From the NCBI GenBank assembly GCA_016839745.1, contig JAEOTS010000110.1, positions 1 to 64,000 of the forward strand: a stretch of 64,000 nucleotides of DNA, given 5' to 3'. The notes beneath the pieces are model-generated. The model was not told where the DNA came from, made no database searches, and worked only from the letters and a program-made list of their open reading frames with translations. Source of the stretch: Promethearchaeota archaeon. GTDB taxonomy: Archaea; Asgardarchaeota; Lokiarchaeia; Sigyniarchaeales; SOKP01. The translations under genes and the position numbers were made by a program. Each line of letters opens with the position of its first letter. Positions within the stretch are counted from its first letter, which is position 1. This document shows positions 1-64,000 of the stretch, one piece after another.

Positions 1-639
1 ATAAATCTGATTTTAAGCCCAATTGCGTCTGCTATAAATGCGGAACTGTTCCAGTATAAACGTAGTTTTTTAGTTGATAAACGAGAAAAAAAGATTGGCT
101 CAGAACATTTGACTCTTGAAGATAATGCGTTAATCAATGGCGCAGTAGGATCAAGTATATTCGATGGAGAAGGAGTTCCGTGTAAAAATAAAAGAATCAT
201 AGAAAGTGGAGTTTTTTTGAAATCAGGTTTATTGCATAACAGTTATACAGCAGGAAAGGAAGGGGTCGAAAGCACTGGCAACGCCACTAGAAGGTCCTTT
301 AGTTCCGTTCCATCTATAGGTATATCCAACTTAATCTTAAAATCGGGAAAAGTCTCTCAAGAGGAAATAATAGGAGATGTTAAAGAAGGAATATTGTTAA
401 ATTCTACAGCAGATTCTCCAAATATAGCCACTGGTGATTTTTCCGGGTTGATTTCTCAAGGAAATTTGATTATCGATGGAGAAGTTAAGCAAGCTTTAAA
501 TGAGACTATGTTTGGTATAAATTTATTAGAACTTTTTAAAAATATTATATTGATTTCAAAGGAATTTAAAGTTTATGGCTCGTTCTACGCTCCTTTCGTA
601 AAGGTTGACAATGTACAAATAATTGGCTCTAAAGATTAA
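1..639 (+). CDS. TldD/PmbA-family protein, C-terminal part (5' end outside window)
   Basis: The frame is open from base 1, so this is the C-terminal ~212 residues of a longer protein. The first possible internal start (TTG at 109) is not the real one, because conserved sequence (SPIASAINAE) lies before it. It resembles the C-terminal domain of the TldD/PmbA (TldE) family: a GSSIFDGEGVP segment, then STGNA and later NIATGDFSG. In this family TldD carries the HExxxH metal site and PmbA/TldE is the partner subunit. The part visible here has no HExxxH and looks PmbA-like. The family processes or degrades peptides in the cytoplasm. A neighbouring tldD would be expected just upstream, outside the window. 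Confidence 0.85.
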   Translation: MNLILSPIASAINAELFQYKRSFLVDKREKKIGSEHLTLEDNALINGAVGSSIFDGEGVPCKNKRIIESGVFLKSGLLHNSYTAGKEGVESTGNATRRSFSSVPSIGISNLILKSGKVSQEEIIGDVKEGILLNSTADSPNIATGDFSGLISQGNLIIDGEVKQALNETMFGINLLELFKNIILISKEFKVYGSFYAPFVKVDNVQIIGSKD

Positions 640-676
640 GATTTATTATATTATCGTTGTTTTATCTTCACGATTT

Positions 677-1201
677 TTAAGAAGTAATATTTAATTTCAT
701 AGTTACCACATCATAAAATCTTCTAATACCTACAGAAGGGTTTTCCCATAATTCCGCAATTATAATTTGATTCGTTCCGACCTGCGAAAAAGAGACATTA
801 AATGCACTTGAAATCCAATTTTCTCCGTGTGGTAAAGTAATTGTCGACGAATTTATATATGAGGTTGCGTTTATCGAGGGGAATGGGCCTAGTACAGTAT
901 CGTTATTTCCCTGCAAAATTTCTATACGGAATGAAAAATCCCGATTTAAATAATTTCCAACAGAAATGTAAAAAGTAATATTATCATCAACTGCAGCATT
1001 TGTAGGATAATCTTCTGCTTTTTTGTCAGAATTCAAAATACCAAGATACCAATAACCCGGTTCGGGGGTTAATAAGGCGTAAATTATGAACCCAGATATA
1101 ATAACTATACCAATAATTAAGAGAATCTTGAGGATATTTTCAAACTCTTTATAATTTTTTTTTAAACTATTAAGATCTTTTGTATTATCCATTTTTGACA
1201 T
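677..1201 (-). CDS. Single-pass membrane protein with DUF1616-like extracellular domain
   Basis: 174 residues. A hydrophobic segment at about residues 22-44 (ILKILLIIGIVIISGFIIY) is followed by TPEPGYWYLGILNSDKKAEDYPTN and an all-beta region with N-glycosylation-type motifs (NDT, NAT, NSS). This order resembles DUF1616 domains, which sit outside archaeal membranes next to surface-sugar genes. Its start overlaps the 3' end of the upstream epimerase gene by 17 bases, so the two are probably co-transcribed. A role in surface glycan or glycoprotein assembly is inferred from that link only. Confidence 0.65.
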   Translation of the reverse strand: MSKMDNTKDLNSLKKNYKEFENILKILLIIGIVIISGFIIYALLTPEPGYWYLGILNSDKKAEDYPTNAAVDDNITFYISVGNYLNRDFSFRIEILQGNNDTVLGPFPSINATSYINSSTITLPHGENWISSAFNVSFSQVGTNQIIIAELWENPSVGIRRFYDVVTMKLNITS

Positions 1202-2255
1202 TATATTTGAACCAAGCTATAGTTTTCATTAGACCCTCTCTTAAAGGAGTAGTAGGTTGCCAATTTAGAATCCTTTTTGCTTTACTTAAGTCAGCACATC
1301 TTCTTACAGGATCATCAATAGGTAAAGGCTTAAAAACGATTTCTGACCTAGAGTCTGCTAACTCTTTAATTATTTTGGCTAATTCTAGGATTGTATATTC
1401 TTTATTGTTACCTAAGTTAATAACTTCTCCAAGAGCTTCTCTTTTATGAGCGATCTTTAAAATCCCTTCAATCTCATCAACAACATAAATAAAAGATCGA
1501 GTCTGTGTACCATCTCCAAAGATAGTTATCTCTTCGTTATTCAATGCTTGATGTATAAAGTTAGGAATAACTCTTCCAAATTCGGGGCCATATCTAATTC
1601 TTGGCCCTGATGTGTTAAAAATTCGCACTATTTTAGTTTTAATTCCATGTTGGAGTTCGTAAGCCTTAACAAAAGCTTCTCCAGCCCGTTTAGATTCATC
1701 ATAGCAGCTTCTTGGCCCTACAGGGTTTACATGTCCGAAATATGTCTCTGCTGTTGGAATTGCTTCATCAGGAGGATTGCCATACACTTCAGATGTGCTT
1801 GTATAGAAAAATAGAGCATTATGTGCTTTGGCAACACCTAATGCGTTCATAGTTCCAAGAGTGTTACTTTTTAGTATCGGAATTGGGTATTTACTAAACT
1901 CAAATGGAGACGCTCTGCTCGCCATATGCATAACGATATCAATTCTCTTAATATCACCGATACAAATCCCGTTTGGATGATGAGTTAATCCAAAAAACAC
2001 CGGTTTCGAGATGTCGTGATTTATAAAACGAAAATTATCTTTCTCCATTAAATGAGTAATGTTTTCAAATCTTCCTGAAGAAAGATTATCTAAACATACA
2101 CAATTAGCTCCTTGCTTTACTAAGATATCACAAACCCACGAGCCTAGGAAACCCGCTCCACCAGTTACTAGGATTGTTTTAGCTCGAAATGAAATGCTAT
2201 CCTCCTTTAAACGGTTTAAGATTTCGTCGAGATCTTGCTTAAAGTCGTAATTCAA
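1185..2255 (-). CDS. NAD-dependent sugar-nucleotide epimerase/dehydratase (UDP-glucuronate decarboxylase-like)
   Basis: 356 residues, extended SDR fold. The Rossmann motif GGAGFLG is at about residues 32-38 and the catalytic YDESK at about 186-190. The segment GPRSCYDESKRAGE matches the active-site region of UDP-glucuronate decarboxylases (UDP-xylose synthases), and GDGTQTRSFIYVVDEIEG is the usual C-terminal substrate signature. It likely makes a nucleotide-activated pentose or a related sugar in the cytoplasm. A TTG start at 2255 is used, with about 25 residues before the Rossmann strand. It leads a two-gene operon with the DUF1616-like protein. The exact substrate cannot be told from sequence alone. 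Confidence 0.9.
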   Translation of the reverse strand: MNYDFKQDLDEILNRLKEDSISFRAKTILVTGGAGFLGSWVCDILVKQGANCVCLDNLSSGRFENITHLMEKDNFRFINHDISKPVFFGLTHHPNGICIGDIKRIDIVMHMASRASPFEFSKYPIPILKSNTLGTMNALGVAKAHNALFFYTSTSEVYGNPPDEAIPTAETYFGHVNPVGPRSCYDESKRAGEAFVKAYELQHGIKTKIVRIFNTSGPRIRYGPEFGRVIPNFIHQALNNEEITIFGDGTQTRSFIYVVDEIEGILKIAHKREALGEVINLGNNKEYTILELAKIIKELADSRSEIVFKPLPIDDPVRRCADLSKAKRILNWQPTTPLREGLMKTIAWFKYNVKNG

Positions 2256-2362
2256 AATAAATAACCTACTAAATTTAGATTAATATTTTTGTTAAGAGTT
2301 TTATTTTTTAAAAAGATATAGTTTCTTTCTTCTGATTATTCAAAAAAAAGCGATTGATAGAA

Positions 2363-2959
2363 TTAACGAGTTTTCTGTCCACAATATTGACAATATTTGA
2401 GTTCTAAAGGGTAAAATTTACCGCAGCTAGTGCATTTTTTTAATGAATTCTTGATAATCTCTCGTCCAAGCATCTCAAAAACATTTTCGACGTTTTCTCC
2501 AGTTTTTGAAGATACTCCATGAATATCTCCTTTGAATTTGTATTTGTCAAAAACGGCTTTGGCTTCATCATGTTTGACCTCTCTCTGCTTTTCTAAATCG
2601 ATCTTTGCTTCAATCAATAATTTTGTTTTTGGGTGGTTAGGAACAGAAGTAATAACATTTACCCAATCATGAAGATCATCCAGAGATTCTCTATTAGTAA
2701 TGTCATAAAGAATTAAAGCTCCAGAAGCACCCGAAACATAGGAGGGGAGCAGAAGGCGAAATTTTTTTTCACCAGCAAAATCCCAGATATTGAGGAGTAT
2801 TTCAGTATCATCGACTACCACTTTCTTTGTTTCGAAATCTACTCCTATCGTTGATAAAGTTGATCTATCAAACTTCCCAGTTGCATACCGCCTAATGAGA
2901 GAAGTTTTTCCCACATTTTTAGCACCCGCAACGATTACTTTAAATTTGATTATAGTAAA
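2363..2959 (-). CDS. Ras-like small GTPase with C-terminal zinc ribbon; 5' end disrupted or non-canonical start
   Basis: Small GTPase of the Asgard Ras/Rab-like type. G1 reads GAKNVGKTS, G2 has the Thr of STIGVDF, G3 is WDFAGE, the G4 region is EAKIDL (no Asn) and G5 is VSSKTG. After the G domain comes a zinc ribbon, CTSCGKFYP...YCQYCGQK, instead of a lipidation Cys. The only standard in-frame start is GTG at 2914, which lies inside the P-loop and would remove strand beta-1. The frame stays open to a stop at 2960-2962, giving IIKFKVIVAGAKN upstream. An ATG at 2984 in the next frame encodes MSLKKLDVIYYNQ, so a one-base indel near 2943-2951 would restore a normal N-terminus. Function and partners are unknown. 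Confidence 0.75.
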   Translation of the reverse strand, partial: FTIIKFKVIVAGAKNVGKTSLIRRYATGKFDRSTLSTIGVDFETKKVVVDDTEILLNIWDFAGEKKFRLLLPSYVSGASGALILYDITNRESLDDLHDWVNVITSVPNHPKTKLLIEAKIDLEKQREVKHDEAKAVFDKYKFKGDIHGVSSKTGENVENVFEMLGREIIKNSLKKCTSCGKFYPLELKYCQYCGQKTR

Positions 2960-3158
2960 TCACATCAAGTTTTTTTAATGACATTCTAATTATATTACTC
3001 TTAAAATAAAATATTAATCTTTAATCATAAAAATTTTGTTATTAATATTAACTAATCGTTTTTAGGTTAATTTTATCAATTTTTACAGAAGGAGAATTCT
3101 TTTAGTAAAAGATTAAATATTATAAATATTTTAATGGAAAAAAAAATTCTGTAAAATC

Positions 3159-4466
3159 ATGAAAGACGTTTCAGATAAGAAGTTTTTTGGAACTTTGTCT
3201 CAGAAAGAACTACTGAAATTATACGCAACGCATGTGAATTCACCAAAAGTTCGCTTTTTTAAAGGAGCAGGTATTGGAGTTATCCCTGGTAAGAGGTGGG
3301 GTGTTAAGATTAATACATTGGAAGGACAAAAACCCACCGATCCACCAATGGAACTTTACAATTGCCACACATGTGGAGGAGTTTATAATTTAGGTCATGG
3401 TAACCGAAAAATTGTGCAAACCCTTAAGGACGCTTTAGATAGTGGATTAGATATAGGTGATCACCTACAATTATCAGAATGGAGAGCTATATTAGGAAAA
3501 AAATTAGCAGAACTTATGCCACCAGGAATTACTAAGACTACATTTGGAGTTAGCGGTGGTGAAGCAGTTGATACTGCTATTAAATTTTCAAGGGCGTATA
3601 CAAAACGGAAAAAATGCATCTCTGCAATTGGAGGGTATCATGGCCATACCGGTTTTGCGTTAGCAACTGGAGATCCTGACTTTAAAGAAAATTTCCTTTG
3701 GAATCTCTCGGATTTTAAGCAAGTTCCTTTTGGTGATGGTGATGCCTTGAAAAAAACCATATCGGACGATGTTGCGTGCGTCATTTTGGAAACAATTCCC
3801 GCAACGGGGGGTGTATTAATCGCTCAAGAGGGCTACTTTTCAGAAGTTCGAGAACTATGCGATGATCATGGAGTTATGATGATAATTGACGAAGTTCAAG
3901 TGGGACTTGGACGTACTGGTCATTTTTGGGCTATATACGGGGGACTCTATGAAAAAGAAAAAGTTATCCCTGATTTTATGGTTTTAGGAAAAGGTATGAG
4001 TGCGGGAATTTATCCAATTTCTACTTGCAGTTATAAACCATTTATTGAGAAAGCAGTTTTTAAAGACGACCCATTCATTCATATTTCTACAACAGGTGGA
4101 TCCGATTTAGGTTGTGTGGTTGCTTGTGAGATGTTAGATATTCAATCTGATCCTGAGTTTTTAAACCATGTAATAGAAATGGGAAAATTATTTAGCAGTG
4201 GTCTAGAAGAAATTGCTGAGGATAATTCTGAACTAATAAAAGAAGTAAGAGGAAGAGGCCTAATGTGGGGTATGGAGTTTACTAACGAAACATTAGGACA
4301 ATTAGCTATGCTTTCTATAATAAAAGAAGGCGTTCTTCAAAACTATTGCGGAAACAAAAAGGATACGCTTATAATGATGCCACCATTAGTCGTACAAGAG
4401 GAGGAAATCGAAGAGATCATAAAAAAAATAGGTGAAGGTGTTAAGAAGATTAAACACTTAGCTTAA
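3159..4466 (+). CDS. Class III PLP-dependent aminotransferase
   Basis: 435 residues, the usual length for this class (ornithine, GABA, diaminobutyrate and related aminotransferases). Visible motifs are SGGEAVDTAIKF for phosphate binding, GGYHGHTG, the IIDEVQVGLGRTG segment with the PLP-ring Asp, and FMVLGKGMSAG with the Schiff-base Lys. C-terminal REVRGRGLMWGMEF is typical. It transfers an amino group between an omega- or alpha-amino donor and a 2-oxo acid in the cytoplasm. It is a single gene, divergent from the GTPase and convergent with hef (18 bases apart), so context does not fix the substrate. Confidence 0.9.
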   Translation: MKDVSDKKFFGTLSQKELLKLYATHVNSPKVRFFKGAGIGVIPGKRWGVKINTLEGQKPTDPPMELYNCHTCGGVYNLGHGNRKIVQTLKDALDSGLDIGDHLQLSEWRAILGKKLAELMPPGITKTTFGVSGGEAVDTAIKFSRAYTKRKKCISAIGGYHGHTGFALATGDPDFKENFLWNLSDFKQVPFGDGDALKKTISDDVACVILETIPATGGVLIAQEGYFSEVRELCDDHGVMMIIDEVQVGLGRTGHFWAIYGGLYEKEKVIPDFMVLGKGMSAGIYPISTCSYKPFIEKAVFKDDPFIHISTTGGSDLGCVVACEMLDIQSDPEFLNHVIEMGKLFSSGLEEIAEDNSELIKEVRGRGLMWGMEFTNETLGQLAMLSIIKEGVLQNYCGNKKDTLIMMPPLVVQEEEIEEIIKKIGEGVKKIKHLA

Positions 4467-4484
4467 ATATTAACTATACCCAAT

Positions 4485-6821
4485 TTAGGAGTTATTTTGG
4501 TATTTAAATCTACTTAGCTTATAAATTTCTTGAGCAATTTTCTTTCCAACATTTTCAACTTTTATTAATTCCCCAATATCAGCGTTAAAAATCTCTTGGA
4601 GCGAATTTAATTCTCTAAGTAAGTTTTTAGCTCTAAGAGCATTTATACCCGGAATACCTGCAACGATATATTCTAACAAACTTGAAATTTCTATTGGTTT
4701 TTTATCAAACCTTAATTTTAAATCCATTTTTGAATCCGTTTGCTCCTTTTTCGCAAGCTGATAAATAAACGTTGCAGATTCAGATGGATCTTTTGTTTTA
4801 TATACAGTAATTCCTAAATTCAGAATAATTGATGTGATCGCGCCGTAGAGTGCATTTTGGTTAATATTTGAATTTATAAAAGGGTCTCCTTCTAAAATTA
4901 ATATAGGTCTAACAAAATTGTTCTTTAACTCAAATAATTCGTTAAATAATCTCCCATCTTTGACCGAATCGTTAAAGTCTTGTGCTGATTTTCTTTCGAT
5001 CCCAACTCTTTCTGAGATGATATAGTCTGCAACAGTTAATTGTTTTAGTTCTAAACTAACTCCCATTAAGGACAATGCTCTGACAACAGCAGAGGCTGTT
5101 TCTCTGTTATCACAAATTATTGTGTAATCCTCAGCCCCCTTAATCTTCTGGATAAACGATAAATCTGAAGTTATTTTAAGATTGCTGGAATCCTTACTGG
5201 TTTCATCTTTTTTTACAAAATTTAAAAGGTTTGATTGTCCTGCTTTAGAACCTGAACCATGGTCTTTCATGGATTTTAAACTTTGATTCATAACCCGTTC
5301 CTTACCTTTTTCAGCCCAATAATATCTTTCATCACGAGTTCCTTCAGCCATTAATATGAAAACTTTTCCTTCCTTCTTTCTCCCGGTTCTTCCACGACGT
5401 TGAATAGAACGCACAGCACTTGGTACAATGTCGTAAAATATTACTAAATCACATTCCGCTATATCTAAACCTTCTTCTCCAACACTCGTAGCAATTAAAG
5501 TGTTATAAATTCCTTCCTTGAAATCTTCAAGTAGTTGTATTTGTTCTTTTTGAGTTAGACCTTTATCTAAAGATTTGGTGACTTGTCCTACGAATTTATG
5601 CGCCTTTATAACTTCGTCTCTTTCAACAAATTTAACTATATTGTTGACGGAGTCTCTAAAATGACAAAATACCAAAATTCTCGAGTCTCTATTTTGATTG
5701 ATCTGATTATGTAAAATTTGTGCTAATTTTTCTAGTTTAGGATGAACAATACCATTCTCTTTGTTAGTTTCAATTAATTTAAGAACGCGTTTTATGCCAG
5801 AATCTTGAAAAAGTTCTCTTAGTGATTTATTTGCAGTGTTTTGTTTTATTTTTTTAATGTTTTTTTTCATGTAATCATCTAATGCGCTTATTCCTTGAGT
5901 CTCAATAAGCTCATCCATATGGGAAAGCCTTATCGCATTTGCTACAAATTTTTTCGCACTAAATAGTAGTAACTTCTCCTCATCTTCTCTTGAGGCTGAG
6001 ATCTTCCCGTTAATTATTTTATCTAACGCAAGCAAATCTTTTCTAGTAACCTTAGTAACATCTGACGAATTTAATAATTCCTGTTGTTTTAACCATTTGT
6101 ATATTGTTCTTAATTTATCTGTCATTATTTTTTTAATATCCATAAATTCCCTTGGAAGCTTAACCTTTATCCATTCGTTATCAACTTTATAGATGTAAGG
6201 TTTTACGTCTGAATCTTGGTCTGTTCTAATTTCGACACGATCAACGAATAAATTTTCCTTTATTTCGTTAATCTTCCCTTCCGTAGATCCTGGACTTGCG
6301 GTAAGGCCTAAAATTTGGTGGTTCTTGGCGATTTCCATGTATTTCTTAGCAATAAAACAATACGCATAATCTCCTACACTCCGATGACATTCATCAAAAA
6401 TAACTAAAGATACATTCTCTAACGAATAAAGATTTGAAATTATATCATTTTGAAGTACTTGTGGTGTCATAAAAGCAATTTTTAAGTCCTTCCAAATATC
6501 TCTCCTTTTTTCCGGTGATGTAGTTCCAGTAATTGCTATTAAGTTTTCTTCAGGAATAACTGTTAAATCTAAAAAAGATTTATAATGTTGATTTACAAGA
6601 GGTTTGGTTGGAGCTAAGAAGATAATTTTAGAATTAGGCATTTCTGATAATCTGTGTATAGCTAACATTAAAGCTATAACTGTTTTTCCTAATCCCGTAG
6701 GAATAACTACTAAACAATTAGTATTAAGACAATTTATAAATATATTCTCTTGATACGCCCTTCTTAAAATAAAATTTTCCTTAAGTAAAGGGTGCGATAT
6801 AAATTGCTCCTTATTTGACAC
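4485..6821 (-). CDS. hef: Hef-type helicase-nuclease (SF2 helicase plus XPF nuclease)
   Basis: 778 residues in the full archaeal Hef order. The N-terminal SF2 helicase has Walker A PTGLGKT (41-47), DECH, LTASPG and the motif VI sequence QRRGRTGRK. It is followed by an XPF/MUS81 nuclease domain with the metal site ERKSAQDF preceded by CDNRE, and a C-terminal double helix-hairpin-helix (GIPGINALRAKNLL and VENVGKKIAQEI). Hef acts on stalled replication forks and branched DNA and is the archaeal relative of FANCM and XPF. All catalytic motifs look intact. The start is GTG at 6821. The gene is monocistronic. Confidence 0.95.
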   Translation of the reverse strand: MSNKEQFISHPLLKENFILRRAYQENIFINCLNTNCLVVIPTGLGKTVIALMLAIHRLSEMPNSKIIFLAPTKPLVNQHYKSFLDLTVIPEENLIAITGTTSPEKRRDIWKDLKIAFMTPQVLQNDIISNLYSLENVSLVIFDECHRSVGDYAYCFIAKKYMEIAKNHQILGLTASPGSTEGKINEIKENLFVDRVEIRTDQDSDVKPYIYKVDNEWIKVKLPREFMDIKKIMTDKLRTIYKWLKQQELLNSSDVTKVTRKDLLALDKIINGKISASREDEEKLLLFSAKKFVANAIRLSHMDELIETQGISALDDYMKKNIKKIKQNTANKSLRELFQDSGIKRVLKLIETNKENGIVHPKLEKLAQILHNQINQNRDSRILVFCHFRDSVNNIVKFVERDEVIKAHKFVGQVTKSLDKGLTQKEQIQLLEDFKEGIYNTLIATSVGEEGLDIAECDLVIFYDIVPSAVRSIQRRGRTGRKKEGKVFILMAEGTRDERYYWAEKGKERVMNQSLKSMKDHGSGSKAGQSNLLNFVKKDETSKDSSNLKITSDLSFIQKIKGAEDYTIICDNRETASAVVRALSLMGVSLELKQLTVADYIISERVGIERKSAQDFNDSVKDGRLFNELFELKNNFVRPILILEGDPFINSNINQNALYGAITSIILNLGITVYKTKDPSESATFIYQLAKKEQTDSKMDLKLRFDKKPIEISSLLEYIVAGIPGINALRAKNLLRELNSLQEIFNADIGELIKVENVGKKIAQEIYKLSRFKYQNNS

Positions 6822-6968
6822 GAAAATTACCAGAAAATATCAGATTATTATATCTTTTAAGAGAAAACTTTCTCAGATATGATTTAAAGTAACAGAGTCT
6901 ATAGAATCTCTTAAATTATATTAATACCTTTTTAATAATTATTGTTAGTGTTTATTTCACATCAAATA

Positions 6969-7136
6969 GCGCGAGTGGTTTAGACGTATAACGACACTTT
7001 CACGATAAAAAATTCGTGTAAAGCGTTAAACGCTCACACCGTGTAAATTTTCGCTAATTTAAAGCGATAATCTCGACGGTCGGGGGTTCAAAAGTTTGAA
7101 ATTTTCTTTCAAATTGAAAAATTCCCCCCTTGCGCA
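6969..7136 (+). tRNA. Intron-bearing tRNA, probably tRNA-Val(CAC)
   Basis: Acceptor arms GCGCGAG (6969-6975) and CTTGCGC (7129-7135) pair over seven positions with one G-U, followed by discriminator A (7136); CCA is not encoded. T8, G9 and the D-arm GTTTAG resemble archaeal tRNA-Val. Stem ACACT (6994-6998), loop TTCACGA and anticodon CAC (7001-7003) follow. CACGA (7001-7005) pairs with TCGTG (7014-7018), as in a bulge-helix-bulge for an intron after position 37, with AGCGT (7022-7026) as the 3' stem (four of five pairs). The T stem GGGGG (7082-7086)/CCCCC (7124-7128) encloses a loop that becomes TTCAAAT if about 30 bases (near 7093-7122) are removed. The stretch 7029-7078 implies another insertion near the variable loop, which I could not resolve. 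Position 18 is C instead of G. Confidence 0.55.
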
Positions 7137-7248
7137 TTAATTTTGAGCAGATAAAAATATTGAACTTACTTGATTTACGATAAAAAACAAAAAAGTTTTA
7201 TTTTATATTACATTTTACCACTCAATTACTAATTCTTAGGATTAAGTT

Positions 7249-7551
7249 ATGTCTTCTTTTTTAGAGTCTCGTGAATTAAGAAAGTTGTATAAAGAAGTTC
7301 GAAAAACCATCAAAATTGGTTCGATTTTCCTTACTAGATACGAAAAAGCTCGCATCACGGGAGCGCGTGCTCTACAGATAAGTTTTGGAGCACCAATTTT
7401 GATCGAAAAGCCTAAGAATGTTATTGATCCTATAAAGATAGCTTTATTAGAATTAAAATCTAAAATCTTACCATTAACAATAAGACGAGAGTACCCTAGT
7501 GGAGAACATCAAGATATTTCGATTAATAAATTAATTCTTAAAAAAGATTAA
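7249..7551 (+). CDS. rpoK: DNA-directed RNA polymerase subunit K (Rpo6)
   Basis: 100 residues, homologous to archaeal Rpo6 and eukaryotic Rpb6. The diagnostic core LTRYEKARITGARALQISFG is followed by DPIKIALLELKSKILPLTIRREYPSGE. This subunit clamps the RNA polymerase core and helps assemble it. An N-terminal extension of about 25 residues precedes the core. It lies about 110 bases after the tRNA, and its 3' end is 3 bases from that of the convergent winged-helix gene. Confidence 0.95.
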   Translation: MSSFLESRELRKLYKEVRKTIKIGSIFLTRYEKARITGARALQISFGAPILIEKPKNVIDPIKIALLELKSKILPLTIRREYPSGEHQDISINKLILKKD

Positions 7552-7554
7552 ATA

Positions 7555-8016
7555 TTATTGAATTCTGTATTTCCCTCTTTCTGTAAGAATGTATACATTG
7601 TTACCTTCAACCTGTTCTACTTCTAGATAACCTTTAGAAATTAAAGTATCCAAAATTTTTTCTAACTCAGCTTTTTTAAAAGGTTCAATGCCTAGAGGAA
7701 TTCTACTTTGATTGGCAACGATAGCAATACGCGATAGTAACATTCTTTTATTATTAAATGATTCAAGAATTGTAAGTTCGTCGTTAGAAAGGCGTTCAAA
7801 TTGATCGTGTTCCAACAATTGCTCTTTAAGGGTGTTTGCGAGATCTAATGTTTCAGGACTAATTTTTTGCTTCTTTACTTCGACATGTTTTAATTGGACA
7901 AGGTCTCTTGCAACAGGTGACTTCTTAGATTGAGCCATTTGCTCTAAATAATTACGAATTTTTTCTTTATCCCCTAATTCTTTTTTTTTATCCTTATCTT
8001 CTTTTTCATTCTCCAT
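7555..8016 (-). CDS. Uncharacterised protein with C-terminal winged-helix-like domain
   Basis: 153 residues. The first ~30 are highly charged (many Lys and Glu) and probably disordered. The C-terminal ~90 look like a winged helix: LSNDELTILESFNN, a helix with LEKILDTLISKGYLEVEQ, then a wing NVYILTERGKYRI. No family was recognised. A role in DNA binding or a protein-protein contact in transcription is suggested only by fold and by the convergent rpoK neighbour. Confidence 0.7.
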   Translation of the reverse strand: MENEKEDKDKKKELGDKEKIRNYLEQMAQSKKSPVARDLVQLKHVEVKKQKISPETLDLANTLKEQLLEHDQFERLSNDELTILESFNNKRMLLSRIAIVANQSRIPLGIEPFKKAELEKILDTLISKGYLEVEQVEGNNVYILTERGKYRIQ

Positions 8017-8061
8017 AATAATACGATAAGGAATTTAATTATAAAAATTTATATTTAATTA

Positions 8062-8628
8062 ATGAAAGAAGTCTTAAAGTTAAAAACCGGAGAAAAAATT
8101 GTCATTAGGCATATAAATGAATTAGATATTGATGGAGTTTGGAACAATTTCAATGAAGTTGTTGAAGAAGGGATATATCTTCCTGTTTTATTTCCTGTTA
8201 AATCAAGATTTGAAAAACAATCATGGTATAATAATATTAAAAAAGAAAGAGAAATTTGCATCGTCGCTGTTCACCCAAAATTAAAAAGTCCTTATAATAT
8301 CCTTGGACAATGTGAGATATCAAGTTTAGACTGGGACGCTGCAACTCATGTCGGTAGTTTAGGTATAATTGTGCAAAAAAAATATCGAGATTTAGGAATA
8401 GGTTTTCACATAATTGATATGGCTATTCGAGAATCTAAAAAACTAGATAATAAAGAAAAAATCATTCTAAGCTGCTTTTCAAATAACAAAAGGGCTCTCT
8501 TTCTATATAAAAAATTGGGTTTTAAAATGATAGGTAGAAGAGAAAAACAATTTTATATGGATTCTAACTATTACGACGAAATATTGATGGAATTATGGAT
8601 TAATGACTATTTAACTAATAATCCTTGA
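8062..8628 (+). CDS. GNAT-family N-acetyltransferase
   Basis: 188 residues with the GNAT fold. The acetyl-CoA pyrophosphate-binding motif is IIVQKKYRDLGIGFHIIDMAI, preceded by the VGSLG strand and followed by LSCFSNNKRALFLYKKLGFKMIGR, which is motif B. The layout resembles RimJ/PhnO-like enzymes that acetylate a small-molecule amine or a protein N-terminus. It is divergent from the winged-helix gene with 45 bases between the starts, so they may share a promoter region. The substrate is unknown. Confidence 0.88.
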   Translation: MKEVLKLKTGEKIVIRHINELDIDGVWNNFNEVVEEGIYLPVLFPVKSRFEKQSWYNNIKKEREICIVAVHPKLKSPYNILGQCEISSLDWDAATHVGSLGIIVQKKYRDLGIGFHIIDMAIRESKKLDNKEKIILSCFSNNKRALFLYKKLGFKMIGRREKQFYMDSNYYDEILMELWINDYLTNNP

Positions 8629-8967
8629 TTTTCATAATATACAAAAATTCATTTGTATACACAAATCTTTACTGTTGAGGCTTCAAAAAACTAGATTTTG
8701 TTTACACCCATTTCTATATAAATAAGCTAGCAATTGCTTTTGTTTTGCTTAATCTTAACCAGAAAAAATTATTTTTTCTAAAAAGATGTTCTTTTGTATC
8801 GCTTTTTTTTTGTAATAAAAAAAATTTATATATGTCAAATTTATTATTATGATAATTTTAATTTGTTATAAATTATCGATATTATTATACACTAAAAAAA
8901 TAATATAGATAATAGTATTTCAAATGAAATAATTTTATAAGAACTATAAATTAAAAAGCTGAATATT
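8629..8967. other. Intergenic region upstream of actin
   Basis: 339 bases, very AT-rich, with no supported gene. It holds a short imperfect inverted repeat (ATTTGT at 8651-8656, ACAAAT at 8661-8666) near the end of the acetyltransferase gene, a TATA-like site near 8714-8724, and a second TATA-like site near 8824-8832. The regulatory region of the actin gene presumably lies here. Confidence 0.5.
8713..8724 (+). promoter_or_regulatory. Candidate TATA box for the actin gene
   Basis: TCTATATAAATA matches an archaeal TATA element but lies about 245 bases before the actin start. A second candidate, TTTATATAT at about 8824-8832, would give a leader of roughly 110 bases. Either may be used; no transcript data are available. 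Confidence 0.3.
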
Positions 8968-10113
8968 ATGGCAGAAGAAGAAAGTTTTTTAAACGCGAAA
9001 GCCTTAGTAGTCGACAATGGAACTGGAATTTCCAAAAATGGATTTGCCGGTGAAGACCAACCTCGTTCTGTGTTTCCAACTCTTATAGGTTATCCCAAAT
9101 ACGAATCGATAATGACCGATGTAGAACATTACACTCGTGAATACTACATAGGAGAGGAAGCTATGCAACTTAAAGGTGTTCTAAAGTTAATGTTTCCCGT
9201 AGAACATGGCATTATCGAAGATTGGACTGCTATGGAAAAGATTTGGCATTATACATTTTATACTGATTTAAGAATCGATCCTAGCGAACATCCAGTCCTT
9301 CTAACTGAAGCCCCATTGAACCCAAGACCAAACAGAGAGAAAATGGCAGAGATAATGTTTGAAACATTCAATGTTCCAGCCCTTTATGTTGCAATGCAGG
9401 CTGTCTTGTCTCTTTATGCCTCTGGGCGAACGACGGGATGCGTAATAGACATTGGAGATGGAGTTTCTCACGTAGTGCCCATTTTCGAAGGTTTCGCTTT
9501 AAGTCATGCTATCCAAAGAATCGATCTTGCTGGCCGTGATATCACAACCTACTTACAAAGATTACTCCGTCAAAAGGGATACTCATTTACAACTTCTGCA
9601 GAGAAAGAAATTGTTAGAGATATCAAGGAAAAACTCTGCTATGTAGCAATAGACCCAGAAAAAGAGATGATGCTCTCTAAAAAAGTTGCTGGGATGGAAA
9701 AAAGCTACATGCTTCCCGACGGAGAGACAATTAATGTAGGTGTTGAAAGATTTTTAGCACCCGAATGCTTCTTCAATCCATCTGTAATCGGGAAAGAATT
9801 AGAACCTCTCGATGATGTAATAGTCGGTGCTATTTCAGAATGTGATGTCGACCTTCGTAGAGACCTTTATGGTAATATTGTGCTTTCTGGTGGCTCAACA
9901 ATGTTCCCTGGAATTAAAGAACGCTTAACGAAGGAAATCAAAGAACAAATTCCAGAGTCAGTTGATGTAAAGATTATAGCTCCTCCAGAACGTATGTATT
10001 CCGTATGGATTGGTGGTTCTATCTTAAGTTCCCTGAAAACTTTCCACAGAATGTGGGTTACAAGGCGGGAATACAAGGAAATGGGACCTCAAGTTATACA
10101 TCGTTGCTTTTAA
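8968..10113 (+). CDS. Actin (lokiactin-type)
   Basis: 381 residues, the length of eukaryotic actin and alignable along its whole length. Phosphate loop 1 is [20 protein letters not shown], the second phosphate loop is [17 protein letters not shown], and the adenosine motif is [15 protein letters not shown]. Other actin landmarks are [23 protein letters not shown] and the C-terminal RCF. The hydrophobic loop and DNase-loop region ([23 protein letters not shown]) are present. Asgard actins are known to form filaments in vivo and to bind profilin and gelsolin-like proteins. The gene has a long upstream region and a terminator-like hairpin right after its stop. It is probably highly expressed, which is inference. 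Confidence 0.97.
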
Positions 10114-10169
10114 GCCCATATGGGCAACCTCTAAAATTTTTTGAATTTTTTTATTTTTCTTTTTTTAAT
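10114..10169 (+). terminator. Hairpin plus T-rich tract after actin
   Basis: The palindrome GCCCATATGGGC (10114-10125) starts directly after the actin stop codon. It is followed by several T runs (about 10136-10169). Archaeal transcription ends at T-rich tracts, so this is a plausible terminator separating actin from the next gene. Confidence 0.55.
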
Positions 10170-10316
10170 TCTTACTACTTTATTCAAACAATAACTTTTA
10201 AATATCTAAAATATAATCATAAATTTGATTGTAGTATTGAATTTTAGAATAACCTTTAAGATATTTTAGGCTTTTATCCAAAAGAGATTTAATTAACAAT
10301 ATTGAAGTGATCATAT

Positions 10317-11291
10317 ATGCCCGAAAGTAGTGTCATTTTAAACGATCTTAACAAAGTCTTTATACCTTGTAGAACGGTATTGGAGATGGAAGCATTAACT
10401 TCTTTGTTTTTAGAATACTATAATTATGATCTCATTAAAGAAATACCAAAAAGTCAACCCACAAGCCAACAAATTATTGAAGTTTTCCGAATTTTAGACT
10501 GTCAACCTCTCGAAAATATTATAAAATATTTTATAGATGGTGTTGTCCAAAAACTAAAACCCATAACTATGTATGAAAGAGATCATCACGATCGATTTAG
10601 AATGGGAAATGTCGTGGCTTATACGAAAACACGCGTTTGTCTTTATTTAGCATTACATAGACTTAAGTTAAAATTTATGTTCATCAAACATTTTATGACT
10701 AAATTTAAAGAAAATGGATTTAAATTAAATTTACCGGAAGAACAAGGAGATTTAGCACCTCATTTGTTTATTTCTTCCTTTTATAAAGACTACACTCATA
10801 AGAATAAGATGAATCTTAAAATGATGCTTTCTTCTAAAAGGGTTTCTGAAAGAGTTAGTAAATTAATAGATCTCAAGGATATTATAACTAACGAGGATAT
10901 TATCAACGCAATAACTTTTAAGAGATATTTAGACGACATTAATCGAATTAAATTTATAATGAGAGAAATTAAAGCCTCGATTTTCGTATGTAAGGTGATG
11001 TTTGCTCAAATGGATGTATTTGATCCGTTTTCTGAAGGAAAAGAAATCATGGTCGATGCTGAAGAATTTATGTTGAACCAAGATTTTATTCCAGTATTAA
11101 TCCCCGCAATATCAAATGCTTATTCTGGTAGTAATAAGGCTCAACTTGAAGATTTATTCCAAGCTTATGAATTTATGATGAAAAGAGTATTAGGCGGTAT
11201 TAATTACGCTATTGAAATAGCTTCAGGTGGACAAATCCTCTTGGATTTAGAAGGTACAATATACAACTCTGGTAATATCTTCGACATATGA
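10317..11291 (+). CDS. Unrecognised helical protein downstream of actin
   Basis: 324 residues, no family recognised. The sequence is mostly helical, with no signal peptide and no transmembrane segment. Notable segments are YERDHHDRFRMGNVVAYTKTR near residue 85, which is rich in His, Asp and Arg, and a C-terminal ISNAYSGSNKAQLEDLF region. A GTGATC Shine-Dalgarno-like site precedes the ATG. It lies 203 bases after actin on the same strand, but the terminator-like element between them argues for a separate transcript. A link to the cytoskeleton is only positional. Confidence 0.7.
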   Translation: MPESSVILNDLNKVFIPCRTVLEMEALTSLFLEYYNYDLIKEIPKSQPTSQQIIEVFRILDCQPLENIIKYFIDGVVQKLKPITMYERDHHDRFRMGNVVAYTKTRVCLYLALHRLKLKFMFIKHFMTKFKENGFKLNLPEEQGDLAPHLFISSFYKDYTHKNKMNLKMMLSSKRVSERVSKLIDLKDIITNEDIINAITFKRYLDDINRIKFIMREIKASIFVCKVMFAQMDVFDPFSEGKEIMVDAEEFMLNQDFIPVLIPAISNAYSGSNKAQLEDLFQAYEFMMKRVLGGINYAIEIASGGQILLDLEGTIYNSGNIFDI

Positions 11292-11418
11292 GTCAGGATT
11301 TTGAAAAATACTCGTTTTTACCTCTGCCTCATTCAATTAAAGGCCATTATTAAAAATGTTAAAAAATAAATTAGATTAAATATTAATGAAGGAATAAATA
11401 CACAACTTTCAGATTTCT

Positions 11419-12699
11419 ATGCCAAGAAGAGAAATTGATAAGACTCGTTTTACGCCAGATTTTAACCATATGTTAAATATTGTTATTTTGAATAGCTTAG
11501 GGTTTTTTTTTATTGGTTTTTTAGTCCCAATAATTGCCCGATATAATATGATCGCATCTGCAATACAAATTAGTTTGATCGTTTCCTTTCAAGTATTAGG
11601 TCGAGCTGTTAGTGGTACTATCACAGGATTTTTAACTGATCGAGCTACATCAAGGAAAATACTCGTTTTAATCGGATCAATCGGGAGAGGAACCTCATAT
11701 TTCATAATTTATACCGCTATAGTTTTGAACTATTTACTACTGCTTGGAATAGGAACATTTACTTTAGGTTTTATGGCGGGTGTGTTTTGGGTTCCGTTTA
11801 ATACACTAATTGCAGAAAAATCCAATAAAGATAATCGTTCTGAAGCTTACGGAAAAAGAAATTCTGCAAATGCTATAGGTCAAATGATTGGAGGTGTTAT
11901 AGGTTTTCTTCTTCTAATGCTACTTGAATACTTCACTGTTAATCCTTTCCTTTTATATGCTAGTATCCCAATCTTTGGTATTGCTAACTTCTATGCGGGT
12001 TTTAAGTTCAATCGGGAGGTAGATGAATCAATTAAATTTGCCAATCCTTCAGATCATCTCTTTAATCCTCAAAATAATGAAAATAACACTGACAAAACAA
12101 AATTTGTAGGTCCCATCATATTTGGATCAATTTTCCTAATGATAGTGTTACTTCTAAGTAATATTAACGGTTCAATCGCAAAACCTTTTTTGAATATTTA
12201 TGTTATTGAAACAATTGAAAGTGACATCCAATTAGTCACATGGGCATATCTACCCGCGGGAGTAGTAGCAACACTGTTAGCTCCAAAATTGGGAGTAATT
12301 GTAGATAAATTACGACCTGCTATAGGTATAACAATTACAAGCTCACTGGGTGCATTGGTCACGTGGTTATTAATAAATTCGGCCAATATTTGGGTTTTTT
12401 CTTTTCTTTTATTAATCGATCTCACCATTATGATTGGATCAGGATTAATTTTTCAGAATTTGCTGAGTAGGATATCATTGAAAAATCGTGGCAAAATTAT
12501 AGGCTCAGGTGAATTCTTTCAATTTCTTGGAAGTTTTATTGGCCCAATTCTAGGAGGAGTAGTATGGGATTTTATCGACCCAAGTTACCCTTTTATTATA
12601 TCAATCTTCGTCGAACTATCGCTTATACCACTTTACTTGGTCGTTGTATATTATTTAATACCCCATCTAGCTGAAACTTTTGCGATAAAAAAGAAATAA
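11419..12699 (+). CDS. Major facilitator superfamily transporter
   Basis: 426 residues with about 12 predicted membrane segments in two halves and a polar linker near residues 205-225. The MFS loop 2-3 signature appears as GFLTDRATSRKILVLIG, and its counterpart in the second half is LAPKLGVIVDKLRP. It imports or exports a small solute across the cytoplasmic membrane by ion coupling. The substrate cannot be read from sequence. The gene stands alone, convergent with the end of the Flx-Hdr operon. Confidence 0.88.
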   Translation: MPRREIDKTRFTPDFNHMLNIVILNSLGFFFIGFLVPIIARYNMIASAIQISLIVSFQVLGRAVSGTITGFLTDRATSRKILVLIGSIGRGTSYFIIYTAIVLNYLLLLGIGTFTLGFMAGVFWVPFNTLIAEKSNKDNRSEAYGKRNSANAIGQMIGGVIGFLLLMLLEYFTVNPFLLYASIPIFGIANFYAGFKFNREVDESIKFANPSDHLFNPQNNENNTDKTKFVGPIIFGSIFLMIVLLLSNINGSIAKPFLNIYVIETIESDIQLVTWAYLPAGVVATLLAPKLGVIVDKLRPAIGITITSSLGALVTWLLINSANIWVFSFLLLIDLTIMIGSGLIFQNLLSRISLKNRGKIIGSGEFFQFLGSFIGPILGGVVWDFIDPSYPFIISIFVELSLIPLYLVVVYYLIPHLAETFAIKKK

Positions 12700-12721
12700 G
12701 AAAAAATCTAAAAAAGTCAGA

Positions 12722-13561
12722 TTAATGCTCTTTAGGCATTTGTTTTAATTCTGCAAGAGAGAAGACTGGTCCATCGATGCAAACATATTTATCACCAATA
12801 TTACATCTTCCACACTTTCCAATACCACATTTCATTCTCATCTCTAATGAATTAAGAATTTGTTCGTCCTTCCAATTCAACTTTTCTAATTCGTTTTGAG
12901 CTGTTTTAATCATAATTGGAGGACCGCACACAACCGCTACTGCATTATCAGATGATGGGGCAACCTCTTTAACCACTGCTGCAACAAAACCCACCTTCCG
13001 CGTCCAATCTTCTTCTTCGCGATCAATGGTCAAAACCACATCAATATCGTCTCGTTTTTCCCATTCTTCTAAGACATCGCGATATAACACTTCTCCAGAA
13101 TTTCGATTTCCATAAATTACCGTTATATTTCCGTAATCCTTCCTATGTTTCTCGTCTAGAACATACAAAATTAAAGAACGCAAAGTTGAAAACGCAAAAC
13201 CTCCACCAATCACAACGATGTTTTTTCCTTTTAGCTCTTCCATTGGCCAACCGTTCCCTAACGGACCTCTTACGCCAATAGTGTCTCCAATATCGCTATT
13301 ATGAAACGAAGAAGTAACCGTTCCCATTTTTTTAATCGTGAATTTGATAGTCCCTTCTTCGGTCGGAGACGAAGCTATTCCGATCGGGCATTCCCCCTTT
13401 CCGATAAAACTTATTTCAGCATATTGGCCAGGAATATAATTAAACTTCTTATAATCTTCTTCTTTTATAAATTCTAATTCGAAAGTTTTTATGTCGTTAA
13501 CCTCATTTTCTGATATTATTGACTTTATTTTTGTAAGCATTGGTATATAAGGATTAGGCAC
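12722..13561 (-). CDS. flxA: FlxA/HydG-like FAD and NAD(P)H-binding subunit
   Basis: 279 residues from GTG at 13561. This start is preferred because GGTGA lies about 10 bases upstream and the conserved NPYIP segment comes right after it; a longer reading from 13609 would add a basic, unconserved leader. The domains are an FAD-binding barrel (residues 1-100), an NAD-binding Rossmann domain with VVIGGGFAFSTLRSL, and a C-terminal 2Fe-2S site of the PyrK/AsrB/HydG type, MKCGIGKCGRC...YVCIDGPVF. It should pass hydride electrons from NADH or NADPH into the Fe-S subunits of the Flx-Hdr complex. Its start overlaps the stop of flxB by 8 bases. It is the last gene of the 11-gene operon. Confidence 0.85.
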   Translation of the reverse strand: MPNPYIPMLTKIKSIISENEVNDIKTFELEFIKEEDYKKFNYIPGQYAEISFIGKGECPIGIASSPTEEGTIKFTIKKMGTVTSSFHNSDIGDTIGVRGPLGNGWPMEELKGKNIVVIGGGFAFSTLRSLILYVLDEKHRKDYGNITVIYGNRNSGEVLYRDVLEEWEKRDDIDVVLTIDREEEDWTRKVGFVAAVVKEVAPSSDNAVAVVCGPPIMIKTAQNELEKLNWKDEQILNSLEMRMKCGIGKCGRCNIGDKYVCIDGPVFSLAELKQMPKEH

Positions 13562-14615
13562 TAACTTTCTCACCCTCTTCTTTTTCTTCAATTTCGAGAA
13601 TTTTATCAATTATCAATCTGAGTTCGTTATTAACGGGGCACGCGATAATGCATCTTCCGCACCCTACACACCCTAAACAATCGTAATTTGACGGATAATA
13701 GCTAAATTTGTGCATTATTCGATTTCTACACCTCTGTATTTTTTCCGGGCGTGGATTGTGACCGCTCGTTTCAAGCGTGTAAAGGCAAGACTGGCAGGTG
13801 TCCCAGATTCTTATTCGCCTACCTCGGTTATTATATTCGTCGTTTTCGTCGATAACGTCAAAACAGGTACATGTGGGACAAAGGAACGTACACGAGCTAC
13901 ATCCGATACAGCTTTCGCTAATTTCTTGCCAGACGGGATGCTCGAAGTTTTCGTCTAACACTTTTGTAACTAAATCGAAATTGAATTTTGTCGTAAACGA
14001 ATCCTCCGCTTGCTTTGCTAACTCTTTGGATTTATCAATGTCCGCCTTTTTCGCGACAGTAAGCCAGGATAATTTTTTTACGAGGTTCTTGCCTTTTTCG
14101 CTTATGGCTTCAACTAAATAGTTATCTCCTAAGTCAGATAGGAATACATCTGTGCTTTCTTTTTGGAAAGGATGACCGCCAACAGACGTACAGAAGCACG
14201 ATTGCCTTGGATTATTACACCCTATGCCGACAATTGTCGCGTTTTCCCGTTTTTTTAGAAACACATCGTCTTGGAAGTCACCTGAGGCAAAAAAATCCTC
14301 TAATAGTTTAAAACTATACGCATCGCAAGGTCTAACTCCGAAAATTAAAATTTTATCCTCTAAATCTTTTCTCTCTTCAATTATGACGTCTTTCCCTTCG
14401 TATCTATACTCAAAAATAGTTTCTTTTTGAGGAAACAGTACGTCTTTTGGGGGAACCTTTGAGTTCAAGAAATCTAATTCAATCTCTTCCGAATTTGAAA
14501 TCTTCTTAAAAGATATATTGCCCTTTACTTTAGTAGGAGCGTAGAACTTGTATTCTTTTACAAGTTCGTTATAGAGCTTACTAATTTCGGTTTTTTTTAA
14601 TATTTTTTCTTCCAT
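13554..14615 (-). CDS. flxB: FlxB/HydB/AsrA-like iron-sulfur subunit
   Basis: 353 residues. It resembles the beta subunit of archaeal sulfhydrogenase and anaerobic sulfite reductase subunit A. The N-terminal domain includes FGVRPCDAYSF and a Cys-rich GCNNPRQSCFC. Two 4Fe-4S ferredoxin motifs follow, CIGCSSCTFLCPTC and CLGCVGCGRCIIACPVN. It carries electrons between the flavin subunit FlxA and the Hdr part. It lies between flxC (16-base gap) and flxA (overlap). No large hydrogenase subunit is encoded nearby, which favours the Flx assignment over a sulfhydrogenase. Confidence 0.85.
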   Translation of the reverse strand: MEEKILKKTEISKLYNELVKEYKFYAPTKVKGNISFKKISNSEEIELDFLNSKVPPKDVLFPQKETIFEYRYEGKDVIIEERKDLEDKILIFGVRPCDAYSFKLLEDFFASGDFQDDVFLKKRENATIVGIGCNNPRQSCFCTSVGGHPFQKESTDVFLSDLGDNYLVEAISEKGKNLVKKLSWLTVAKKADIDKSKELAKQAEDSFTTKFNFDLVTKVLDENFEHPVWQEISESCIGCSSCTFLCPTCTCFDVIDENDEYNNRGRRIRIWDTCQSCLYTLETSGHNPRPEKIQRCRNRIMHKFSYYPSNYDCLGCVGCGRCIIACPVNNELRLIIDKILEIEEKEEGEKVSA

Positions 14616-14631
14616 ATTATAACCACTTTAG

Positions 14632-15663
14632 TTAATCCTCTTCTAGCATAAATTCTTCTGCATCTTCCATTTTGAAATCTACCATTGGTGGTAAAACATC
14701 TGGGTCGAGACCAGAAGTAAAATCAAATCTTTCCTTTACAATCTTTTCTAATTTTCTGTTTATGAGGTTTAGATCGATTCCCATAGGACACACTAACGAG
14801 CACGCACCACAGGCTACACACCTACCCGCCATGTGCATCGCGCGGATTAAATGATACACTATAATGTCTGGTAAATCCGTTGTCTTCCCAAACCAGATTG
14901 GTTTGTTCTGATCGACGAAACAGAGATTACAATAACACATAGGGCACGCTTCTCTACACGCGTAACACCTCGTACACACGCTTAAAGCGTCTGTAATATA
15001 TTCCCATTTTTCTTCGGGAGTTTTCGATTCGAACTCTTCAATATCGGTAAACTCGTCCACAATATGTGAATACTCTTCGCATTCGCCAACGCACAAATCA
15101 GGATACTTAGATACTATAGGAGGTTTTCTAATTTTACATCCTTTGCATAATTCATTCATGTTTTCATCGAATGGAAACTCCTTTTCAAAATCTTTTCCCT
15201 TAACGATAATGTTGCTACCCGATACGGAGACTTCAAGTATTTCCTTTTCACCGATTTCCATCTCTATCCGTTGCCGGTTAACAACTCCGTTACACGGAAT
15301 TCCAATAATCGTTATTTCGTCTAAATTAATCTTGTTTTCTGAGGCTAAATGAATTAGCGCTCTTCCAACGCACCCTTTAGAAACAACGCCAACTTTTAAG
15401 TTACCCTTTTCGGGATCCACGAACTTTGGTACCCGAGGAACAAGATATTTGGCTAAATTTACGTAGCACTTATTGTTCCATAATAACTTATCTACTTCTT
15501 CCTCTTTATCTATGATAATTGGTTGCGTAAGCAAGGGTAACGATCCTTTCTCGTAGCCAATAATCACGTCTACCTTCTTTTCTTTAAGCAAGCCCCTTGC
15601 GATTTCTCTCAGGTTATTTTCTATATCTTTATTTTCGGTTTCAAGTCCCACGATCATCACCAT
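14632..15663 (-). CDS. flxC: FlxC-like dicluster iron-sulfur subunit
   Basis: 343 residues. The N-terminal ~190 resemble the FrhB/HydB-related scaffold and have the Cys motifs KGCVGRAL, GIPCNG, ELCKGCKIRKPP and DLCVGEC. Two 4Fe-4S motifs follow near residues 230-290, CTRCYACREACPMCYC and CVACGACSLVCPMG. It is expected to be an electron-transfer subunit between FlxA/FlxB and FlxD. The ATG at 15663 overlaps the flxD stop; ATG at 15657 is an equally possible start two codons later, which suggests translational coupling. Confidence 0.8.
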   Translation of the reverse strand: MVMIVGLETENKDIENNLREIARGLLKEKKVDVIIGYEKGSLPLLTQPIIIDKEEEVDKLLWNNKCYVNLAKYLVPRVPKFVDPEKGNLKVGVVSKGCVGRALIHLASENKINLDEITIIGIPCNGVVNRQRIEMEIGEKEILEVSVSGSNIIVKGKDFEKEFPFDENMNELCKGCKIRKPPIVSKYPDLCVGECEEYSHIVDEFTDIEEFESKTPEEKWEYITDALSVCTRCYACREACPMCYCNLCFVDQNKPIWFGKTTDLPDIIVYHLIRAMHMAGRCVACGACSLVCPMGIDLNLINRKLEKIVKERFDFTSGLDPDVLPPMVDFKMEDAEEFMLEED

Positions 15664-16112
15664 TTTTTTTCAAATTTTTTGTTTGGACCGAGTTTTTTTA
15701 CAATTTCGGTCGCTTTTCGAATTAACACGGCAAATCGCTCGCCCTCTGCGGCAGAAGCCCACATAAAGTTAACTCTTCCGGGTTCTATGCCGAAGAATTC
15801 TAATAGCTCTTTTAATATCGCAAACCTTCTTCGGGCAACCAAATTTCCGCTAATATAGTGGCAGTCACCAGGGTGGCATCCAGAAACAACGACCCCGTCC
15901 CAGCCGTCGGTTAAACTTTTTATAATAAAGTAAGCGTTAATTCTTCCAGAACAAGGAACTCTTACGATTCTAATGTTTGGGGGATATTGAATCCTACTCA
16001 CGCCCGCTAAATCAGCTCCGGCGTAAGAACACCAATTACACAGAAAAGCGATAATTTTTGGCTCCCATTCTTTACTTTCAGATTGTTTTGTTTCAACAAT
16101 AGGTTCAGTCAT
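15657..16112 (-). CDS. flxD: MvhD-type 2Fe-2S electron-transfer subunit (FlxD)
   Basis: 151 residues. It matches the delta subunit of methyl-viologen-reducing hydrogenase (MvhD): LCNWCSYAGADLAGVSRIQYPPN, then VPCSGRI and GCHPGDCHY. In the methanogen complex MvhD hands electrons to HdrA. All cluster ligands are Cys; there is no in-frame TGA at the positions where some archaea use selenocysteine. It sits directly after the fused hdrA (2-base gap) and before flxC. A second, longer MvhD copy lies at 19141-19902. Confidence 0.93.
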   Translation of the reverse strand: MTEPIVETKQSESKEWEPKIIAFLCNWCSYAGADLAGVSRIQYPPNIRIVRVPCSGRINAYFIIKSLTDGWDGVVVSGCHPGDCHYISGNLVARRRFAILKELLEFFGIEPGRVNFMWASAAEGERFAVLIRKATEIVKKLGPNKKFEKKW

Positions 16113-16114
16113 TT

Positions 16115-19100
16115 TTATAACCTCCCTGTTATCATAGCATATATTTGTTCAGATGAAAAACCTGCTACATCTATTGCAGCACATCTACAATTTCCTGAGC
16201 AGGCCCCACACCCTTTACATAGAGCGGAATTAATAACAGCAACGGTACCAAATCTTCTATCTTCAATTAATTCTATCGCATTATAAGCACAGTTGTCTAT
16301 GCACATTCCACAACCACTACATCTAGCAGGATCAACAGTAGCTATTTTACCTTCAGCTTCTATTTCGTCTTTTGAAAGAATTGTACACGCTCTTGAAACC
16401 GCAGCATTTGCTTGAGAAATAGAATCCTCAATTGTTTTTGGGCAGTGGGCTAAACCTGCGACGAAGACTCCTTCCGTAGCAAAATCAACTGGTCGAAGCT
16501 TTACATGAGCTTCTAAGAAAAAGTTATCGTCGTTTAAAGGTACTTTTAAAAGTTTGCCCATTTCCTCGTTTTCTTCTTTTTGGGCTACTATTCCAACACT
16601 TAATACTAGTAAATCTGAGTTTATTTGAATTTTGTCTTTTCTAGGGGAAACAACAGTCACTCTTAATTTCGAGCCTTCTGGCACAATTTCTGGAGGATTA
16701 TTTTCATCGTAACGAATAAAAACAATTCCTTCTTCACGTGCCATTCTATAGTATTTTTCTTTAAATCCATAAGTTCTAATATCTCTAAATAAAATCACAA
16801 TCTCAGTGGAAGGACTCTTCCTCTTAGCAACTATTGCATTTTTTATTGCTTCCGCGCAACACATCTTACTACAATAAGGATGTTCTTCGTTTCGAGATCC
16901 TACGCACTGAATCATAACAATTGATTTTTTATCTTTAATATCATCAGTAGTGTTTATATACTTCTCAAATTCAGATTGAGTAATCACTTTATCGTTTTTA
17001 CCATATAAATATTCATTCGGTTCATATTCTTTAGCACCTGTTGCTACAACTACAACCCCATGTTCAAATTCTACTTTATTCTTTTCTGAACCAAAAGTTA
17101 CTGATGATTTGAAATTTCCAATATAACCATCAATGGTTTCAATTTCCGCCTCTGTGAAAACATGTATATTGGCGTGTGTTTTTACTTTTTCTATCAATTC
17201 TGTTAGGAAATCTTGCACATTTCCACCTTCAAGCGTAGTATAAATGTTTCGGGCAAAACCTCCTAATTCTTTTTCCTTTTCGATTAAAAAAGTCTCATAA
17301 TTTTGATTCGCAAAATTCAGAGCTGCAACCATCCCAGTAATGCCACCTCCTATAACCAGAGGTTTAGGAGTTACTCCCAATTTTATTCTCTCTAATGGCT
17401 GTATGTTTCTCGCTTTATTTACTGCCATTCTTACGAGGTCCTTTGCTTTATCTGTAGCCTCCTCTGGTTGGTTCATATGAACCCAACTACATTGATCGCG
17501 TATGTTTGCCATTTGAAATAAGTATCTATTTAACCCTGCTTCTCTAATAGTTTCTTGAAACAATGGTTCGTGAGTTCTGGGGGTACAAGACGCTACAATA
17601 ACTCTATTAAGGGTATAATCCTTAATCATATCCTTGATTATCGTTTGAGTGTCAGCTGAGCAAGTATATAAGTTCTGATCCGCTAAAACTACATTTGGAA
17701 GTGAACTTGCATATTTTACTACTTCAGGAACATCAACATATCCTCCAATATTTACACCGCAATGACAGATAAATACTCCAATCCTTGGTGGTTGACCCGC
17801 GACAAATATTTCTGGTGGTAATGTTTTCTCTGTAATTAATGTATCTCTCTGATCGTATAACAGCGTATTTACGCAACCTGCAGCTGCGCTTGCTTGAGTG
17901 ACTGTCTCAGGAATATCTTTCGGTGAGGAAAAAGCACCACAAACAAAAACACCTGGTTTAGTTGTCTGAACAGGGTTAAAAATATCCGTTTTAGCGAAAT
18001 TAAATTCGTTCAATTCAATTCCAAATTTATTGGCTAAATATTTAGCATCATCTGGAGGGTTTAAGCCAACCGAAAGTACTACCATCTCAAAATTTTCTTC
18101 AATAATTTCCCCGTTTTCTGTTTCGTATTTTATTATCAGATCTTTGGTATCTGGATCCTCTTTAACTGAAGAAATCCGACTTCGAATATAGCGTACACCA
18201 TATTCTTCTTGTGCTCGAATGATATATTTATCAAAGTCTTTTCCGTACGCCCTTATATCCATGCTGAAAATTGTTGGTCTTATTTGATGCATATGTTCGT
18301 GAGCGATTACTGCTTCTTTTGCCGTATACATACAACACACTGAAGAACAATAAGGTTGACCATTTCCCGTAAAATCACGAGATCCAATACACTGTAGAAA
18401 CGCGACTTTTTCTGGGATATCTCCATCAGACGGTCGTAATACTTTTCCTGCATAAGGGCCACTCGCGCTTAATATTCGCTCGAATTCAATACTTGTGACA
18501 ACATTTTTATACTTCCCATATCCATACATATTACCCTCAGGAGGGATATATTCATCGAAACCAGGGGCTAATACAATTCCACCTACCTTTATCTCAACTA
18601 TCTCATCCTCTAAATCGTATTCTACAGCATTTGCTTTACACACACCCCTACAAATGCCACACCCTATACAATAATCTTTATTTATCGCGTAAACAAGAGG
18701 GACTGCTTGTGGATACTTAACAGATGTTGCTGCAAATTTAGATAAATTCTCGTTGAAAACATCAATTGCCTCTACTGGACAAGCTCGACCACATACACCA
18801 CATCCTGTGCATTTATCCGTATTCACATATAATGTTTTCTTTAATAATTTAACTGTAAAATTACCTGCTTCTCCTGAAACATCCAAAATTTTGCAATTTA
18901 TACTCAGATCAATATTATGATGCCGACCGGTCTCTACAAGCTTAGGACTTACAATGCACATAGCACAATCGTTAGTTGGGAAAGTTTTATCCAGCTGAGC
19001 CATCACGCCACCTATGCTCGTTGTTGATTCAAGTAAATAAACTTTAAATCCAGCATCACCTAAATCTAGAGCCGTTTGAGAACCTCCAATTCCTGCTCCT

Positions 19101-19129
19101 ACTACTAATACTGCTCCTACTTTTTCCAT
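16115..19129 (-). CDS. hdrA: HdrA, fused two-module form
   Basis: 1004 residues, about 1.5 times a standard HdrA. Residues 1-440 form a first FAD module with GAGIGGSQTALDLGD, the segment KTFPTNDCAMC, two 4Fe-4S motifs (CTGCGVCGRACPVEA and CIGCGICRGVCKANA) and CIGSRD...YCSSVCCMYTAKEA. Residues 445-1004 repeat an HdrA plan: CHCGVNIGG, VASCTPRTHEPLF, GGGITGMVAAL, CVGSRNE...YCSKMCCAEAIKNA and two C-terminal 4Fe-4S motifs (CSGCGMCIDNCAYNA, CKGCGACSGNCRCAA). HdrA is the flavoprotein in which electron bifurcation takes place. The next two hdrA genes upstream carry the same two modules as separate proteins. Confidence 0.93.
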   Translation of the reverse strand: MEKVGAVLVVGAGIGGSQTALDLGDAGFKVYLLESTTSIGGVMAQLDKTFPTNDCAMCIVSPKLVETGRHHNIDLSINCKILDVSGEAGNFTVKLLKKTLYVNTDKCTGCGVCGRACPVEAIDVFNENLSKFAATSVKYPQAVPLVYAINKDYCIGCGICRGVCKANAVEYDLEDEIVEIKVGGIVLAPGFDEYIPPEGNMYGYGKYKNVVTSIEFERILSASGPYAGKVLRPSDGDIPEKVAFLQCIGSRDFTGNGQPYCSSVCCMYTAKEAVIAHEHMHQIRPTIFSMDIRAYGKDFDKYIIRAQEEYGVRYIRSRISSVKEDPDTKDLIIKYETENGEIIEENFEMVVLSVGLNPPDDAKYLANKFGIELNEFNFAKTDIFNPVQTTKPGVFVCGAFSSPKDIPETVTQASAAAGCVNTLLYDQRDTLITEKTLPPEIFVAGQPPRIGVFICHCGVNIGGYVDVPEVVKYASSLPNVVLADQNLYTCSADTQTIIKDMIKDYTLNRVIVASCTPRTHEPLFQETIREAGLNRYLFQMANIRDQCSWVHMNQPEEATDKAKDLVRMAVNKARNIQPLERIKLGVTPKPLVIGGGITGMVAALNFANQNYETFLIEKEKELGGFARNIYTTLEGGNVQDFLTELIEKVKTHANIHVFTEAEIETIDGYIGNFKSSVTFGSEKNKVEFEHGVVVVATGAKEYEPNEYLYGKNDKVITQSEFEKYINTTDDIKDKKSIVMIQCVGSRNEEHPYCSKMCCAEAIKNAIVAKRKSPSTEIVILFRDIRTYGFKEKYYRMAREEGIVFIRYDENNPPEIVPEGSKLRVTVVSPRKDKIQINSDLLVLSVGIVAQKEENEEMGKLLKVPLNDDNFFLEAHVKLRPVDFATEGVFVAGLAHCPKTIEDSISQANAAVSRACTILSKDEIEAEGKIATVDPARCSGCGMCIDNCAYNAIELIEDRRFGTVAVINSALCKGCGACSGNCRCAAIDVAGFSSEQIYAMITGRL

Positions 19130-19140
19130 TTTTTTTACCT

Positions 19141-19902
19141 CTATATTCTCATATATAACGGAGTATTTCCGTCAATACTTTGATAATCTATTTCTCCTCT
19201 ACTCTTTAAAGTTAGCATGTTTTCTAAAATTTCACTGGGATCCAGTTTTAGCTCAGTAGCTAAATCTTTAACTGAAAGGACTTTATTACTTAATGAAAGT
19301 AAGATTCTTTGCCTAACAAATTCATCGTGAATTGCTTCATCAAAAATAGCGTTAAATTCATCCACAGGGACACGCTCTCCATATTCATTTTCAACTTCAG
19401 TAATCTTCCTCTGCCGTCCTACTAATGCTCTAATCCTATCGCTTGAAATAGCATTTTCCATAGCTTTTAAATTATTGAATAGCCCTTGATCGATGTTTTC
19501 TCCGCTAAGCGGAGATGGTCCTTGTTCTCGAATTGCTTCAATAAACTCAGTAACTACTTTAGCAAATCTTGCTCCTTCAGAAGCAGAAACCCAATCCAAT
19601 CGTATTCTCTTATCAAAATCGACCATTCTAAGAAATTTTTGTACCATGTTAAACTTCTTTTCAGCTTCGTAATTTCCCTCTAAATAATGGCAATCTCCAG
19701 GATGACAACCTAATACAAATACACCATCTATTCCTGTTAAGAGAGCCTTAAAAATGAATACAGGATCAACTCTGCCACTGCACATAACCCGAATAACTCT
19801 CATATTGGGGGGATACTGTATTCTACTAACTCCTGCTAAGTCTGCTCCCGCATAGGAACACCAGTTACACAAAAAACCCAATATTTTTGGTTCAAACGTC
19901 AT
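19141..19902 (-). CDS. mvhD: MvhD-type subunit with C-terminal winged-helix-like extension
   Basis: 253 residues. Residues 1-140 are MvhD: FLCNWCSYAGADLAGVSRI, VMCSGRVDPVF and GCHPGDCHYLEG. The remaining ~110 residues are not part of ordinary MvhD. The last ~70 look like a winged helix: RQRILLSLSNKVLSVKDLATELKLDPSEIL, then MLTLKSRGEIDYQ. It overlaps the upstream hdrA module by one base (TAATG). It presumably gives the split HdrA its own electron port. The extension may mediate assembly or nucleic-acid contact; that part is inference. Confidence 0.88.
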   Translation of the reverse strand: MTFEPKILGFLCNWCSYAGADLAGVSRIQYPPNMRVIRVMCSGRVDPVFIFKALLTGIDGVFVLGCHPGDCHYLEGNYEAEKKFNMVQKFLRMVDFDKRIRLDWVSASEGARFAKVVTEFIEAIREQGPSPLSGENIDQGLFNNLKAMENAISSDRIRALVGRQRKITEVENEYGERVPVDEFNAIFDEAIHDEFVRQRILLSLSNKVLSVKDLATELKLDPSEILENMLTLKSRGEIDYQSIDGNTPLYMRI

Positions 19903-21587
19903 TATACTACTTTACCTCCATAAGCGTATATTTCAGAAAGAATTTGTTCATCTGTAAAATGTCTTATAATAATTGCATGGTTGGTACATGTAGCACCACA
20001 CAAACCACACCCTTTGCACAATACTTGAGTTATTTCTATCTCATCTTTATCATTTTTAATAATAGCGTTGTATGGACAAACTTTTATACAGACCTCACAA
20101 CCGGTGCATAAACTTTTGTTATATTCAGGTAAAAATGATGTAGCACCCTCAACTTCTATCGTATCGTGAGATATTATCCTACTAGCTCTTGCTGCTGCCG
20201 CATAACCTTGAGAAATGGACTCTGTAATATCAACAGGCCATTTTGCAGAGCCACAGACATAAACACCGTCAGTAGCGAAATCCATTGGCCGCAATTTTAC
20301 GTGTGCTTCTAAAAAGAAACCATTTTCCTCTAATGGAACTTTTATCATTTGTGCTAGAGCTTTATTATCATTATTTGAAACTAACGGGGTGGAAAGAACA
20401 CAAAGATCATAAGGGATAATCATATCCTCTCCTAGATATTCGTTGTGCACTTTTATCTGCTTTTCTTCAACAATAGGTAGTTTTTCAGGGGAATATTCAA
20501 TAAATATAACCCCTTCTTCTCGAGCTCTTCTATAGTAATCCTCGTAATGAGTGCCTGGTGTATAAAAATCTCTAAAAAGAATCGTAACATTTGTTTCAGG
20601 ATTAGTTTCCTTTATAATAAGAGAATTTTTTAAAGCTGTCATACAACATACATTTGAACAATAAGCCCTCTCTTCATTACGAGATCCAACGCATTGTATC
20701 ATAACAACATCTTTAGGTTGGATTTCATTATTCTGTAATTTACTCTCCAGTTCATGTTGAGTAATTCTTATATTACCGTCATAACCGAAATATCCACTTG
20801 GTGTCAAAAGTGAGGCTCCAACAGCCACAACAATAACACCAATAGTTAAATCGATATTAGTACCATTTTCCTCTACTCTCACTTCATAGTTACCTATAAA
20901 ACCTTCAATATTTTTTACTTGTGATGAGGTGTGGACTTTCAGGTTTTTATTACTTTCGACGTTTTTCTTAAGATTCTCTAATAAAATCTGGGCATCTTGG
21001 TCATTTGGGAAGAGTTTATACAATGTCTTAAGTCTACCACCTAACTCCGTTTCTCTTTCAATTAAGTGCGTCTCAAATCCTTGATTTGCCAAACTAAGTG
21101 CAGCTGTCATCCCTGAAACACCTCCACCAATTATTAAAGCAGTAGGAGTTGCATCCACGGTAATATTTTCAAGTGCCTCGAGCTTAGATGCTTTTGCTAC
21201 ACCCATACGAATTAAGTCTTTAGCCTTGTCAAATGCTTCCTCTGGAAATTTCTGATGGCACCAAGTGTTTTGATCTCGAATGTTCACAAAATTAAAGAGG
21301 TACTCATTTACGCCCTCTTCTTCAACGCAATGACGAAATAGGGGTTCGTGGGTTCTTGGAGTGCATGATGCTACAATTACTCTATTCAAATTATGGTCTT
21401 TAATTCCATTTTTGATTTGTGCTAATCCTGTTTCTGAGCATGTGTAGAGATTATCCTCAGTAAATACTACATTTGGAAGGTTTTTAGCATACTCTGCGAG
21501 AGCTTTAACATCTATGAGTCCTCCAATATTGCTTCCACAAGAACAAACAAAAACTCCAATTCTAGGTTCTTCTTCTTTTTCATTCAT
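19902..21587 (-). CDS. hdrA: HdrA, C-terminal module of the split form
   Basis: 561 residues, colinear with residues 445-1004 of the fused HdrA. It has CSCGSNIGG, VASCTPRTHEPLF, the Rossmann motif GGGVSGMTAAL, CVGSRNE...YCSNVCCMTALKNS, and two C-terminal 4Fe-4S motifs (CTGCEVCIKVCPYNA and CKGCGLCGATCTNHA). It is a complete FAD-binding HdrA core of standard type. It lies 6 bases after its partner module (21594-22907) and overlaps mvhD by one base, so the three should form one unit. Confidence 0.9.
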   Translation of the reverse strand: MNEKEEEPRIGVFVCSCGSNIGGLIDVKALAEYAKNLPNVVFTEDNLYTCSETGLAQIKNGIKDHNLNRVIVASCTPRTHEPLFRHCVEEEGVNEYLFNFVNIRDQNTWCHQKFPEEAFDKAKDLIRMGVAKASKLEALENITVDATPTALIIGGGVSGMTAALSLANQGFETHLIERETELGGRLKTLYKLFPNDQDAQILLENLKKNVESNKNLKVHTSSQVKNIEGFIGNYEVRVEENGTNIDLTIGVIVVAVGASLLTPSGYFGYDGNIRITQHELESKLQNNEIQPKDVVMIQCVGSRNEERAYCSNVCCMTALKNSLIIKETNPETNVTILFRDFYTPGTHYEDYYRRAREEGVIFIEYSPEKLPIVEEKQIKVHNEYLGEDMIIPYDLCVLSTPLVSNNDNKALAQMIKVPLEENGFFLEAHVKLRPMDFATDGVYVCGSAKWPVDITESISQGYAAAARASRIISHDTIEVEGATSFLPEYNKSLCTGCEVCIKVCPYNAIIKNDKDEIEITQVLCKGCGLCGATCTNHAIIIRHFTDEQILSEIYAYGGKVV

Positions 21588-21593
21588 TGTTTT

Positions 21594-22907
21594 TTATCCT
21601 CCTTTTATTACTTCTGCTGCTCTTGCTGCTGCACCACTTGCTTCAGCAACAGAACGAGGTATATCCATCGGTTCCCGAGCGCAACCGCATGTGTAAATCC
21701 CTTCTACACTCGTTTCAACAGGCAAAAATGGATGTGTTTTCACAAAATCATAATGATCTAAATCAATACCTAAAACATCTGCTAAATTATTAATCCCTCT
21801 CGATGGGATAATACATGTTGCTAAAACAGCTAAATCTACAGTTAATTGTTTTATTTCAGATGTTTCGTAATCTTCATATGTGATTATTGGGTTATCATTC
21901 TCATCAACTTCTAGATGAGAAATTTTACTTTTTATATATTTGATATTATACTCTTCAGCGCCCCTTTGTAGAAACTTTTGAAATCCCTTGCCTCCAGCTC
22001 TCATATCAATATAAAATACAAAACATTCCAACTCATTGTCGTGTTCATATGCGATCATAGCTTCTTTTGTAGTATACATACAACAAACAGAGGAACAATA
22101 CATTTGACCTTTCTGAGAGCGTGAATCAATACATTGAAGAAAAGCAACTTTTTTAGGATGTTTTCCGTCAGTTAATCTACTTAAATGGCCAGCCTGTGGA
22201 CCTGAAGCACAAATTAATCTCTCAAGTTCCATTGCTGTGACTACATTACCATACTTTTGATAACCATAGATATTTAAAGTATGTATATCTTCTGCTAGAT
22301 CCAAACCAGTTGCAACAATAATTGCTCCAACATTATCTAAACTAAGTACTGTATCTTTTTGCGTGAAGTCAATCGCATCCGCACCACAATTTTGATAGCA
22401 TAACCCACAAATTTCGTAATTTAAATATAAACATTTACTCGGATCAATACGATATGTTGCAGGCACTGCAGCTGGAAAGGCAATTTGTGCTGCTGATTGA
22501 GTAGCTAAATTTGCATCAAAAAAGTTAGTAATTCCTCTAACAGGGCATATAGCTCCACAATCTCCGCAATTGGTACATACGCCCTCTTTAATATAACGGG
22601 CATGTTTTAACACATCGACAGAAAAATTACCTACTGAACCTCCTATTTTTTGGATCTCTGAAAGAGTATGCAGTGTTATATTAGGATGTCTATAACACTC
22701 TGAAAGTTTAGGAGCGAGGATACAAATTGAACAATCAAGTGTAGGGAATGTCTTGTCTAATTGAGCCATTCTACCTCCAATACAAGGCTGTTTCTCAACT
22801 AAATGTACTTGTATTCCCATATCCCCTAAATCTAAGGCAGATTGAATGCCAGCAATTCCTGCTCCAATAATTACAACTGATTTTGAATTTTCTCCCAAAT
22901 TTTTCAC
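21594..22907 (-). CDS. hdrA: HdrA-like N-terminal FAD module of the split form
   Basis: 437 residues, colinear with residues 1-440 of the fused HdrA. It has GAGIAGIQSALDLGD, GGRMAQLDKTFPTLDCSICI, CTNCGDCGAICPVRG, a second cluster motif with a widened first spacing (CLYLNYEICGLCYQNC), and CIDSRSQ...YCSSVCCMYTTKEA. It resembles the short HdrA/QmoA group. Start is GTG at 22907, 4 bases after frhB. With the next gene it makes a total of 998 residues against 1004 in the fused copy. Confidence 0.88.
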   Translation of the reverse strand: MKNLGENSKSVVIIGAGIAGIQSALDLGDMGIQVHLVEKQPCIGGRMAQLDKTFPTLDCSICILAPKLSECYRHPNITLHTLSEIQKIGGSVGNFSVDVLKHARYIKEGVCTNCGDCGAICPVRGITNFFDANLATQSAAQIAFPAAVPATYRIDPSKCLYLNYEICGLCYQNCGADAIDFTQKDTVLSLDNVGAIIVATGLDLAEDIHTLNIYGYQKYGNVVTAMELERLICASGPQAGHLSRLTDGKHPKKVAFLQCIDSRSQKGQMYCSSVCCMYTTKEAMIAYEHDNELECFVFYIDMRAGGKGFQKFLQRGAEEYNIKYIKSKISHLEVDENDNPIITYEDYETSEIKQLTVDLAVLATCIIPSRGINNLADVLGIDLDHYDFVKTHPFLPVETSVEGIYTCGCAREPMDIPRSVAEASGAAARAAEVIKGG

Positions 22908-22911
22908 CTAT

Positions 22912-24033
22912 TTAAGATTTTTTTATTTTATTATTTGTCATTCTCCTAAGCAAGTCAATTTTACTTGCCTTCCATTCCGTAATTGTAGACTTCTTAGGAG
23001 TAAATCTATCAATATAACCTGAAATCAGTGCATTTTTCATAAGTTCTTCGCCTTTTTCCGTGCGAATTACAACCATTGAATTTTGCTGAACTGCTCCGGA
23101 GCCACCAAAACTGATATCAGCAAATCTACTTGTAAACTCATCACAATCGTGACAATGATTCCTTACAGCTTCATCAAACTTATGAAGTTCAACTTCATAA
23201 ACTTTATTTTCTTTATTAGTTATAAAGAAATTCTTTTTAATGTTCATTTTAGTTATGTTCGCAGGATCCTCGTTAGTCTCTTTTTTCACTAACTGGAATA
23301 ATTTTTCATAATCAAAGTTTTCCATACAGAACAAACCAAAGACATATTTAATAACATGAGCAGGGCTTATGTTTAGAAGTTGCATTTTTCGGACTGCTCT
23401 ACACTGACAAGGAGTTCCTACAAAAGCCATACGAATTTGATTTATATCATAAATTTGATGATGATTTTCAATGATTTCTTGAGCAATGTTATAAAGCTCT
23501 GTTAGAGGTAAAATATTTGAGGATATAGAATATCGAGTCCCCGAAGACTTCAATAGCTCCTCTTTGTTGTATATGATTTTTGGAATAGGTTGTAGTTTCT
23601 CGTCGTATTCAGACACTATCGCAGCATCAATTTTGTTTTTATCAAATAAGTAAGTTAGCAGTGTAGTTACTAAGCCCCCATCTTGCCCCATTTCTTTAAT
23701 TTTATCATCTGTTGTTTTAGCAGCAACAATATCTTGAATATATCCCATCTCATCTTTAATTCGATAATCCTCATTCAAGTGTTTCATCAACGGTTCTGTT
23801 TGAGGGCAGATATAGTAGCACAATCCGCACTCTTTACAATTGTCAACATTCGCATCTGAAATGTATTGGGGTGTATATCTTTCCATTTTAATAACATCAA
23901 ACTTTTGGCTTGAGCAGTAAGCAACGCACGCCCCACAAGCGCAACATTTGTTAGTTTTAATTATTTCTTCTTGAAGGTCCTTAAATATTTTAACATCCTT
24001 TAATACAGTTTTTTTGGGTAAAACATCTGCCAT
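22912..24033 (-). CDS. frhB: FrhB/FdhB-family F420-type dehydrogenase beta subunit
   Basis: 373 residues. The N-terminal 4Fe-4S motifs are CCACGACVAYC and CKECGLCYYICPQ, followed by the FrhB core: GQDGGLVTTLLTYL, SSGTRYSISSNILPL, FVGTPCQCRAVRKM and the C-terminal CHDCDEFTSRFADISFGGSG. Family members bind FAD and oxidise or reduce F420, or couple other substrates to Fe-S carriers. Its place between hdrB and the split hdrA suggests that F420H2 could be a second electron donor to the Hdr complex. F420 use itself is not shown by the sequence. Confidence 0.9.
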   Translation of the reverse strand: MADVLPKKTVLKDVKIFKDLQEEIIKTNKCCACGACVAYCSSQKFDVIKMERYTPQYISDANVDNCKECGLCYYICPQTEPLMKHLNEDYRIKDEMGYIQDIVAAKTTDDKIKEMGQDGGLVTTLLTYLFDKNKIDAAIVSEYDEKLQPIPKIIYNKEELLKSSGTRYSISSNILPLTELYNIAQEIIENHHQIYDINQIRMAFVGTPCQCRAVRKMQLLNISPAHVIKYVFGLFCMENFDYEKLFQLVKKETNEDPANITKMNIKKNFFITNKENKVYEVELHKFDEAVRNHCHDCDEFTSRFADISFGGSGAVQQNSMVVIRTEKGEELMKNALISGYIDRFTPKKSTITEWKASKIDLLRRMTNNKIKKS

Positions 24034-24085
24034 TTTATATCAATTCCTCTCATTGGTCCTATTTTTTTTTTATTCGCTGTGAATT

Positions 24086-24961
24086 TCAAACTGTGAAGTT
24101 AATACTTTCAAATAAATTGCTTGGTTTAACCCTATGAAATTTGAAACCTAAATCATCAGGATTGAAACCAAAAGCTAACGCAATTAATTCTGAGAGATAA
24201 AATATTGGAAAGTTGTAGTCTGTGTTGTTTTTTTTGTTAAGTTCTCTCTGGTTAAACTCGAATTGTTGATAGCAGGCAGGACATACAACAGCAATGCAAT
24301 TAGCTCCTGACTTTTTTATGGCTTTAAATTTATTATCTATCATTTGCAAAGCTAAATCCTTATCAGACTTTTCAACAGGATTTCCACAGCATTCCATCTT
24401 CAAATCGTATTCAACAGACTCAGCTCCAAGAGTTTTAACAATTTCATCTAGAGTAACTGGTTCGAAAGGATCGTCCCATTCAATAATTTCTGAAGGTCTT
24501 AAATAGTGACAACCATAATGAACTGCTACCTTAAAACCATTCAAATGTTTTTCTATAGTATTTTTAACTTTATCGAGATTTTCATATAATACCTGAGCAA
24601 AATGCTTTACATCTACTTTACCGTCGTAAGCTTTACCTACTTTACCTAAGTAATCGTTTATCTCTCTCTTTACTTTTTCGTCCTTATTAAGACTGTAATT
24701 AACACCTTTTAATGTTTCAACACATCCAGAACAAAATGATATTATCCCGCCATTGCTATTGCATAAACTTAAGTTTCTTGCGCCTAAAGTCAACCATGTT
24801 TTGTGATCTATTTGCTCAATCCCTGTAGGATCAGGACAACAACTGAAACCGTCAACATCGTGCAGTTCTATTCCAAGCTTTTCAAAAATTTTTCTTGATG
24901 ATACTTCTAAATAAGGTAATCGTGCGGGTATAACGCACCCGAGAAACAAATCAAATCCCAT
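24086..24961 (-). CDS. hdrB: HdrB, heterodisulfide reductase subunit B
   Basis: 291 residues with the two CCG domains that bind the non-cubane 4Fe-4S clusters. The first has LGCVIPARLPYLE, FSCCPDPTG and SFCSGCVETL; the second has YGCHYLRP, MECCGNP and CPACYQQFEF. In methanogens HdrB reduces the CoM-S-S-CoB disulfide. In an organism without methanogenesis the substrate may be another disulfide, which is inference. It follows hdrC with a 1-base gap. Confidence 0.93.
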   Translation of the reverse strand: MGFDLFLGCVIPARLPYLEVSSRKIFEKLGIELHDVDGFSCCPDPTGIEQIDHKTWLTLGARNLSLCNSNGGIISFCSGCVETLKGVNYSLNKDEKVKREINDYLGKVGKAYDGKVDVKHFAQVLYENLDKVKNTIEKHLNGFKVAVHYGCHYLRPSEIIEWDDPFEPVTLDEIVKTLGAESVEYDLKMECCGNPVEKSDKDLALQMIDNKFKAIKKSGANCIAVVCPACYQQFEFNQRELNKKNNTDYNFPIFYLSELIALAFGFNPDDLGFKFHRVKPSNLFESINFTV

Positions 24962-24962
24962 T

Positions 24963-25460
24963 TTATTTAGCCCCCTCTAGAATGTTTTTTTCAAAATTAG
25001 TTTCCTTCAATAAGGTTTTTATTTCATCTATTGGCGCTGTTTTAATTTCTGGAAGACCCAGAGTTTTTCTTCGAGTAATTATTGCGTTTGAATATGGAAT
25101 CGCAATTCCACTTTCGAAAACGGAGTGACCTTGTAAATAAAACGCTTCTGGATATTTATTCTTTTCAAAACATCTATTTTTAATCAGAGTAAAAATCTCT
25201 GTCAATTCGACTTTTTGAGGACAAAGCTCAACACATTTCTGGCATGTTGAACATAACCACGGATTGGGATCTTGGCGCTCAATTAATTTATCTTGCAACC
25301 CTAAAATTGCTTCTTCGATTATTTTTCTTGGGTTATATTCTCCTTTGGTAAGTAAAGCGATAGGACATCCTCCAGAACAAGTCGAACATTGATAACAATA
25401 ACTCAAAGATGCGTTATGTTTGAGGACTTCATTCCTAAACTCAAAATTAATGACACTCAT
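24963..25460 (-). CDS. hdrC: HdrC, heterodisulfide reductase subunit C
   Basis: 165 residues from ATG at 25460; GTG at 25478 would add six residues. The two 4Fe-4S motifs CYQCSTCSGGCP and CSTCQKCVELCP are spaced as in HdrC. It relays electrons from HdrA to HdrB in the cytoplasm. It is the first gene of the Flx-Hdr operon, which runs to 12722 with small gaps or overlaps throughout. A TATA-like AT-rich stretch lies in the 110 bases upstream. Confidence 0.92.
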   Translation of the reverse strand: MSVINFEFRNEVLKHNASLSYCYQCSTCSGGCPIALLTKGEYNPRKIIEEAILGLQDKLIERQDPNPWLCSTCQKCVELCPQKVELTEIFTLIKNRCFEKNKYPEAFYLQGHSVFESGIAIPYSNAIITRRKTLGLPEIKTAPIDEIKTLLKETNFEKNILEGAK

Positions 25461-25587
25461 TTCAATAACTTTTTTCACATTTCTTATGTTTCGTAATTAT
25501 ATATCTAATATAAATTTTAATTGATCTTTTACACATTTATCTAAATTTTATTGCGAGATTATAAAATCTGTCCTTCATGCGTTTTGT

Positions 25588-25866
25588 TTATTCGAGGTGC
25601 TTTTTAAGATCGATATAAATAGGTAACTCTTCTCCCTTTGCCTCTATTACCACCCTTAAAAGACTACCCTCGATAGAAGAACTAATAAGTTTAAACTCTA
25701 CTTCAGAAACCTTTGAAATAGTCTTCTCCTCAAGATGTGTTGTTTTAGTTAATAAACATGTATGAGTTTCGTCATAAAGAAAACAATGGGAGCAACAAAA
25801 ACCGATTGGGAGGTAACCTACTATAGAACATCTATCGTAACCGTCGCAATTACAATTATTACACAT
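25588..25866 (-). CDS. Small Cys-rich protein upstream of the Hdr operon
   Basis: 92 residues, no family recognised. The N-terminal third holds eight Cys residues (CNNCNCDGYDRC, then FCCSHC and later C in HTCLLT), likely binding a metal or an Fe-S cluster. The C-terminal half is a short beta-rich stretch (LISSSIEGSLLRVVIEAKG). It lies 110 bases upstream of hdrC on the same strand and may belong to the same regulon. Confidence 0.65.
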   Translation of the reverse strand: MCNNCNCDGYDRCSIVGYLPIGFCCSHCFLYDETHTCLLTKTTHLEEKTISKVSEVEFKLISSSIEGSLLRVVIEAKGEELPIYIDLKKHLE

Positions 25867-26219
25867 TTTTTAAGTCTTATCTTGAATTGTTTTTAATTGT
25901 TAAGTTATTCTCACTTTTTTTTTAACATACATTGACTAACAATTAATGGTTATATTAATATATTGATGTTATCAAGATCAACCAAAAAAGACTAAACCGA
26001 TTATAGAAGATCGAAAAAGATAATTTATAACTAAAAGGCAGTTTTAGTTAACCATTTTTTATTTTGAACTTTACATTGTATAATTTCACAACCTTGTGAA
26101 CAATTTGATATATCGATGTATCGAATTTCGTAATTTATTTAAATTATTTTTGCATATTTTGATCATATTATTTGATTAAATAATAAAAAAAATAAAACTG
26201 AGTGATAAGGTATATTAAA
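25867..26219. other. Intergenic region between Cys-rich gene and Lrp regulator
   Basis: 353 bases with no gene. It lies between two divergent genes and holds two inverted repeats, TTCACAA-CC-TTGTGAA (26085-26100) and TCGAT-GT-ATCGA (26113-26124). It is a likely control region for the regulator and for the Cys-rich gene and Hdr side. Confidence 0.5.
26085..26100. promoter_or_regulatory. Inverted repeat, candidate operator
   Basis: TTCACAA-CC-TTGTGAA is a perfect 7+2+7 inverted repeat about 120 bases before the Lrp/AsnC start. The size and place fit a dimeric regulator site, perhaps for the adjacent Lrp-like protein. Confidence 0.45.
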
Positions 26220-26648
26220 ATGGGGACTGTAGATCCAATAGATATAAAGATTTTAGAAGAATTGAAGAAAGATGGCAGAAAGTCATTCGCAGATATAAGT
26301 AAAATTATAGATAAAACCGAAGCAACAGTCAGAAGAAGAGTATCCAAAATGCAGGATGAAAGAACTATCAAGCGTTTTACTGTGGAATATGAGCTTGATA
26401 CAAAACCCAAAACATCCGCAACTATAAAAGTTGAGCCAGATTTCAAAGAAATTAAACGGATTCTCGTTGAATTAAGGAAAATTGATGAAATTACGGCCAT
26501 TTGGAGATTATCTGGAGATTGTGGGCTTTTTATGAAAGTAGATATTGAATCTATAGAACAATTCAATCCACTCATAGAAGATAAAATCTCTCAGATTGCA
26601 GGAATAAAAATCGTTGAGACTTGTTTTATCACCGATATCATAAAATAA
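26220..26648 (+). CDS. Lrp/AsnC-family transcriptional regulator
   Basis: 142 residues from ATG at 26220, with AAGG about 10 bases upstream; a GTG at 26202 would add six residues. The N-terminal winged helix reads DPIDIKILEELKKDGRKSFADISKIIDKTEATVRRRV, shown here in summary as the classic Lrp DNA-binding domain, and the C-terminal half is a RAM/ACT-like domain (WRLSGDCGLFMKVDI). Members bind amino acids or related metabolites as dimers to octamers. It is divergent from the Cys-rich/Hdr genes and is the obvious candidate to regulate them and itself. Confidence 0.88.
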   Translation: MGTVDPIDIKILEELKKDGRKSFADISKIIDKTEATVRRRVSKMQDERTIKRFTVEYELDTKPKTSATIKVEPDFKEIKRILVELRKIDEITAIWRLSGDCGLFMKVDIESIEQFNPLIEDKISQIAGIKIVETCFITDIIK

Positions 26649-26851
26649 TAAAACTCTTTTTCTTGTTCCAATTAATAAAAGGAAAATCCTTTTTACTTCT
26701 AAAAATACTACTTGACTCATTAAGATAGGTAGGTAAACGTAAGAAATTAATAATTTCTCGCACTCAGCTTTTTTTAATTATTTTGGGATAGTATAACGGA
26801 CATAAGAAATTTGTATTTTTCTTTAATATCGATGAAAAGTTGGTATAAATA

Positions 26852-27025
26852 ATGATTAGTGAATTAAATTATAACCTTGAAAGGAACATTTTATCATGCC
26901 CTTTTTCGCACAAATGTACCCTTCCTAAGATTGAAACCTTATGTAATTTTCCCGAATATAAAATTTGTCCAGAATACGATTCGAATTTAAAAAGATTGAA
27001 AGCCTCTATAAAAGTACTGCATTAA
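26852..27025 (+). CDS. Four-Cys mini-protein
   Basis: A 57-residue open frame from ATG at 26852 to TAA at 27025. The four Cys are at residues 16, 22, 31 and 39 (CPFSHKC, LCNFPEYKICPEY), a spacing that could hold zinc or a small Fe-S cluster. The family is not known to me. It lies alone in the gap between the Lrp gene and the GMP synthase gene, on the same strand as the regulator. Confidence 0.5.
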   Translation: MISELNYNLERNILSCPFSHKCTLPKIETLCNFPEYKICPEYDSNLKRLKASIKVLH

Positions 27026-27070
27026 ATGGATTTCTATTTCTTTTTCTATAGCATTAAGTGTAAATAAACT

Positions 27071-28258
27071 TTAGACATATTCAATTGTAGCTGGTGGTTT
27101 CGGTGTAATATCAAAGTAAATATCCTTTGTGTCTGGGAACTCTAGCAATTTATATTTTAATTCTTCAATTAAATCTATCGGTAAATTTGTAACACTTGCC
27201 GTTCTTGCATCTATGCTATTTATTGAGCGAATAATTACGTCATATATACCCTCATGGCTTTCATGAAGCTCGTAAAAGATTCTAGCATATCCTTTCACCT
27301 GTGAAGCAAAACGGACTAATTTTTCAAAATCCCATTCACCCTTAATCGATAATGGAACTTCGTAAGTTCTATGACCATTAATAATACCCGTTACTTTTCT
27401 CAATAGTACATCAGTAGTTGTTGCAGCAAACGCTTGAAACGGTTCTTGTTCTCCTTTGTCATTAATAATCATGGGTTTTCCATATTTTTCGGTGTAATAA
27501 TCGTTGATAGTGGATTCTACGACATCATGGACTTTTTTCTCGTAGTTTAAGTTATCCATTGTCACTGGACCTATAATTCTCGCTGAGAGCGCAGGTCCTG
27601 GAAATGCTTTCCTAAATACTAATTCTTTAGGCATATTGAAGTATTCAAGAGTTTTTCTAACTTCTGGTTTGGTTAGACTAGCAACAGGTTGAATAGTAGC
27701 TTCAACATTATATTCAATCTCTAAATTATGCTGACTTTTAACAAAACCTTGGGGATTTTTTGCCTTTAATGAAAGCTCTTCTTGCAATGACATAGTTTCT
27801 TTCAGATCCGAGATTTTCACTCCAAAACTTTCCTCTATATCTGGTAAAATGGTGCCATCGGCTAATAATTGGCAATTCTCTTCTTTAATTACTCTGCTTA
27901 TGGTATCAGAGTAAGCATTTTTGAATAATTTCCTTTTACCTTCAGCATCTTCTTCTCCTAATATCTTAGGTAGAAATGTGTCTCTAATATCTACAATTAA
28001 AACATCAGGAAATAGTTTTTTTATATGTTCTCTTTCTTCTTTACCTCTGATTATTCGCATAAGTCCGTGATCTATGAAAACTGGAATAGTTTCGATTTCA
28101 GCTTCTTTGAGCAGTAGATAGGTTGCAGAGCTATCTATCCCTCCAGAGAGAGCACAGAACACTTTTTTATTTTTCGCATGTTTTTGTAAAAATTGAACAG
28201 CTTCTTTGACAAACTTTTCGGGCTCACGGGGAGGATCTATTAATCTATGATTTAGCAT
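27071..28258 (-). CDS. guaAB: GMP synthase (glutamine-hydrolysing), ATP-pyrophosphatase subunit
   Basis: 395 residues. PP-loop motif SGGIDSS lies near residue 40, FIDHGLMR follows, then DGTILPDIEES and AFPGPALSARIIG, with the C-terminal dimerisation part ending KPPATIEYV. It amidates XMP to GMP with ATP. Archaea encode the glutamine amidotransferase part (GuaAA) as a separate protein, and no class I glutaminase is fused or adjacent here. It is longer than many archaeal copies (about 310), with extra sequence around 155-190 and 250-275. Confidence 0.9.
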   Translation of the reverse strand: MLNHRLIDPPREPEKFVKEAVQFLQKHAKNKKVFCALSGGIDSSATYLLLKEAEIETIPVFIDHGLMRIIRGKEEREHIKKLFPDVLIVDIRDTFLPKILGEEDAEGKRKLFKNAYSDTISRVIKEENCQLLADGTILPDIEESFGVKISDLKETMSLQEELSLKAKNPQGFVKSQHNLEIEYNVEATIQPVASLTKPEVRKTLEYFNMPKELVFRKAFPGPALSARIIGPVTMDNLNYEKKVHDVVESTINDYYTEKYGKPMIINDKGEQEPFQAFAATTTDVLLRKVTGIINGHRTYEVPLSIKGEWDFEKLVRFASQVKGYARIFYELHESHEGIYDVIIRSINSIDARTASVTNLPIDLIEELKYKLLEFPDTKDIYFDITPKPPATIEYV

Positions 28259-28399
28259 AAAATATATTAAGCTTGTTCATAAAAAAAAAGTATTTATTAA
28301 TTGGTTATGATAAGCCTAATTTTTTATATAAGTACTAAGATATTCTATATAATTTTACTGTTTCATAGTCGCGGAAAGCGGACAATAAAGGTTTTAAAT

Positions 28400-28672
28400 A
28401 TGGAAGAAGAGATCTCTCCCCAATTAAGACAAAAAATTGATAATGGAGTCGAAAAAGTTTTTGCGTTATTTATAGATAAGGCTTCGAAAGGTGGTTCATT
28501 AGAGGAACTCTTGAAAAATTTGATTACCGAAAGAGTATATGGCAAGCTAGGTCCTAGAATGAATAGGTACGCAGTTAAAAAAATCGCTAAAAAGGTTATA
28601 AGAAAAACAGTTGATAGGGTATGGGAAAGACATAAAGATAAACTTATTTTGAAATTGCAAGCTCTCAATTAA
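28400..28672 (+). CDS. Small basic helical protein, unknown function
   Basis: 90 residues from ATG at 28400, chosen because AAAGG precedes it; a reading from 28301 would add a hydrophobic, AT-derived leader. It is helical and basic towards the C-terminus (RYAVKKIAKKVIRKTVDRVWERHKDK). No family recognised. It is convergent with msrA, 10 bases apart. Confidence 0.6.
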   Translation: MEEEISPQLRQKIDNGVEKVFALFIDKASKGGSLEELLKNLITERVYGKLGPRMNRYAVKKIAKKVIRKTVDRVWERHKDKLILKLQALN

Positions 28673-28682
28673 TAAATTAAAT

Positions 28683-29153
28683 TTAAAGAGAAAATACTGA
28701 CTTCTTATTTTTTTCGTTGTACTTTTGATGATATTCTTCTGCTTTATAATACTCCACAGCAGGAACAATTTCAGTAACAATTGGCTTCTTATACTTTCCG
28801 GATGTATCCAACTTTTCCTTTAATTTTATTGCAGACAAGCGTTGTTCTTCATTAGTGTAAAACACAGCAGACCTATATTGAGTTCCAATATCCCAACCTT
28901 GGCGATTAAGCGTAGTTGGATTGTGGATATCCCAGAAGATTTCCAATAACACTTCATATGATACAACTGAAGGATCAAATGTAACTTTAACAACCTCGGC
29001 ATGTCCTGTTTTATTAGTACAGACGTCTCTATAAGTCGGATTTTCTGTACTCCCTCCAGTATATCCAACTTCAGTTTCAACTACACCTTCTACCTTACTA
29101 AATTTATATTCGACTCCCCAAAAACAACCTGCTCCAAATATAGCTTCTTCCAT
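28683..29153 (-). CDS. msrA: Peptide-methionine (S)-S-oxide reductase
   Basis: 156 residues. The catalytic GAGCFWGVEYKF is at residues 7-18, with GYTGGSTENPTYRDVC, GHAEVVKV and RQGWDIGTQYRSAVFY following as in all MsrA proteins. It reduces the S-epimer of methionine sulfoxide in proteins and free methionine. The C-terminal resolving Cys of many MsrA enzymes is absent (the tail is KYNEKNKKS), so recycling may use another thiol. Monocistronic. Confidence 0.95.
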   Translation of the reverse strand: MEEAIFGAGCFWGVEYKFSKVEGVVETEVGYTGGSTENPTYRDVCTNKTGHAEVVKVTFDPSVVSYEVLLEIFWDIHNPTTLNRQGWDIGTQYRSAVFYTNEEQRLSAIKLKEKLDTSGKYKKPIVTEIVPAVEYYKAEEYHQKYNEKNKKSVFSL

Positions 29154-29315
29154 AATTAATACTATTAAAATAATCTAAGTTAAAAAAAATATTGATAATT
29201 CTTTATAAAAAAAAAGAGTTAAACGCAAATAATTTTAATAGAAATGATGAATCTTATTTGGTTCATAAAGATTATTGATTTTTAAATGAAATTCATAAAT
29301 CTCTTAACTAAATAC

Positions 29316-30956
29316 TTACTTTTTCAACGCTTCTAAATCTTTTAATTCCCGATGTAACACCTTTCCAACTATTGTCTTCGGAATTTCATCAATAAACTCC
29401 ACAAAACGAGGATATTTATCAAACGCCATATTATCTTTAGCCCAGTTAATGATATCCTTTTCACTGATTCCTTTGTCTTTAAGTTCTTCCTTTAATACAA
29501 CGTACGCTTTAATATTTTCCTTTCCTTCATTATCAATTATTCCAATAACGCCACATTCCTGAATAGCTTCATGATAATACAAGAGATCTTCTACTTCAGT
29601 AGGATAAACTGAATGTCCTTTATACTTTATCAAGTTCTTTAACCGATCCTTAATAACAAAATATCCATCTTCGTCCATTAATGCTAAGTCGCCGGTCCAT
29701 AACCAGCCATCTTTGATTGTGTTTTCCGTTTCTTCCTCACGTTTGTAATACCCTTTCATCATCTGTGGACCTCTTGTCACTAGTTCTCCAACTTCTCCAA
29801 TCCCAAGCGTATTACCGTTAGAGTCGCAAATTTTTACATCTGTATTAGGGAACGGCATGCCAATCGTACCTGGTTTGAAATTATCTTCGAAAGGATTTGC
29901 TGTGACGGCTGGTGACATCTCTGTTAATCCATACGCTTCTCGAAGTTTGGATCCCGTCAATTTTTCAAAAGTTTTTCTCACATCATCTGGAAGGGGTCCT
30001 GCTGAGCTTAAACAATATTTTATACTCGACAAATCGTGATTTTGGATTCCTTCGTAATTATTTAGGTTGTTATAGATAGCAGCTACTCCAGGAAATACGG
30101 TAACCTTAGTTGCTTCGATTACTTCTATAACTTCGTGAGCTTCCCGAGGATTGAAAACACACGCTAGTTTCCATCCATTATGGACACACATGTTCATCAT
30201 AAAACCCATGTATATGTGGTAAAAAGGTAAGGCGGCTAGTAATACTTCTTTACCTAATTCTTTTTCAACAAACCACGATTCAGCTTGAAAAATGTTAGCA
30301 GCAATACTTCCGTGAGTCAACATTGCTCCCTTAGGGAATCCTGTTGTTCCACCCGTATATTGCAATTGAGCTAAATCGTCTTGAGTAATTTCCACTTCTG
30401 GTGGATTTGGTGTTGTTTCCCGTATTAAATCCTCGATCATAGGATCGCCTCCCATGGGAAATTCAGGAGGCGCCATAGGATTAGGCGATAAATAAGGCGA
30501 TAGGTTGCTATAAAACTTGTGCTTTACACCGGTTTCACCAATAATAGGATCTACTAGTCCGGAAAAACCTTCCCAACCGATATAAACTTTTGCGTCACTG
30601 TCGTTTAATTGTCGTTTTATCTCAAGCTTTTTAAATAATGGCGAGATTGGAGTAACAACTCCACCAATTTTTAAAATACCGTAATAATATGCAATAAACG
30701 CCGGGTTATTGGTAAATTGGATTGCTATACAATCACCTTTCTTTATACCAAGTTCGGTTAATTTTGTTGCTACACGATAAACAATATCAAGTAACATAGA
30801 ATAGGTGAGTTCGAATCCCATAAAATATGTTACAACATTATTAGGATACATATTCGCAGAATCTTCTAGAAAATCAATTAAATTCTTATTTGGAATCTCC
30901 ACTTCTTTTGGAACTCCATTTGGCCAATATTTATAGTAAATTTTTTGATCTGACAT
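29316..30956 (-). CDS. AMP-forming acyl-CoA synthetase
   Basis: 546 residues of the ANL superfamily. The P-loop-like motif YTGGTTGFPKGAML, A5 motif LREAYGLTEMSP, A7 motif LWTGDLALMDEDGYF, A8 motif KDRLKNLIKYKGHSVYP and the adenylation Lys in PKTIVGKVLHREL are all present. It activates a carboxylic acid, probably a fatty or aryl acid, to its CoA thioester through an acyl-AMP. The enoyl-CoA hydratase at 39842 may act in the same pathway, but the genes are not adjacent. Confidence 0.92.
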   Translation of the reverse strand: MSDQKIYYKYWPNGVPKEVEIPNKNLIDFLEDSANMYPNNVVTYFMGFELTYSMLLDIVYRVATKLTELGIKKGDCIAIQFTNNPAFIAYYYGILKIGGVVTPISPLFKKLEIKRQLNDSDAKVYIGWEGFSGLVDPIIGETGVKHKFYSNLSPYLSPNPMAPPEFPMGGDPMIEDLIRETTPNPPEVEITQDDLAQLQYTGGTTGFPKGAMLTHGSIAANIFQAESWFVEKELGKEVLLAALPFYHIYMGFMMNMCVHNGWKLACVFNPREAHEVIEVIEATKVTVFPGVAAIYNNLNNYEGIQNHDLSSIKYCLSSAGPLPDDVRKTFEKLTGSKLREAYGLTEMSPAVTANPFEDNFKPGTIGMPFPNTDVKICDSNGNTLGIGEVGELVTRGPQMMKGYYKREEETENTIKDGWLWTGDLALMDEDGYFVIKDRLKNLIKYKGHSVYPTEVEDLLYYHEAIQECGVIGIIDNEGKENIKAYVVLKEELKDKGISEKDIINWAKDNMAFDKYPRFVEFIDEIPKTIVGKVLHRELKDLEALKK

Positions 30957-31205
30957 AATTTTACTTTTATTCTAAATGTTATTTATTATTTTTCTTCTGT
31001 AACAATGCTTTATGAAATTGAAAGTATAATTGTTCTACATATTAGAAGATTTTTTTATTAGAAGTTAAAAATATAATTTAATATACTAGAAATATTAATT
31101 TTAAAATAAGACGTTAAATATATTATGAAATAAATTATTCTCATATAGACTGACACACAAAGTTAGAGGAAAATTAATATACATTATATAGATGAGGTTT
31201 AAAAA

Positions 31206-31745
31206 ATGACAGATCGTGAAGGTGCGTTTAAGTTATGTATTTTTGGAGATGGAGGCGTAGGAAAAACTACTCTTGTTAATAGATATCTTACAAAAGTGTT
31301 TGATGAAGATATAAAAATGACCGTTGGTGCTGATTTTTATGTGAAAGACTTAGAAATAGATGGAAAAAAAGTGGTTATCCGAATTTGGGATTTTGGAGGA
31401 GAACAACGTTTTAAAGTGCTATTACCTAGCTTTGCTAAAGGTGCTGATGGGGGAATATTTATGTTTGATATAACTCGATATACAAGCGTAAAAAATATAG
31501 ATGATTGGCTTTCTATTTTTGAGAAAAATGTCAGAGAAAAAGAAATACAAATACCGATTGTTATGGTGGGAGGTAAACTAGATCTCCAAGAAAAACGATC
31601 TGTTGAAACCGAGGACGCTGTTGAGTTGTCTGAAAAATATAATTTACAAGGTTATTTTGAATGTTCTTCCAAAACTGGTGATAAAGTAGAAGATATTTTC
31701 GAATCCGTAACTCGAAAAATGATGAAATTTACAGGATTACTATAA
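31206..31745 (+). CDS. Rab/Ras-like small GTPase
   Basis: 179 residues. G1 GDGGVGKTT (14-22), G2 Thr in MTVGADF, G3 WDFGGEQRF, G4 region GGKLDL (usual NKxD Asn replaced by Gly) and G5 CSSKTG. Overall spacing is that of Rab and Ras proteins. Compared with eukaryotic WDTAGQE, the catalytic Gln position is Glu. There is no C-terminal Cys for prenylation. A GAGG lies about 10 bases before the ATG, and 249 bases separate it from the divergent acyl-CoA synthetase gene. Its partner GAPs and role are unknown. Confidence 0.93.
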   Translation: MTDREGAFKLCIFGDGGVGKTTLVNRYLTKVFDEDIKMTVGADFYVKDLEIDGKKVVIRIWDFGGEQRFKVLLPSFAKGADGGIFMFDITRYTSVKNIDDWLSIFEKNVREKEIQIPIVMVGGKLDLQEKRSVETEDAVELSEKYNLQGYFECSSKTGDKVEDIFESVTRKMMKFTGLL

Positions 31746-31779
31746 TCACTTATATTTAATTTTTGTTTAATTCTTTTTG

Positions 31780-32388
31780 TTAAAAATGCTTGTATAGCAT
31801 ATAAGAGGAAATTACCCACACCCACAGCATTATTGATAAAGTCATAATCCATTGTGTTATTGAGCTAAGAACAGTCAAGTGTAGTAAGAACGTCCCAGCA
31901 ATAACAAATCCAAAAAAAGTAATCGATTTTGGAAATCTCTCATCTTTTAGCATTAGAATACTAAAAAGGCTTATGAAGATTAAACCATCAACCCAGCATA
32001 GAAATGCGCATAAACCATGGATAAAAGAAACCACAATATTATTTCCCCAAAAGTAGCCAACAAAAGTTAACGAGATACAATAAATAATTGATCCTATTAA
32101 TGCTAATTTTCGGATAGGTTCGTCCGTATCTTCATTATCTAAGGATTTTCCTAAATAAAAGCAGAATGGAATGCCTATAATCCCAGATAAAATTAACCCA
32201 ACACGGTAGATTATCCCACCATATCCATCTCCTAAAAAACTTATTGCCATACTTGTCATATCGTAGTTAGGATAAAGCAGAACTCCTATTAAATGCGTGA
32301 ATAGACTTATCCCAATAGAAATCAATCCAAAAACGCTTCCCGGAAATGAAGTAATAAATTTTTTAAAAAAGTAGAACTCTTTTTTCAT
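31780..32388 (-). CDS. DUF998-like multipass membrane protein
   Basis: 202 residues with about six membrane spans. Segments such as SLFTHLIGVLLYPNYD, SFLGDGYGGIIYRVGLILSGI and FVGYFWGNNIVVSFIHGLCAFLC resemble the DUF998 family, whose function is unknown. Short gap (34 bases) to the convergent GTPase. It lies 40 bases downstream of the 178-residue protein on the same strand, so they may share a transcript. Confidence 0.75.
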   Translation of the reverse strand: MKKEFYFFKKFITSFPGSVFGLISIGISLFTHLIGVLLYPNYDMTSMAISFLGDGYGGIIYRVGLILSGIIGIPFCFYLGKSLDNEDTDEPIRKLALIGSIIYCISLTFVGYFWGNNIVVSFIHGLCAFLCWVDGLIFISLFSILMLKDERFPKSITFFGFVIAGTFLLHLTVLSSITQWIMTLSIMLWVWVISSYMLYKHF

Positions 32389-32428
32389 GATAGTTATACT
32401 TAAAAAGAAGTTAGATTATTGTTTCTCA

Positions 32429-32965
32429 TCATTCAGATGTTCTCTTAATAACTTTAACTAAGCCTTTCTTTCTTAATTTATCTAACATATCTTCGATTTT
32501 TTCGACAGGCTCCTGCGTTATCTCAGCACATTGTCCTACTGAATTCATTCCATCACACACTTTCAAAAGTTTAAATTCTTCCATAGAAATCATTCCTAGT
32601 TGAACGCTCATAGGTTGTACTTCCTTTACTACAATTGGAATTCTCACTTCTCCGCCTGGTTCGACGCTAGGTCCTCCAACATCACTCATACTTGGTGAAT
32701 CTCCAAAAAACGATCTTACCCCCGTGATGTCGTAATTTTCGTCAATGTATATGTAAACCGTATGCTCTTGACTGGAAACATCATCTACATCTTCAGGATC
32801 AGGATACGGATTTAAATGTTTATGTTCTTTTGTGTAAATCCCCATTTTTAATCCAGCCTTAATTTCCTCCTTATCTACCCTAATATTGACCATTTCGGTA
32901 CATATTTCGCACCAAGCCCATGCCTCTATTAGGCTAAAATATTTCTTCACTTTATTCTCTGGCAT
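32429..32965 (-). CDS. Uncharacterised protein with N-terminal Cys pair and C-terminal winged-helix-like segment
   Basis: 178 residues, family not recognised. Near the N-terminus WAWCEICTEMVNIRV has a CxxC pair. The middle is beta-rich (HTVYIYIDENYDITGVRSFFG), and the C-terminal ~50 residues form a winged-helix-like unit (CDGMNSVGQCAEITQEPVEKIEDMLDKLRKKG). It is probably cytoplasmic. No reliable clue to function. Confidence 0.65.
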   Translation of the reverse strand: MPENKVKKYFSLIEAWAWCEICTEMVNIRVDKEEIKAGLKMGIYTKEHKHLNPYPDPEDVDDVSSQEHTVYIYIDENYDITGVRSFFGDSPSMSDVGGPSVEPGGEVRIPIVVKEVQPMSVQLGMISMEEFKLLKVCDGMNSVGQCAEITQEPVEKIEDMLDKLRKKGLVKVIKRTSE

Positions 32966-33159
32966 CTTACTTCTAAAAAAAAACTTTTGTATAAAATAAA
33001 ATAAGCTTTATAATTATTATGTTGTGAATTAATATAAATATTGATTACGATTATTTCCTTGGAAACTTAGATAGAAATTAGTTTTTAAAATCGAAAATAA
33101 TTAAAGTTATAAGATATTTTATTATCCATTACAGTTAACCAAGACTAACAATAATAACC

Positions 33160-33336
33160 ATGTCAAGTTATAAAAAAAACATGTGTTTCTCTTGTGGACG
33201 GCCTATAGCCCCTTATGAAGCTGCAGTCCATTTTCCTTGTCCCCAGTGTGGAGATGTTACTATTTGGAGATGTGAACGGTGCAGAACTATGGGAAACACA
33301 TATAAATGTCTTCGTTGCGAATTTAAAGGGCCTTAA
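33160..33336 (+). CDS. HVO_2753-type zinc-finger protein
   Basis: 58 residues, ATG at 33160 to TAA at 33336. It has four CxxC zinc knuckles: CFSCGRP, CPQCGD, CERCRT and CLRCEF, and the FPCPQCG segment typical of the short archaeal zinc-finger proteins encoded next to aEF-1beta. That neighbour is present here, 26 bases downstream on the same strand. The conserved pairing suggests a link to translation. Confidence 0.85.
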   Translation: MSSYKKNMCFSCGRPIAPYEAAVHFPCPQCGDVTIWRCERCRTMGNTYKCLRCEFKGP

Positions 33337-33362
33337 ATAAAAGTTTAGAGCGTATACCTAAA

Positions 33363-33629
33363 ATGGGAGAATTTGTAGCACTAATTGATGTAGTACCAGA
33401 AGATATTGATATAGATTTTGAAGATTTCGTTTTAAAATTGAAAAATGTACTTCCTGATAATGTTGTTATTGAGCATTACGAGATAAAGCCCGTGGCATTT
33501 GGTTTGAAAAAAGCAAGAGTGCGAGTTAGGTATCCTGAGGAATGGGGTGGTACCGATAGGGTTGAAGAATTACTTGGACAAGTAGAAGGCATCCAGGGAA
33601 TTGAAGGAATTGCATTCAGTAAAGCGTAA
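33363..33629 (+). CDS. ef1b: Translation elongation factor aEF-1beta
   Basis: 88 residues, the normal archaeal length. It begins VALIDVVPEDIDID, then IKPVAFGLKKARVRVRYPEEWGGTDRVEELL and ends GIEGIAFSKA. It is the nucleotide exchange factor for aEF-1alpha in translation elongation. It forms a two-gene operon with the zinc-finger protein. Its 3' end faces mutL across about 50 bases. Confidence 0.93.
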   Translation: MGEFVALIDVVPEDIDIDFEDFVLKLKNVLPDNVVIEHYEIKPVAFGLKKARVRVRYPEEWGGTDRVEELLGQVEGIQGIEGIAFSKA

Positions 33630-33680
33630 TCTTCTAACCAAAGATTCTAAAAAAGATTTGCTATTAGTATTTTTACACTA

Positions 33681-35591
33681 TCATACTGTTCTTTTAAAAA
33701 GTTTATCCAACTCTTTAAATGAGAAAAATTTAAGCGTTGGTCTTCCATGTGCACAATGGAACGAATCCTTGCAGTTTGCTAAATCGATAATTAATTTTCT
33801 AATGGATTGTAACGACAGATCATCTCCTCCTCGAATACTTTTGTGACACGCTAAATAATTTATAATTTCTTCTAATTTATCTGAAAAGCTCTTATCCTTT
33901 CCAATATCGGTGATATCGCTGATGATCTCTTTGATAATATGTAAATTTGGAGTTCTTCCCATGATTATAGGAACTGCTCTTAAAATAAATGAATTCCCTC
34001 CGAAATGATCAAAATCAAAACCTAATCTAGTGATTTCTCTTATATTACTTTCTAAGAAGAATTTCTCGCTTGGGCTAACCTCAATTTTAAGAGGGTTAAT
34101 TAATTTTTGTTTGGTCTTTTTAGAATTCTTGTAAAAATCGTAAAAAAATTCTTTATTAACGCGTTCTGAGGCTGCGTGCTGATCTAATATGTAGAAACCC
34201 TCTTCGCCATTTTCATTAATCCCCTCTAAAATAATATATGTTTTGTTACTTAACTGACCTGTTCGAGAAATTAATCGCAATTTAGGAAAATTTTTCAAAT
34301 CGATGTAATTTCCTCTTAAAACTGAATCTGCTGATGGCAAATCGTTGGTTTCAGTAACAATATCGCTGCTTGTTAAATTTAACTGAACGGTTTTTTCTAA
34401 CACTTCTTTCTCTACTTTTGAAGTTTGACGAGTAAGAATATTTTCAATGAGCTCAAGTTTTTCATTATGGCCTTCAATATATCTTTTACTATCACCAATT
34501 GAACTTTCGGATTCTTTGTATAGTTCTTCTTTGTCTTTGTCGAGTTCAGGTGATGCAAATTCCCTGATTTCTGAATAAGTATAAGTATCTTCTTTTTCTA
34601 TAAACTTTTCTTCTACAAATTTACGGACGATGTTGTAAACTTTATTGGATATGTAATCTTCATTTTCAAACCGAACATGCAACTTTTTTGGGTGAACATT
34701 AAAATCTATTATGGAAGGGTTAATTTCAAGATTTATGATGAAAAACGGAAATTTTCCAATCATTAAGGTTCCTTTATATGCCTCTTGAATAGCCCTAAAT
34801 ATAAGGTCACTTATAACATACCGCCTATTTAATAAGAAACTTGAATGTGTTCTACTGTTTTTACATATCTCACTATGCCCAATCAACCCATAGAGCTTAA
34901 AGTCGTCTTCCCTATAATTAATGGACTCCATCAAACTTGCTACTTTTTTCCCATAGATATGAAAAACTGTCGTTCTCAAATCATTTGAAGAGGGACAATT
35001 TAGGATGGTCAAATCATTATGTGAATAGATGAAATGATGTTGAGGATATGCCAAAGCGTATCGTTGGATAATGTCAGAAATGTGACCCAGCTCGGTAGGG
35101 TCCTTTTTTAAAAACTTTAATCTAGCTGGGATATTATAGAATAAGCTCTTAACCTTAATATCCGTTCCTATTGGACAAAAGACCTCTTTCCTCTCTATAA
35201 TTTTGTCCTCTTCTAGAGTTAACTGCACTCCTCTTTCTCTTTCTTTAATTCTTGAAGTTATTTCAACTTTGCTTACTGCTGAAATACTAGCTAAAGCTTC
35301 CCCTCTAAAGCCCAAAGTAGATAAATGTTCTAAATCCTCTATATTTACAATTTTACTACTGGTGTGGCGCTCAAACGCGACACCAATCTCATCAGGAGGG
35401 ATACCAATGCCATCATCTATTATCTGGATTAAACCTTTTCCGGCTTTTTTGACTATTATTCGTATTTCTTTCGCTCCAGCATCTATACTGTTTTCAATTA
35501 ATTCCTTTACAATGTTTGCTGGTCTTTCTACGACTTCTCCTGCCGCTATCTTTTCTGCGTCAACTATTTTCTTTATTTTGCTTCTTTTCAA
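33681..35591 (-). CDS. mutL: DNA mismatch repair protein MutL
   Basis: 636 residues. The N-terminal GHKL ATPase has ELIENSIDAGA, DDGIGIPPDE and STLGFRGEALASI. The C-terminal endonuclease domain has the metal site DQHAASERVNKE, which fits DQHA(x)2E(x)4E, plus CHKSIRGGD and FHCAHGRPT. This is the nicking type of MutL. The start is TTG at 35591, just before the conserved IVDAEKIAAGEVVERPANIVKEL region. Most archaea lack MutL and MutS, so this pair probably came from bacteria early on. Confidence 0.95.
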   Translation of the reverse strand: MKRSKIKKIVDAEKIAAGEVVERPANIVKELIENSIDAGAKEIRIIVKKAGKGLIQIIDDGIGIPPDEIGVAFERHTSSKIVNIEDLEHLSTLGFRGEALASISAVSKVEITSRIKERERGVQLTLEEDKIIERKEVFCPIGTDIKVKSLFYNIPARLKFLKKDPTELGHISDIIQRYALAYPQHHFIYSHNDLTILNCPSSNDLRTTVFHIYGKKVASLMESINYREDDFKLYGLIGHSEICKNSRTHSSFLLNRRYVISDLIFRAIQEAYKGTLMIGKFPFFIINLEINPSIIDFNVHPKKLHVRFENEDYISNKVYNIVRKFVEEKFIEKEDTYTYSEIREFASPELDKDKEELYKESESSIGDSKRYIEGHNEKLELIENILTRQTSKVEKEVLEKTVQLNLTSSDIVTETNDLPSADSVLRGNYIDLKNFPKLRLISRTGQLSNKTYIILEGINENGEEGFYILDQHAASERVNKEFFYDFYKNSKKTKQKLINPLKIEVSPSEKFFLESNIREITRLGFDFDHFGGNSFILRAVPIIMGRTPNLHIIKEIISDITDIGKDKSFSDKLEEIINYLACHKSIRGGDDLSLQSIRKLIIDLANCKDSFHCAHGRPTLKFFSFKELDKLFKRTV

Positions 35592-35792
35592 CTTATTCCT
35601 AATCCATCATTAATCATTATAATTTTAAAAAGGTTATATGGATCAAATAACCATCAAATATAAAATAAAACTCTATTAAGATTTAAATAAAAACAGCATT
35701 TTGAAATAATGAAAGGCGACAACAAAATTCTTTTAAATTTCGATTAATACTTAAAATTATCCATCTCAATTAAATTAATTTTTAACATTATA

Positions 35793-36713
35793 ATGAGCGA
35801 AGAAACACACTATACTATTCATACCAACATGGTTTATCTACTGATTTCCATGACAATATTTCTTATCATTACCAGAATCATTGTAAATTTAATCGACTTA
35901 CCATTATTTTTAGATGGATCTAGAGATGTGGATTTTAGAATTCTTTTATTAGGATTAAAAAATGGCTTAATAGATTTTTACGATCCGATTATTGTACCCG
36001 AAGGAGTACCGGATTGGCCTCCTTATTACCTCTATTTTTGGTACTTCATCTTTTATCCAATGGGTTTTATTCCTTTCGAAATTGGTGTGTATATATGGGA
36101 TATATTACGATTAGTACTCTCTAGCTATATTGTTCTGAAAGGATTTAAAATAATTAAAAATAGAACAAATTTGTTGTGGTTTTACTTTACTATAGCTGTT
36201 GGTTTTCTCATAGATGGGTGGTATAATAATTGTAACTTCTTAATCATATTCTTCTTATTAATATCTTACACATCTTTAGAAAAAGATAAAATGTGGGTAT
36301 CAGGGATATTCTTTGCCATCTCAACTATAAAAATAAATTCAGTTCTATTTATCCTCGTTTTACTACTTATTAAAAAAATCAAATTTAAAGATTTAATTTA
36401 TTATATTATCCCTTTCTTTGTATTGTGTTTGCCTTATATTATTTTTCCAGATTATCTTTTCCAAATGCTTAATAATTGGTCAAACAGCACCCCCGGTATT
36501 CAGGGTTTGACTTTTCTCGATCCAATAATATGGAAAGCAGTGCAACCTTCACACTTAATGTTTTTAGGATTTATGTTTGTAATGCTATTTGAGCGCCTTG
36601 AGCATTATGAGAAAGGACACAAAATCAGAACTATTATGGTGTATATCCTAATATTTTTCTATATCTATATAAGTATTACAGTTTGGATAATGCCACTTAT
36701 CCTTAATCCTTGA
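35793..36713 (+). CDS. GT87-like multipass membrane protein
   Basis: 306 residues with roughly eight membrane spans. The first external loop carries acidic residues (FLDGSRDVDFRIL and PEGVPDWPPYYLYFW), and a later stretch reads WYNNCNFLIIFFLLISYTSLEKDK then GIFFAISTIKINSVLF, the pattern of GT87 (DUF2029) polyprenyl-phosphate mannosyltransferase-like proteins. It likely moves a sugar from a lipid donor outside the membrane. Its end overlaps the end of mutS by 11 bases on the opposite strand. Confidence 0.75.
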   Translation: MSEETHYTIHTNMVYLLISMTIFLIITRIIVNLIDLPLFLDGSRDVDFRILLLGLKNGLIDFYDPIIVPEGVPDWPPYYLYFWYFIFYPMGFIPFEIGVYIWDILRLVLSSYIVLKGFKIIKNRTNLLWFYFTIAVGFLIDGWYNNCNFLIIFFLLISYTSLEKDKMWVSGIFFAISTIKINSVLFILVLLLIKKIKFKDLIYYIIPFFVLCLPYIIFPDYLFQMLNNWSNSTPGIQGLTFLDPIIWKAVQPSHLMFLGFMFVMLFERLEHYEKGHKIRTIMVYILIFFYIYISITVWIMPLILNP

Positions 36714-39642
36714 TATTTGATAATTTCTCTTTTATTAATATCAGCTTTTTCATTGCTTCAATTGGTGTTAGCGAATTAATTTCAATTTCATCAATAATTT
36801 CAATTAATTCTTTGAAGTACTCCTCATTTGCTGTTTCTTTTACGATTGTTGGCTTAAAAAAAGTAGTCTGTACGTATTTTTTTTCTTTTCTGTTGTTTAA
36901 ATTTGATATTTTATTTACTTCTGATTGTGTTCTGAAATTTGCCAAAGTCTCTTTTTTTTTCTCAACTTCAGAGGATCTAATAGATATTTCTTTTTTTATC
37001 CTATATAGATCATCTTCATATTTATTTAATTCTTTTTTTTTCATTTCTACATTTGAATTTACACGATCAAGTACAGTCATTTTCTCCTGGATAATTTTGT
37101 CATGGTATTTCCCCTGAGTAATTCCATTACCATTTTCTTTTACTGTGGCTTTAAAAGGATCTTTCTCTTCAATTTGATCGAGTATCTCAAATGCTCTTAT
37201 GATAACATCGTCTGGAATCCCTGCTAATTTTGCAACATGAATTCCATAAGATTTGTCAGTGCTTCCAGGTTGTAGTTTGCGAATGAAATTTATGCTACCG
37301 TCGTCATTTTCAATAATGTCAAGATGATAATTTTTTATTCGTGGTAAATCTATTTCAGTTAATTGGTGATAGTGAGTACTAAATAGCGTTTTTGCTTTTA
37401 ATTCATGTAATTTTTCAAGAGTCGCCAAGGCAATACTTTGACCATCACTCGTACTCGTCCCTCTTCCAAGTTCATCTATAATTACAAGGCTTTTCTTTGT
37501 GACAAAATTCAATATTTTTGCGGTTTCGGTCATTTCAATCATAAAAGTGCTTAACTTTCTTGCTAAATCGTCAGATGCGCCAATGCGTGTGAAAATGTGG
37601 TCAATTATACCGAGATTTGCTGATTTTGCCGGTACGAAACAACCCATTTGAGCTATAATACAAATTAATGCAACTTGTCGGAGATACGTACTTTTACCAG
37701 CCATATTTGGACCTGTAATTATTAAGATTTGCTCTTTATTCGTACCCAAATAACAATCGTTAGGGATAAACCTTTCAGAAATATTAATCTGTTCTATAAC
37801 AGGATGTCGTCCTTCCTTGATTATAATTGTATCTCCATTATTCATCTTAGGGCGACAATAGTTGTATTTCTCTGCTATTTCAGCAAAACAGGCTAACACA
37901 TCAATATAAGCGATATTTCTAGCAGTTTCTAAGACGAATAAAGTTTTATCTACAACCTTTTCTCGAATAGTACTAAAGACTTCGTATTCCATTTCATTTA
38001 TTTGTTCTTCAGCATGAATTATTTTTTCTTCAAGTTTTTTTAGTTCGCTGGTAGTATATCTTTTTGCATTTTTCAATGTTTGGCGTTCTATGTATTCATC
38101 TGGTACTTTAGGGATCTCTTTTAATGTTCTTAGAGTAATTTGGATGTAGTAACCAAGTATATTATTATGTCCCACTTTGAAACCGGAATTTAATTTCCAT
38201 CTCTTCTTTTGTTCTTTCTCATAATCAAGAATGTAACTTTTGCCATTCTGAAGTATGTCCCTTAAATCATCGATCTTCTCATTAAAACCCGATTTAATTA
38301 AATTACCCTCTTTAATTGTGGTTGGAGGATTTTCTTTGATTGAAACCTCAATTATACTTTGAATGTCTGTAAAATCTTCAATTTTTTTATTAAAATCTGA
38401 GATTTCTGGAATTTTAGTTTCTTCTAATATATTTTTAATTTTCGGTATCCTTTCTAAAGCTTGCTTTATGTTAATCAAATCACGAGCGTTACTGTTCCTA
38501 GAGTAATTGATTCGGTTGATATATCTTTCAAGGTCACCTATAACCTTTAATTCTTCCCTTAACTCCGATCTTAAGAAAACATCATCTTTAAACTTATGAA
38601 CTATATTAATTCTTTGGTTTATTTCATTTAGATCTGTTAACGGCTGTAGAATGATTTTTTTTAATAATCGAGCTCCCATTGGTGTGTGAGTCTGATTAAA
38701 TATTGAGTACAAAGTTGTATCCTTCCCTTTTTCCCAAAGAGAGTTAACTAATTCCAAATTCCTCTGTGTGATATAATCTATATGTAAAACGCTCTCTTCT
38801 CGAATAAATCGTATCTTGAAAATGTTAGGAATCACATCTCTCTGGGTTTCTTTTAAAAATGCTAATAATCCTCCTGAAGCTTGAACTGCCATTTCACTAT
38901 TTTCTAAACCGAAGCTATTCAAATTAGAAATTTCGAAGTGCCTTTTAATTAGATTATACGATTCATCGTAATCAAAAACTAAATCCTCATAAGTTTTAAT
39001 TAGAGCATCGTTCAAATCAGTTAACAACATAAAGAGATGGTCATCTTTTTTTAATTCAGTAGGTACGATTACTTCAACTGGATCATATTGTGAAAAGACG
39101 CTTAGTATTTTTTCTAACGGATCTTGGTCGATCTTTAAAAATTCCGTTGTAACAAATTCACCCGTTGAAAGGTCAGCGAAAGCGATGCCAAAACCCTTTC
39201 TTTCCTTAACAATTGAGCATATATAGTTATTCTCGTTAGATTTCAACATATCCAATTCTGTAATGGTTCCGGGTGAAAGTATTTTTACTACACCCCGTTT
39301 AACTATCCTTCCTTTTACAGTAGAGGGATCCTCTAATTGGTCAACGACGACAACAGTTTGACCTAAATTTACCAAGTTTTTTAGATAATTCCCTGCATGA
39401 TGAGGAATTCCAGCAAGTGGGTATGCATCGCTTCCTACTTTTCGTTTCGTTAGTGTAATTCCTAATAGTTTAGAAACTCTTACAGCATCGTCATAGAAAA
39501 ACTCATAGAAATCTCCCATTCTATAAGCAATTATATGGTTTGGGTATTTTTTTTTATGATTTTCTTTTACACTGTACCAATGTTTCATCATAGGAGTTAA
39601 ATCCTTGAATTTCCTATCCTCTATCGAATCTTTGTTAGACAT
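36703..39642 (-). CDS. mutS: DNA mismatch repair protein MutS
   Basis: 979 residues, MutS1 type. The N-terminal mismatch-recognition domain has YRMGDFYEFFYDDA with the Phe-x-Glu wedge and YPLAGIPHHAGNYL. The ATPase has GPNMAGKSTYLRQ (Walker A), DELGRGTSTSDGQSIALATLE and FSTHYHQLTE. A long C-terminal coiled coil and a tail with helical dimer region follow. It is about 120 residues longer than E. coli MutS, mainly in the C-terminal linker. With mutL nearby it gives a complete bacterial-type mismatch repair pair. Confidence 0.96.
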   Translation of the reverse strand: MSNKDSIEDRKFKDLTPMMKHWYSVKENHKKKYPNHIIAYRMGDFYEFFYDDAVRVSKLLGITLTKRKVGSDAYPLAGIPHHAGNYLKNLVNLGQTVVVVDQLEDPSTVKGRIVKRGVVKILSPGTITELDMLKSNENNYICSIVKERKGFGIAFADLSTGEFVTTEFLKIDQDPLEKILSVFSQYDPVEVIVPTELKKDDHLFMLLTDLNDALIKTYEDLVFDYDESYNLIKRHFEISNLNSFGLENSEMAVQASGGLLAFLKETQRDVIPNIFKIRFIREESVLHIDYITQRNLELVNSLWEKGKDTTLYSIFNQTHTPMGARLLKKIILQPLTDLNEINQRINIVHKFKDDVFLRSELREELKVIGDLERYINRINYSRNSNARDLINIKQALERIPKIKNILEETKIPEISDFNKKIEDFTDIQSIIEVSIKENPPTTIKEGNLIKSGFNEKIDDLRDILQNGKSYILDYEKEQKKRWKLNSGFKVGHNNILGYYIQITLRTLKEIPKVPDEYIERQTLKNAKRYTTSELKKLEEKIIHAEEQINEMEYEVFSTIREKVVDKTLFVLETARNIAYIDVLACFAEIAEKYNYCRPKMNNGDTIIIKEGRHPVIEQINISERFIPNDCYLGTNKEQILIITGPNMAGKSTYLRQVALICIIAQMGCFVPAKSANLGIIDHIFTRIGASDDLARKLSTFMIEMTETAKILNFVTKKSLVIIDELGRGTSTSDGQSIALATLEKLHELKAKTLFSTHYHQLTEIDLPRIKNYHLDIIENDDGSINFIRKLQPGSTDKSYGIHVAKLAGIPDDVIIRAFEILDQIEEKDPFKATVKENGNGITQGKYHDKIIQEKMTVLDRVNSNVEMKKKELNKYEDDLYRIKKEISIRSSEVEKKKETLANFRTQSEVNKISNLNNRKEKKYVQTTFFKPTIVKETANEEYFKELIEIIDEIEINSLTPIEAMKKLILIKEKLSNIKD

Positions 39643-39841
39643 TATATGAAAGGAATCAATTTTTGGAATTAAATATTACAAGACTATAAGTTTTTAAAAG
39701 AAATTTATAATATTTATTAGAAAATTAATAATATGTAGTTTTATTAAATCCAAATAAAGTAATTCTCGAGCAATTCTCTAAAAATTTTTATTTCTTATAA
39801 CATGATAAAATTTAAATTTATTAATATGAGTTTGAGATCCT

Positions 39842-40627
39842 ATGAGTAATCAAGATTTAATCATGTACGAAGTTAAAGGTCGTATAGCTACAATTACTAT
39901 AAATCGACCAGAAAAAGCACACGCTTTCAGTATCGGTATGCTCCAGATGATGCATAGTAGGTTATTAGAAGCAGATGAAGATGAATTGGTAAAATGTATT
40001 TTAATAAAGAGCACTGAGCAGCGTTTCTTTTCGGCAGGATATGACCTAAAAGAAATCCAAGGGGCTCCTGAAAAGATTTCTGAAATTACAGAATGGGGTA
40101 GAAAAGTAAATGAAACAATGCTTATGATAAAGAAACCAATTATCACACAAGTTCAAGGCATAGCCGTGGGTTTTGGAGTTTTGATGATATTAGCGTCTGA
40201 CCTAAGAATTTTTGCGGATAGACCAAAGGAAGAATTATATTTAAGACTTCCGGAGATTGCAATTTCAGCATTTCCGCAAACGGGAGCAACTCTTCTACCT
40301 TTATTAGGTTTCGGGTTAACTTATGCCAAAAATATGTTATTTACTGCCGATAAAGCGGGATTAAAAGAACTAAAAAATATAAATTTTCCAACACGCATTT
40401 TTCCTCTTGATTCCATCGATCTGGAAACAAGAAAATTCCTAAAAATTTTAACTAAACACCAAACTGAATTCTTATTCTTCATAAAATCCATGTTAACAAT
40501 TATGAACAAAGCTTACATTAAATCCTGCTTCGACTTAGAAGATGAGTGCGGAAAAGTAGCTTTTGCAAAAAAATCTATGAGAGAATTAGACGATTTTATA
40601 AAGGATTTGCATGAAAAATTTCCATAA
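39842..40627 (+). CDS. Enoyl-CoA hydratase/isomerase family protein
   Basis: 261 residues of the crotonase fold. It has ITINRPEKAHAFSIGM, the oxyanion-hole segment FFSAGYDLKEI, and VQGIAVGFGVLMILASDLRIFAD. The usual glutamate of the hydratase pair near LRLPEIAISAFPQ is kept, but the second active-site region is less typical, so hydratase versus isomerase is open. It acts on acyl-CoA thioesters, perhaps those from the synthetase at 29316. Monocistronic. Confidence 0.88.
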   Translation: MSNQDLIMYEVKGRIATITINRPEKAHAFSIGMLQMMHSRLLEADEDELVKCILIKSTEQRFFSAGYDLKEIQGAPEKISEITEWGRKVNETMLMIKKPIITQVQGIAVGFGVLMILASDLRIFADRPKEELYLRLPEIAISAFPQTGATLLPLLGFGLTYAKNMLFTADKAGLKELKNINFPTRIFPLDSIDLETRKFLKILTKHQTEFLFFIKSMLTIMNKAYIKSCFDLEDECGKVAFAKKSMRELDDFIKDLHEKFP

Positions 40628-40649
40628 TTGACTGAACTATTTAAAAGAA

Positions 40650-41501
40650 TTAACTTTTTTGATGTTTTTCTAGCCATACAAACATATCTTGAAAAACTTG
40701 TGCTCTACTTTTTTCATTCCATAATTCATGAAGAAGCCCATCGTATTCCCTGTATGTCTTATCTTTAGTTTTAATATTTTCAAAGAATTCTTTATTCGCT
40801 TCCTTATCCACTATTTTATCGTTTCCCGCTTGTAAAACCAATGTTGGACATAATAAGTTAGCAGCGTTTTCCATAGTCCATTTCATCGAACTTTCCATTT
40901 CAGCAGCGGATCTCAAAGAAATCTTTTCGATTTTTTTAGTATCAGAAATATGTTTACGAAGAATTTTGATGTCACTTGTTAACAGGTTTTGTTCTATCAT
41001 CATATCTATAGTTTTATTGGGAGAAATTTTAGAAATTGGTCCTGTAATTTTCTTACCCAATCTTTTACTTAAAGATAATTTTTTAGAAAATCTCAGTAAC
41101 GGAGAGGATGCTATAACGCCAAGTAAACCTGGATGATTAATTGCAAAAATTAAAGATACTAAACCGCCAAACGATTGACCCATTAAAAATATCCTCTTCT
41201 CCTTAGCAGTTTTTTTTATTAAATCTATAAATAGAACTATATCTTTCTGAATATGATCCATGCTATCAATGTGCCCAGGATTGTTACCTGCATTTCTCCA
41301 ATGACCTCTGATATCAAATGCGTAAATAGCGTATCCGTTTTCTGTGAAATATTCCGCAGGGACTTCCATTCTGTCGGAATGAGCCCCCCAACTATGCAGA
41401 GCTATTATATATGCTTTAATATTTCCAGAATCAGGTAACCAGTATTGATAAAACAACCTTTTAGTCTCTCTACCTTCAAAATAACTTTTTTCGTTAATCA
41501 T
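40650..41501 (-). CDS. Alpha/beta hydrolase (monoacylglycerol lipase-like)
   Basis: 283 residues from ATG at 41501; a TTG at 41522 would add seven. Hydrolase_4 type: HSWGAHSDRMEVPAEYF, DIRGHWRNAG, nucleophile GQSFGGL, acid in QAGNDKIVD and His in DGLLHELWNE. It probably cleaves an ester of a lysolipid or monoglyceride in the cytoplasm or at the membrane. Divergent from porC with about 200 bases between the starts. Confidence 0.88.
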   Translation of the reverse strand: MINEKSYFEGRETKRLFYQYWLPDSGNIKAYIIALHSWGAHSDRMEVPAEYFTENGYAIYAFDIRGHWRNAGNNPGHIDSMDHIQKDIVLFIDLIKKTAKEKRIFLMGQSFGGLVSLIFAINHPGLLGVIASSPLLRFSKKLSLSKRLGKKITGPISKISPNKTIDMMIEQNLLTSDIKILRKHISDTKKIEKISLRSAAEMESSMKWTMENAANLLCPTLVLQAGNDKIVDKEANKEFFENIKTKDKTYREYDGLLHELWNEKSRAQVFQDMFVWLEKHQKS

Positions 41502-41703
41502 TATACATAGCTCATTGAACAATTTTCAATTGAATACTCTTATTTATGAAGTATACTCTTTATACTTTTCATCACATTGGAAGCTATTTAATGAAGTATT
41601 AAGTGTTAAAACCAAAAATAACAAAAGTTTTTAATTTTTTAATGAACTCTTTAAAAATAAGGTTTCTTCCAAACCTAATTGTTAAATTAAGGTGATCTTT
41701 ACT

Positions 41704-42291
41704 ATGAGCGAATTGGATTTGATTAAAATAGTTTTACTTGGTAGAGGGGGTATGGGCATAGTAACAGCTTGTGAAATAATAGCAGAAGCAGCATATTTAA
41801 GTGGTAACTTTATTGATGTCCAAGCATATCCCTCCTTTGGTGCAGAAAGAAGAGGTGCCCCTGTCCAGGCGTATGTAAAATTATCTAGAGCGGAAAAAAT
41901 ATATGATCGTTCTCAAATTGAAAACCCGAATATCTTAATCGTTTTTGATGATAGCGTTTTAGAAAAAGACATCACTCAATCATTAGAAAAAAATGGAGTG
42001 TTTATTGTAAATTCAGATAAAAACCCAGAACATTTTGTTGCTGAATATAATCTTAATGATTCTATTAAAGTAGTTGTTGCAGATATCAGTAATTTAGCTC
42101 TCGAAAAAAATTTAACTATAGATGGAAATCCTGTAATTAATACTCCAATTTTAGGTCTTCTTTCAAAGGCATTACCCGATCTGAATTTAGAGAATTTAAA
42201 AGATGTTTTATTCAATAAAATGGGAGAAAAGTTAGGAAACATTAACTACGATTTAATCGAGAAAGGTTATAATCTGGCTAAATTACTATAA
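41704..42291 (+). CDS. porC: 2-oxoacid:ferredoxin oxidoreductase gamma subunit
   Basis: 195 residues from ATG at 41704, which has a strong AAGGTGATC site 7 bases upstream; GTG at 41692 lies within that site. The gamma-subunit signature is LLGRGGMGIVTACEIIAEAA, then SFGAERRGAPVQAYVKLS, and TPILGLLSKALPDLN. It is part of pyruvate (or other 2-oxoacid) ferredoxin oxidoreductase, which forms acyl-CoA, CO2 and reduced ferredoxin. The other three subunits are encoded 2.5 kb further on, beyond an inverted kinase gene. Confidence 0.92.
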   Translation: MSELDLIKIVLLGRGGMGIVTACEIIAEAAYLSGNFIDVQAYPSFGAERRGAPVQAYVKLSRAEKIYDRSQIENPNILIVFDDSVLEKDITQSLEKNGVFIVNSDKNPEHFVAEYNLNDSIKVVVADISNLALEKNLTIDGNPVINTPILGLLSKALPDLNLENLKDVLFNKMGEKLGNINYDLIEKGYNLAKLL

Positions 42292-42314
42292 CCTTGAGTT
42301 TTTCATCTTAGGTA

Positions 42315-44567
42315 TCAAGAAATTGGCAACTTAACTATAAATATGCTTCCTTTATTTCTGCCTGCGGATTCAGCTCTAATTTCCCCTTTGTGTGAATCCA
42401 CTATTTCTTTAGAGATGTATAGTCCTAATCCCGTTCCCTGGATATCGATATATTCATAACCTTCACCATACCGTTCTAATTTGCCAAATCTTGTAAATAA
42501 CATATCCATCTCCTCTTGAGAGATACCTATTCCCGTATCTTTTATAGAAAATTCTGCCATATTTTCTTTTTTCTCTAAGTTTACCTCTATATCCCCATTC
42601 GGAGGTGTATTTTTAATGGCATTTGAGAGTAAATTCATTATTACTTGCTCGATCCTTACTTTATCCAATTCAATAAGAAAAGATTTTGGAAGTACCAGAT
42701 TCAAATTAATATTTCTTTCTTTTATTGAATACATTAGTTCATTAGAAATTTCTCGTATTATTTCGCTCAAATCATTTTTTTCTTTTACAAGTTTGAACTT
42801 TTCATATTCAATTCGAGAAATATCAATTAAATTATCAACTAAATGTTTTAATCTTCTACCTCCTTTCTCAATAAGTTCTATTATTTCGAGTTCTTCTTTT
42901 TTCAATTTATCACCATAAACTGTCATAAGTAGCTCACAACCTCCACTAACGGAAACGAGAGGTGTTTTCAATTCATGTGAAACCCTAGAAATCAAATTTT
43001 TTCGCAGCTTGTCAAGTTCTTTCAATTTTTTGACTTCTTCGGTTATTAAAAACTCAGCTTCTTTTTTCGTTGTTATATCTGTAAATAACGCTTGAACGAA
43101 TGTTTCATCGTTGATTTTCATCAATGCTGCTTGTAAATTTGTCCAAATTATTGTTCCATCCTTATTTTGTATTTGGACATCTATTCTATGGATTCTTTCT
43201 CCTTTTATAAACTTTTTAAAAACTTCTAGAATTGTAGATAAATGGTCTGGATGAATAACTGAAAGATCCATGAACTTACGACCAAGTATTTCTTCTGGGG
43301 TATAACCAAACATTATTTCTGCTTTCGGGTTCATATCTACAACCACTCCTTGAGTATCGGTTAGTACTACCGAGAATGGTGTGTTATCATAAAGATTACG
43401 ATATTTTCTCTCTGATTCTCTTAATTTTTCTTCTAAATTATATCTTTCTGTGATATCGATAAAAGTTCCTTCAATTCCATGCGGATTTCCTTGTTTATCT
43501 AGCATTAAATGTGAGTTTAATTGAACAACAACTTTCTTGCCATTTTTAGTCAAAGATGGACATATGTAATTCGTAGCATAATTATCTCGTAAAATCTGCT
43601 CTAAATACTGCTCTCGATCTTCGGGAAATTGCCAAAAATCTGTTACTTTTTTACCTACTAAACTTTCTGAAAGGTCGTAATCTAAAATCTTATTATGAGC
43701 GGGATTATGGTTTAACATTGTTCCATCTAAAGTCACTTGATAAAAACCAACATCAAGGTTATTAATCATATTGCGGTATTTAAGCTCGGATTCTTTTAAC
43801 TGCTCTTCTGCTTTCTTTCTCTCCGTAATGTCTTCGGTACGTACTACTATCAAATCGGGATGCACATAACCGTAATTTACAAGAAGATATTTTTCCTCAT
43901 TAGTATATTGAAATCTATAATTAACTTCTCGCTTAATATGAGTTTTATCATTCAAACATAGGTTCAAATCATTTAAAATATCTTTCCGATCCTTGTACAT
44001 CTCAGAAGCTTTATTTCCTAAAAAATTTTCTACGCTTCCTTGTGTAATCTTTGCCGCGGCGTTGTTATAATCGATTAAAACAAAGTGTCCATCCACATTT
44101 TGCCAAATATAAGCAGGTATCGATCCCTCTTTGAACAAAGCCTTGAACATGTCTGCTGATTCTTTTAATTTTTCTTCTGCTTTTTTACGATCCGTTATAT
44201 TCTTAGCTACTCCCAATACCCCATATATCTCTCCTTTTTCCTTAAGCGGAATTCCATAAGTTTGTATGTAGATGTGCTCACCCATTTTTGTTTTTAGTTT
44301 ATACTCGCTCTGGGCAGATTGTTTCCCTGTTTTTCTTATTTCCTTCGTCACTTTATACGCTTTAATCAAATTATCTCTATCTAGTAAATCAATAAAAGAG
44401 ATATTAGGGATATCTTTTCTTTCTATACCAAGAGTAATTAATGTTAAATCACTAGCATCAAGGAAATTTCCATTCATATCATTCACATAAATTAAATCTA
44501 ACGAGTGTTCAAATAGTTCTTTGTATTTTTCTCTAACTTTTTCCTTATTATACTCTATCTCTATCAC
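42315..44567 (-). CDS. Soluble multi-PAS sensor histidine kinase
   Basis: 750 residues. Four PAS domains in a row (about 12-130, 135-255, 260-375, 385-505), each ended by an ITDRKKAEE/DITERYNLEE-type linker, then HisKA with SRVSHELKTPLVSVSGG and HATPase_c with NLLSNAIKNTPPNGDI, DTGIGIS and GTGLGLYISKEIV. No membrane segment or signal peptide, so it senses something inside the cell, perhaps redox state or a ligand. No response regulator lies nearby. It stands inverted between porC and porDAB, with a GTG start at 44567. Confidence 0.9.
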   Translation of the reverse strand: MIEIEYNKEKVREKYKELFEHSLDLIYVNDMNGNFLDASDLTLITLGIERKDIPNISFIDLLDRDNLIKAYKVTKEIRKTGKQSAQSEYKLKTKMGEHIYIQTYGIPLKEKGEIYGVLGVAKNITDRKKAEEKLKESADMFKALFKEGSIPAYIWQNVDGHFVLIDYNNAAAKITQGSVENFLGNKASEMYKDRKDILNDLNLCLNDKTHIKREVNYRFQYTNEEKYLLVNYGYVHPDLIVVRTEDITERKKAEEQLKESELKYRNMINNLDVGFYQVTLDGTMLNHNPAHNKILDYDLSESLVGKKVTDFWQFPEDREQYLEQILRDNYATNYICPSLTKNGKKVVVQLNSHLMLDKQGNPHGIEGTFIDITERYNLEEKLRESERKYRNLYDNTPFSVVLTDTQGVVVDMNPKAEIMFGYTPEEILGRKFMDLSVIHPDHLSTILEVFKKFIKGERIHRIDVQIQNKDGTIIWTNLQAALMKINDETFVQALFTDITTKKEAEFLITEEVKKLKELDKLRKNLISRVSHELKTPLVSVSGGCELLMTVYGDKLKKEELEIIELIEKGGRRLKHLVDNLIDISRIEYEKFKLVKEKNDLSEIIREISNELMYSIKERNINLNLVLPKSFLIELDKVRIEQVIMNLLSNAIKNTPPNGDIEVNLEKKENMAEFSIKDTGIGISQEEMDMLFTRFGKLERYGEGYEYIDIQGTGLGLYISKEIVDSHKGEIRAESAGRNKGSIFIVKLPIS

Positions 44568-44832
44568 CTAAAGATGTGATATTTATTAAAAACTGATGTT
44601 TTTCTAAAAAGATAATGAAAGTGTTGGATATAAATTTCTTTCGATTTCCAAATGCCAAAACCCAATTTCTTCTTTTGGGGAATTATATCTTCAGTTTTTT
44701 TCTAGTTTAAAACGAAAATGATATTTTATATATTTCTTGATGTAGATCCCTATTTCAATTAATAGGAAGAGTTTTATTACAATAGATACTAGTTCTTATA
44801 TTGGTTATTATTCATTAAATTGTGAGATATCT

Positions 44833-45132
44833 ATGGTTAATGCTAAAAAAGATTATCAAAAAATCCTCGGATCAGTGCAAAAACCTGTTAAGGGTGAAGC
44901 TGGAAAAACAGGAACATGGAGTCCTAAGAAACCTATAATAGATTTAGAAAAATGCATTCCCGTAAAATCTGGAAAACCAAGTTGTTTTAATTGTTGGTTA
45001 TATTGCCCAGAAGCAGTAGTAACAAGGACAATACCTCCAGAAATAGATTTAGAATATTGTAAGGGATGCGGAATCTGCCAGGAAGAGTGTCCCGTGAAAG
45101 CAATTTCAATGGAAGAGGTGAAGATTGAGTGA
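44833..45132 (+). CDS. porD: 2-oxoacid:ferredoxin oxidoreductase delta subunit
   Basis: 99 residues. Ferredoxin-like subunit with a partial first cluster motif (KCIPVKSGKPSCFNCWLYCPEAVV) and a second one, CKGCGICQEECPVKA. It shuttles electrons from the thiamin site to ferredoxin. Its TGA overlaps the GTG start of porA (GTGA), giving translational coupling. Confidence 0.92.
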   Translation: MVNAKKDYQKILGSVQKPVKGEAGKTGTWSPKKPIIDLEKCIPVKSGKPSCFNCWLYCPEAVVTRTIPPEIDLEYCKGCGICQEECPVKAISMEEVKIE

Positions 45133-46424
45133 CAGTTACAGAAAAGAAACCGGAAATTAGTGATAAAAAAACAAAAATTTTAACTGGAAATCACGCGGCA
45201 GCGCATGCTCTCAGACAAGCAAGAGTTGGGGTTATAGCTGCTTATCCGATAACTCCACAGAGTCCTGTTGTTGAGAAAATCGCAGAGTTTGTGTCTAAAG
45301 GTGAATTAAAAGCCCGATTTGTGAAAGTAGAATCAGAGCATTCCGCACTTGCCGTATGTTGTGCAGCTTCCGCTACGGGTTCTAGAGTTGGTACAGCAAC
45401 TTCCTCCCATGGTCTAATGTTGATGTATGAAATGCTGCCATGGGCTTCTGGAAATAGATTGCCGATAATAATCAACTTAGCAACCAGAGCTACTGGTGCT
45501 CCTTGGTCAGTTTGGACAGATCATCAGGACTTTATAACAATACGCGATGTTGGCTGGATTCAGATGTTTTGCATGGATAATCAAGAGATTTACGATACCA
45601 ACCTACAAGCATTCAAAATAGCAGAAGATTCAAGGGTTTTTCTTCCAGCTATAGTTGCTTATGATGGTTACATCTTATCTCATACGATGATGCCAGTTTC
45701 TATAGAAAATCAAGATGACATTGATAGTTTTTTACCTCCATTAGAACATCATTACAATCTTTCTGATGTTTCTGTCGTAAAAGGGATTGATCCAGTGACT
45801 ACTCCCCATTTAAGAGATAGAGGGTCTGAAGGTACCGCTCCAGGATATTTTGAATACCGATACGCAATGCAAAAAGCTCTTGAAAATTCAATTGATATCA
45901 TAATGGAAGTTCACGATGAATTTTCAGAAAAATTTGGACGATCTTATGGAAATGGTATTTATAAAACGTACTTAACCGAAGACGCTGACATATTAATATT
46001 TGCAATGGGATCCGTCGCTTCTCAAGCGCGGAATGTTATCGGTCAGCTTCGGAAAGAAGGATTAAAGGTTGGTTTAGTGAGTCTGAAGTTATTTAGACCT
46101 TTCCCCGCTTCACAGTTACGAGAATTGTTTAAAGATGCAAAACTCGTGGTAGTATTTGATAGAGATATTGGATATGGTTATGAAGGGGTCTTATCGTACG
46201 AATTAAAAGCAGCTTTATACGGTTTAAAACAAGCTCCGTTTATTAAAGGTTTTATTGTAGGATTAGGCGGTAGAGATGTAACCGATCAGCATATAACCAA
46301 AGGAGTGACCAGAGCAATAAAAGAATCAGAAAAAGGAATTATATCTCATGAAACAGATTTTATTGGTTTAAAATTAGATGATTTAGGTGATTATGACGAG
46401 AAAGATTATTTTAAGGGAGGATGA
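45129..46424 (+). CDS. porA: 2-oxoacid:ferredoxin oxidoreductase alpha subunit
   Basis: 431 residues, GTG start at 45129 with a GAGGTGA site upstream. Alpha-subunit features: LTGNHAAAHALRQARVGVIAAYPITPQSP in the first domain (YPITPQSP is diagnostic), SSHGLMLMYEMLPWASG, then the C-terminal transketolase-like domain with SLKLFRPFP. With PorB it forms the pyruvate-type catalytic core. It ends in ATGA overlap with the porB region. Confidence 0.95.
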   Translation: MTVTEKKPEISDKKTKILTGNHAAAHALRQARVGVIAAYPITPQSPVVEKIAEFVSKGELKARFVKVESEHSALAVCCAASATGSRVGTATSSHGLMLMYEMLPWASGNRLPIIINLATRATGAPWSVWTDHQDFITIRDVGWIQMFCMDNQEIYDTNLQAFKIAEDSRVFLPAIVAYDGYILSHTMMPVSIENQDDIDSFLPPLEHHYNLSDVSVVKGIDPVTTPHLRDRGSEGTAPGYFEYRYAMQKALENSIDIIMEVHDEFSEKFGRSYGNGIYKTYLTEDADILIFAMGSVASQARNVIGQLRKEGLKVGLVSLKLFRPFPASQLRELFKDAKLVVVFDRDIGYGYEGVLSYELKAALYGLKQAPFIKGFIVGLGGRDVTDQHITKGVTRAIKESEKGIISHETDFIGLKLDDLGDYDEKDYFKGG

Positions 46425-46429
46425 AAAAA

Positions 46430-47329
46430 ATGGTTAAACTTATGGAAATTCCGGAAGAAGAATACATATTTCCAGGCACTAGAGCGTGTGCGGGATGTTC
46501 AATGGCATTGATATATAGAATTGCTCTTAAGGCTTTAGGACCAAAAACGATAATTACTGTTCCGGCATCGTGCTTAACCGTTCTACACGGAATGCAAGGA
46601 TTTTGCACTACTAAAGTTTCGGTACTTCACACACCGTTTGCTACTACAGGTGCTTCAGCGTCGGGAATCGTTGCTTCACTTGAAGACAAAGGTTTAGCTG
46701 ACGAAGTTAATGTGCTTGCATTCGCAGGAGATGGAGGTACCGTAGATATTGGAATTCAGAGTTTAAGTGGAGCTGTTGAAAGAGGTACTAATTTTATTTA
46801 CGCTTGTTACGATAATGAAGCATACATGAACACGGGGGTTCAAAGGAGTGGAAGCACGCCACCAGGTGCTTATAGTACTACTACTCCTAATGGTAAAAAA
46901 GGATATAAAAAAAATATGGCGAAAATTCTAGAGGCTCACGGTATTCCATATGTTGCTACAGCTATTTCTTCCTACCCTCTTGATTTATTCGAGAAATTTA
47001 AAAACGCTCAAAAAATCAATGGACCAAAATATATTCATATTCTTGCTCCATGCCCACCCGGTTGGGGGTATAATCCTAAAGATTCAATTGAGATTGGGAG
47101 ATTAGCAGTTCAGACGGGTTTCTGGCCATTATACGAAGTGATTGAAGGTAAATTCATTTTATCAAAGGATAGTCAAAGATTTTTAGATCCCTCAAAACGC
47201 AAACCTATCAGCGAATATCTAAACATCCAAAAAAGATTTAATAGTATTTCTAATGAAGATGTTAAGATACATGAAGACTATATAGAAGAACAATGGAAAC
47301 AGATTAAAAAAAGAATTGAGGACGAATAA
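46430..47329 (+). CDS. porB: 2-oxoacid:ferredoxin oxidoreductase beta subunit
   Basis: 299 residues. The TPP-binding GDGGTVDIGIQSLSGAVERG and YDNEAYMNTGVQRSGSTPPGA are clear, and the N-terminal GTRACAGCSMAL supplies cluster Cys residues together with CYDNE and the later CPPGW. ATG at 46430 is preferred over 46421, because GGGAGG lies about 9 bases before it but would touch the earlier ATG. It carries out decarboxylation on thiamin diphosphate. Confidence 0.95.
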   Translation: MVKLMEIPEEEYIFPGTRACAGCSMALIYRIALKALGPKTIITVPASCLTVLHGMQGFCTTKVSVLHTPFATTGASASGIVASLEDKGLADEVNVLAFAGDGGTVDIGIQSLSGAVERGTNFIYACYDNEAYMNTGVQRSGSTPPGAYSTTTPNGKKGYKKNMAKILEAHGIPYVATAISSYPLDLFEKFKNAQKINGPKYIHILAPCPPGWGYNPKDSIEIGRLAVQTGFWPLYEVIEGKFILSKDSQRFLDPSKRKPISEYLNIQKRFNSISNEDVKIHEDYIEEQWKQIKKRIEDE

Positions 47330-47450
47330 TATTAATTCTTCGCATAAGTTGTGAAATTCCCATTATCATCTTTTTCTGTTTTCTCTAACAAAGTAGTTTA
47401 GATATAGAAAAAAATATAAATTAATTAGAGTTAAAAATACTTGAATCTCT

Positions 47451-48233
47451 ATGCTAAAAACATACATTTTCGACGAAGCTAACAAAAAATGGATTGAAGA
47501 AGATAAAAGTTTACTGTACCACGATCTGTGCGCTATTTTGGATGAAGAGCGCAATATCATTTACCTATGGAATGGACCAAAAAGCTCTCAAGAAAAATTG
47601 AAAAAGGGATATGGACTGTTAGAGTCCCTAATGTCCTACTACCCAACTATAAATTTTCAACTGTTAGTATTAAAGAAAAAAGTACCAAGTCATATTCAAG
47701 AAAGGATAGATATAATGTTATATGAAATAAAGCATGAAGATAAAAAAGATTATTATAAGTTTTCCCGATTTATTTCAATAAGGTTATATCTAATTTTTTT
47801 GTTAGTTTCGATAATTTTACCTATCTTTTCTTTTGTAAACCTTATTTCTTCATTATCGTGGATAAAAATTGACGCAAATTTTGAAATTGGAGCTGAAGCA
47901 TATAACAATTGGTTATTAATTTCTTATATATTAATAGTTATATCTTTAATTTTCTTTAGTATCATTATACTTATAGGAATTATTGAAATTGAATACCAAG
48001 TTATAGTTTTTTCCTTGTTAGGGGTATTAGTTTGCGGTGGTTTAATTGCTTATTTACAGCAAGGGATATTTTTGTTTTTGTTTCAAGAGGGATCTTCTTC
48101 AATCTATTATATCAGACAAAATGATATAATTGAGTTTCTGATCGTAGTTGCATTGGGAATTATGGTTTTTGAAATACCAAATGTGATAAAACTTATCTCA
48201 TCCATAAAGATTTACAGAAAATTCGTTTTTTAA
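47451..48233 (+). CDS. Membrane protein with N-terminal gelsolin-like domain
   Basis: 260 residues. Residues 1-95 are soluble; the segment AILDEERNIIYLWNGPKSS, followed by a helix KLKKGYGLLESLM, resembles the gelsolin core LLDTGKEIFVWRGKKAS. About four membrane spans follow (near 108-135, 160-185, 190-212 and 228-250). If correct, it would display an actin-binding-type fold on the cytoplasmic side of the membrane. Gelsolin-like proteins are known in Asgard archaea. The match is by eye to a short motif; a longin or other small alpha/beta domain is possible. It precedes rio2 by 47 bases. Confidence 0.6.
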   Translation: MLKTYIFDEANKKWIEEDKSLLYHDLCAILDEERNIIYLWNGPKSSQEKLKKGYGLLESLMSYYPTINFQLLVLKKKVPSHIQERIDIMLYEIKHEDKKDYYKFSRFISIRLYLIFLLVSIILPIFSFVNLISSLSWIKIDANFEIGAEAYNNWLLISYILIVISLIFFSIIILIGIIEIEYQVIVFSLLGVLVCGGLIAYLQQGIFLFLFQEGSSSIYYIRQNDIIEFLIVVALGIMVFEIPNVIKLISSIKIYRKFVF

Positions 48234-48280
48234 AAACCTTTATTAAATTACAAATATAAGAAGATTTTCAAGATATCAAT

Positions 48281-49162
48281 ATGGCTGAAGCAGCACACAT
48301 TCTTCCAGATATGGAAAAAGAAGACTTAAGAATTTTAATGGCAATTGAAATAGGAATGAAAAGATCTGAATATGTTACAGTAAATAATATAAGATTTTAT
48401 TCCAGATATCCAATGGAAGAAACCCTGTTTCGTCTAAAAAAAGTACATAAATGGAATTTAACAATAAGAGACTCTTCCAAAAGCGAGGTGGCTTATACAC
48501 TCAATTCAATTGGTTATGATGTGCTAGGGCTTCACACTTTGGTTGAGAGGGAAATAATAGATCAATTAGGACCATTAATCGGTAAAGGGAAAGAATCAGA
48601 TGTTTATGGGTGTATGGATGACAAAAAGAACATATTCGCTTTAAAAATATATAGGATAGGTAGAACCAGTTTTAAGAATATCAAAAAGCTAAGAAGTTTT
48701 CAAGGGGAACGAAAGCACATATCTTGGTTGTATGTAAATAGACTTGCCGCTAAAAAAGAATTTGACGCTTTAAGTAAAATCTACGAACTTAAATTAGATA
48801 CCCCTAAACCAATAGGATTTAATCGACATATAATAGTAATGTCATACTTAAGAGGAAAAGAATTAGCGTTTTATCAAAATCTTAAAAATCCAAGTAAGAT
48901 TTTTAACAAGATCATCAAACAACTTAAAGTAATTTATCAAAAAGCGAACATGATCCATGGAGATCTAGGAGAATTCAATATAATAGTAGATAATAAAGGA
49001 AATATATTAATAATCGATTGGCTACAATGGATTCCGTCAGATCACCCAAACGCAAGATCAATTTTAGAAAGAGATATTGAAAATGTGTGTAACTTCTTTC
49101 AAAAGAAATACCATATAGAAAGCAACCCTGTAGAGATTATTCAATCATTTAAAAAAAAGTAA
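48281..49162 (+). CDS. rio2: RIO2 serine/threonine kinase
   Basis: 293 residues. N-terminal winged helix (residues 10-85), then the RIO kinase domain: P-loop IGKGKESDVYG, catalytic Lys in FALKIYRIG, loop SFQGERKHISWLYVNR, catalytic HGDLGEFNIIV and metal-binding LIIDWLQWIP. RIO2 acts in late maturation of the small ribosomal subunit in archaea and eukaryotes. All catalytic residues are intact. It is shorter than eukaryotic RIO2, as usual for archaea. Confidence 0.95.
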   Translation: MAEAAHILPDMEKEDLRILMAIEIGMKRSEYVTVNNIRFYSRYPMEETLFRLKKVHKWNLTIRDSSKSEVAYTLNSIGYDVLGLHTLVEREIIDQLGPLIGKGKESDVYGCMDDKKNIFALKIYRIGRTSFKNIKKLRSFQGERKHISWLYVNRLAAKKEFDALSKIYELKLDTPKPIGFNRHIIVMSYLRGKELAFYQNLKNPSKIFNKIIKQLKVIYQKANMIHGDLGEFNIIVDNKGNILIIDWLQWIPSDHPNARSILERDIENVCNFFQKKYHIESNPVEIIQSFKKK

Positions 49163-49297
49163 ATTTGGAATTAATGCTTATATTTGTTACTATTCTGGAT
49201 TCGTCTGGATATCCCCTCTGTTGACCTGTAACTAAAGGTCTTGATCATTGCGTATAGACAATAGTCAATTTGAATTATAAAATTTAGACATTATAAT

Positions 49298-50176
49298 TTA
49301 ACTATAATTATGGTCAGCAATAATTAATACCTGATGTTCTGGAACAAGGGGTTCACTAATTCCAATATATTTAGTTTCAATCACATTAAATCCAAATAAT
49401 TTCAGAATTTTTTTCCATCCTTCCACCCTAAGAAAATTAAGAGGTACGTTGATATCTTCATCTCCAATTACTCGATTGTAAAACCAATCAAAAAAGCTAT
49501 TAGTTATACTTATGTCATCTTCCTCAATATAGGCTTCTATAATTACTAAGCGTTTTTTGGTTATTCTCGTTGCTTCCTTCAATAGATGTTCGGGGTCACT
49601 CGCATGATGCAACACGGTATATAAAATGGTAGTATCTACTTCCTCATCCGCTAATGGTATCTTTTCCTCTGGATTATATAAGATTAATGGTAAGTCTGTA
49701 TAATTATAATCTACAATATCAACCAACACAACTTCTTTCTTAAGTTGTTTTTTTATTTCTAACGCTAAAAGCCCATTTCCTGCACCAAGATCAAGTATTT
49801 TCTCTCCTACGATGTAGTCTTCTACTAATTCAAAACTCCTTTTAACACATTCGAATGCATAAGCCTTTCGATCTTTTTCATTATCGGCACGTTTTCTGAT
49901 AAACTTTCGCAATGTTTCTTCAACTTTAATAAGAGGTATTCCTTTTTTCAGACCTATAGTTATGGTTCTGTTTACATATAACCAAAAAATATATCTTTTA
50001 AAAAAATTTAAATTAGCATTTTTCATGGTAGATAAAAATAATGACCGGATCTCATTCCAATAGTGCTTATCTTTTTTATTTTCCTTAGAAAATATTGGAT
50101 ATATGAGACTTTCCACAACATCCATATCGTTTTGATTAGCAGGTTTGTAAAATTTAATTATTTCTTCTTGAATCAT
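49298..50176 (-). CDS. Class I SAM-dependent methyltransferase
   Basis: 292 residues. An N-terminal helical region of about 110 residues precedes a Rossmann methyltransferase fold: ILDLGAGNGLLALEI (motif I), LVDIVDY (acidic loop), TTILYTVLHHASDPEHLLKEATRI (motifs IV-V). It is divergent from the TetR regulator, whose two operators lie in the 90 bases between them, and is therefore a likely target of it. The substrate is unknown, perhaps a lipid or quinone-like compound. Confidence 0.85.
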   Translation of the reverse strand: MIQEEIIKFYKPANQNDMDVVESLIYPIFSKENKKDKHYWNEIRSLFLSTMKNANLNFFKRYIFWLYVNRTITIGLKKGIPLIKVEETLRKFIRKRADNEKDRKAYAFECVKRSFELVEDYIVGEKILDLGAGNGLLALEIKKQLKKEVVLVDIVDYNYTDLPLILYNPEEKIPLADEEVDTTILYTVLHHASDPEHLLKEATRITKKRLVIIEAYIEEDDISITNSFFDWFYNRVIGDEDINVPLNFLRVEGWKKILKLFGFNVIETKYIGISEPLVPEHQVLIIADHNYS

Positions 50177-50204
50177 TTATTTGTCATAACTATTCAATTT
50201 TTAA

Positions 50205-50228
50205 ATAAGTGAGTATTTACTCACTTAT
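50205..50228. promoter_or_regulatory. Palindromic operator 1 of the TetR regulator
   Basis: Perfect inverted repeat of 11+2+11 bases: arms ATAAGTGAGTA and TACTCACTTAT around TT. It lies between two divergent genes, 28 bases from the methyltransferase start. It shares the core GAGTA-n-TACTC with operator 2. Confidence 0.7.
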
Positions 50229-50235
50229 AAACTTT

Positions 50236-50251
50236 ATGAGTAATTACTCAT
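50236..50251. promoter_or_regulatory. Palindromic operator 2 of the TetR regulator
   Basis: ATGAGTAATTACTCAT, a perfect 16-base palindrome, ends 14 bases before the chosen tetR start. Its place over the promoter or leader fits autorepression. Confidence 0.7.
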
Positions 50252-50265
50252 TTAATATTACTATA

Positions 50266-50880
50266 ATGTCAAGCAAAAAATTTTCACGAAATAAACAAGA
50301 AAAAATTAATCAGATTTACGGTACATTTTTTAAACTAATTTTAAAACAAGGATATCACAAAACAAGCACAAATCATGTTGCAAAATCAGCTAAGATTAGT
50401 ATTGGTACGATTTATAAATATTTTCCGAAAGGGAAAGAAGATATTATAAGAAAATATTTTGAAGAATCGATGGAAACTTTTTTGGAGAGTCAGAATTTAA
50501 GTAACATGAATGAAGAAAATATAAGAGATTATCTCAATCATTTTGTTTTAGATTTATTTAAGAATCACGAGGAAAACAAAGGATATAATCTAGCTTTTAG
50601 GTCTGCTATACAATCTGATAAAATATTGCATGATGCATACAAAGAGAAGGTTTTCAATTTTTTTAAAGATAAAGTGCAGAAATTAAGGAAGACAAATGAA
50701 AATTTTAAACAAGTATCCGAGAAAAGATTAGTCGATGTATTTATCTTCGTGTATAATCTTGTTAATGCGATTTTGTATCATCATTTATCTGTAATGGAAT
50801 TATTTGATACAGATGATAAATTTGTTGAATATCTTTCAAATTTAGTAGCTTTTTCATTGGGATATTATCTTAAAACATAA
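50266..50880 (+). CDS. TetR-family transcriptional regulator
   Basis: 204 residues from ATG at 50266. Longer starts at 50209 or 50236 lie within the two palindromes, and conserved sequence begins only after 50266. The N-terminal helix-turn-helix is clear: GYHKTSTNHVAKSAKISIG, TIYKYFPKGKEDIIRKYF. The C-terminal ~140 residues form the ligand-binding helical domain. It probably represses itself and the divergent methyltransferase, and responds to an unknown small molecule. Confidence 0.9.
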   Translation: MSSKKFSRNKQEKINQIYGTFFKLILKQGYHKTSTNHVAKSAKISIGTIYKYFPKGKEDIIRKYFEESMETFLESQNLSNMNEENIRDYLNHFVLDLFKNHEENKGYNLAFRSAIQSDKILHDAYKEKVFNFFKDKVQKLRKTNENFKQVSEKRLVDVFIFVYNLVNAILYHHLSVMELFDTDDKFVEYLSNLVAFSLGYYLKT

Positions 50881-50891
50881 CGTAAAAGCTT

Positions 50892-51512
50892 TCAAATGTT
50901 TTCCTCAATAATATTTTTTTTATTTAGACTTCCTTGAATAAGTACATCTTCTACTTCTTCTAAATTCTCTGTCCTCAGATTGATTGTATGTGAATTCAAA
51001 TAAGTAATCACTTCCTCTAACTTTAAATGTTTCCGCAAAATTGATAATTTCAAAGCAGTCTTCTCTTTACCTACTCTAATTATTTCTTTTAACCCCTTCT
51101 TTAAATCATGTAAATTTTGGAGAGATGTGATTGAAAAAATTAGATTAAATTTGTCTTCTCTAAAAGGTAAATTTTCTATATCTCCCAAAATTAAATTAGT
51201 ATTTACTTTATTCTTAATTTTTTTTGTTTTGTTATAGAAATGCTTAAGCATTTTCCAAGAAATATCTATTCCGATATATCTTAATGTTCTACCTAAATTA
51301 TTACTATTCAAGCTAGAAATATACTCAAATAAAAGACCGGTGCCACATCCCGCATCTAAAAGAGTTTTACAATTAAAATTGGTATTTTGAAAATGAAGCT
51401 CAAACTTCTCATTTTGGATTTTCCTATATCTATCGTCGTAGAAGCTTGAAGTTGAATTATATTTCTCAACAATTATTTTTTTCTTGTCTGATTCTTCATT
51501 TAAAGGTTTCAA
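50892..51512 (-). CDS. Class I SAM-dependent methyltransferase
   Basis: 206 residues, TTG start at 51512. The methyltransferase core is TLLDAGCGTGLLFEYI (motif I), IGIDISWKMLKHF, LILGDIENLPFREDKFNLIFSITSLQNL (motif IV region). It resembles UbiE/Coq5-like enzymes in layout. The substrate is unknown. Convergent with tetR, 11 bases apart. Confidence 0.85.
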   Translation of the reverse strand: MKPLNEESDKKKIIVEKYNSTSSFYDDRYRKIQNEKFELHFQNTNFNCKTLLDAGCGTGLLFEYISSLNSNNLGRTLRYIGIDISWKMLKHFYNKTKKIKNKVNTNLILGDIENLPFREDKFNLIFSITSLQNLHDLKKGLKEIIRVGKEKTALKLSILRKHLKLEEVITYLNSHTINLRTENLEEVEDVLIQGSLNKKNIIEENI

Positions 51513-51605
51513 TATTCTTAGAAAGGTTTTAATTGAAAAAAGTTTTTCTTTAAATTATCTTTTCAATAATTATAATATAAATGTTTTTTTGAAAAAGGTT
51601 ATAAT

Positions 51606-51860
51606 ATGTCAAGTCAGAACAATAGAAATAAAAACCCATTACACATTCTACAAGCCGCACAAAACAGTGAGATATTGCTTAGGCTAAAGGATGGGACGGA
51701 ATATAGGGGTTTATTAAAAGAAATCGACGCTTATATGAATATGATTCTAGAAAATGCTACTGAGATTATGGATGGTAGCCCTGTGGCTAAGTATAATGAA
51801 ATATTTATTCGTGGTAATAATTTACTCTTTATAAAACCGGATGCTTCTCAAATCACTTAA
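51606..51860 (+). CDS. LSm (Sm-like) RNA-binding protein
   Basis: 84 residues. Sm1 motif: ILLRLKDGTEYRGLLKEIDAYMNMILENA; Sm2 motif: FIRGNNLLFIKPD. The IRG motif for oligo-U binding is kept. It forms hexameric or heptameric rings that bind U-rich RNA. The gene is followed by the GGCT-like gene 14 bases later, so they are probably co-transcribed. Confidence 0.94.
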   Translation: MSSQNNRNKNPLHILQAAQNSEILLRLKDGTEYRGLLKEIDAYMNMILENATEIMDGSPVAKYNEIFIRGNNLLFIKPDASQIT

Positions 51861-51874
51861 ATTGAGAGCTAGTA

Positions 51875-52318
51875 TTGAATGTAAATAATTCAACGAGTTT
51901 TAATCTCATTTCAATTGTTGGTTACGGTACTTTCATTACTCGGAATCTGTGGAAAGATAAAGCTAATGTTGAGGTTTGTCTTGTAACAAATTTTACAAGG
52001 ATTTACCCTAATAATAGTTGGTTCCCTTACGTTTTAAGATCGAAAGGCTCATTTAAAGCTCTAAAGTTCGATGTTAACAAGCAAGAATTAGAAACTTTAG
52101 ATCTAATCGAAGGAGTTAAGGAAGGATTATTTGAGCGAGTAAACACAGAGATTTATCTAAAAAACAACAAGAAATCATTTGCTTTCATTTTTATTCCTAC
52201 AATTAAAACAATAAAATCTCAAAACTTATCTCTAGAATTAGATAAAAAAGATCGATGGAAAGAAGAAATATTAAAATCTGCTGAAATTATAAACAAATTT
52301 CCTGAACTGGTAACATAG
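51875..52318 (+). CDS. Gamma-glutamylcyclotransferase/AIG2-like protein
   Basis: 147 residues, TTG start at 51875. The GGCT-fold loop VGYGTFITRN matches the YGxL/YGTF substrate-binding loop, and LETLDLIEGVKEGLFERVNTEIY matches the D-x-x-E-G-x-x-Y/F-R turn, in which the catalytic Glu precedes Gly. Family members cyclise gamma-glutamyl amines or related amides. It overlaps the convergent phosphatase by no bases but ends directly beside it. Confidence 0.75.
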   Translation: MNVNNSTSFNLISIVGYGTFITRNLWKDKANVEVCLVTNFTRIYPNNSWFPYVLRSKGSFKALKFDVNKQELETLDLIEGVKEGLFERVNTEIYLKNNKKSFAFIFIPTIKTIKSQNLSLELDKKDRWKEEILKSAEIINKFPELVT

Positions 52319-53206
52319 TTATTCTAATAGTATTGGTATTACGGAGGTATTTTTTATAATAGCGTAGGATGCTGGATTTCTAGCTCGATAATTTGCAGAA
52401 GAAAAGATAGATAATAGCTGCTTCTTGAAAAACCATTTAAAACCTTCAGGGAATAATTCATGACTCCTTATTAAGTGTTTTAACTTATTTTCTCTCATAA
52501 AGGCGTTAAAAACATCCTCTCCAAAATTTTTGATGTTTATTCCCCTAAAACTATCTGAAAAACCATTTAATTTAGATTTCGGGTCATTCCACATAATTTG
52601 CATAAGACTTTTATACGTATTTTTGAAAATTAGGTCCAAATCTCGCGTTTTTATGCCTTTTAACTTCGTTAAAATATCGTTATCTTCTGGAATCCCCCCA
52701 TGTAGGCATAATATGGACCTATTTACCAGTGCACAGATAGGGAGAACCTTATATAATGCTAAAACATCTTCAAATTTTTTCTGATCTTTAAATTTGCTTA
52801 TAAACTCTTGGTAAAAACCATAGTATTGGTTAATTTCTAATGACTCATGGTTTCCTTTAAGAAAGAAAAATCTATCTGCTTGCTGTATTTTTAACGCAAG
52901 TACTAAAATTAAACACTCTAATTGAAATGGGCCTCTATCAACGATGTCACCCAAAAATACTACAAATTTAGGATTAGTTCCTACAATAATTTCAATTAAT
53001 TTTTGCAAACTCGCCAAATTTCCATGGATATCTCCAATAACAAAAATCTCACTATTTATGTCATCAACATTTAACTCCAAAAGCAAATTTTCTTCTTTCA
53101 GAATATCTACTGCTTGCTGCAAAATCTGTGAAATGCTGTGAAATTCTAGCCCAGATATTATATATGGATTTGTAATAATTTCTTTTAATAATGAATTTTC
53201 TCTCAA
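52319..53206 (-). CDS. PPP-family serine/threonine phosphatase
   Basis: 295 residues, TTG start at 53206. The signatures of the PPP family are all present: FVIGDIHGNLASL, VVFLGDIVDRGP, FFLKGNHESLEI, then CLHGGIPED and the C-terminal LIRSHE motif. It binds two metals and dephosphorylates proteins. LIRSHE and the HGG region are typical of the PP1/PP2A group rather than of bacterial ApaH, so it is a eukaryote-like type also found in some archaea. Confidence 0.93.
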   Translation of the reverse strand: MRENSLLKEIITNPYIISGLEFHSISQILQQAVDILKEENLLLELNVDDINSEIFVIGDIHGNLASLQKLIEIIVGTNPKFVVFLGDIVDRGPFQLECLILVLALKIQQADRFFFLKGNHESLEINQYYGFYQEFISKFKDQKKFEDVLALYKVLPICALVNRSILCLHGGIPEDNDILTKLKGIKTRDLDLIFKNTYKSLMQIMWNDPKSKLNGFSDSFRGINIKNFGEDVFNAFMRENKLKHLIRSHELFPEGFKWFFKKQLLSIFSSANYRARNPASYAIIKNTSVIPILLE

Positions 53207-53362
53207 TTTTCGAGTATAACTCCCAGTAAATTTTTAATCTATTTCTAATACTTATTTTATAAGTTTTAAATTAATACCTTACAGTTTTATAAATAAAGGA
53301 TATGAATATAACAATAAATAGTAATAAAAAGCTATAATTGAAAGGATTTATAATTAATTTCC

Positions 53363-55348
53363 GTGAGTAATTCGTCGTCTAATAACATTCTGACTACTTT
53401 GGAAAACATCATATATGGATTCGAAAAAAAGAGTTCTATTGAGAATAAAAATTATCGTGAACGAGGAGTGACTTATACCCCTCAACCAATTGCTCATTTC
53501 ATGGTGTTGAATATTTTTAGAATCTTTTTTGACGATATTCCTGAGATAAGCAAATATTTCAGAAATATTTTTGATTATGTTGGTTTAAAACAATTAATCA
53601 CAAAAAACAGAAATTTAAGAAGTTTTTTTTGGAAAAAGATTAACAATATTAAAGTATTAGATCCATCCTGTGGTACGGGGAGATTCTTAATTAGTATTGC
53701 GAATATCCTTTTTAAGGCTTATAAAATATTTGATTCTGAATATACTGACTATGAAATTAAGAAATCTATAATTCAAAATCACATAATAGGAATAGAAATT
53801 GATAAATCTTCGTATCAAGTATCAAAATTAAGATTGATAAAGTGGCTTTACGAAGATAACCTTCTCCCATTAAATAAAACTATATCTGAATACCCACAGC
53901 TAGAAGAAATTGAAGACTTTATAAGTAGAATCGGCTTAAACTTTAATTTATTTAATCAAGAATACCTCATTGATTATGAAGGCGAGGATGTTGATATTAT
54001 AATCGGTAACCCTCCCTATGTAGAAAATAAAAAAATTCAGGATAAGGAATTCAAAAATAAAATACAAGAGAAATTTGAAGCTGCTTATAAATTGTATGAT
54101 CTCAGCGTAATTTTTATCGAAAAATCTTTAAAATTACTAAAGAGTAATGTTGGATGTCTTTCCTTTATAATGACCAATAAATTTTTATCAGCTGATTATG
54201 GTGTGAAAATAAGAGGGATACTATTACAAAATACTGAGATTAGAGAAATAATTAATATATCATCATTACCTATATTCAAAAATACGGCGGCTTATCCAAT
54301 TATATTACTCCTTAAGAAAGAAAACAATGGTGCTAATGTGATTTCAATTAAAAAATACGATTCTATTAAAAATATTAACAAGAATATCTATAAGAATATC
54401 GCTAAATTCCCTCAAAAATCAATATATAAATTTCCATCTCAAGTAATTCCTTTATCTGAAAAAATTGAATTAATTGGAGAGTTATTTTCTAAATTTAGTG
54501 TTATTTCAGAAACTTTTAAAGATTTAAAGATAATTTATAGACCTTTTGGCTTCATAGAATGGGCGAAAAACTCTAAGTATATAAGACAGAAATTTTCTTC
54601 TACTAAGGATTTGGCACTACTTAGTACTGGAAATGTTGATAGATATTTCATTAATTTTGACAAGAAAATAAAGATATCTCAAAATAGGTATCATCGTCCA
54701 TATTTCCAATATAATGAGGATTATAGGGAAATTTGGAAAGAACTCTCAAATGAAAAATTAATTTTTAGAGAAATTGCTAAAGACCTTTCTTTCGTTTATG
54801 ATCCTGGATTATTTGCCAATCTTACGGGATTATACTTTCTCAGAATCCCTTCATTAAGCACAGATCAATTATTTAGTCTACTAGCAATTTTAAACTCAAG
54901 TTTGGTTAATCATATTTTTAAAGCCCTTTATGGGACTTTACATATGTCTGGTGGTTATTTAAGAATAAACGGAAGCTTCATTAAAAGATTACCCGTTCCA
55001 AGTTATTTACCCGTTTCTCTTTCTTATCTCAGCAAAATTCTTCAATTTTTATCCCAATTGAGATATGAACTTCTTCAAAAACCAATCTTACCTTCACCTC
55101 ATAAAATAAAACTTAACGAAATTGAGAAGTATATAGAATTTTATGAAAAGATCTCTAATTCTATAGTAAATCAGCTCTATTTCGATACTCAAAATAAGGA
55201 TGGGATTATTAATGCAAAGGGTTTACCCAATATTAAATTTAAATTTATCAAATCATATTATGAATTCCCTCGATTTGAATCGTATAGTAATGAAGAATTG
55301 GTCCTAAATTTGAATAAAATTAGCTTGTTTTATGATTTAGAAAAATAA
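53363..55348 (+). CDS. Eco57I-type N6-adenine DNA methyltransferase, without nuclease domain
   Basis: 661 residues, GTG start at 53363. The methyltransferase has GVTYTPQPIAHFMV, motif I VLDPSCGTGRFLISIAN and motif IV IIIGNPPYVENKK (NPPY). The C-terminal half resembles the TaqI-like specificity domain (LYGTLHMSGGYLRINGSFIKRLPVP). Type IIG enzymes carry an N-terminal PD-(D/E)xK nuclease, which is missing: the catalytic domain starts about 30 residues from the N-terminus. No restriction gene lies on either side, so it looks like an orphan. Confidence 0.9.
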   Translation: MSNSSSNNILTTLENIIYGFEKKSSIENKNYRERGVTYTPQPIAHFMVLNIFRIFFDDIPEISKYFRNIFDYVGLKQLITKNRNLRSFFWKKINNIKVLDPSCGTGRFLISIANILFKAYKIFDSEYTDYEIKKSIIQNHIIGIEIDKSSYQVSKLRLIKWLYEDNLLPLNKTISEYPQLEEIEDFISRIGLNFNLFNQEYLIDYEGEDVDIIIGNPPYVENKKIQDKEFKNKIQEKFEAAYKLYDLSVIFIEKSLKLLKSNVGCLSFIMTNKFLSADYGVKIRGILLQNTEIREIINISSLPIFKNTAAYPIILLLKKENNGANVISIKKYDSIKNINKNIYKNIAKFPQKSIYKFPSQVIPLSEKIELIGELFSKFSVISETFKDLKIIYRPFGFIEWAKNSKYIRQKFSSTKDLALLSTGNVDRYFINFDKKIKISQNRYHRPYFQYNEDYREIWKELSNEKLIFREIAKDLSFVYDPGLFANLTGLYFLRIPSLSTDQLFSLLAILNSSLVNHIFKALYGTLHMSGGYLRINGSFIKRLPVPSYLPVSLSYLSKILQFLSQLRYELLQKPILPSPHKIKLNEIEKYIEFYEKISNSIVNQLYFDTQNKDGIINAKGLPNIKFKFIKSYYEFPRFESYSNEELVLNLNKISLFYDLEK

Positions 55349-55502
55349 TTTGAAAAAAATTAATAAACATCTCTATAACAATACAATTTAGATTTAATAA
55401 TCCAAGTTTATTATTTAAAAAATACAGAAACCTTAATAAAATTTAAAATTGAATATTAATACAACATTTAATTTAATCAAAAACTATTAAAGGATATTAA
55501 AG

Positions 55503-56915
55503 ATGGAAGCACCAAAATTTAGTTCAAAATATAGAATTTACTGGGGATTAGCGAGTTTAGGCGGTGCTATTATAAGTGGTACTTACGCCTCACTTTTAAC
55601 AATATTTTACACTGATTACATGGGTCTCGTTGGTCAGTGGGCTTACTTAATCGGAATAATGAGTTTTGTTTATGCAATTTGGAATATGGTAAATGATCCG
55701 CTTTTTGGTATTTACTCCGATAGGTCAAAACTGAAAAAAGGACGAAGGATACCTTTTATGCGATATACTGCGCCCTTTTTAGGGTTGTTTTTTATAGTTG
55801 TCTGGTTCGCCCCAGGGGGTTCAGATAAAATCGCAATCTTCTGGTGGATGTTAATAACTACTCTCCTCTACGATACCGGCTATACTATTGTTTTTTTGAT
55901 TTATTCAGCATTACTTCCAGAAATAACTGAAAGTGAAGAAGAAAGAAATAAATTATCAGTTTTCGCTTCATTCTTCTCTCTTTTAGGTACTATTATTGGT
56001 TTTCTTATCCCTGATTTTTTTAGACGTGAACAAGGATTATTACCATTACAATTATCGATGATAAGTATTGGAATCGTTGGTACATTATTAATCCTCTTTA
56101 CAACCTTAAAATTTAAGGAACGACCAGAATTCACAAAAGTTGATGAGCCCTTAAAAATTGGTAGCGCATTAAAATTCACCTTCAAAAACAAATCATTTTT
56201 AATCTTAGCAATTGGCAATTTCATGAGTATATTTATTCAACAAATGCTTTTAGGAGGAATGTTTTTCTTAGCCGATTATGTCGTACAAGGATCATCTATA
56301 ATATTACTTGTTGCGTTGTTTATTCCACTTGTTTTAGGTGTTTGGCTTACTCCTAAATTGATAAAGAAGTTTGGAGTAGTAAGAGCAGATCAGATATTAT
56401 TAACTATTGGAGCAACAGGATTATTATTACTTACATTCGTCCCTCCCGTATTCATGTATGTAAGTTTAGCTTTAGCAGGCTTAGGGCTAGTTGGACCTTT
56501 AGTTCTAACTAACGTCATGTTTGCGCAAATCTGTGATGAAGATGAATTGAAAACCGGGGTTAGAAGAGAAGCAGCATATTTTGGAATGAACGCGTTTTTC
56601 ACTAAACCCGCTCAAAGTGTAGCAATAGCGTTGCCCACTCTATTACTCACATTAGCCCATTTTGTACCTCGAGATGCTTTAGGTATTATTCAACCTCAAA
56701 CACATCCTACAGAAGTTGATTTTGCTATTAGAATATTCATGGGTTTAATCCCCGCTATAGCACTTTATCTTGAGGTACTAATTCTGCAATTTTATCCTCT
56801 AAAGGGGGATTATTTAGCAGAGGTACAGGAAAAAGTATTAGTTTTGCATCAAGAAAAACGTGCTAAATTGTTAGAGATGGATAAGAAACAAAGACCCGAT
56901 ACAGATCAACAATAA
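55503..56915 (+). CDS. GPH-type (MelB-like) cation-coupled sugar transporter
   Basis: 470 residues, about 12 membrane spans. The GPH signature region is WNMVNDPLFGIYSDRSKLKKGRRIPFMRY, which matches the NP(L/V)xGxxSD-type loop of MelB transporters, and a second-half counterpart is LVLTNVMFAQICDEDELKTGVRREAAYFG. It likely imports a glycoside with Na+ or H+. AAAGG precedes the ATG. No sugar enzyme gene lies next to it. Confidence 0.88.
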   Translation: MEAPKFSSKYRIYWGLASLGGAIISGTYASLLTIFYTDYMGLVGQWAYLIGIMSFVYAIWNMVNDPLFGIYSDRSKLKKGRRIPFMRYTAPFLGLFFIVVWFAPGGSDKIAIFWWMLITTLLYDTGYTIVFLIYSALLPEITESEEERNKLSVFASFFSLLGTIIGFLIPDFFRREQGLLPLQLSMISIGIVGTLLILFTTLKFKERPEFTKVDEPLKIGSALKFTFKNKSFLILAIGNFMSIFIQQMLLGGMFFLADYVVQGSSIILLVALFIPLVLGVWLTPKLIKKFGVVRADQILLTIGATGLLLLTFVPPVFMYVSLALAGLGLVGPLVLTNVMFAQICDEDELKTGVRREAAYFGMNAFFTKPAQSVAIALPTLLLTLAHFVPRDALGIIQPQTHPTEVDFAIRIFMGLIPAIALYLEVLILQFYPLKGDYLAEVQEKVLVLHQEKRAKLLEMDKKQRPDTDQQ

Positions 56916-57163
56916 ATTATAACAAACCTTTTTTTTTCTTAATTTAACAGAACGTTAAATTGTATTAAATTAGGTTTTTATCAAGCTTCCTTGTTATTAA
57001 AAACCGAAATATTCTCTACAAAATTGAAATCTATGTATTAAATTGTAATTTCCAAATTCTTTAGGTTTATTAAACCCTCATTTTAAAAATAATAAAACCT
57101 AAATTTTAATGTATTAAATATATCTTATAACGAATTTGAAATAATTTTAGAAATGTGAAATTA

Positions 57164-57481
57164 ATGGCTAAAAAAAAGAAAGTACCAGATGAACCAGACG
57201 TTGAAGATGTTCCCCTTGGAAAAGTAGATGACGATGGTGACGAGATTCTGGACTTGTATGATGAAAAAGATAATTTGGAAGAGGATCTTGATTACGATTT
57301 GAACGAAATTGAGGATGAAATGTTAGCGGACGAAACAGAAGATGAAGAATTTGGAATGGAAGTTGATGATGTCGTAAAAATGTTACGAGGGGTTAAATGC
57401 GATCCGTGTCCCGGTTTAAAGAGTAAACCTGGTTGTCAAATTGCTCATGACCATGGTTGTCCAAAACCTAATAAGCCATAA
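57164..57481 (+). CDS. Acidic protein with C-terminal Cys/His motif
   Basis: 105 residues from ATG at 57164; GTG at 57155 adds three. After a basic start (AKKKKV) come about 60 residues dominated by Asp and Glu, then DVVKMLRGVKCDPCPGLKSKPGC...HDHGCPKP, which holds four Cys and two His and may bind zinc. No family recognised. It stands alone. The acidic stretch suggests contact with a basic partner such as histones, ribosomes or DNA-binding proteins, which is inference. Confidence 0.7.
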   Translation: MAKKKKVPDEPDVEDVPLGKVDDDGDEILDLYDEKDNLEEDLDYDLNEIEDEMLADETEDEEFGMEVDDVVKMLRGVKCDPCPGLKSKPGCQIAHDHGCPKPNKP

Positions 57482-57561
57482 TTAAAAAAATTTATTTCCT
57501 TTTATTTTTTTATTCAAATTTACAACATTTCATAGTATGAAATAATAGTTAGGGATAATCA

Positions 57562-58563
57562 ATGCTTACTAAAACTCACAAACGTATTATCCTAATTATC
57601 TTTGATCTCATCTTTAGCGCGTATATATGGGATGTGAATGCTTCGTGGGGAAACACTTTTAATATTTGTCTAATTTTATCAACCACAACGTTTTTAATCA
57701 TCTACACTCCGTTTGAAATATATTGGAGTTTTAGAGATATATATTTTGATAGATGGATGCCAATTAAATTCAAAAACATAAAAACTTCTAAAATAAAAAT
57801 TGAAGTTGGTAAAAGCAGAAAAGGAAAAAGTAAATACATTATAGGACTTTTAATTTCTTCAATCGATAATGAAATTGTTAAAGCCAAAAGCTCTCTAGTA
57901 GTAATCTGTCATGGATTTTCAGATAAAAAAGAGACGCTTCAGTATTATTATCTTCCACTTGTCCTTCAAGGATTTACAATTTTAGTTTATGATGCTCGAG
58001 GAACTGGAGAATCTAAAAGAGTAGGAAGAAGAAGTCAATTTTTAAAAAGAATAGAAGACTTTAAAAAGGTTATTGATTGGATTAAAATTCACAACCAACT
58101 TAAAAACTATAAAGTAAGCTCTGTGGGGTTCAGTATTGGGGCTATAACCGTTTTATGTGGTGGTTTTTCAGATGAAACTATCAATAAAATAATTGCTATT
58201 TCTGCTATGTCTAATTATAAGCAAAACCTACCAAAATACAATCCAATCATTATGCTTAGTTATCTCCTAAAGGGAGTAAAATTATTTCCAAACAAAATAG
58301 AAAATAATAAGTTATCTCCTTACTCAATTATAGAAAGCTCTAAGGACTCGCTTTCAGAAGACAGCTGGCGAAAGCTTTCAAAAAAAGTTTCTCTTATTCA
58401 TGCTAAAAACGATAAGGTAATTAAATTTAAAAATTTTCAAGAAAATGTTAAATTACTTAATTTATCCGCACAGAACACCTTAGTCTTGAACTATGGTGGT
58501 CATACCCAAAAGAAAAATGAATTACTATTAGTTGCAGCCTCTCTAAAGTTTTTGAACTCTTAA
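57562..58563 (+). CDS. Membrane-anchored alpha/beta hydrolase
   Basis: 333 residues. Two N-terminal hydrophobic segments (about 10-30 and 35-60) precede an alpha/beta hydrolase domain: VVICHGFSDKKETLQYY (oxyanion strand), YDARGTGESKR, nucleophile GFSIGAITV, acid in AKNDKVIKF and His in NYGGHTQKK. It resembles Abhydrolase/BEM46-like enzymes at the membrane. The substrate is unknown, perhaps a lipid ester. An 84-base gap separates it from the next gene. Confidence 0.85.
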   Translation: MLTKTHKRIILIIFDLIFSAYIWDVNASWGNTFNICLILSTTTFLIIYTPFEIYWSFRDIYFDRWMPIKFKNIKTSKIKIEVGKSRKGKSKYIIGLLISSIDNEIVKAKSSLVVICHGFSDKKETLQYYYLPLVLQGFTILVYDARGTGESKRVGRRSQFLKRIEDFKKVIDWIKIHNQLKNYKVSSVGFSIGAITVLCGGFSDETINKIIAISAMSNYKQNLPKYNPIIMLSYLLKGVKLFPNKIENNKLSPYSIIESSKDSLSEDSWRKLSKKVSLIHAKNDKVIKFKNFQENVKLLNLSAQNTLVLNYGGHTQKKNELLLVAASLKFLNS

Positions 58564-58647
58564 AAGTATCCCCCAACTATATTTGTTAATTGTTTACTTT
58601 AAATATGTTATTTTTAAATTACTCTAAATAGTGTAGAGTGATTTTTA

Positions 58648-58833
58648 ATGATAAAATGTCCTATTTGTAAAGATGAAATAAAGCTTCAAAATTTAAATAA
58701 ACACTACAAGATTACTTTAGGTGATATTATTAATGGTAAATTTAGGGGTAAAAACACATTATACTATCATAAAGATTGTTTATGCAACAAAAATCTTTAT
58801 GAGAAGAGACTCGTTTCACCAATGACAGAATGA
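58648..58833 (+). CDS. Small Cys/His protein
   Basis: 61 residues. CPICKDEI at the N-terminus and HKDCLCNKNL near residue 46 make a likely zinc-binding unit of four Cys plus His. No known family. It lies directly before a convergent gene. Confidence 0.6.
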   Translation: MIKCPICKDEIKLQNLNKHYKITLGDIINGKFRGKNTLYYHKDCLCNKNLYEKRLVSPMTE

Positions 58834-58864
58834 ATTTTAGGAATTTTTTTGGTTTTATCCTTTT

Positions 58865-60307
58865 CTAGCTAATAATCTTATCCCAATCTGAAAATTCCAT
58901 AATTTTATTATAATTCTCAATTATAGTTTTAAAGATTACGGAACCTATACAAAAGGCGTTGACAAAATCCTCGAATGTTAGATCCAACAACCTGCTATTT
59001 TTTTCCGAAAAACCTACACCACGATTAACTTCAATTTTACCATCGTATCCTGATAAGTTTACGACAAATTCCTGTTTATTTAATCCTTTAACAAAAGTCC
59101 CTCTAGCAATCCGAGCTAAACCTCCAATTGGGATGATTAGATTATTAGATTGAGCTAAATATATTCGTAAATCGAATGTATGCAATCCACCTTCCCAGTT
59201 AATTAATGAAAAATCTGCTTTCTCTTGGATTGTGTACGGAAAAGGTTCTCGATTTCTCGAAAATTTAGCAAAAAATTCTTCTTTACTTTCCTTAATAATT
59301 TCTTTAATTCTTTTAGGTTTTTCGTCCTTAAGGATCGGAATTACTCCTGCACCACCAGATCCCCCACTAGGTTTTATTATAAAAGACTTATTGTAATTTT
59401 TTATTAAATATTTGGCTTTTAGAATTAATTCCTTCTCATTATATGCTTTTGTGAAGTGTAAATATGCTAAACCATATTCTTTAAGCACATTTTTGTTTAA
59501 AAAGCTTGATACATACGTGAGAGATTTATCATCGGTAATTCTAAAAATCGGATTTACAATAAGGGTGTTAATTCGCCGAAAATCTTTACGAATTAGCTCA
59601 TCAAAATTCTTATCATAGAGGCGCCGTGCTATACCGTCTCCTATCAAAACATTTACTCTTTCTCCTAGATACCAAACCCATCCATTTGAAAAAGTTAAAG
59701 CCTGACTTAATTGCTTATAATCAGATATTATAAATACAACTTTTGCTTTATGTTCCTTGTCATAATTGTCTGAATTAAAAATCTTTAATGAATATCCCTT
59801 AGATTTAATTTTTTTCCTTAAATATTCAACCATAATTACTTTTTCATGGATTAAACCATCGTTTATGGGGACACCTACTAACACGAGAATTTTTCCTTTA
59901 CCCCCTTCTATGGCTTGGGAGATTGATTCAAAATAGCCATCATACAAGAGCGCTTGTTGTTTTTTGGTAAGTATTGATAAACCCCGATTTGAACCGCCAT
60001 TCGTTTCGAGAAGATAGAATTTTTTACTTTCAGATTCATTACTCACCATAAAATCAATGCTTCCGGCATAAAACGAGTAATTATTACCAACAACATTATC
60101 TTTACGCTTAGCGAGCCTCTTTAAAGCCTCTTTTCTTACGCGATCAATAAAATTATCCTCTTGGGAAGCACGGAGTTCTGAAAAAGAGATCAAGTCTAAA
60201 CCTAAAGATCTTCCTAATGGAACTAATTCTAAATCAGACTCGGATATGTCTTTTGACATTAATTTTAGGAATTTAGTCAGTAAATTCTCTTCCAAGCGAA
60301 TCACCAA
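58865..60307 (-). CDS. ATP-grasp-like protein of unknown substrate
   Basis: 480 residues; TTG at 60307 or the following GTG is the start. The ATP-grasp core is visible from about residue 315 (FIIKPSGGSGGAGVIPILKDE), followed by IQEKADFSLINWEGGLHTFDLRIYLA and a C-terminal Gly-rich loop NRGVGFSEKNS. An earlier part has SFYAGSIDFMV, LLETNGGSNRG and LVGVPINDGLIHEK. ATP-grasp enzymes join a carboxylate to an amine or thiol. The substrate is not evident. Confidence 0.7.
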   Translation of the reverse strand: MVIRLEENLLTKFLKLMSKDISESDLELVPLGRSLGLDLISFSELRASQEDNFIDRVRKEALKRLAKRKDNVVGNNYSFYAGSIDFMVSNESESKKFYLLETNGGSNRGLSILTKKQQALLYDGYFESISQAIEGGKGKILVLVGVPINDGLIHEKVIMVEYLRKKIKSKGYSLKIFNSDNYDKEHKAKVVFIISDYKQLSQALTFSNGWVWYLGERVNVLIGDGIARRLYDKNFDELIRKDFRRINTLIVNPIFRITDDKSLTYVSSFLNKNVLKEYGLAYLHFTKAYNEKELILKAKYLIKNYNKSFIIKPSGGSGGAGVIPILKDEKPKRIKEIIKESKEEFFAKFSRNREPFPYTIQEKADFSLINWEGGLHTFDLRIYLAQSNNLIIPIGGLARIARGTFVKGLNKQEFVVNLSGYDGKIEVNRGVGFSEKNSRLLDLTFEDFVNAFCIGSVIFKTIIENYNKIMEFSDWDKIIS

Positions 60308-60373
60308 AATGTGATTTTAAAAATTGAATCGTCCATTTTTAAATTATTATAATTATCTATTAAAAGCTAATAA

Positions 60374-61579
60374 TTATAAATAAAGATATCCTTGGTGATT
60401 TCCTTTAATACTTAGCCTTAGGCTTCCAAGCAATATTTTCTTTATTTTCCTTTGTTCCTTGAAATTTAAATCGGAAAATAGTAGAATGTAGTTCTTTTCA
60501 ATATTTATTACGAATAAAAGACCAATTCTTATGAGCTTAGAATCTTCTGTCAGTAAAGCGATAATGACATAATGATATGGGAGAGTAATTAAATTGTTAA
60601 TATTAATTTCTTCTTCAATGATTTTATCTTCCTCAACATCATAACCCGCTTTTATGAATTTAATTTCATTTAGAGGGATTGATATCTTTCTAAAGTTTTC
60701 TAAAACCTTAGCAAATTGACTTTGGCGAATAAATCTTCTATCATCTTTATCCTTTTCGTAGAAATAATTATTCTTTTCCTTCAAAAATAATATTTTTCTC
60801 TTCTTCGATTTAGATGCGTGTTTTTCAATTTCATCTAATTCTTCGATGCTGTCGTCATGAAATACAATCAATATATCAGGATCGACAGTATCTATAAAAA
60901 AATTCTTATATACAATTCCCGCTTCAGTTTTTATCCATCCATCACTGTCGATAAGAATAATATCTGTATCTTTATGCGTTGAATGAAAATTATTAATTAG
61001 ATCATTACAAGAGTGTGATACAATAAATTTAAAATTCGCTTTTGGAAAAGTACTTCCAATAAAAATAGTTTCTTCAGTATCAATATCAGCACTTGAAACT
61101 ATGTTTTCTTTTATTTCTCCTATATTGAGCGTTGTTGGAAGGTACAATAATTGCTGTCCTAAATCCGAATCTAAAAAGGATGCTTTAAACCCTTCTCTAA
61201 GAACATTATTAGCTAAATACTTTATAAGAGTAGTTTTACCACTACTTAACCCTAAAACCATTACTTTGAGAGGTTTTTTATCTTCATTTTTTCGAAGAGC
61301 ACTGATAACATCATCCTTAATTTTAACCCATTCTTTATTGATTGTGTTTTCTTCGACAATTTGTAGGTTATTTTTGTTATTAGTGAATATCTCTAGTTTC
61401 GATGATTCCAAAGCATATAATGGATAATTATTAGCGCTTGGTACTATAATTTTGCCTTCTTGTTCACTTTTTTCAGGTACGAATATTTTACCAAAAACTT
61501 CTATTTTTCCCTCTAATAATTTAACCCTTGAAGGGCCTTTAACTAAGAGAGTTTGTTCCTTTTGCACTTCTTGTATCAT
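60374..61579 (-). CDS. Clp1/Grc3-like polynucleotide 5'-kinase with unusual P-loop
   Basis: 401 residues. An N-terminal beta-rich domain (residues 1-75) and the kinase domain fit archaeal Clp1: VMVLGLSSGKTTLIKYLAN, then FLDSDLGQQLLYLPTTLNIG (Walker B plus Gln), SHSCNDLI and LIDSDGWIK. Family members phosphorylate 5'-OH RNA or DNA ends. The P-loop reads LGLSSGKTT, with Leu where the first Gly of GxxxxGK[ST] is expected. A C-terminal domain of about 110 residues follows. It lies 66 bases upstream of the ATP-grasp-like gene on the same strand. Confidence 0.82.
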   Translation of the reverse strand: MIQEVQKEQTLLVKGPSRVKLLEGKIEVFGKIFVPEKSEQEGKIIVPSANNYPLYALESSKLEIFTNNKNNLQIVEENTINKEWVKIKDDVISALRKNEDKKPLKVMVLGLSSGKTTLIKYLANNVLREGFKASFLDSDLGQQLLYLPTTLNIGEIKENIVSSADIDTEETIFIGSTFPKANFKFIVSHSCNDLINNFHSTHKDTDIILIDSDGWIKTEAGIVYKNFFIDTVDPDILIVFHDDSIEELDEIEKHASKSKKRKILFLKEKNNYFYEKDKDDRRFIRQSQFAKVLENFRKISIPLNEIKFIKAGYDVEEDKIIEEEININNLITLPYHYVIIALLTEDSKLIRIGLLFVINIEKNYILLFSDLNFKEQRKIKKILLGSLRLSIKGNHQGYLYL

Positions 61580-61741
61580 ATGTTCCTCAAATCATCCTTT
61601 ATAAAAAAATAATAACTATTTCTTTTCTTACATTTATACTTATTAACTAAAAGAAATATACTTTTTCTTTCCGATTCTGAAATTTTTATTTGTAAATGTG
61701 TTTTATATCTCTAAAGGGTATTTCGTAAACATTATTGATTT

Positions 61742-62269
61742 TTACTTCTTAAATTCTTTATAACAAGGGATGCACATAATTTTACCTTGATAATTCATCA
61801 TGCGACTGTCCATTGTAAGTTCACCACAAATATTGCATAGCACCGATTCTTCTATTTGAGCCATCCTAGGAGGATCGTATTCAATATCTCTAATTTCAAA
61901 AACATTTTCAGGTTCCAAACCGAGAAGTTTTTGAATTTTCTCATCTCTCGACAATTTTTTCTTTTCTAAAATAGTCTTTTTTAAAGCTAATCTAACTCCT
62001 TTTTTACTTTTTCTACTATAGATGTTATAATTACTCTTGCCATAATCTTTATGTATTAAATTGCCTTTTCCATATGTAGTTCCCAATAAAGCTTGGAGCG
62101 CATCAACACTGCAGTTGTCAGTTTCAACGACAGCAACAAGTTCTTCATCAGGGGAGTGCTCAAAGCCATGCTCTAAAGCATATTTAGCAACCAATACGCC
62201 AATAGCAATTCCAGGGCATATATGTCCATGAAACATCGTTGCTTTTTTCATTAACTCTCTAGTGTCCAC
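61742..62269 (-). CDS. FmdE-like protein with C-terminal zinc ribbon
   Basis: 175 residues, GTG start at 62269. Residues 8-75 match FmdE: MFHGHICPGIAIGVLVAKYAL and ETDNCSVDALQALLGTTYGKGNL. The C-terminal ~35 residues form a ribbon (CNICGELTMDSRMM...CIPCYKEF). FmdE is named for formylmethanofuran dehydrogenase subunit E, but this stand-alone form occurs widely in organisms without methanogenesis, so the function is uncertain. No Fmd/Fwd genes are near. Confidence 0.87.
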   Translation of the reverse strand: MDTRELMKKATMFHGHICPGIAIGVLVAKYALEHGFEHSPDEELVAVVETDNCSVDALQALLGTTYGKGNLIHKDYGKSNYNIYSRKSKKGVRLALKKTILEKKKLSRDEKIQKLLGLEPENVFEIRDIEYDPPRMAQIEESVLCNICGELTMDSRMMNYQGKIMCIPCYKEFKK

Positions 62270-62353
62270 AATAAATCAGCTTTCTATTTTAGATTTAATA
62301 AAAATATCAAATATATTAATTTATTTAATGACTTAAATTTAATTGTAATAGAT

Positions 62354-62845
62354 ATGAAATTTCTTGTAGATGCGATGTTAGGAAAACTCGCGCGATTCCT
62401 AAGAATCTTTGGTTACGATACAATATATGCTAGTGATCTAATAGATCATTATCGCACTAATCCCGTTCCGGATAAAAAATTAAATGAATATGCTGTATGG
62501 AGCAATAGAATTGTAATAACGAAAGATTTACCATTCTATAATGAAATTAAAGAAAACGCTATATTACTAGAAGGGGAAGGAGTTTACAACTACTTAAATC
62601 AACTTAAACGAAAGTCTAATTTAGTTTATGATTTTAACATGGAAAAAGCAAGGTGCTCTGTTTGCAATACAATGTTAAAGAGGGTTAATGAGAAGAATTC
62701 AATAAAAGAATTTGTTAAACATGAAACTTTTAAGACTTATAATGAATTTTTTCAATGCAATAATCCAAGATGTCTGAAAGTATTCTGGAATGGACCACAC
62801 ATAGCTGATATCATTAAAAAACTAAGAGATGAGATGAATTACTGA
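62354..62845 (+). CDS. Mut7-C RNase-domain protein
   Basis: 163 residues. It starts with FLVDAMLGKLARFLRIFGYDTIYASDL, typical of Mut7-C/PIN-like domains, continues with VITKDLPFYNEI and ends with a zinc ribbon CSVCNTMLKRV...QCNNPRCLKVFW. The family has a PIN-type nuclease fold and may degrade RNA. Its end overlaps the convergent 78-residue gene by 7 bases. Confidence 0.88.
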   Translation: MKFLVDAMLGKLARFLRIFGYDTIYASDLIDHYRTNPVPDKKLNEYAVWSNRIVITKDLPFYNEIKENAILLEGEGVYNYLNQLKRKSNLVYDFNMEKARCSVCNTMLKRVNEKNSIKEFVKHETFKTYNEFFQCNNPRCLKVFWNGPHIADIIKKLRDEMNY

Positions 62846-63075
62846 TTATTTTTTTTAAAGAAGGTTTTCTTAATATCATCAAATTTTAATTTAACTTTCT
62901 CTGCCTCCTCTTTTGCCCCTCCCTTTTCAAACATACCATGTGCTTGAGAGAGCAATTCAAGGCACTTTTTATACTCCTTGTTCTTGAAGTGATTTTCTGA
63001 AAGTTCAACTAAGTAATGCCCTTTTTTAATATAGAATTCAATGAACTGCTCAGATGTATCAATTTTTCTACTCAT
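62839..63075 (-). CDS. Small helical protein
   Basis: 78 residues, two or three helices in a helix-loop pattern (FYIKKGHYLVELSENHFKN, then KKCLELLSQAHGMFEKG), which looks like one tetratricopeptide-type repeat. No family recognised. It stands about 75 bases after the oxidoreductase on the same strand. Confidence 0.6.
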   Translation of the reverse strand: MSRKIDTSEQFIEFYIKKGHYLVELSENHFKNKEYKKCLELLSQAHGMFEKGGAKEEAEKVKLKFDDIKKTFFKKNNQ

Positions 63076-63151
63076 ATTTAATGAAATGCATTTTTTTTAG
63101 TATATCTATCTAATAAAGGTAAACTAATTAAAAATTTGTTTTATTCAAATT

Positions 63152-64000
63152 TTAATCTATATTTCGAAAATTTTCCATATCAATTACTTTTGCTTGCAAA
63201 CGTGATTCATTAGCTGCAAAAGCCATAAGATGGCTTTCTAAAGTTTCGTAAGCGTTTGTTAAAGGTTGAGATTTGTTATTATGAAGCGCTTCTAAAAAAG
63301 CATCAATTAAAGCAAAATCACCTCCACCATGACCAGAACTATCAATTGTTAATTTTTGAGAAAAAATTACTTTCTTAGTGCCAGAAAAATGATCGAACAA
63401 TGTAATTTCTTGGCCGGAATCAAAGAATTGACCTATTAATGTTGCTTTAGTACCATCAATTCTTAATGTTCGCCCCTCCCGTTCACTAAATCCATGCATG
63501 ATTAAATTTGCGGTCACATTATTCTCAAATTCGATATTTACGACTTGATGGTCAACTACATCGTTATCGCATTTATAAACGCATCTACCGTAAGGGCTTG
63601 TTTTTAGAATCTCCATTTTCGTTTCGTCGGAGTAATCTTCAATAGCCTCTTCAGGAAGTCCTGAATAAAGCGGCACCACTGGCCATTCTCTCCAATATCG
63701 CAAACGGTGTACAAGTTTAATTAGCTTACTTAAGTTAGTTATTAGTCTTACATGGTTTTTTCTTAAATTGGCCAGAACCTTAAATCCAAATTGATTACTT
63801 TTTTCTAAGATTTGGATTACAGGAACGATATCTATATATATTCTTGGAGCGTAGTACAAGCAAGTATTTTCTATAGGGCATCCTTCTACACAGTAATATG
63901 GAGAATCTTTAGGTGCGTTAGAAGGTGTAAAATGTTTTAAGCCTCCGAAGGAGCTTATTTTTTTTGGTTTTTCTCCAACCATCCAATAAAGTAAATCTAA
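63152..64000 (-). CDS. Gfo/Idh/MocA-family oxidoreductase, C-terminal part (5' end outside window)
   Basis: The frame is open to the window edge (LDLLYWMVGEKPKK), so the NAD-binding N-terminus lies beyond 64000. The visible ~282 residues match the C-terminal substrate domain of this family, with YGRCVYKCDNDVVDHQVVNIEF and DSSGHGGGDFALIDAFLEAL, where the GHGGGDF segment is typical of the sugar-binding half. It oxidises or reduces a sugar or inositol-like substrate with NAD(P). The insertion CVEGCPIENTCLYYAPRIY adds three Cys. Confidence 0.85.
   Translation of the reverse strand, partial: LDLLYWMVGEKPKKISSFGGLKHFTPSNAPKDSPYYCVEGCPIENTCLYYAPRIYIDIVPVIQILEKSNQFGFKVLANLRKNHVRLITNLSKLIKLVHRLRYWREWPVVPLYSGLPEEAIEDYSDETKMEILKTSPYGRCVYKCDNDVVDHQVVNIEFENNVTANLIMHGFSEREGRTLRIDGTKATLIGQFFDSGQEITLFDHFSGTKKVIFSQKLTIDSSGHGGGDFALIDAFLEALHNNKSQPLTNAYETLESHLMAFAANESRLQAKVIDMENFRNID

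Follow-up and report, generated by a model that had tools for sequence, protein, structure and literature searches.

A predicted tRNA-Val(CAC) gene with three small introns in a Lokiarchaeon, and the occurrence of T-loop introns in Asgard archaea

Does a 168-nt segment, in which the arms of a tRNA can be read between insertions, represent a working tRNA gene, and where exactly is it interrupted? This question is raised by a locus in the window, the stretch of 64,000 nucleotides of Lokiarchaeal DNA analyzed here. A seven-pair acceptor stem (GCGCGAG/CTTGCGC, including one G-T pair), a T stem of five G-C pairs (GGGGG/CCCCC) and a D arm are all present in the sequence, as a previous sequence-only reading of the window had reported. 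That reading placed one intron in the anticodon loop and another in the T loop, implied a third insertion near the variable loop, and considered that the tRNA could be degenerate. By comparison with homologous genes, we found that the segment is best described as a real tRNA-Val gene with the anticodon CAC and three small introns (Table 1).

The window is part of a draft genome of 3.53 Mb in 192 contigs and codes, according to Pfam, for actin, RpoK/Rpb6, and a Hef-like helicase-nuclease. The Hef protein has its nearest named relatives in Candidatus Lokiarchaeota metagenome-assembled genomes (79-89% identity). The tRNA locus sits in the gap between hef and rpoK. Upstream of the tRNA, at positions 6907-6940, lies an A+T-rich block, TTAAATTATATTAATACCTTTTTAATAATTA, which is strongly conserved in most homologues, including the intronless homologue, and which may be the promoter of the tRNA gene or of hef, the divergent gene.

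Table 1 Features of the predicted tRNA-Val(CAC) gene and its flanking genes (positions in the window)
Feature	Position	Strand	Remarks
tRNA-Val gene, anticodon CAC	6969-7136	+	Ends in discriminator A; 24 homologues with 0-3 introns
Exon 1: acceptor 5' strand, D arm, positions 26-28	6969-6995	+	Aligned to intronless L046 and L098
Intron 1	6996-7029	+	34 nt, position 28/29
Exon 2: anticodon arm up to position 44; anticodon CAC at 7035-7037	7030-7045	+	
Intron 2, variable loop	7046-7077	+	32 nt, position 44/45
Exon 3: GGTC, T-stem GGGGG, TTCAAA (54-59)	7078-7092	+	
Intron 3, T loop	7093-7122	+	30 nt, position 59/60
Exon 4: T60, T-stem 3' strand CCCCC, acceptor 3' strand CTTGCGC, discriminator A	7123-7136	+	
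Hef-like helicase with ERCC4 nuclease domain	4485-6821	-	Pfam; flanking gene, lineage anchor
RNA polymerase subunit RpoK/Rpb6	7249-7551	+	Pfam; flanking gene, synteny anchor

In raw scans of the window, neither ARAGORN nor Rfam reported any tRNA, and the interrupted gene was missed, as would be expected for a gene with three non-canonical introns. At relaxed thresholds, ARAGORN gave 388 matches in the window and was of no use. Permissive Rfam matches to U2, bxd_6, and SCARNA7 were far under the respective cut-offs and were rejected. When the three introns were removed in silico, ARAGORN called the resulting 72-nt product tRNA-Val(CAC). The anticodon stem of this product is ACACG/CGTGT, and a cloverleaf with acceptor, D, anticodon, and T arms was found both by ARAGORN in the spliced form and in the comparison of an intronless homologue with the Rfam tRNA model.

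We searched 58 related genomes with the 168-base gene. Full-length homologues with 74-96% identity were found in at least eight other genomes, and the alignments of shorter homologues broke exactly at the suspected insertions. Two homologues, L046 and L098, contain no intron and are 73 nt each. The L046 sequence, GCGCGAGTGGTTTAGTGGCTATAACGACACGCTCACACCGTGTAGGTCGGGGGTTCAAATCCCCCCTTGCGCA, scores 67.2 bits against the tRNA model (RF00005; E 8e-15), and it is followed by rpoK with the same gene start, indicating conserved synteny. The full-length homologues, together with this intronless syntenic gene that scores as a tRNA, argue that the gene in the window is not a chance resemblance.

The comparison set comprised 24 homologous genes with none, one, two, or three insertions. 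Besides the two intronless genes, we found intron 2 alone in L042 and L043, introns 1 and 2 in L034 and L040, introns 2 and 3 in L030-L033, L036, and L037, and all three introns in 12 genomes. Intron 1 is cleanly missing from the genes with intron 2 alone, with introns 2 and 3, and with no intron; intron 3 is missing from those with introns 1 and 2, with intron 2 alone, and with no intron; and intron 2, which occurs in 22 of the 24 genes and is more widespread than the other two, is missing only from L046 and L098. Each intron is thus cleanly present or absent at a fixed position, and the spliced products of all 24 genes were called tRNA-Val(CAC) by ARAGORN. L042 and L043 (genomes G010 and G004) have other exon bases and a reversed orientation to rpoK, and fall within a group of genomes that carry introns 2 and 3; possibly they are replacement copies and not strict orthologues. 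A rapidly built tree of a single short gene, EndA alpha, would allow one clade to have lost intron 1 and G019/G021 to have lost all three introns.

The intron boundaries were set by comparison with the homologues and may shift by a base or two where the flanks repeat. A bulge-helix-bulge (BHB) can be drawn at each junction, as the sequence-only reading had suggested for its anticodon-loop intron, and the motifs of introns 2 and 3 in the window gene are relaxed forms of it. At intron 1, the predicted motif is canonical, with a central helix of about 4 bp and opposite 3-nt bulges: exon AACG pairs with intron CGTT, the bulges are AC|A and AA|A, and the internal helix CTTTCACGA/TCGTGTAAAG directly adjoins them. 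The four central pairs are kept in 13 of 14 homologues, and the inner helix was weak or absent upon folding in L035. At intron 2, the central helix of the window gene joins exon CGTG to CTCG by three of four possible pairs, with one U-U mismatch, and the bulges are TA|A and AC|G. The same helix is perfect (CGTG/CACG, four of four pairs) in L036, L037, L039, and L041-L043. At intron 3, the central helix has four pairs (exon TTCA/TGAA) and the inner helix is GTTTGAAA/TTTCAAAT. The 5' bulge is AA|A, and the 3' bulge has 5 nt (AAAT|T) in the window gene and 3 nt in L039 and L041. Folding gave a weak or absent inner helix of intron 3 in L027-L029 and L038.

For the T loop, the sequence-only reading proves accurate. 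It had described the pairing of TTCAA with TTGAA and, between them, the hairpin TTTGAAA/TTTCAAA (7-8 bp), both of which are present in the sequence; its junctions, 7092/7123, are exact according to the homologues without intron 3; and the removal of the 30 nt restores a 7-base T loop, TTCAAAT. The insertion that it had implied near the variable loop is also real, and intron 2 lies ahead of the T stem. Its anticodon-loop intron, near 7004/7021, is not borne out. The supposed splice helix, CACGA (7001-7005) with TCGTG (7014-7018), does pair, and a CAC triplet follows TTT at 7001-7003; the pairing is nevertheless part of the internal helix of intron 1, outside the anticodon loop. In the window gene, the exon and the intron both end in AC, so that the boundary could be 28/29, 29/30, or 30/31, and the two latter positions fit this gene considered by itself. 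They conflict with L039 and L041 (GAC|TTATTAC...), in which the flanking repeat is broken and only 28/29, a position in the anticodon stem, is permitted. The genes without intron 1 join GAC straight to ACGCTCACACC, in agreement with the same boundary, and the anticodon loop CTCACAC is left uninterrupted. We therefore give next to no credence to an intron in the anticodon loop accompanied by a separate, unresolved insertion. It is only slightly more credible that there are two introns and that the remaining insertion is a long variable arm retained in a type II-like mature tRNA. Such an arm would be sought in intron 2, a hairpin-forming insertion of the variable loop that occurs in nearly all of the homologues, but in the two homologues without it the variable loop has the normal 5 nt (AGGTC), valine tRNAs belong to type I, and in several genomes the BHB central helix CGTG/CACG joins intron 2 to the exon.

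A further question is whether the gene has decayed. The D loop, AGACGTA (6982-6988), reads C and then a single G, in line with the C at position 18 on which the suspicion of degeneracy had been based. G18-G19 in the D loop is usual in tRNAs, and it is not strictly defining. A pseudo-tRNA that accumulated insertions and lost its D-loop identity elements could also be replaced by other valine tRNAs, since the genome contains those with the anticodons GAC and TAC, and TAC could in principle read GUG. Against this, the exons are nearly invariant over the 24 genes while the introns drift; in the three-intron genes, the exon identity is 93% compared with 61-64% for the introns. All of the 288 acceptor and T-stem pairs examined in the 24 genes are standard, and double changes that preserve pairing were found at acceptor pairs 2, 3, 6, and 7 and at T-stem pair 50. 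These three observations point to purifying selection on the tRNA rather than decay. A one-G D loop is shared by 13 genes, including the window gene, which form a subclade; being conserved, it looks like a tolerated variant. The other homologues keep GG. No second CAC gene was recognized in the genome by a search that is imperfect for interrupted genes. We consider a degenerate tRNA very unlikely, and the earlier suspicion can be set aside. Overall, we are highly confident that the locus is a functional, single-locus tRNA-Val(CAC) gene with BHB introns at 28/29, 44/45, and 59/60, which would be spliced by EndA and RtcB.

The genome contains two EndA paralogues (PF01974 genes). The alpha protein (L057/L117, G000:C86:38126-38725) has 200 amino acid residues, among them the catalytic Tyr, His, and Lys, and its match to the EndA of Aeropyrum pernix (3P1Z) has an E value of 1e-33. 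The alignment runs through the loop (YYGQPLDVEKPRG in the alpha protein, FFGSPVGISKPRL in A. pernix), and K58-P59-R60 is aligned to K44-P45-R46 of A. pernix. In the second paralogue (L058, G000:C93), the catalytic His is missing. Such a pair, one member catalytic and the other not, is the composition of an (alpha-beta)2 enzyme. An RtcB gene is also present. The Crenarchaea-specific loop is recognized by a lysine near the active site with Pro or Val and then a basic residue behind it; in A. pernix, the loop (K44, P45, R46) aids the cutting of relaxed motifs (PMC6379350, PMC12397907), and such motifs are cut efficiently only by (alpha-beta)2 and epsilon2 enzymes (PMC6379350); the predicted enzyme set therefore fits a substrate with relaxed motifs. 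The similarity to the (alpha-beta)2 enzyme of A. pernix (PDB 3P1Z/3AJV; PMC6379350, PMC12397907) thus covers the catalytic alpha subunit with its Tyr, His, and Lys, the non-catalytic paralogue, and the K-P-R loop. The difference is the Asgard host, for which those two papers do not describe the loop, known here from sequence. Among 50 EndA alpha loci in Asgard genomes, L145 was left out because it was in the wrong frame, and all of the other 49 have K-P at the loop position (31 KPR, 14 KPK, and 4 KPD). The K-P-D variant occurs in four genomes of one family.

From these components, the following pathway may be proposed. In the precursor, each intron would fold into an internal hairpin and pair with the adjacent exon in a short helix. 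An EndA of the (alpha-beta)2 type, a heteromer whose alpha subunit has a segment like the Crenarchaea-specific loop, would assemble and cut in the bulges, and RtcB would join the exons. The expressed and charged product would be a 72-nt tRNA that reads GUG.

Insertions are not restricted to the valine gene. By eye, about 19 of the 27 recognizable tRNA genes of the same genome contain one, and T-loop introns are seen in three unlinked genes, those for Val(CAC), Arg(GCG), and Arg(CCT). The T-loop introns of the two arginine genes (L021 and L097, respectively) are 30 nt long. The same genome assembly includes, on a 9.5-kb contig, a type II-shaped tRNA with a long variable arm, the anticodon GCA, and the T loop TGCAAAT (L009 1501-1581, G000:C107:2018-2098), which could be either a contaminant or an unusual tRNA-Cys. 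In the genus as a whole, T-loop introns were found in the tRNA genes for Asp, Thr, Lys, Trp, Gly, and other isotypes, and are nearly always about 30 nt. When a strict T-loop-intron pattern was applied to 196 Asgard genomes, 99 matched, compared with 4 for the reversed pattern as a control; the pattern demands exact bases, and 99 genomes is a lower bound. All of the 20 matches sampled from the wider phylum (L169-L188) lie within tRNA genes. The length of the T-loop introns in Asgard tRNA genes is about 28-33 nt. Predicted T-loop introns are thus common and widespread in Asgard tRNA genes, and the statement in the sequence-only reading that they are known mainly in Thermoproteales was too narrow. 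The T-loop intron of Val(CAC) resembles those of Arg(GCG) and Thr with p of about 0.002-0.014 per pair against shuffles, among 65 pairs and with hairpin symmetry uncontrolled. This gives hints of transposition of T-loop introns between tRNA genes, which we do not accept as shown.

The three-intron arrangement is already known from other archaea, and the Val(CAC) gene adds a further case. Both 59/60 introns and triple-intron tRNA genes have been described (PMC4090602, PMC3218864). The multi-intron tRNA genes of Thermoproteales resemble our gene in having three small BHB introns, including a T-loop intron, and a heteromeric EndA with broad specificity, which in our case is predicted (PMC4090602). 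They belong to another phylum and differ in positions and isotype: tRNA-Pro(UGG) of Pyrobaculum islandicum has introns at 25/26, 37/38, and 56/57 (PMC4090602), whereas Val(CAC) lacks the canonical 37/38 intron. The 59/60 introns and permuted tRNAs of Thermofilum and Cyanidioschyzon (PMC4090602, PMC3218864) share the T-loop position, whereas Val(CAC) has an ordinary 30-nt cis intron in an unpermuted gene. Closest in lineage are the very intron-rich tRNA sets of two other Asgard classes, Atabeyarchaeia and Freyarchaeia, in which, according to PMC11291895, most tRNA genes are interrupted, at non-canonical positions and with multiple introns in a gene; T-loop introns are not singled out in its main text. 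An incomplete search of the open-access literature yielded no paper that describes T-loop introns as characteristic of Asgard archaea in general, nor one that describes the Crenarchaea-specific loop motif in Asgard EndA.

The Val(CAC) gene is an intron-riddled tRNA gene of the sort that gene finders overlook, and as both ARAGORN and Rfam miss it, Lokiarchaeal tRNA sets are probably under-annotated. The occurrence of zero, one, two, and three introns in one gene among close relatives provides a natural series for the gain and loss of introns. A wider proposal, which we regard as speculative and rather doubtful, is that the 59/60 introns are a shared Asgard trait, either ancient or repeatedly transposed, that accompanies an (alpha-beta)2 EndA with a 'Crenarchaea-specific' loop general to Asgard archaea. 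If this is true, a broad-specificity endonuclease could have been present already in the archaeal parent of eukaryotes, and the analogous loop of eukaryotic TSEN might be inherited and not convergent. Of wider importance than the single gene, the recurring T-loop introns and the EndA loop of Asgard archaea offer a testable route to the tRNA splicing machinery of the relatives of eukaryotes.
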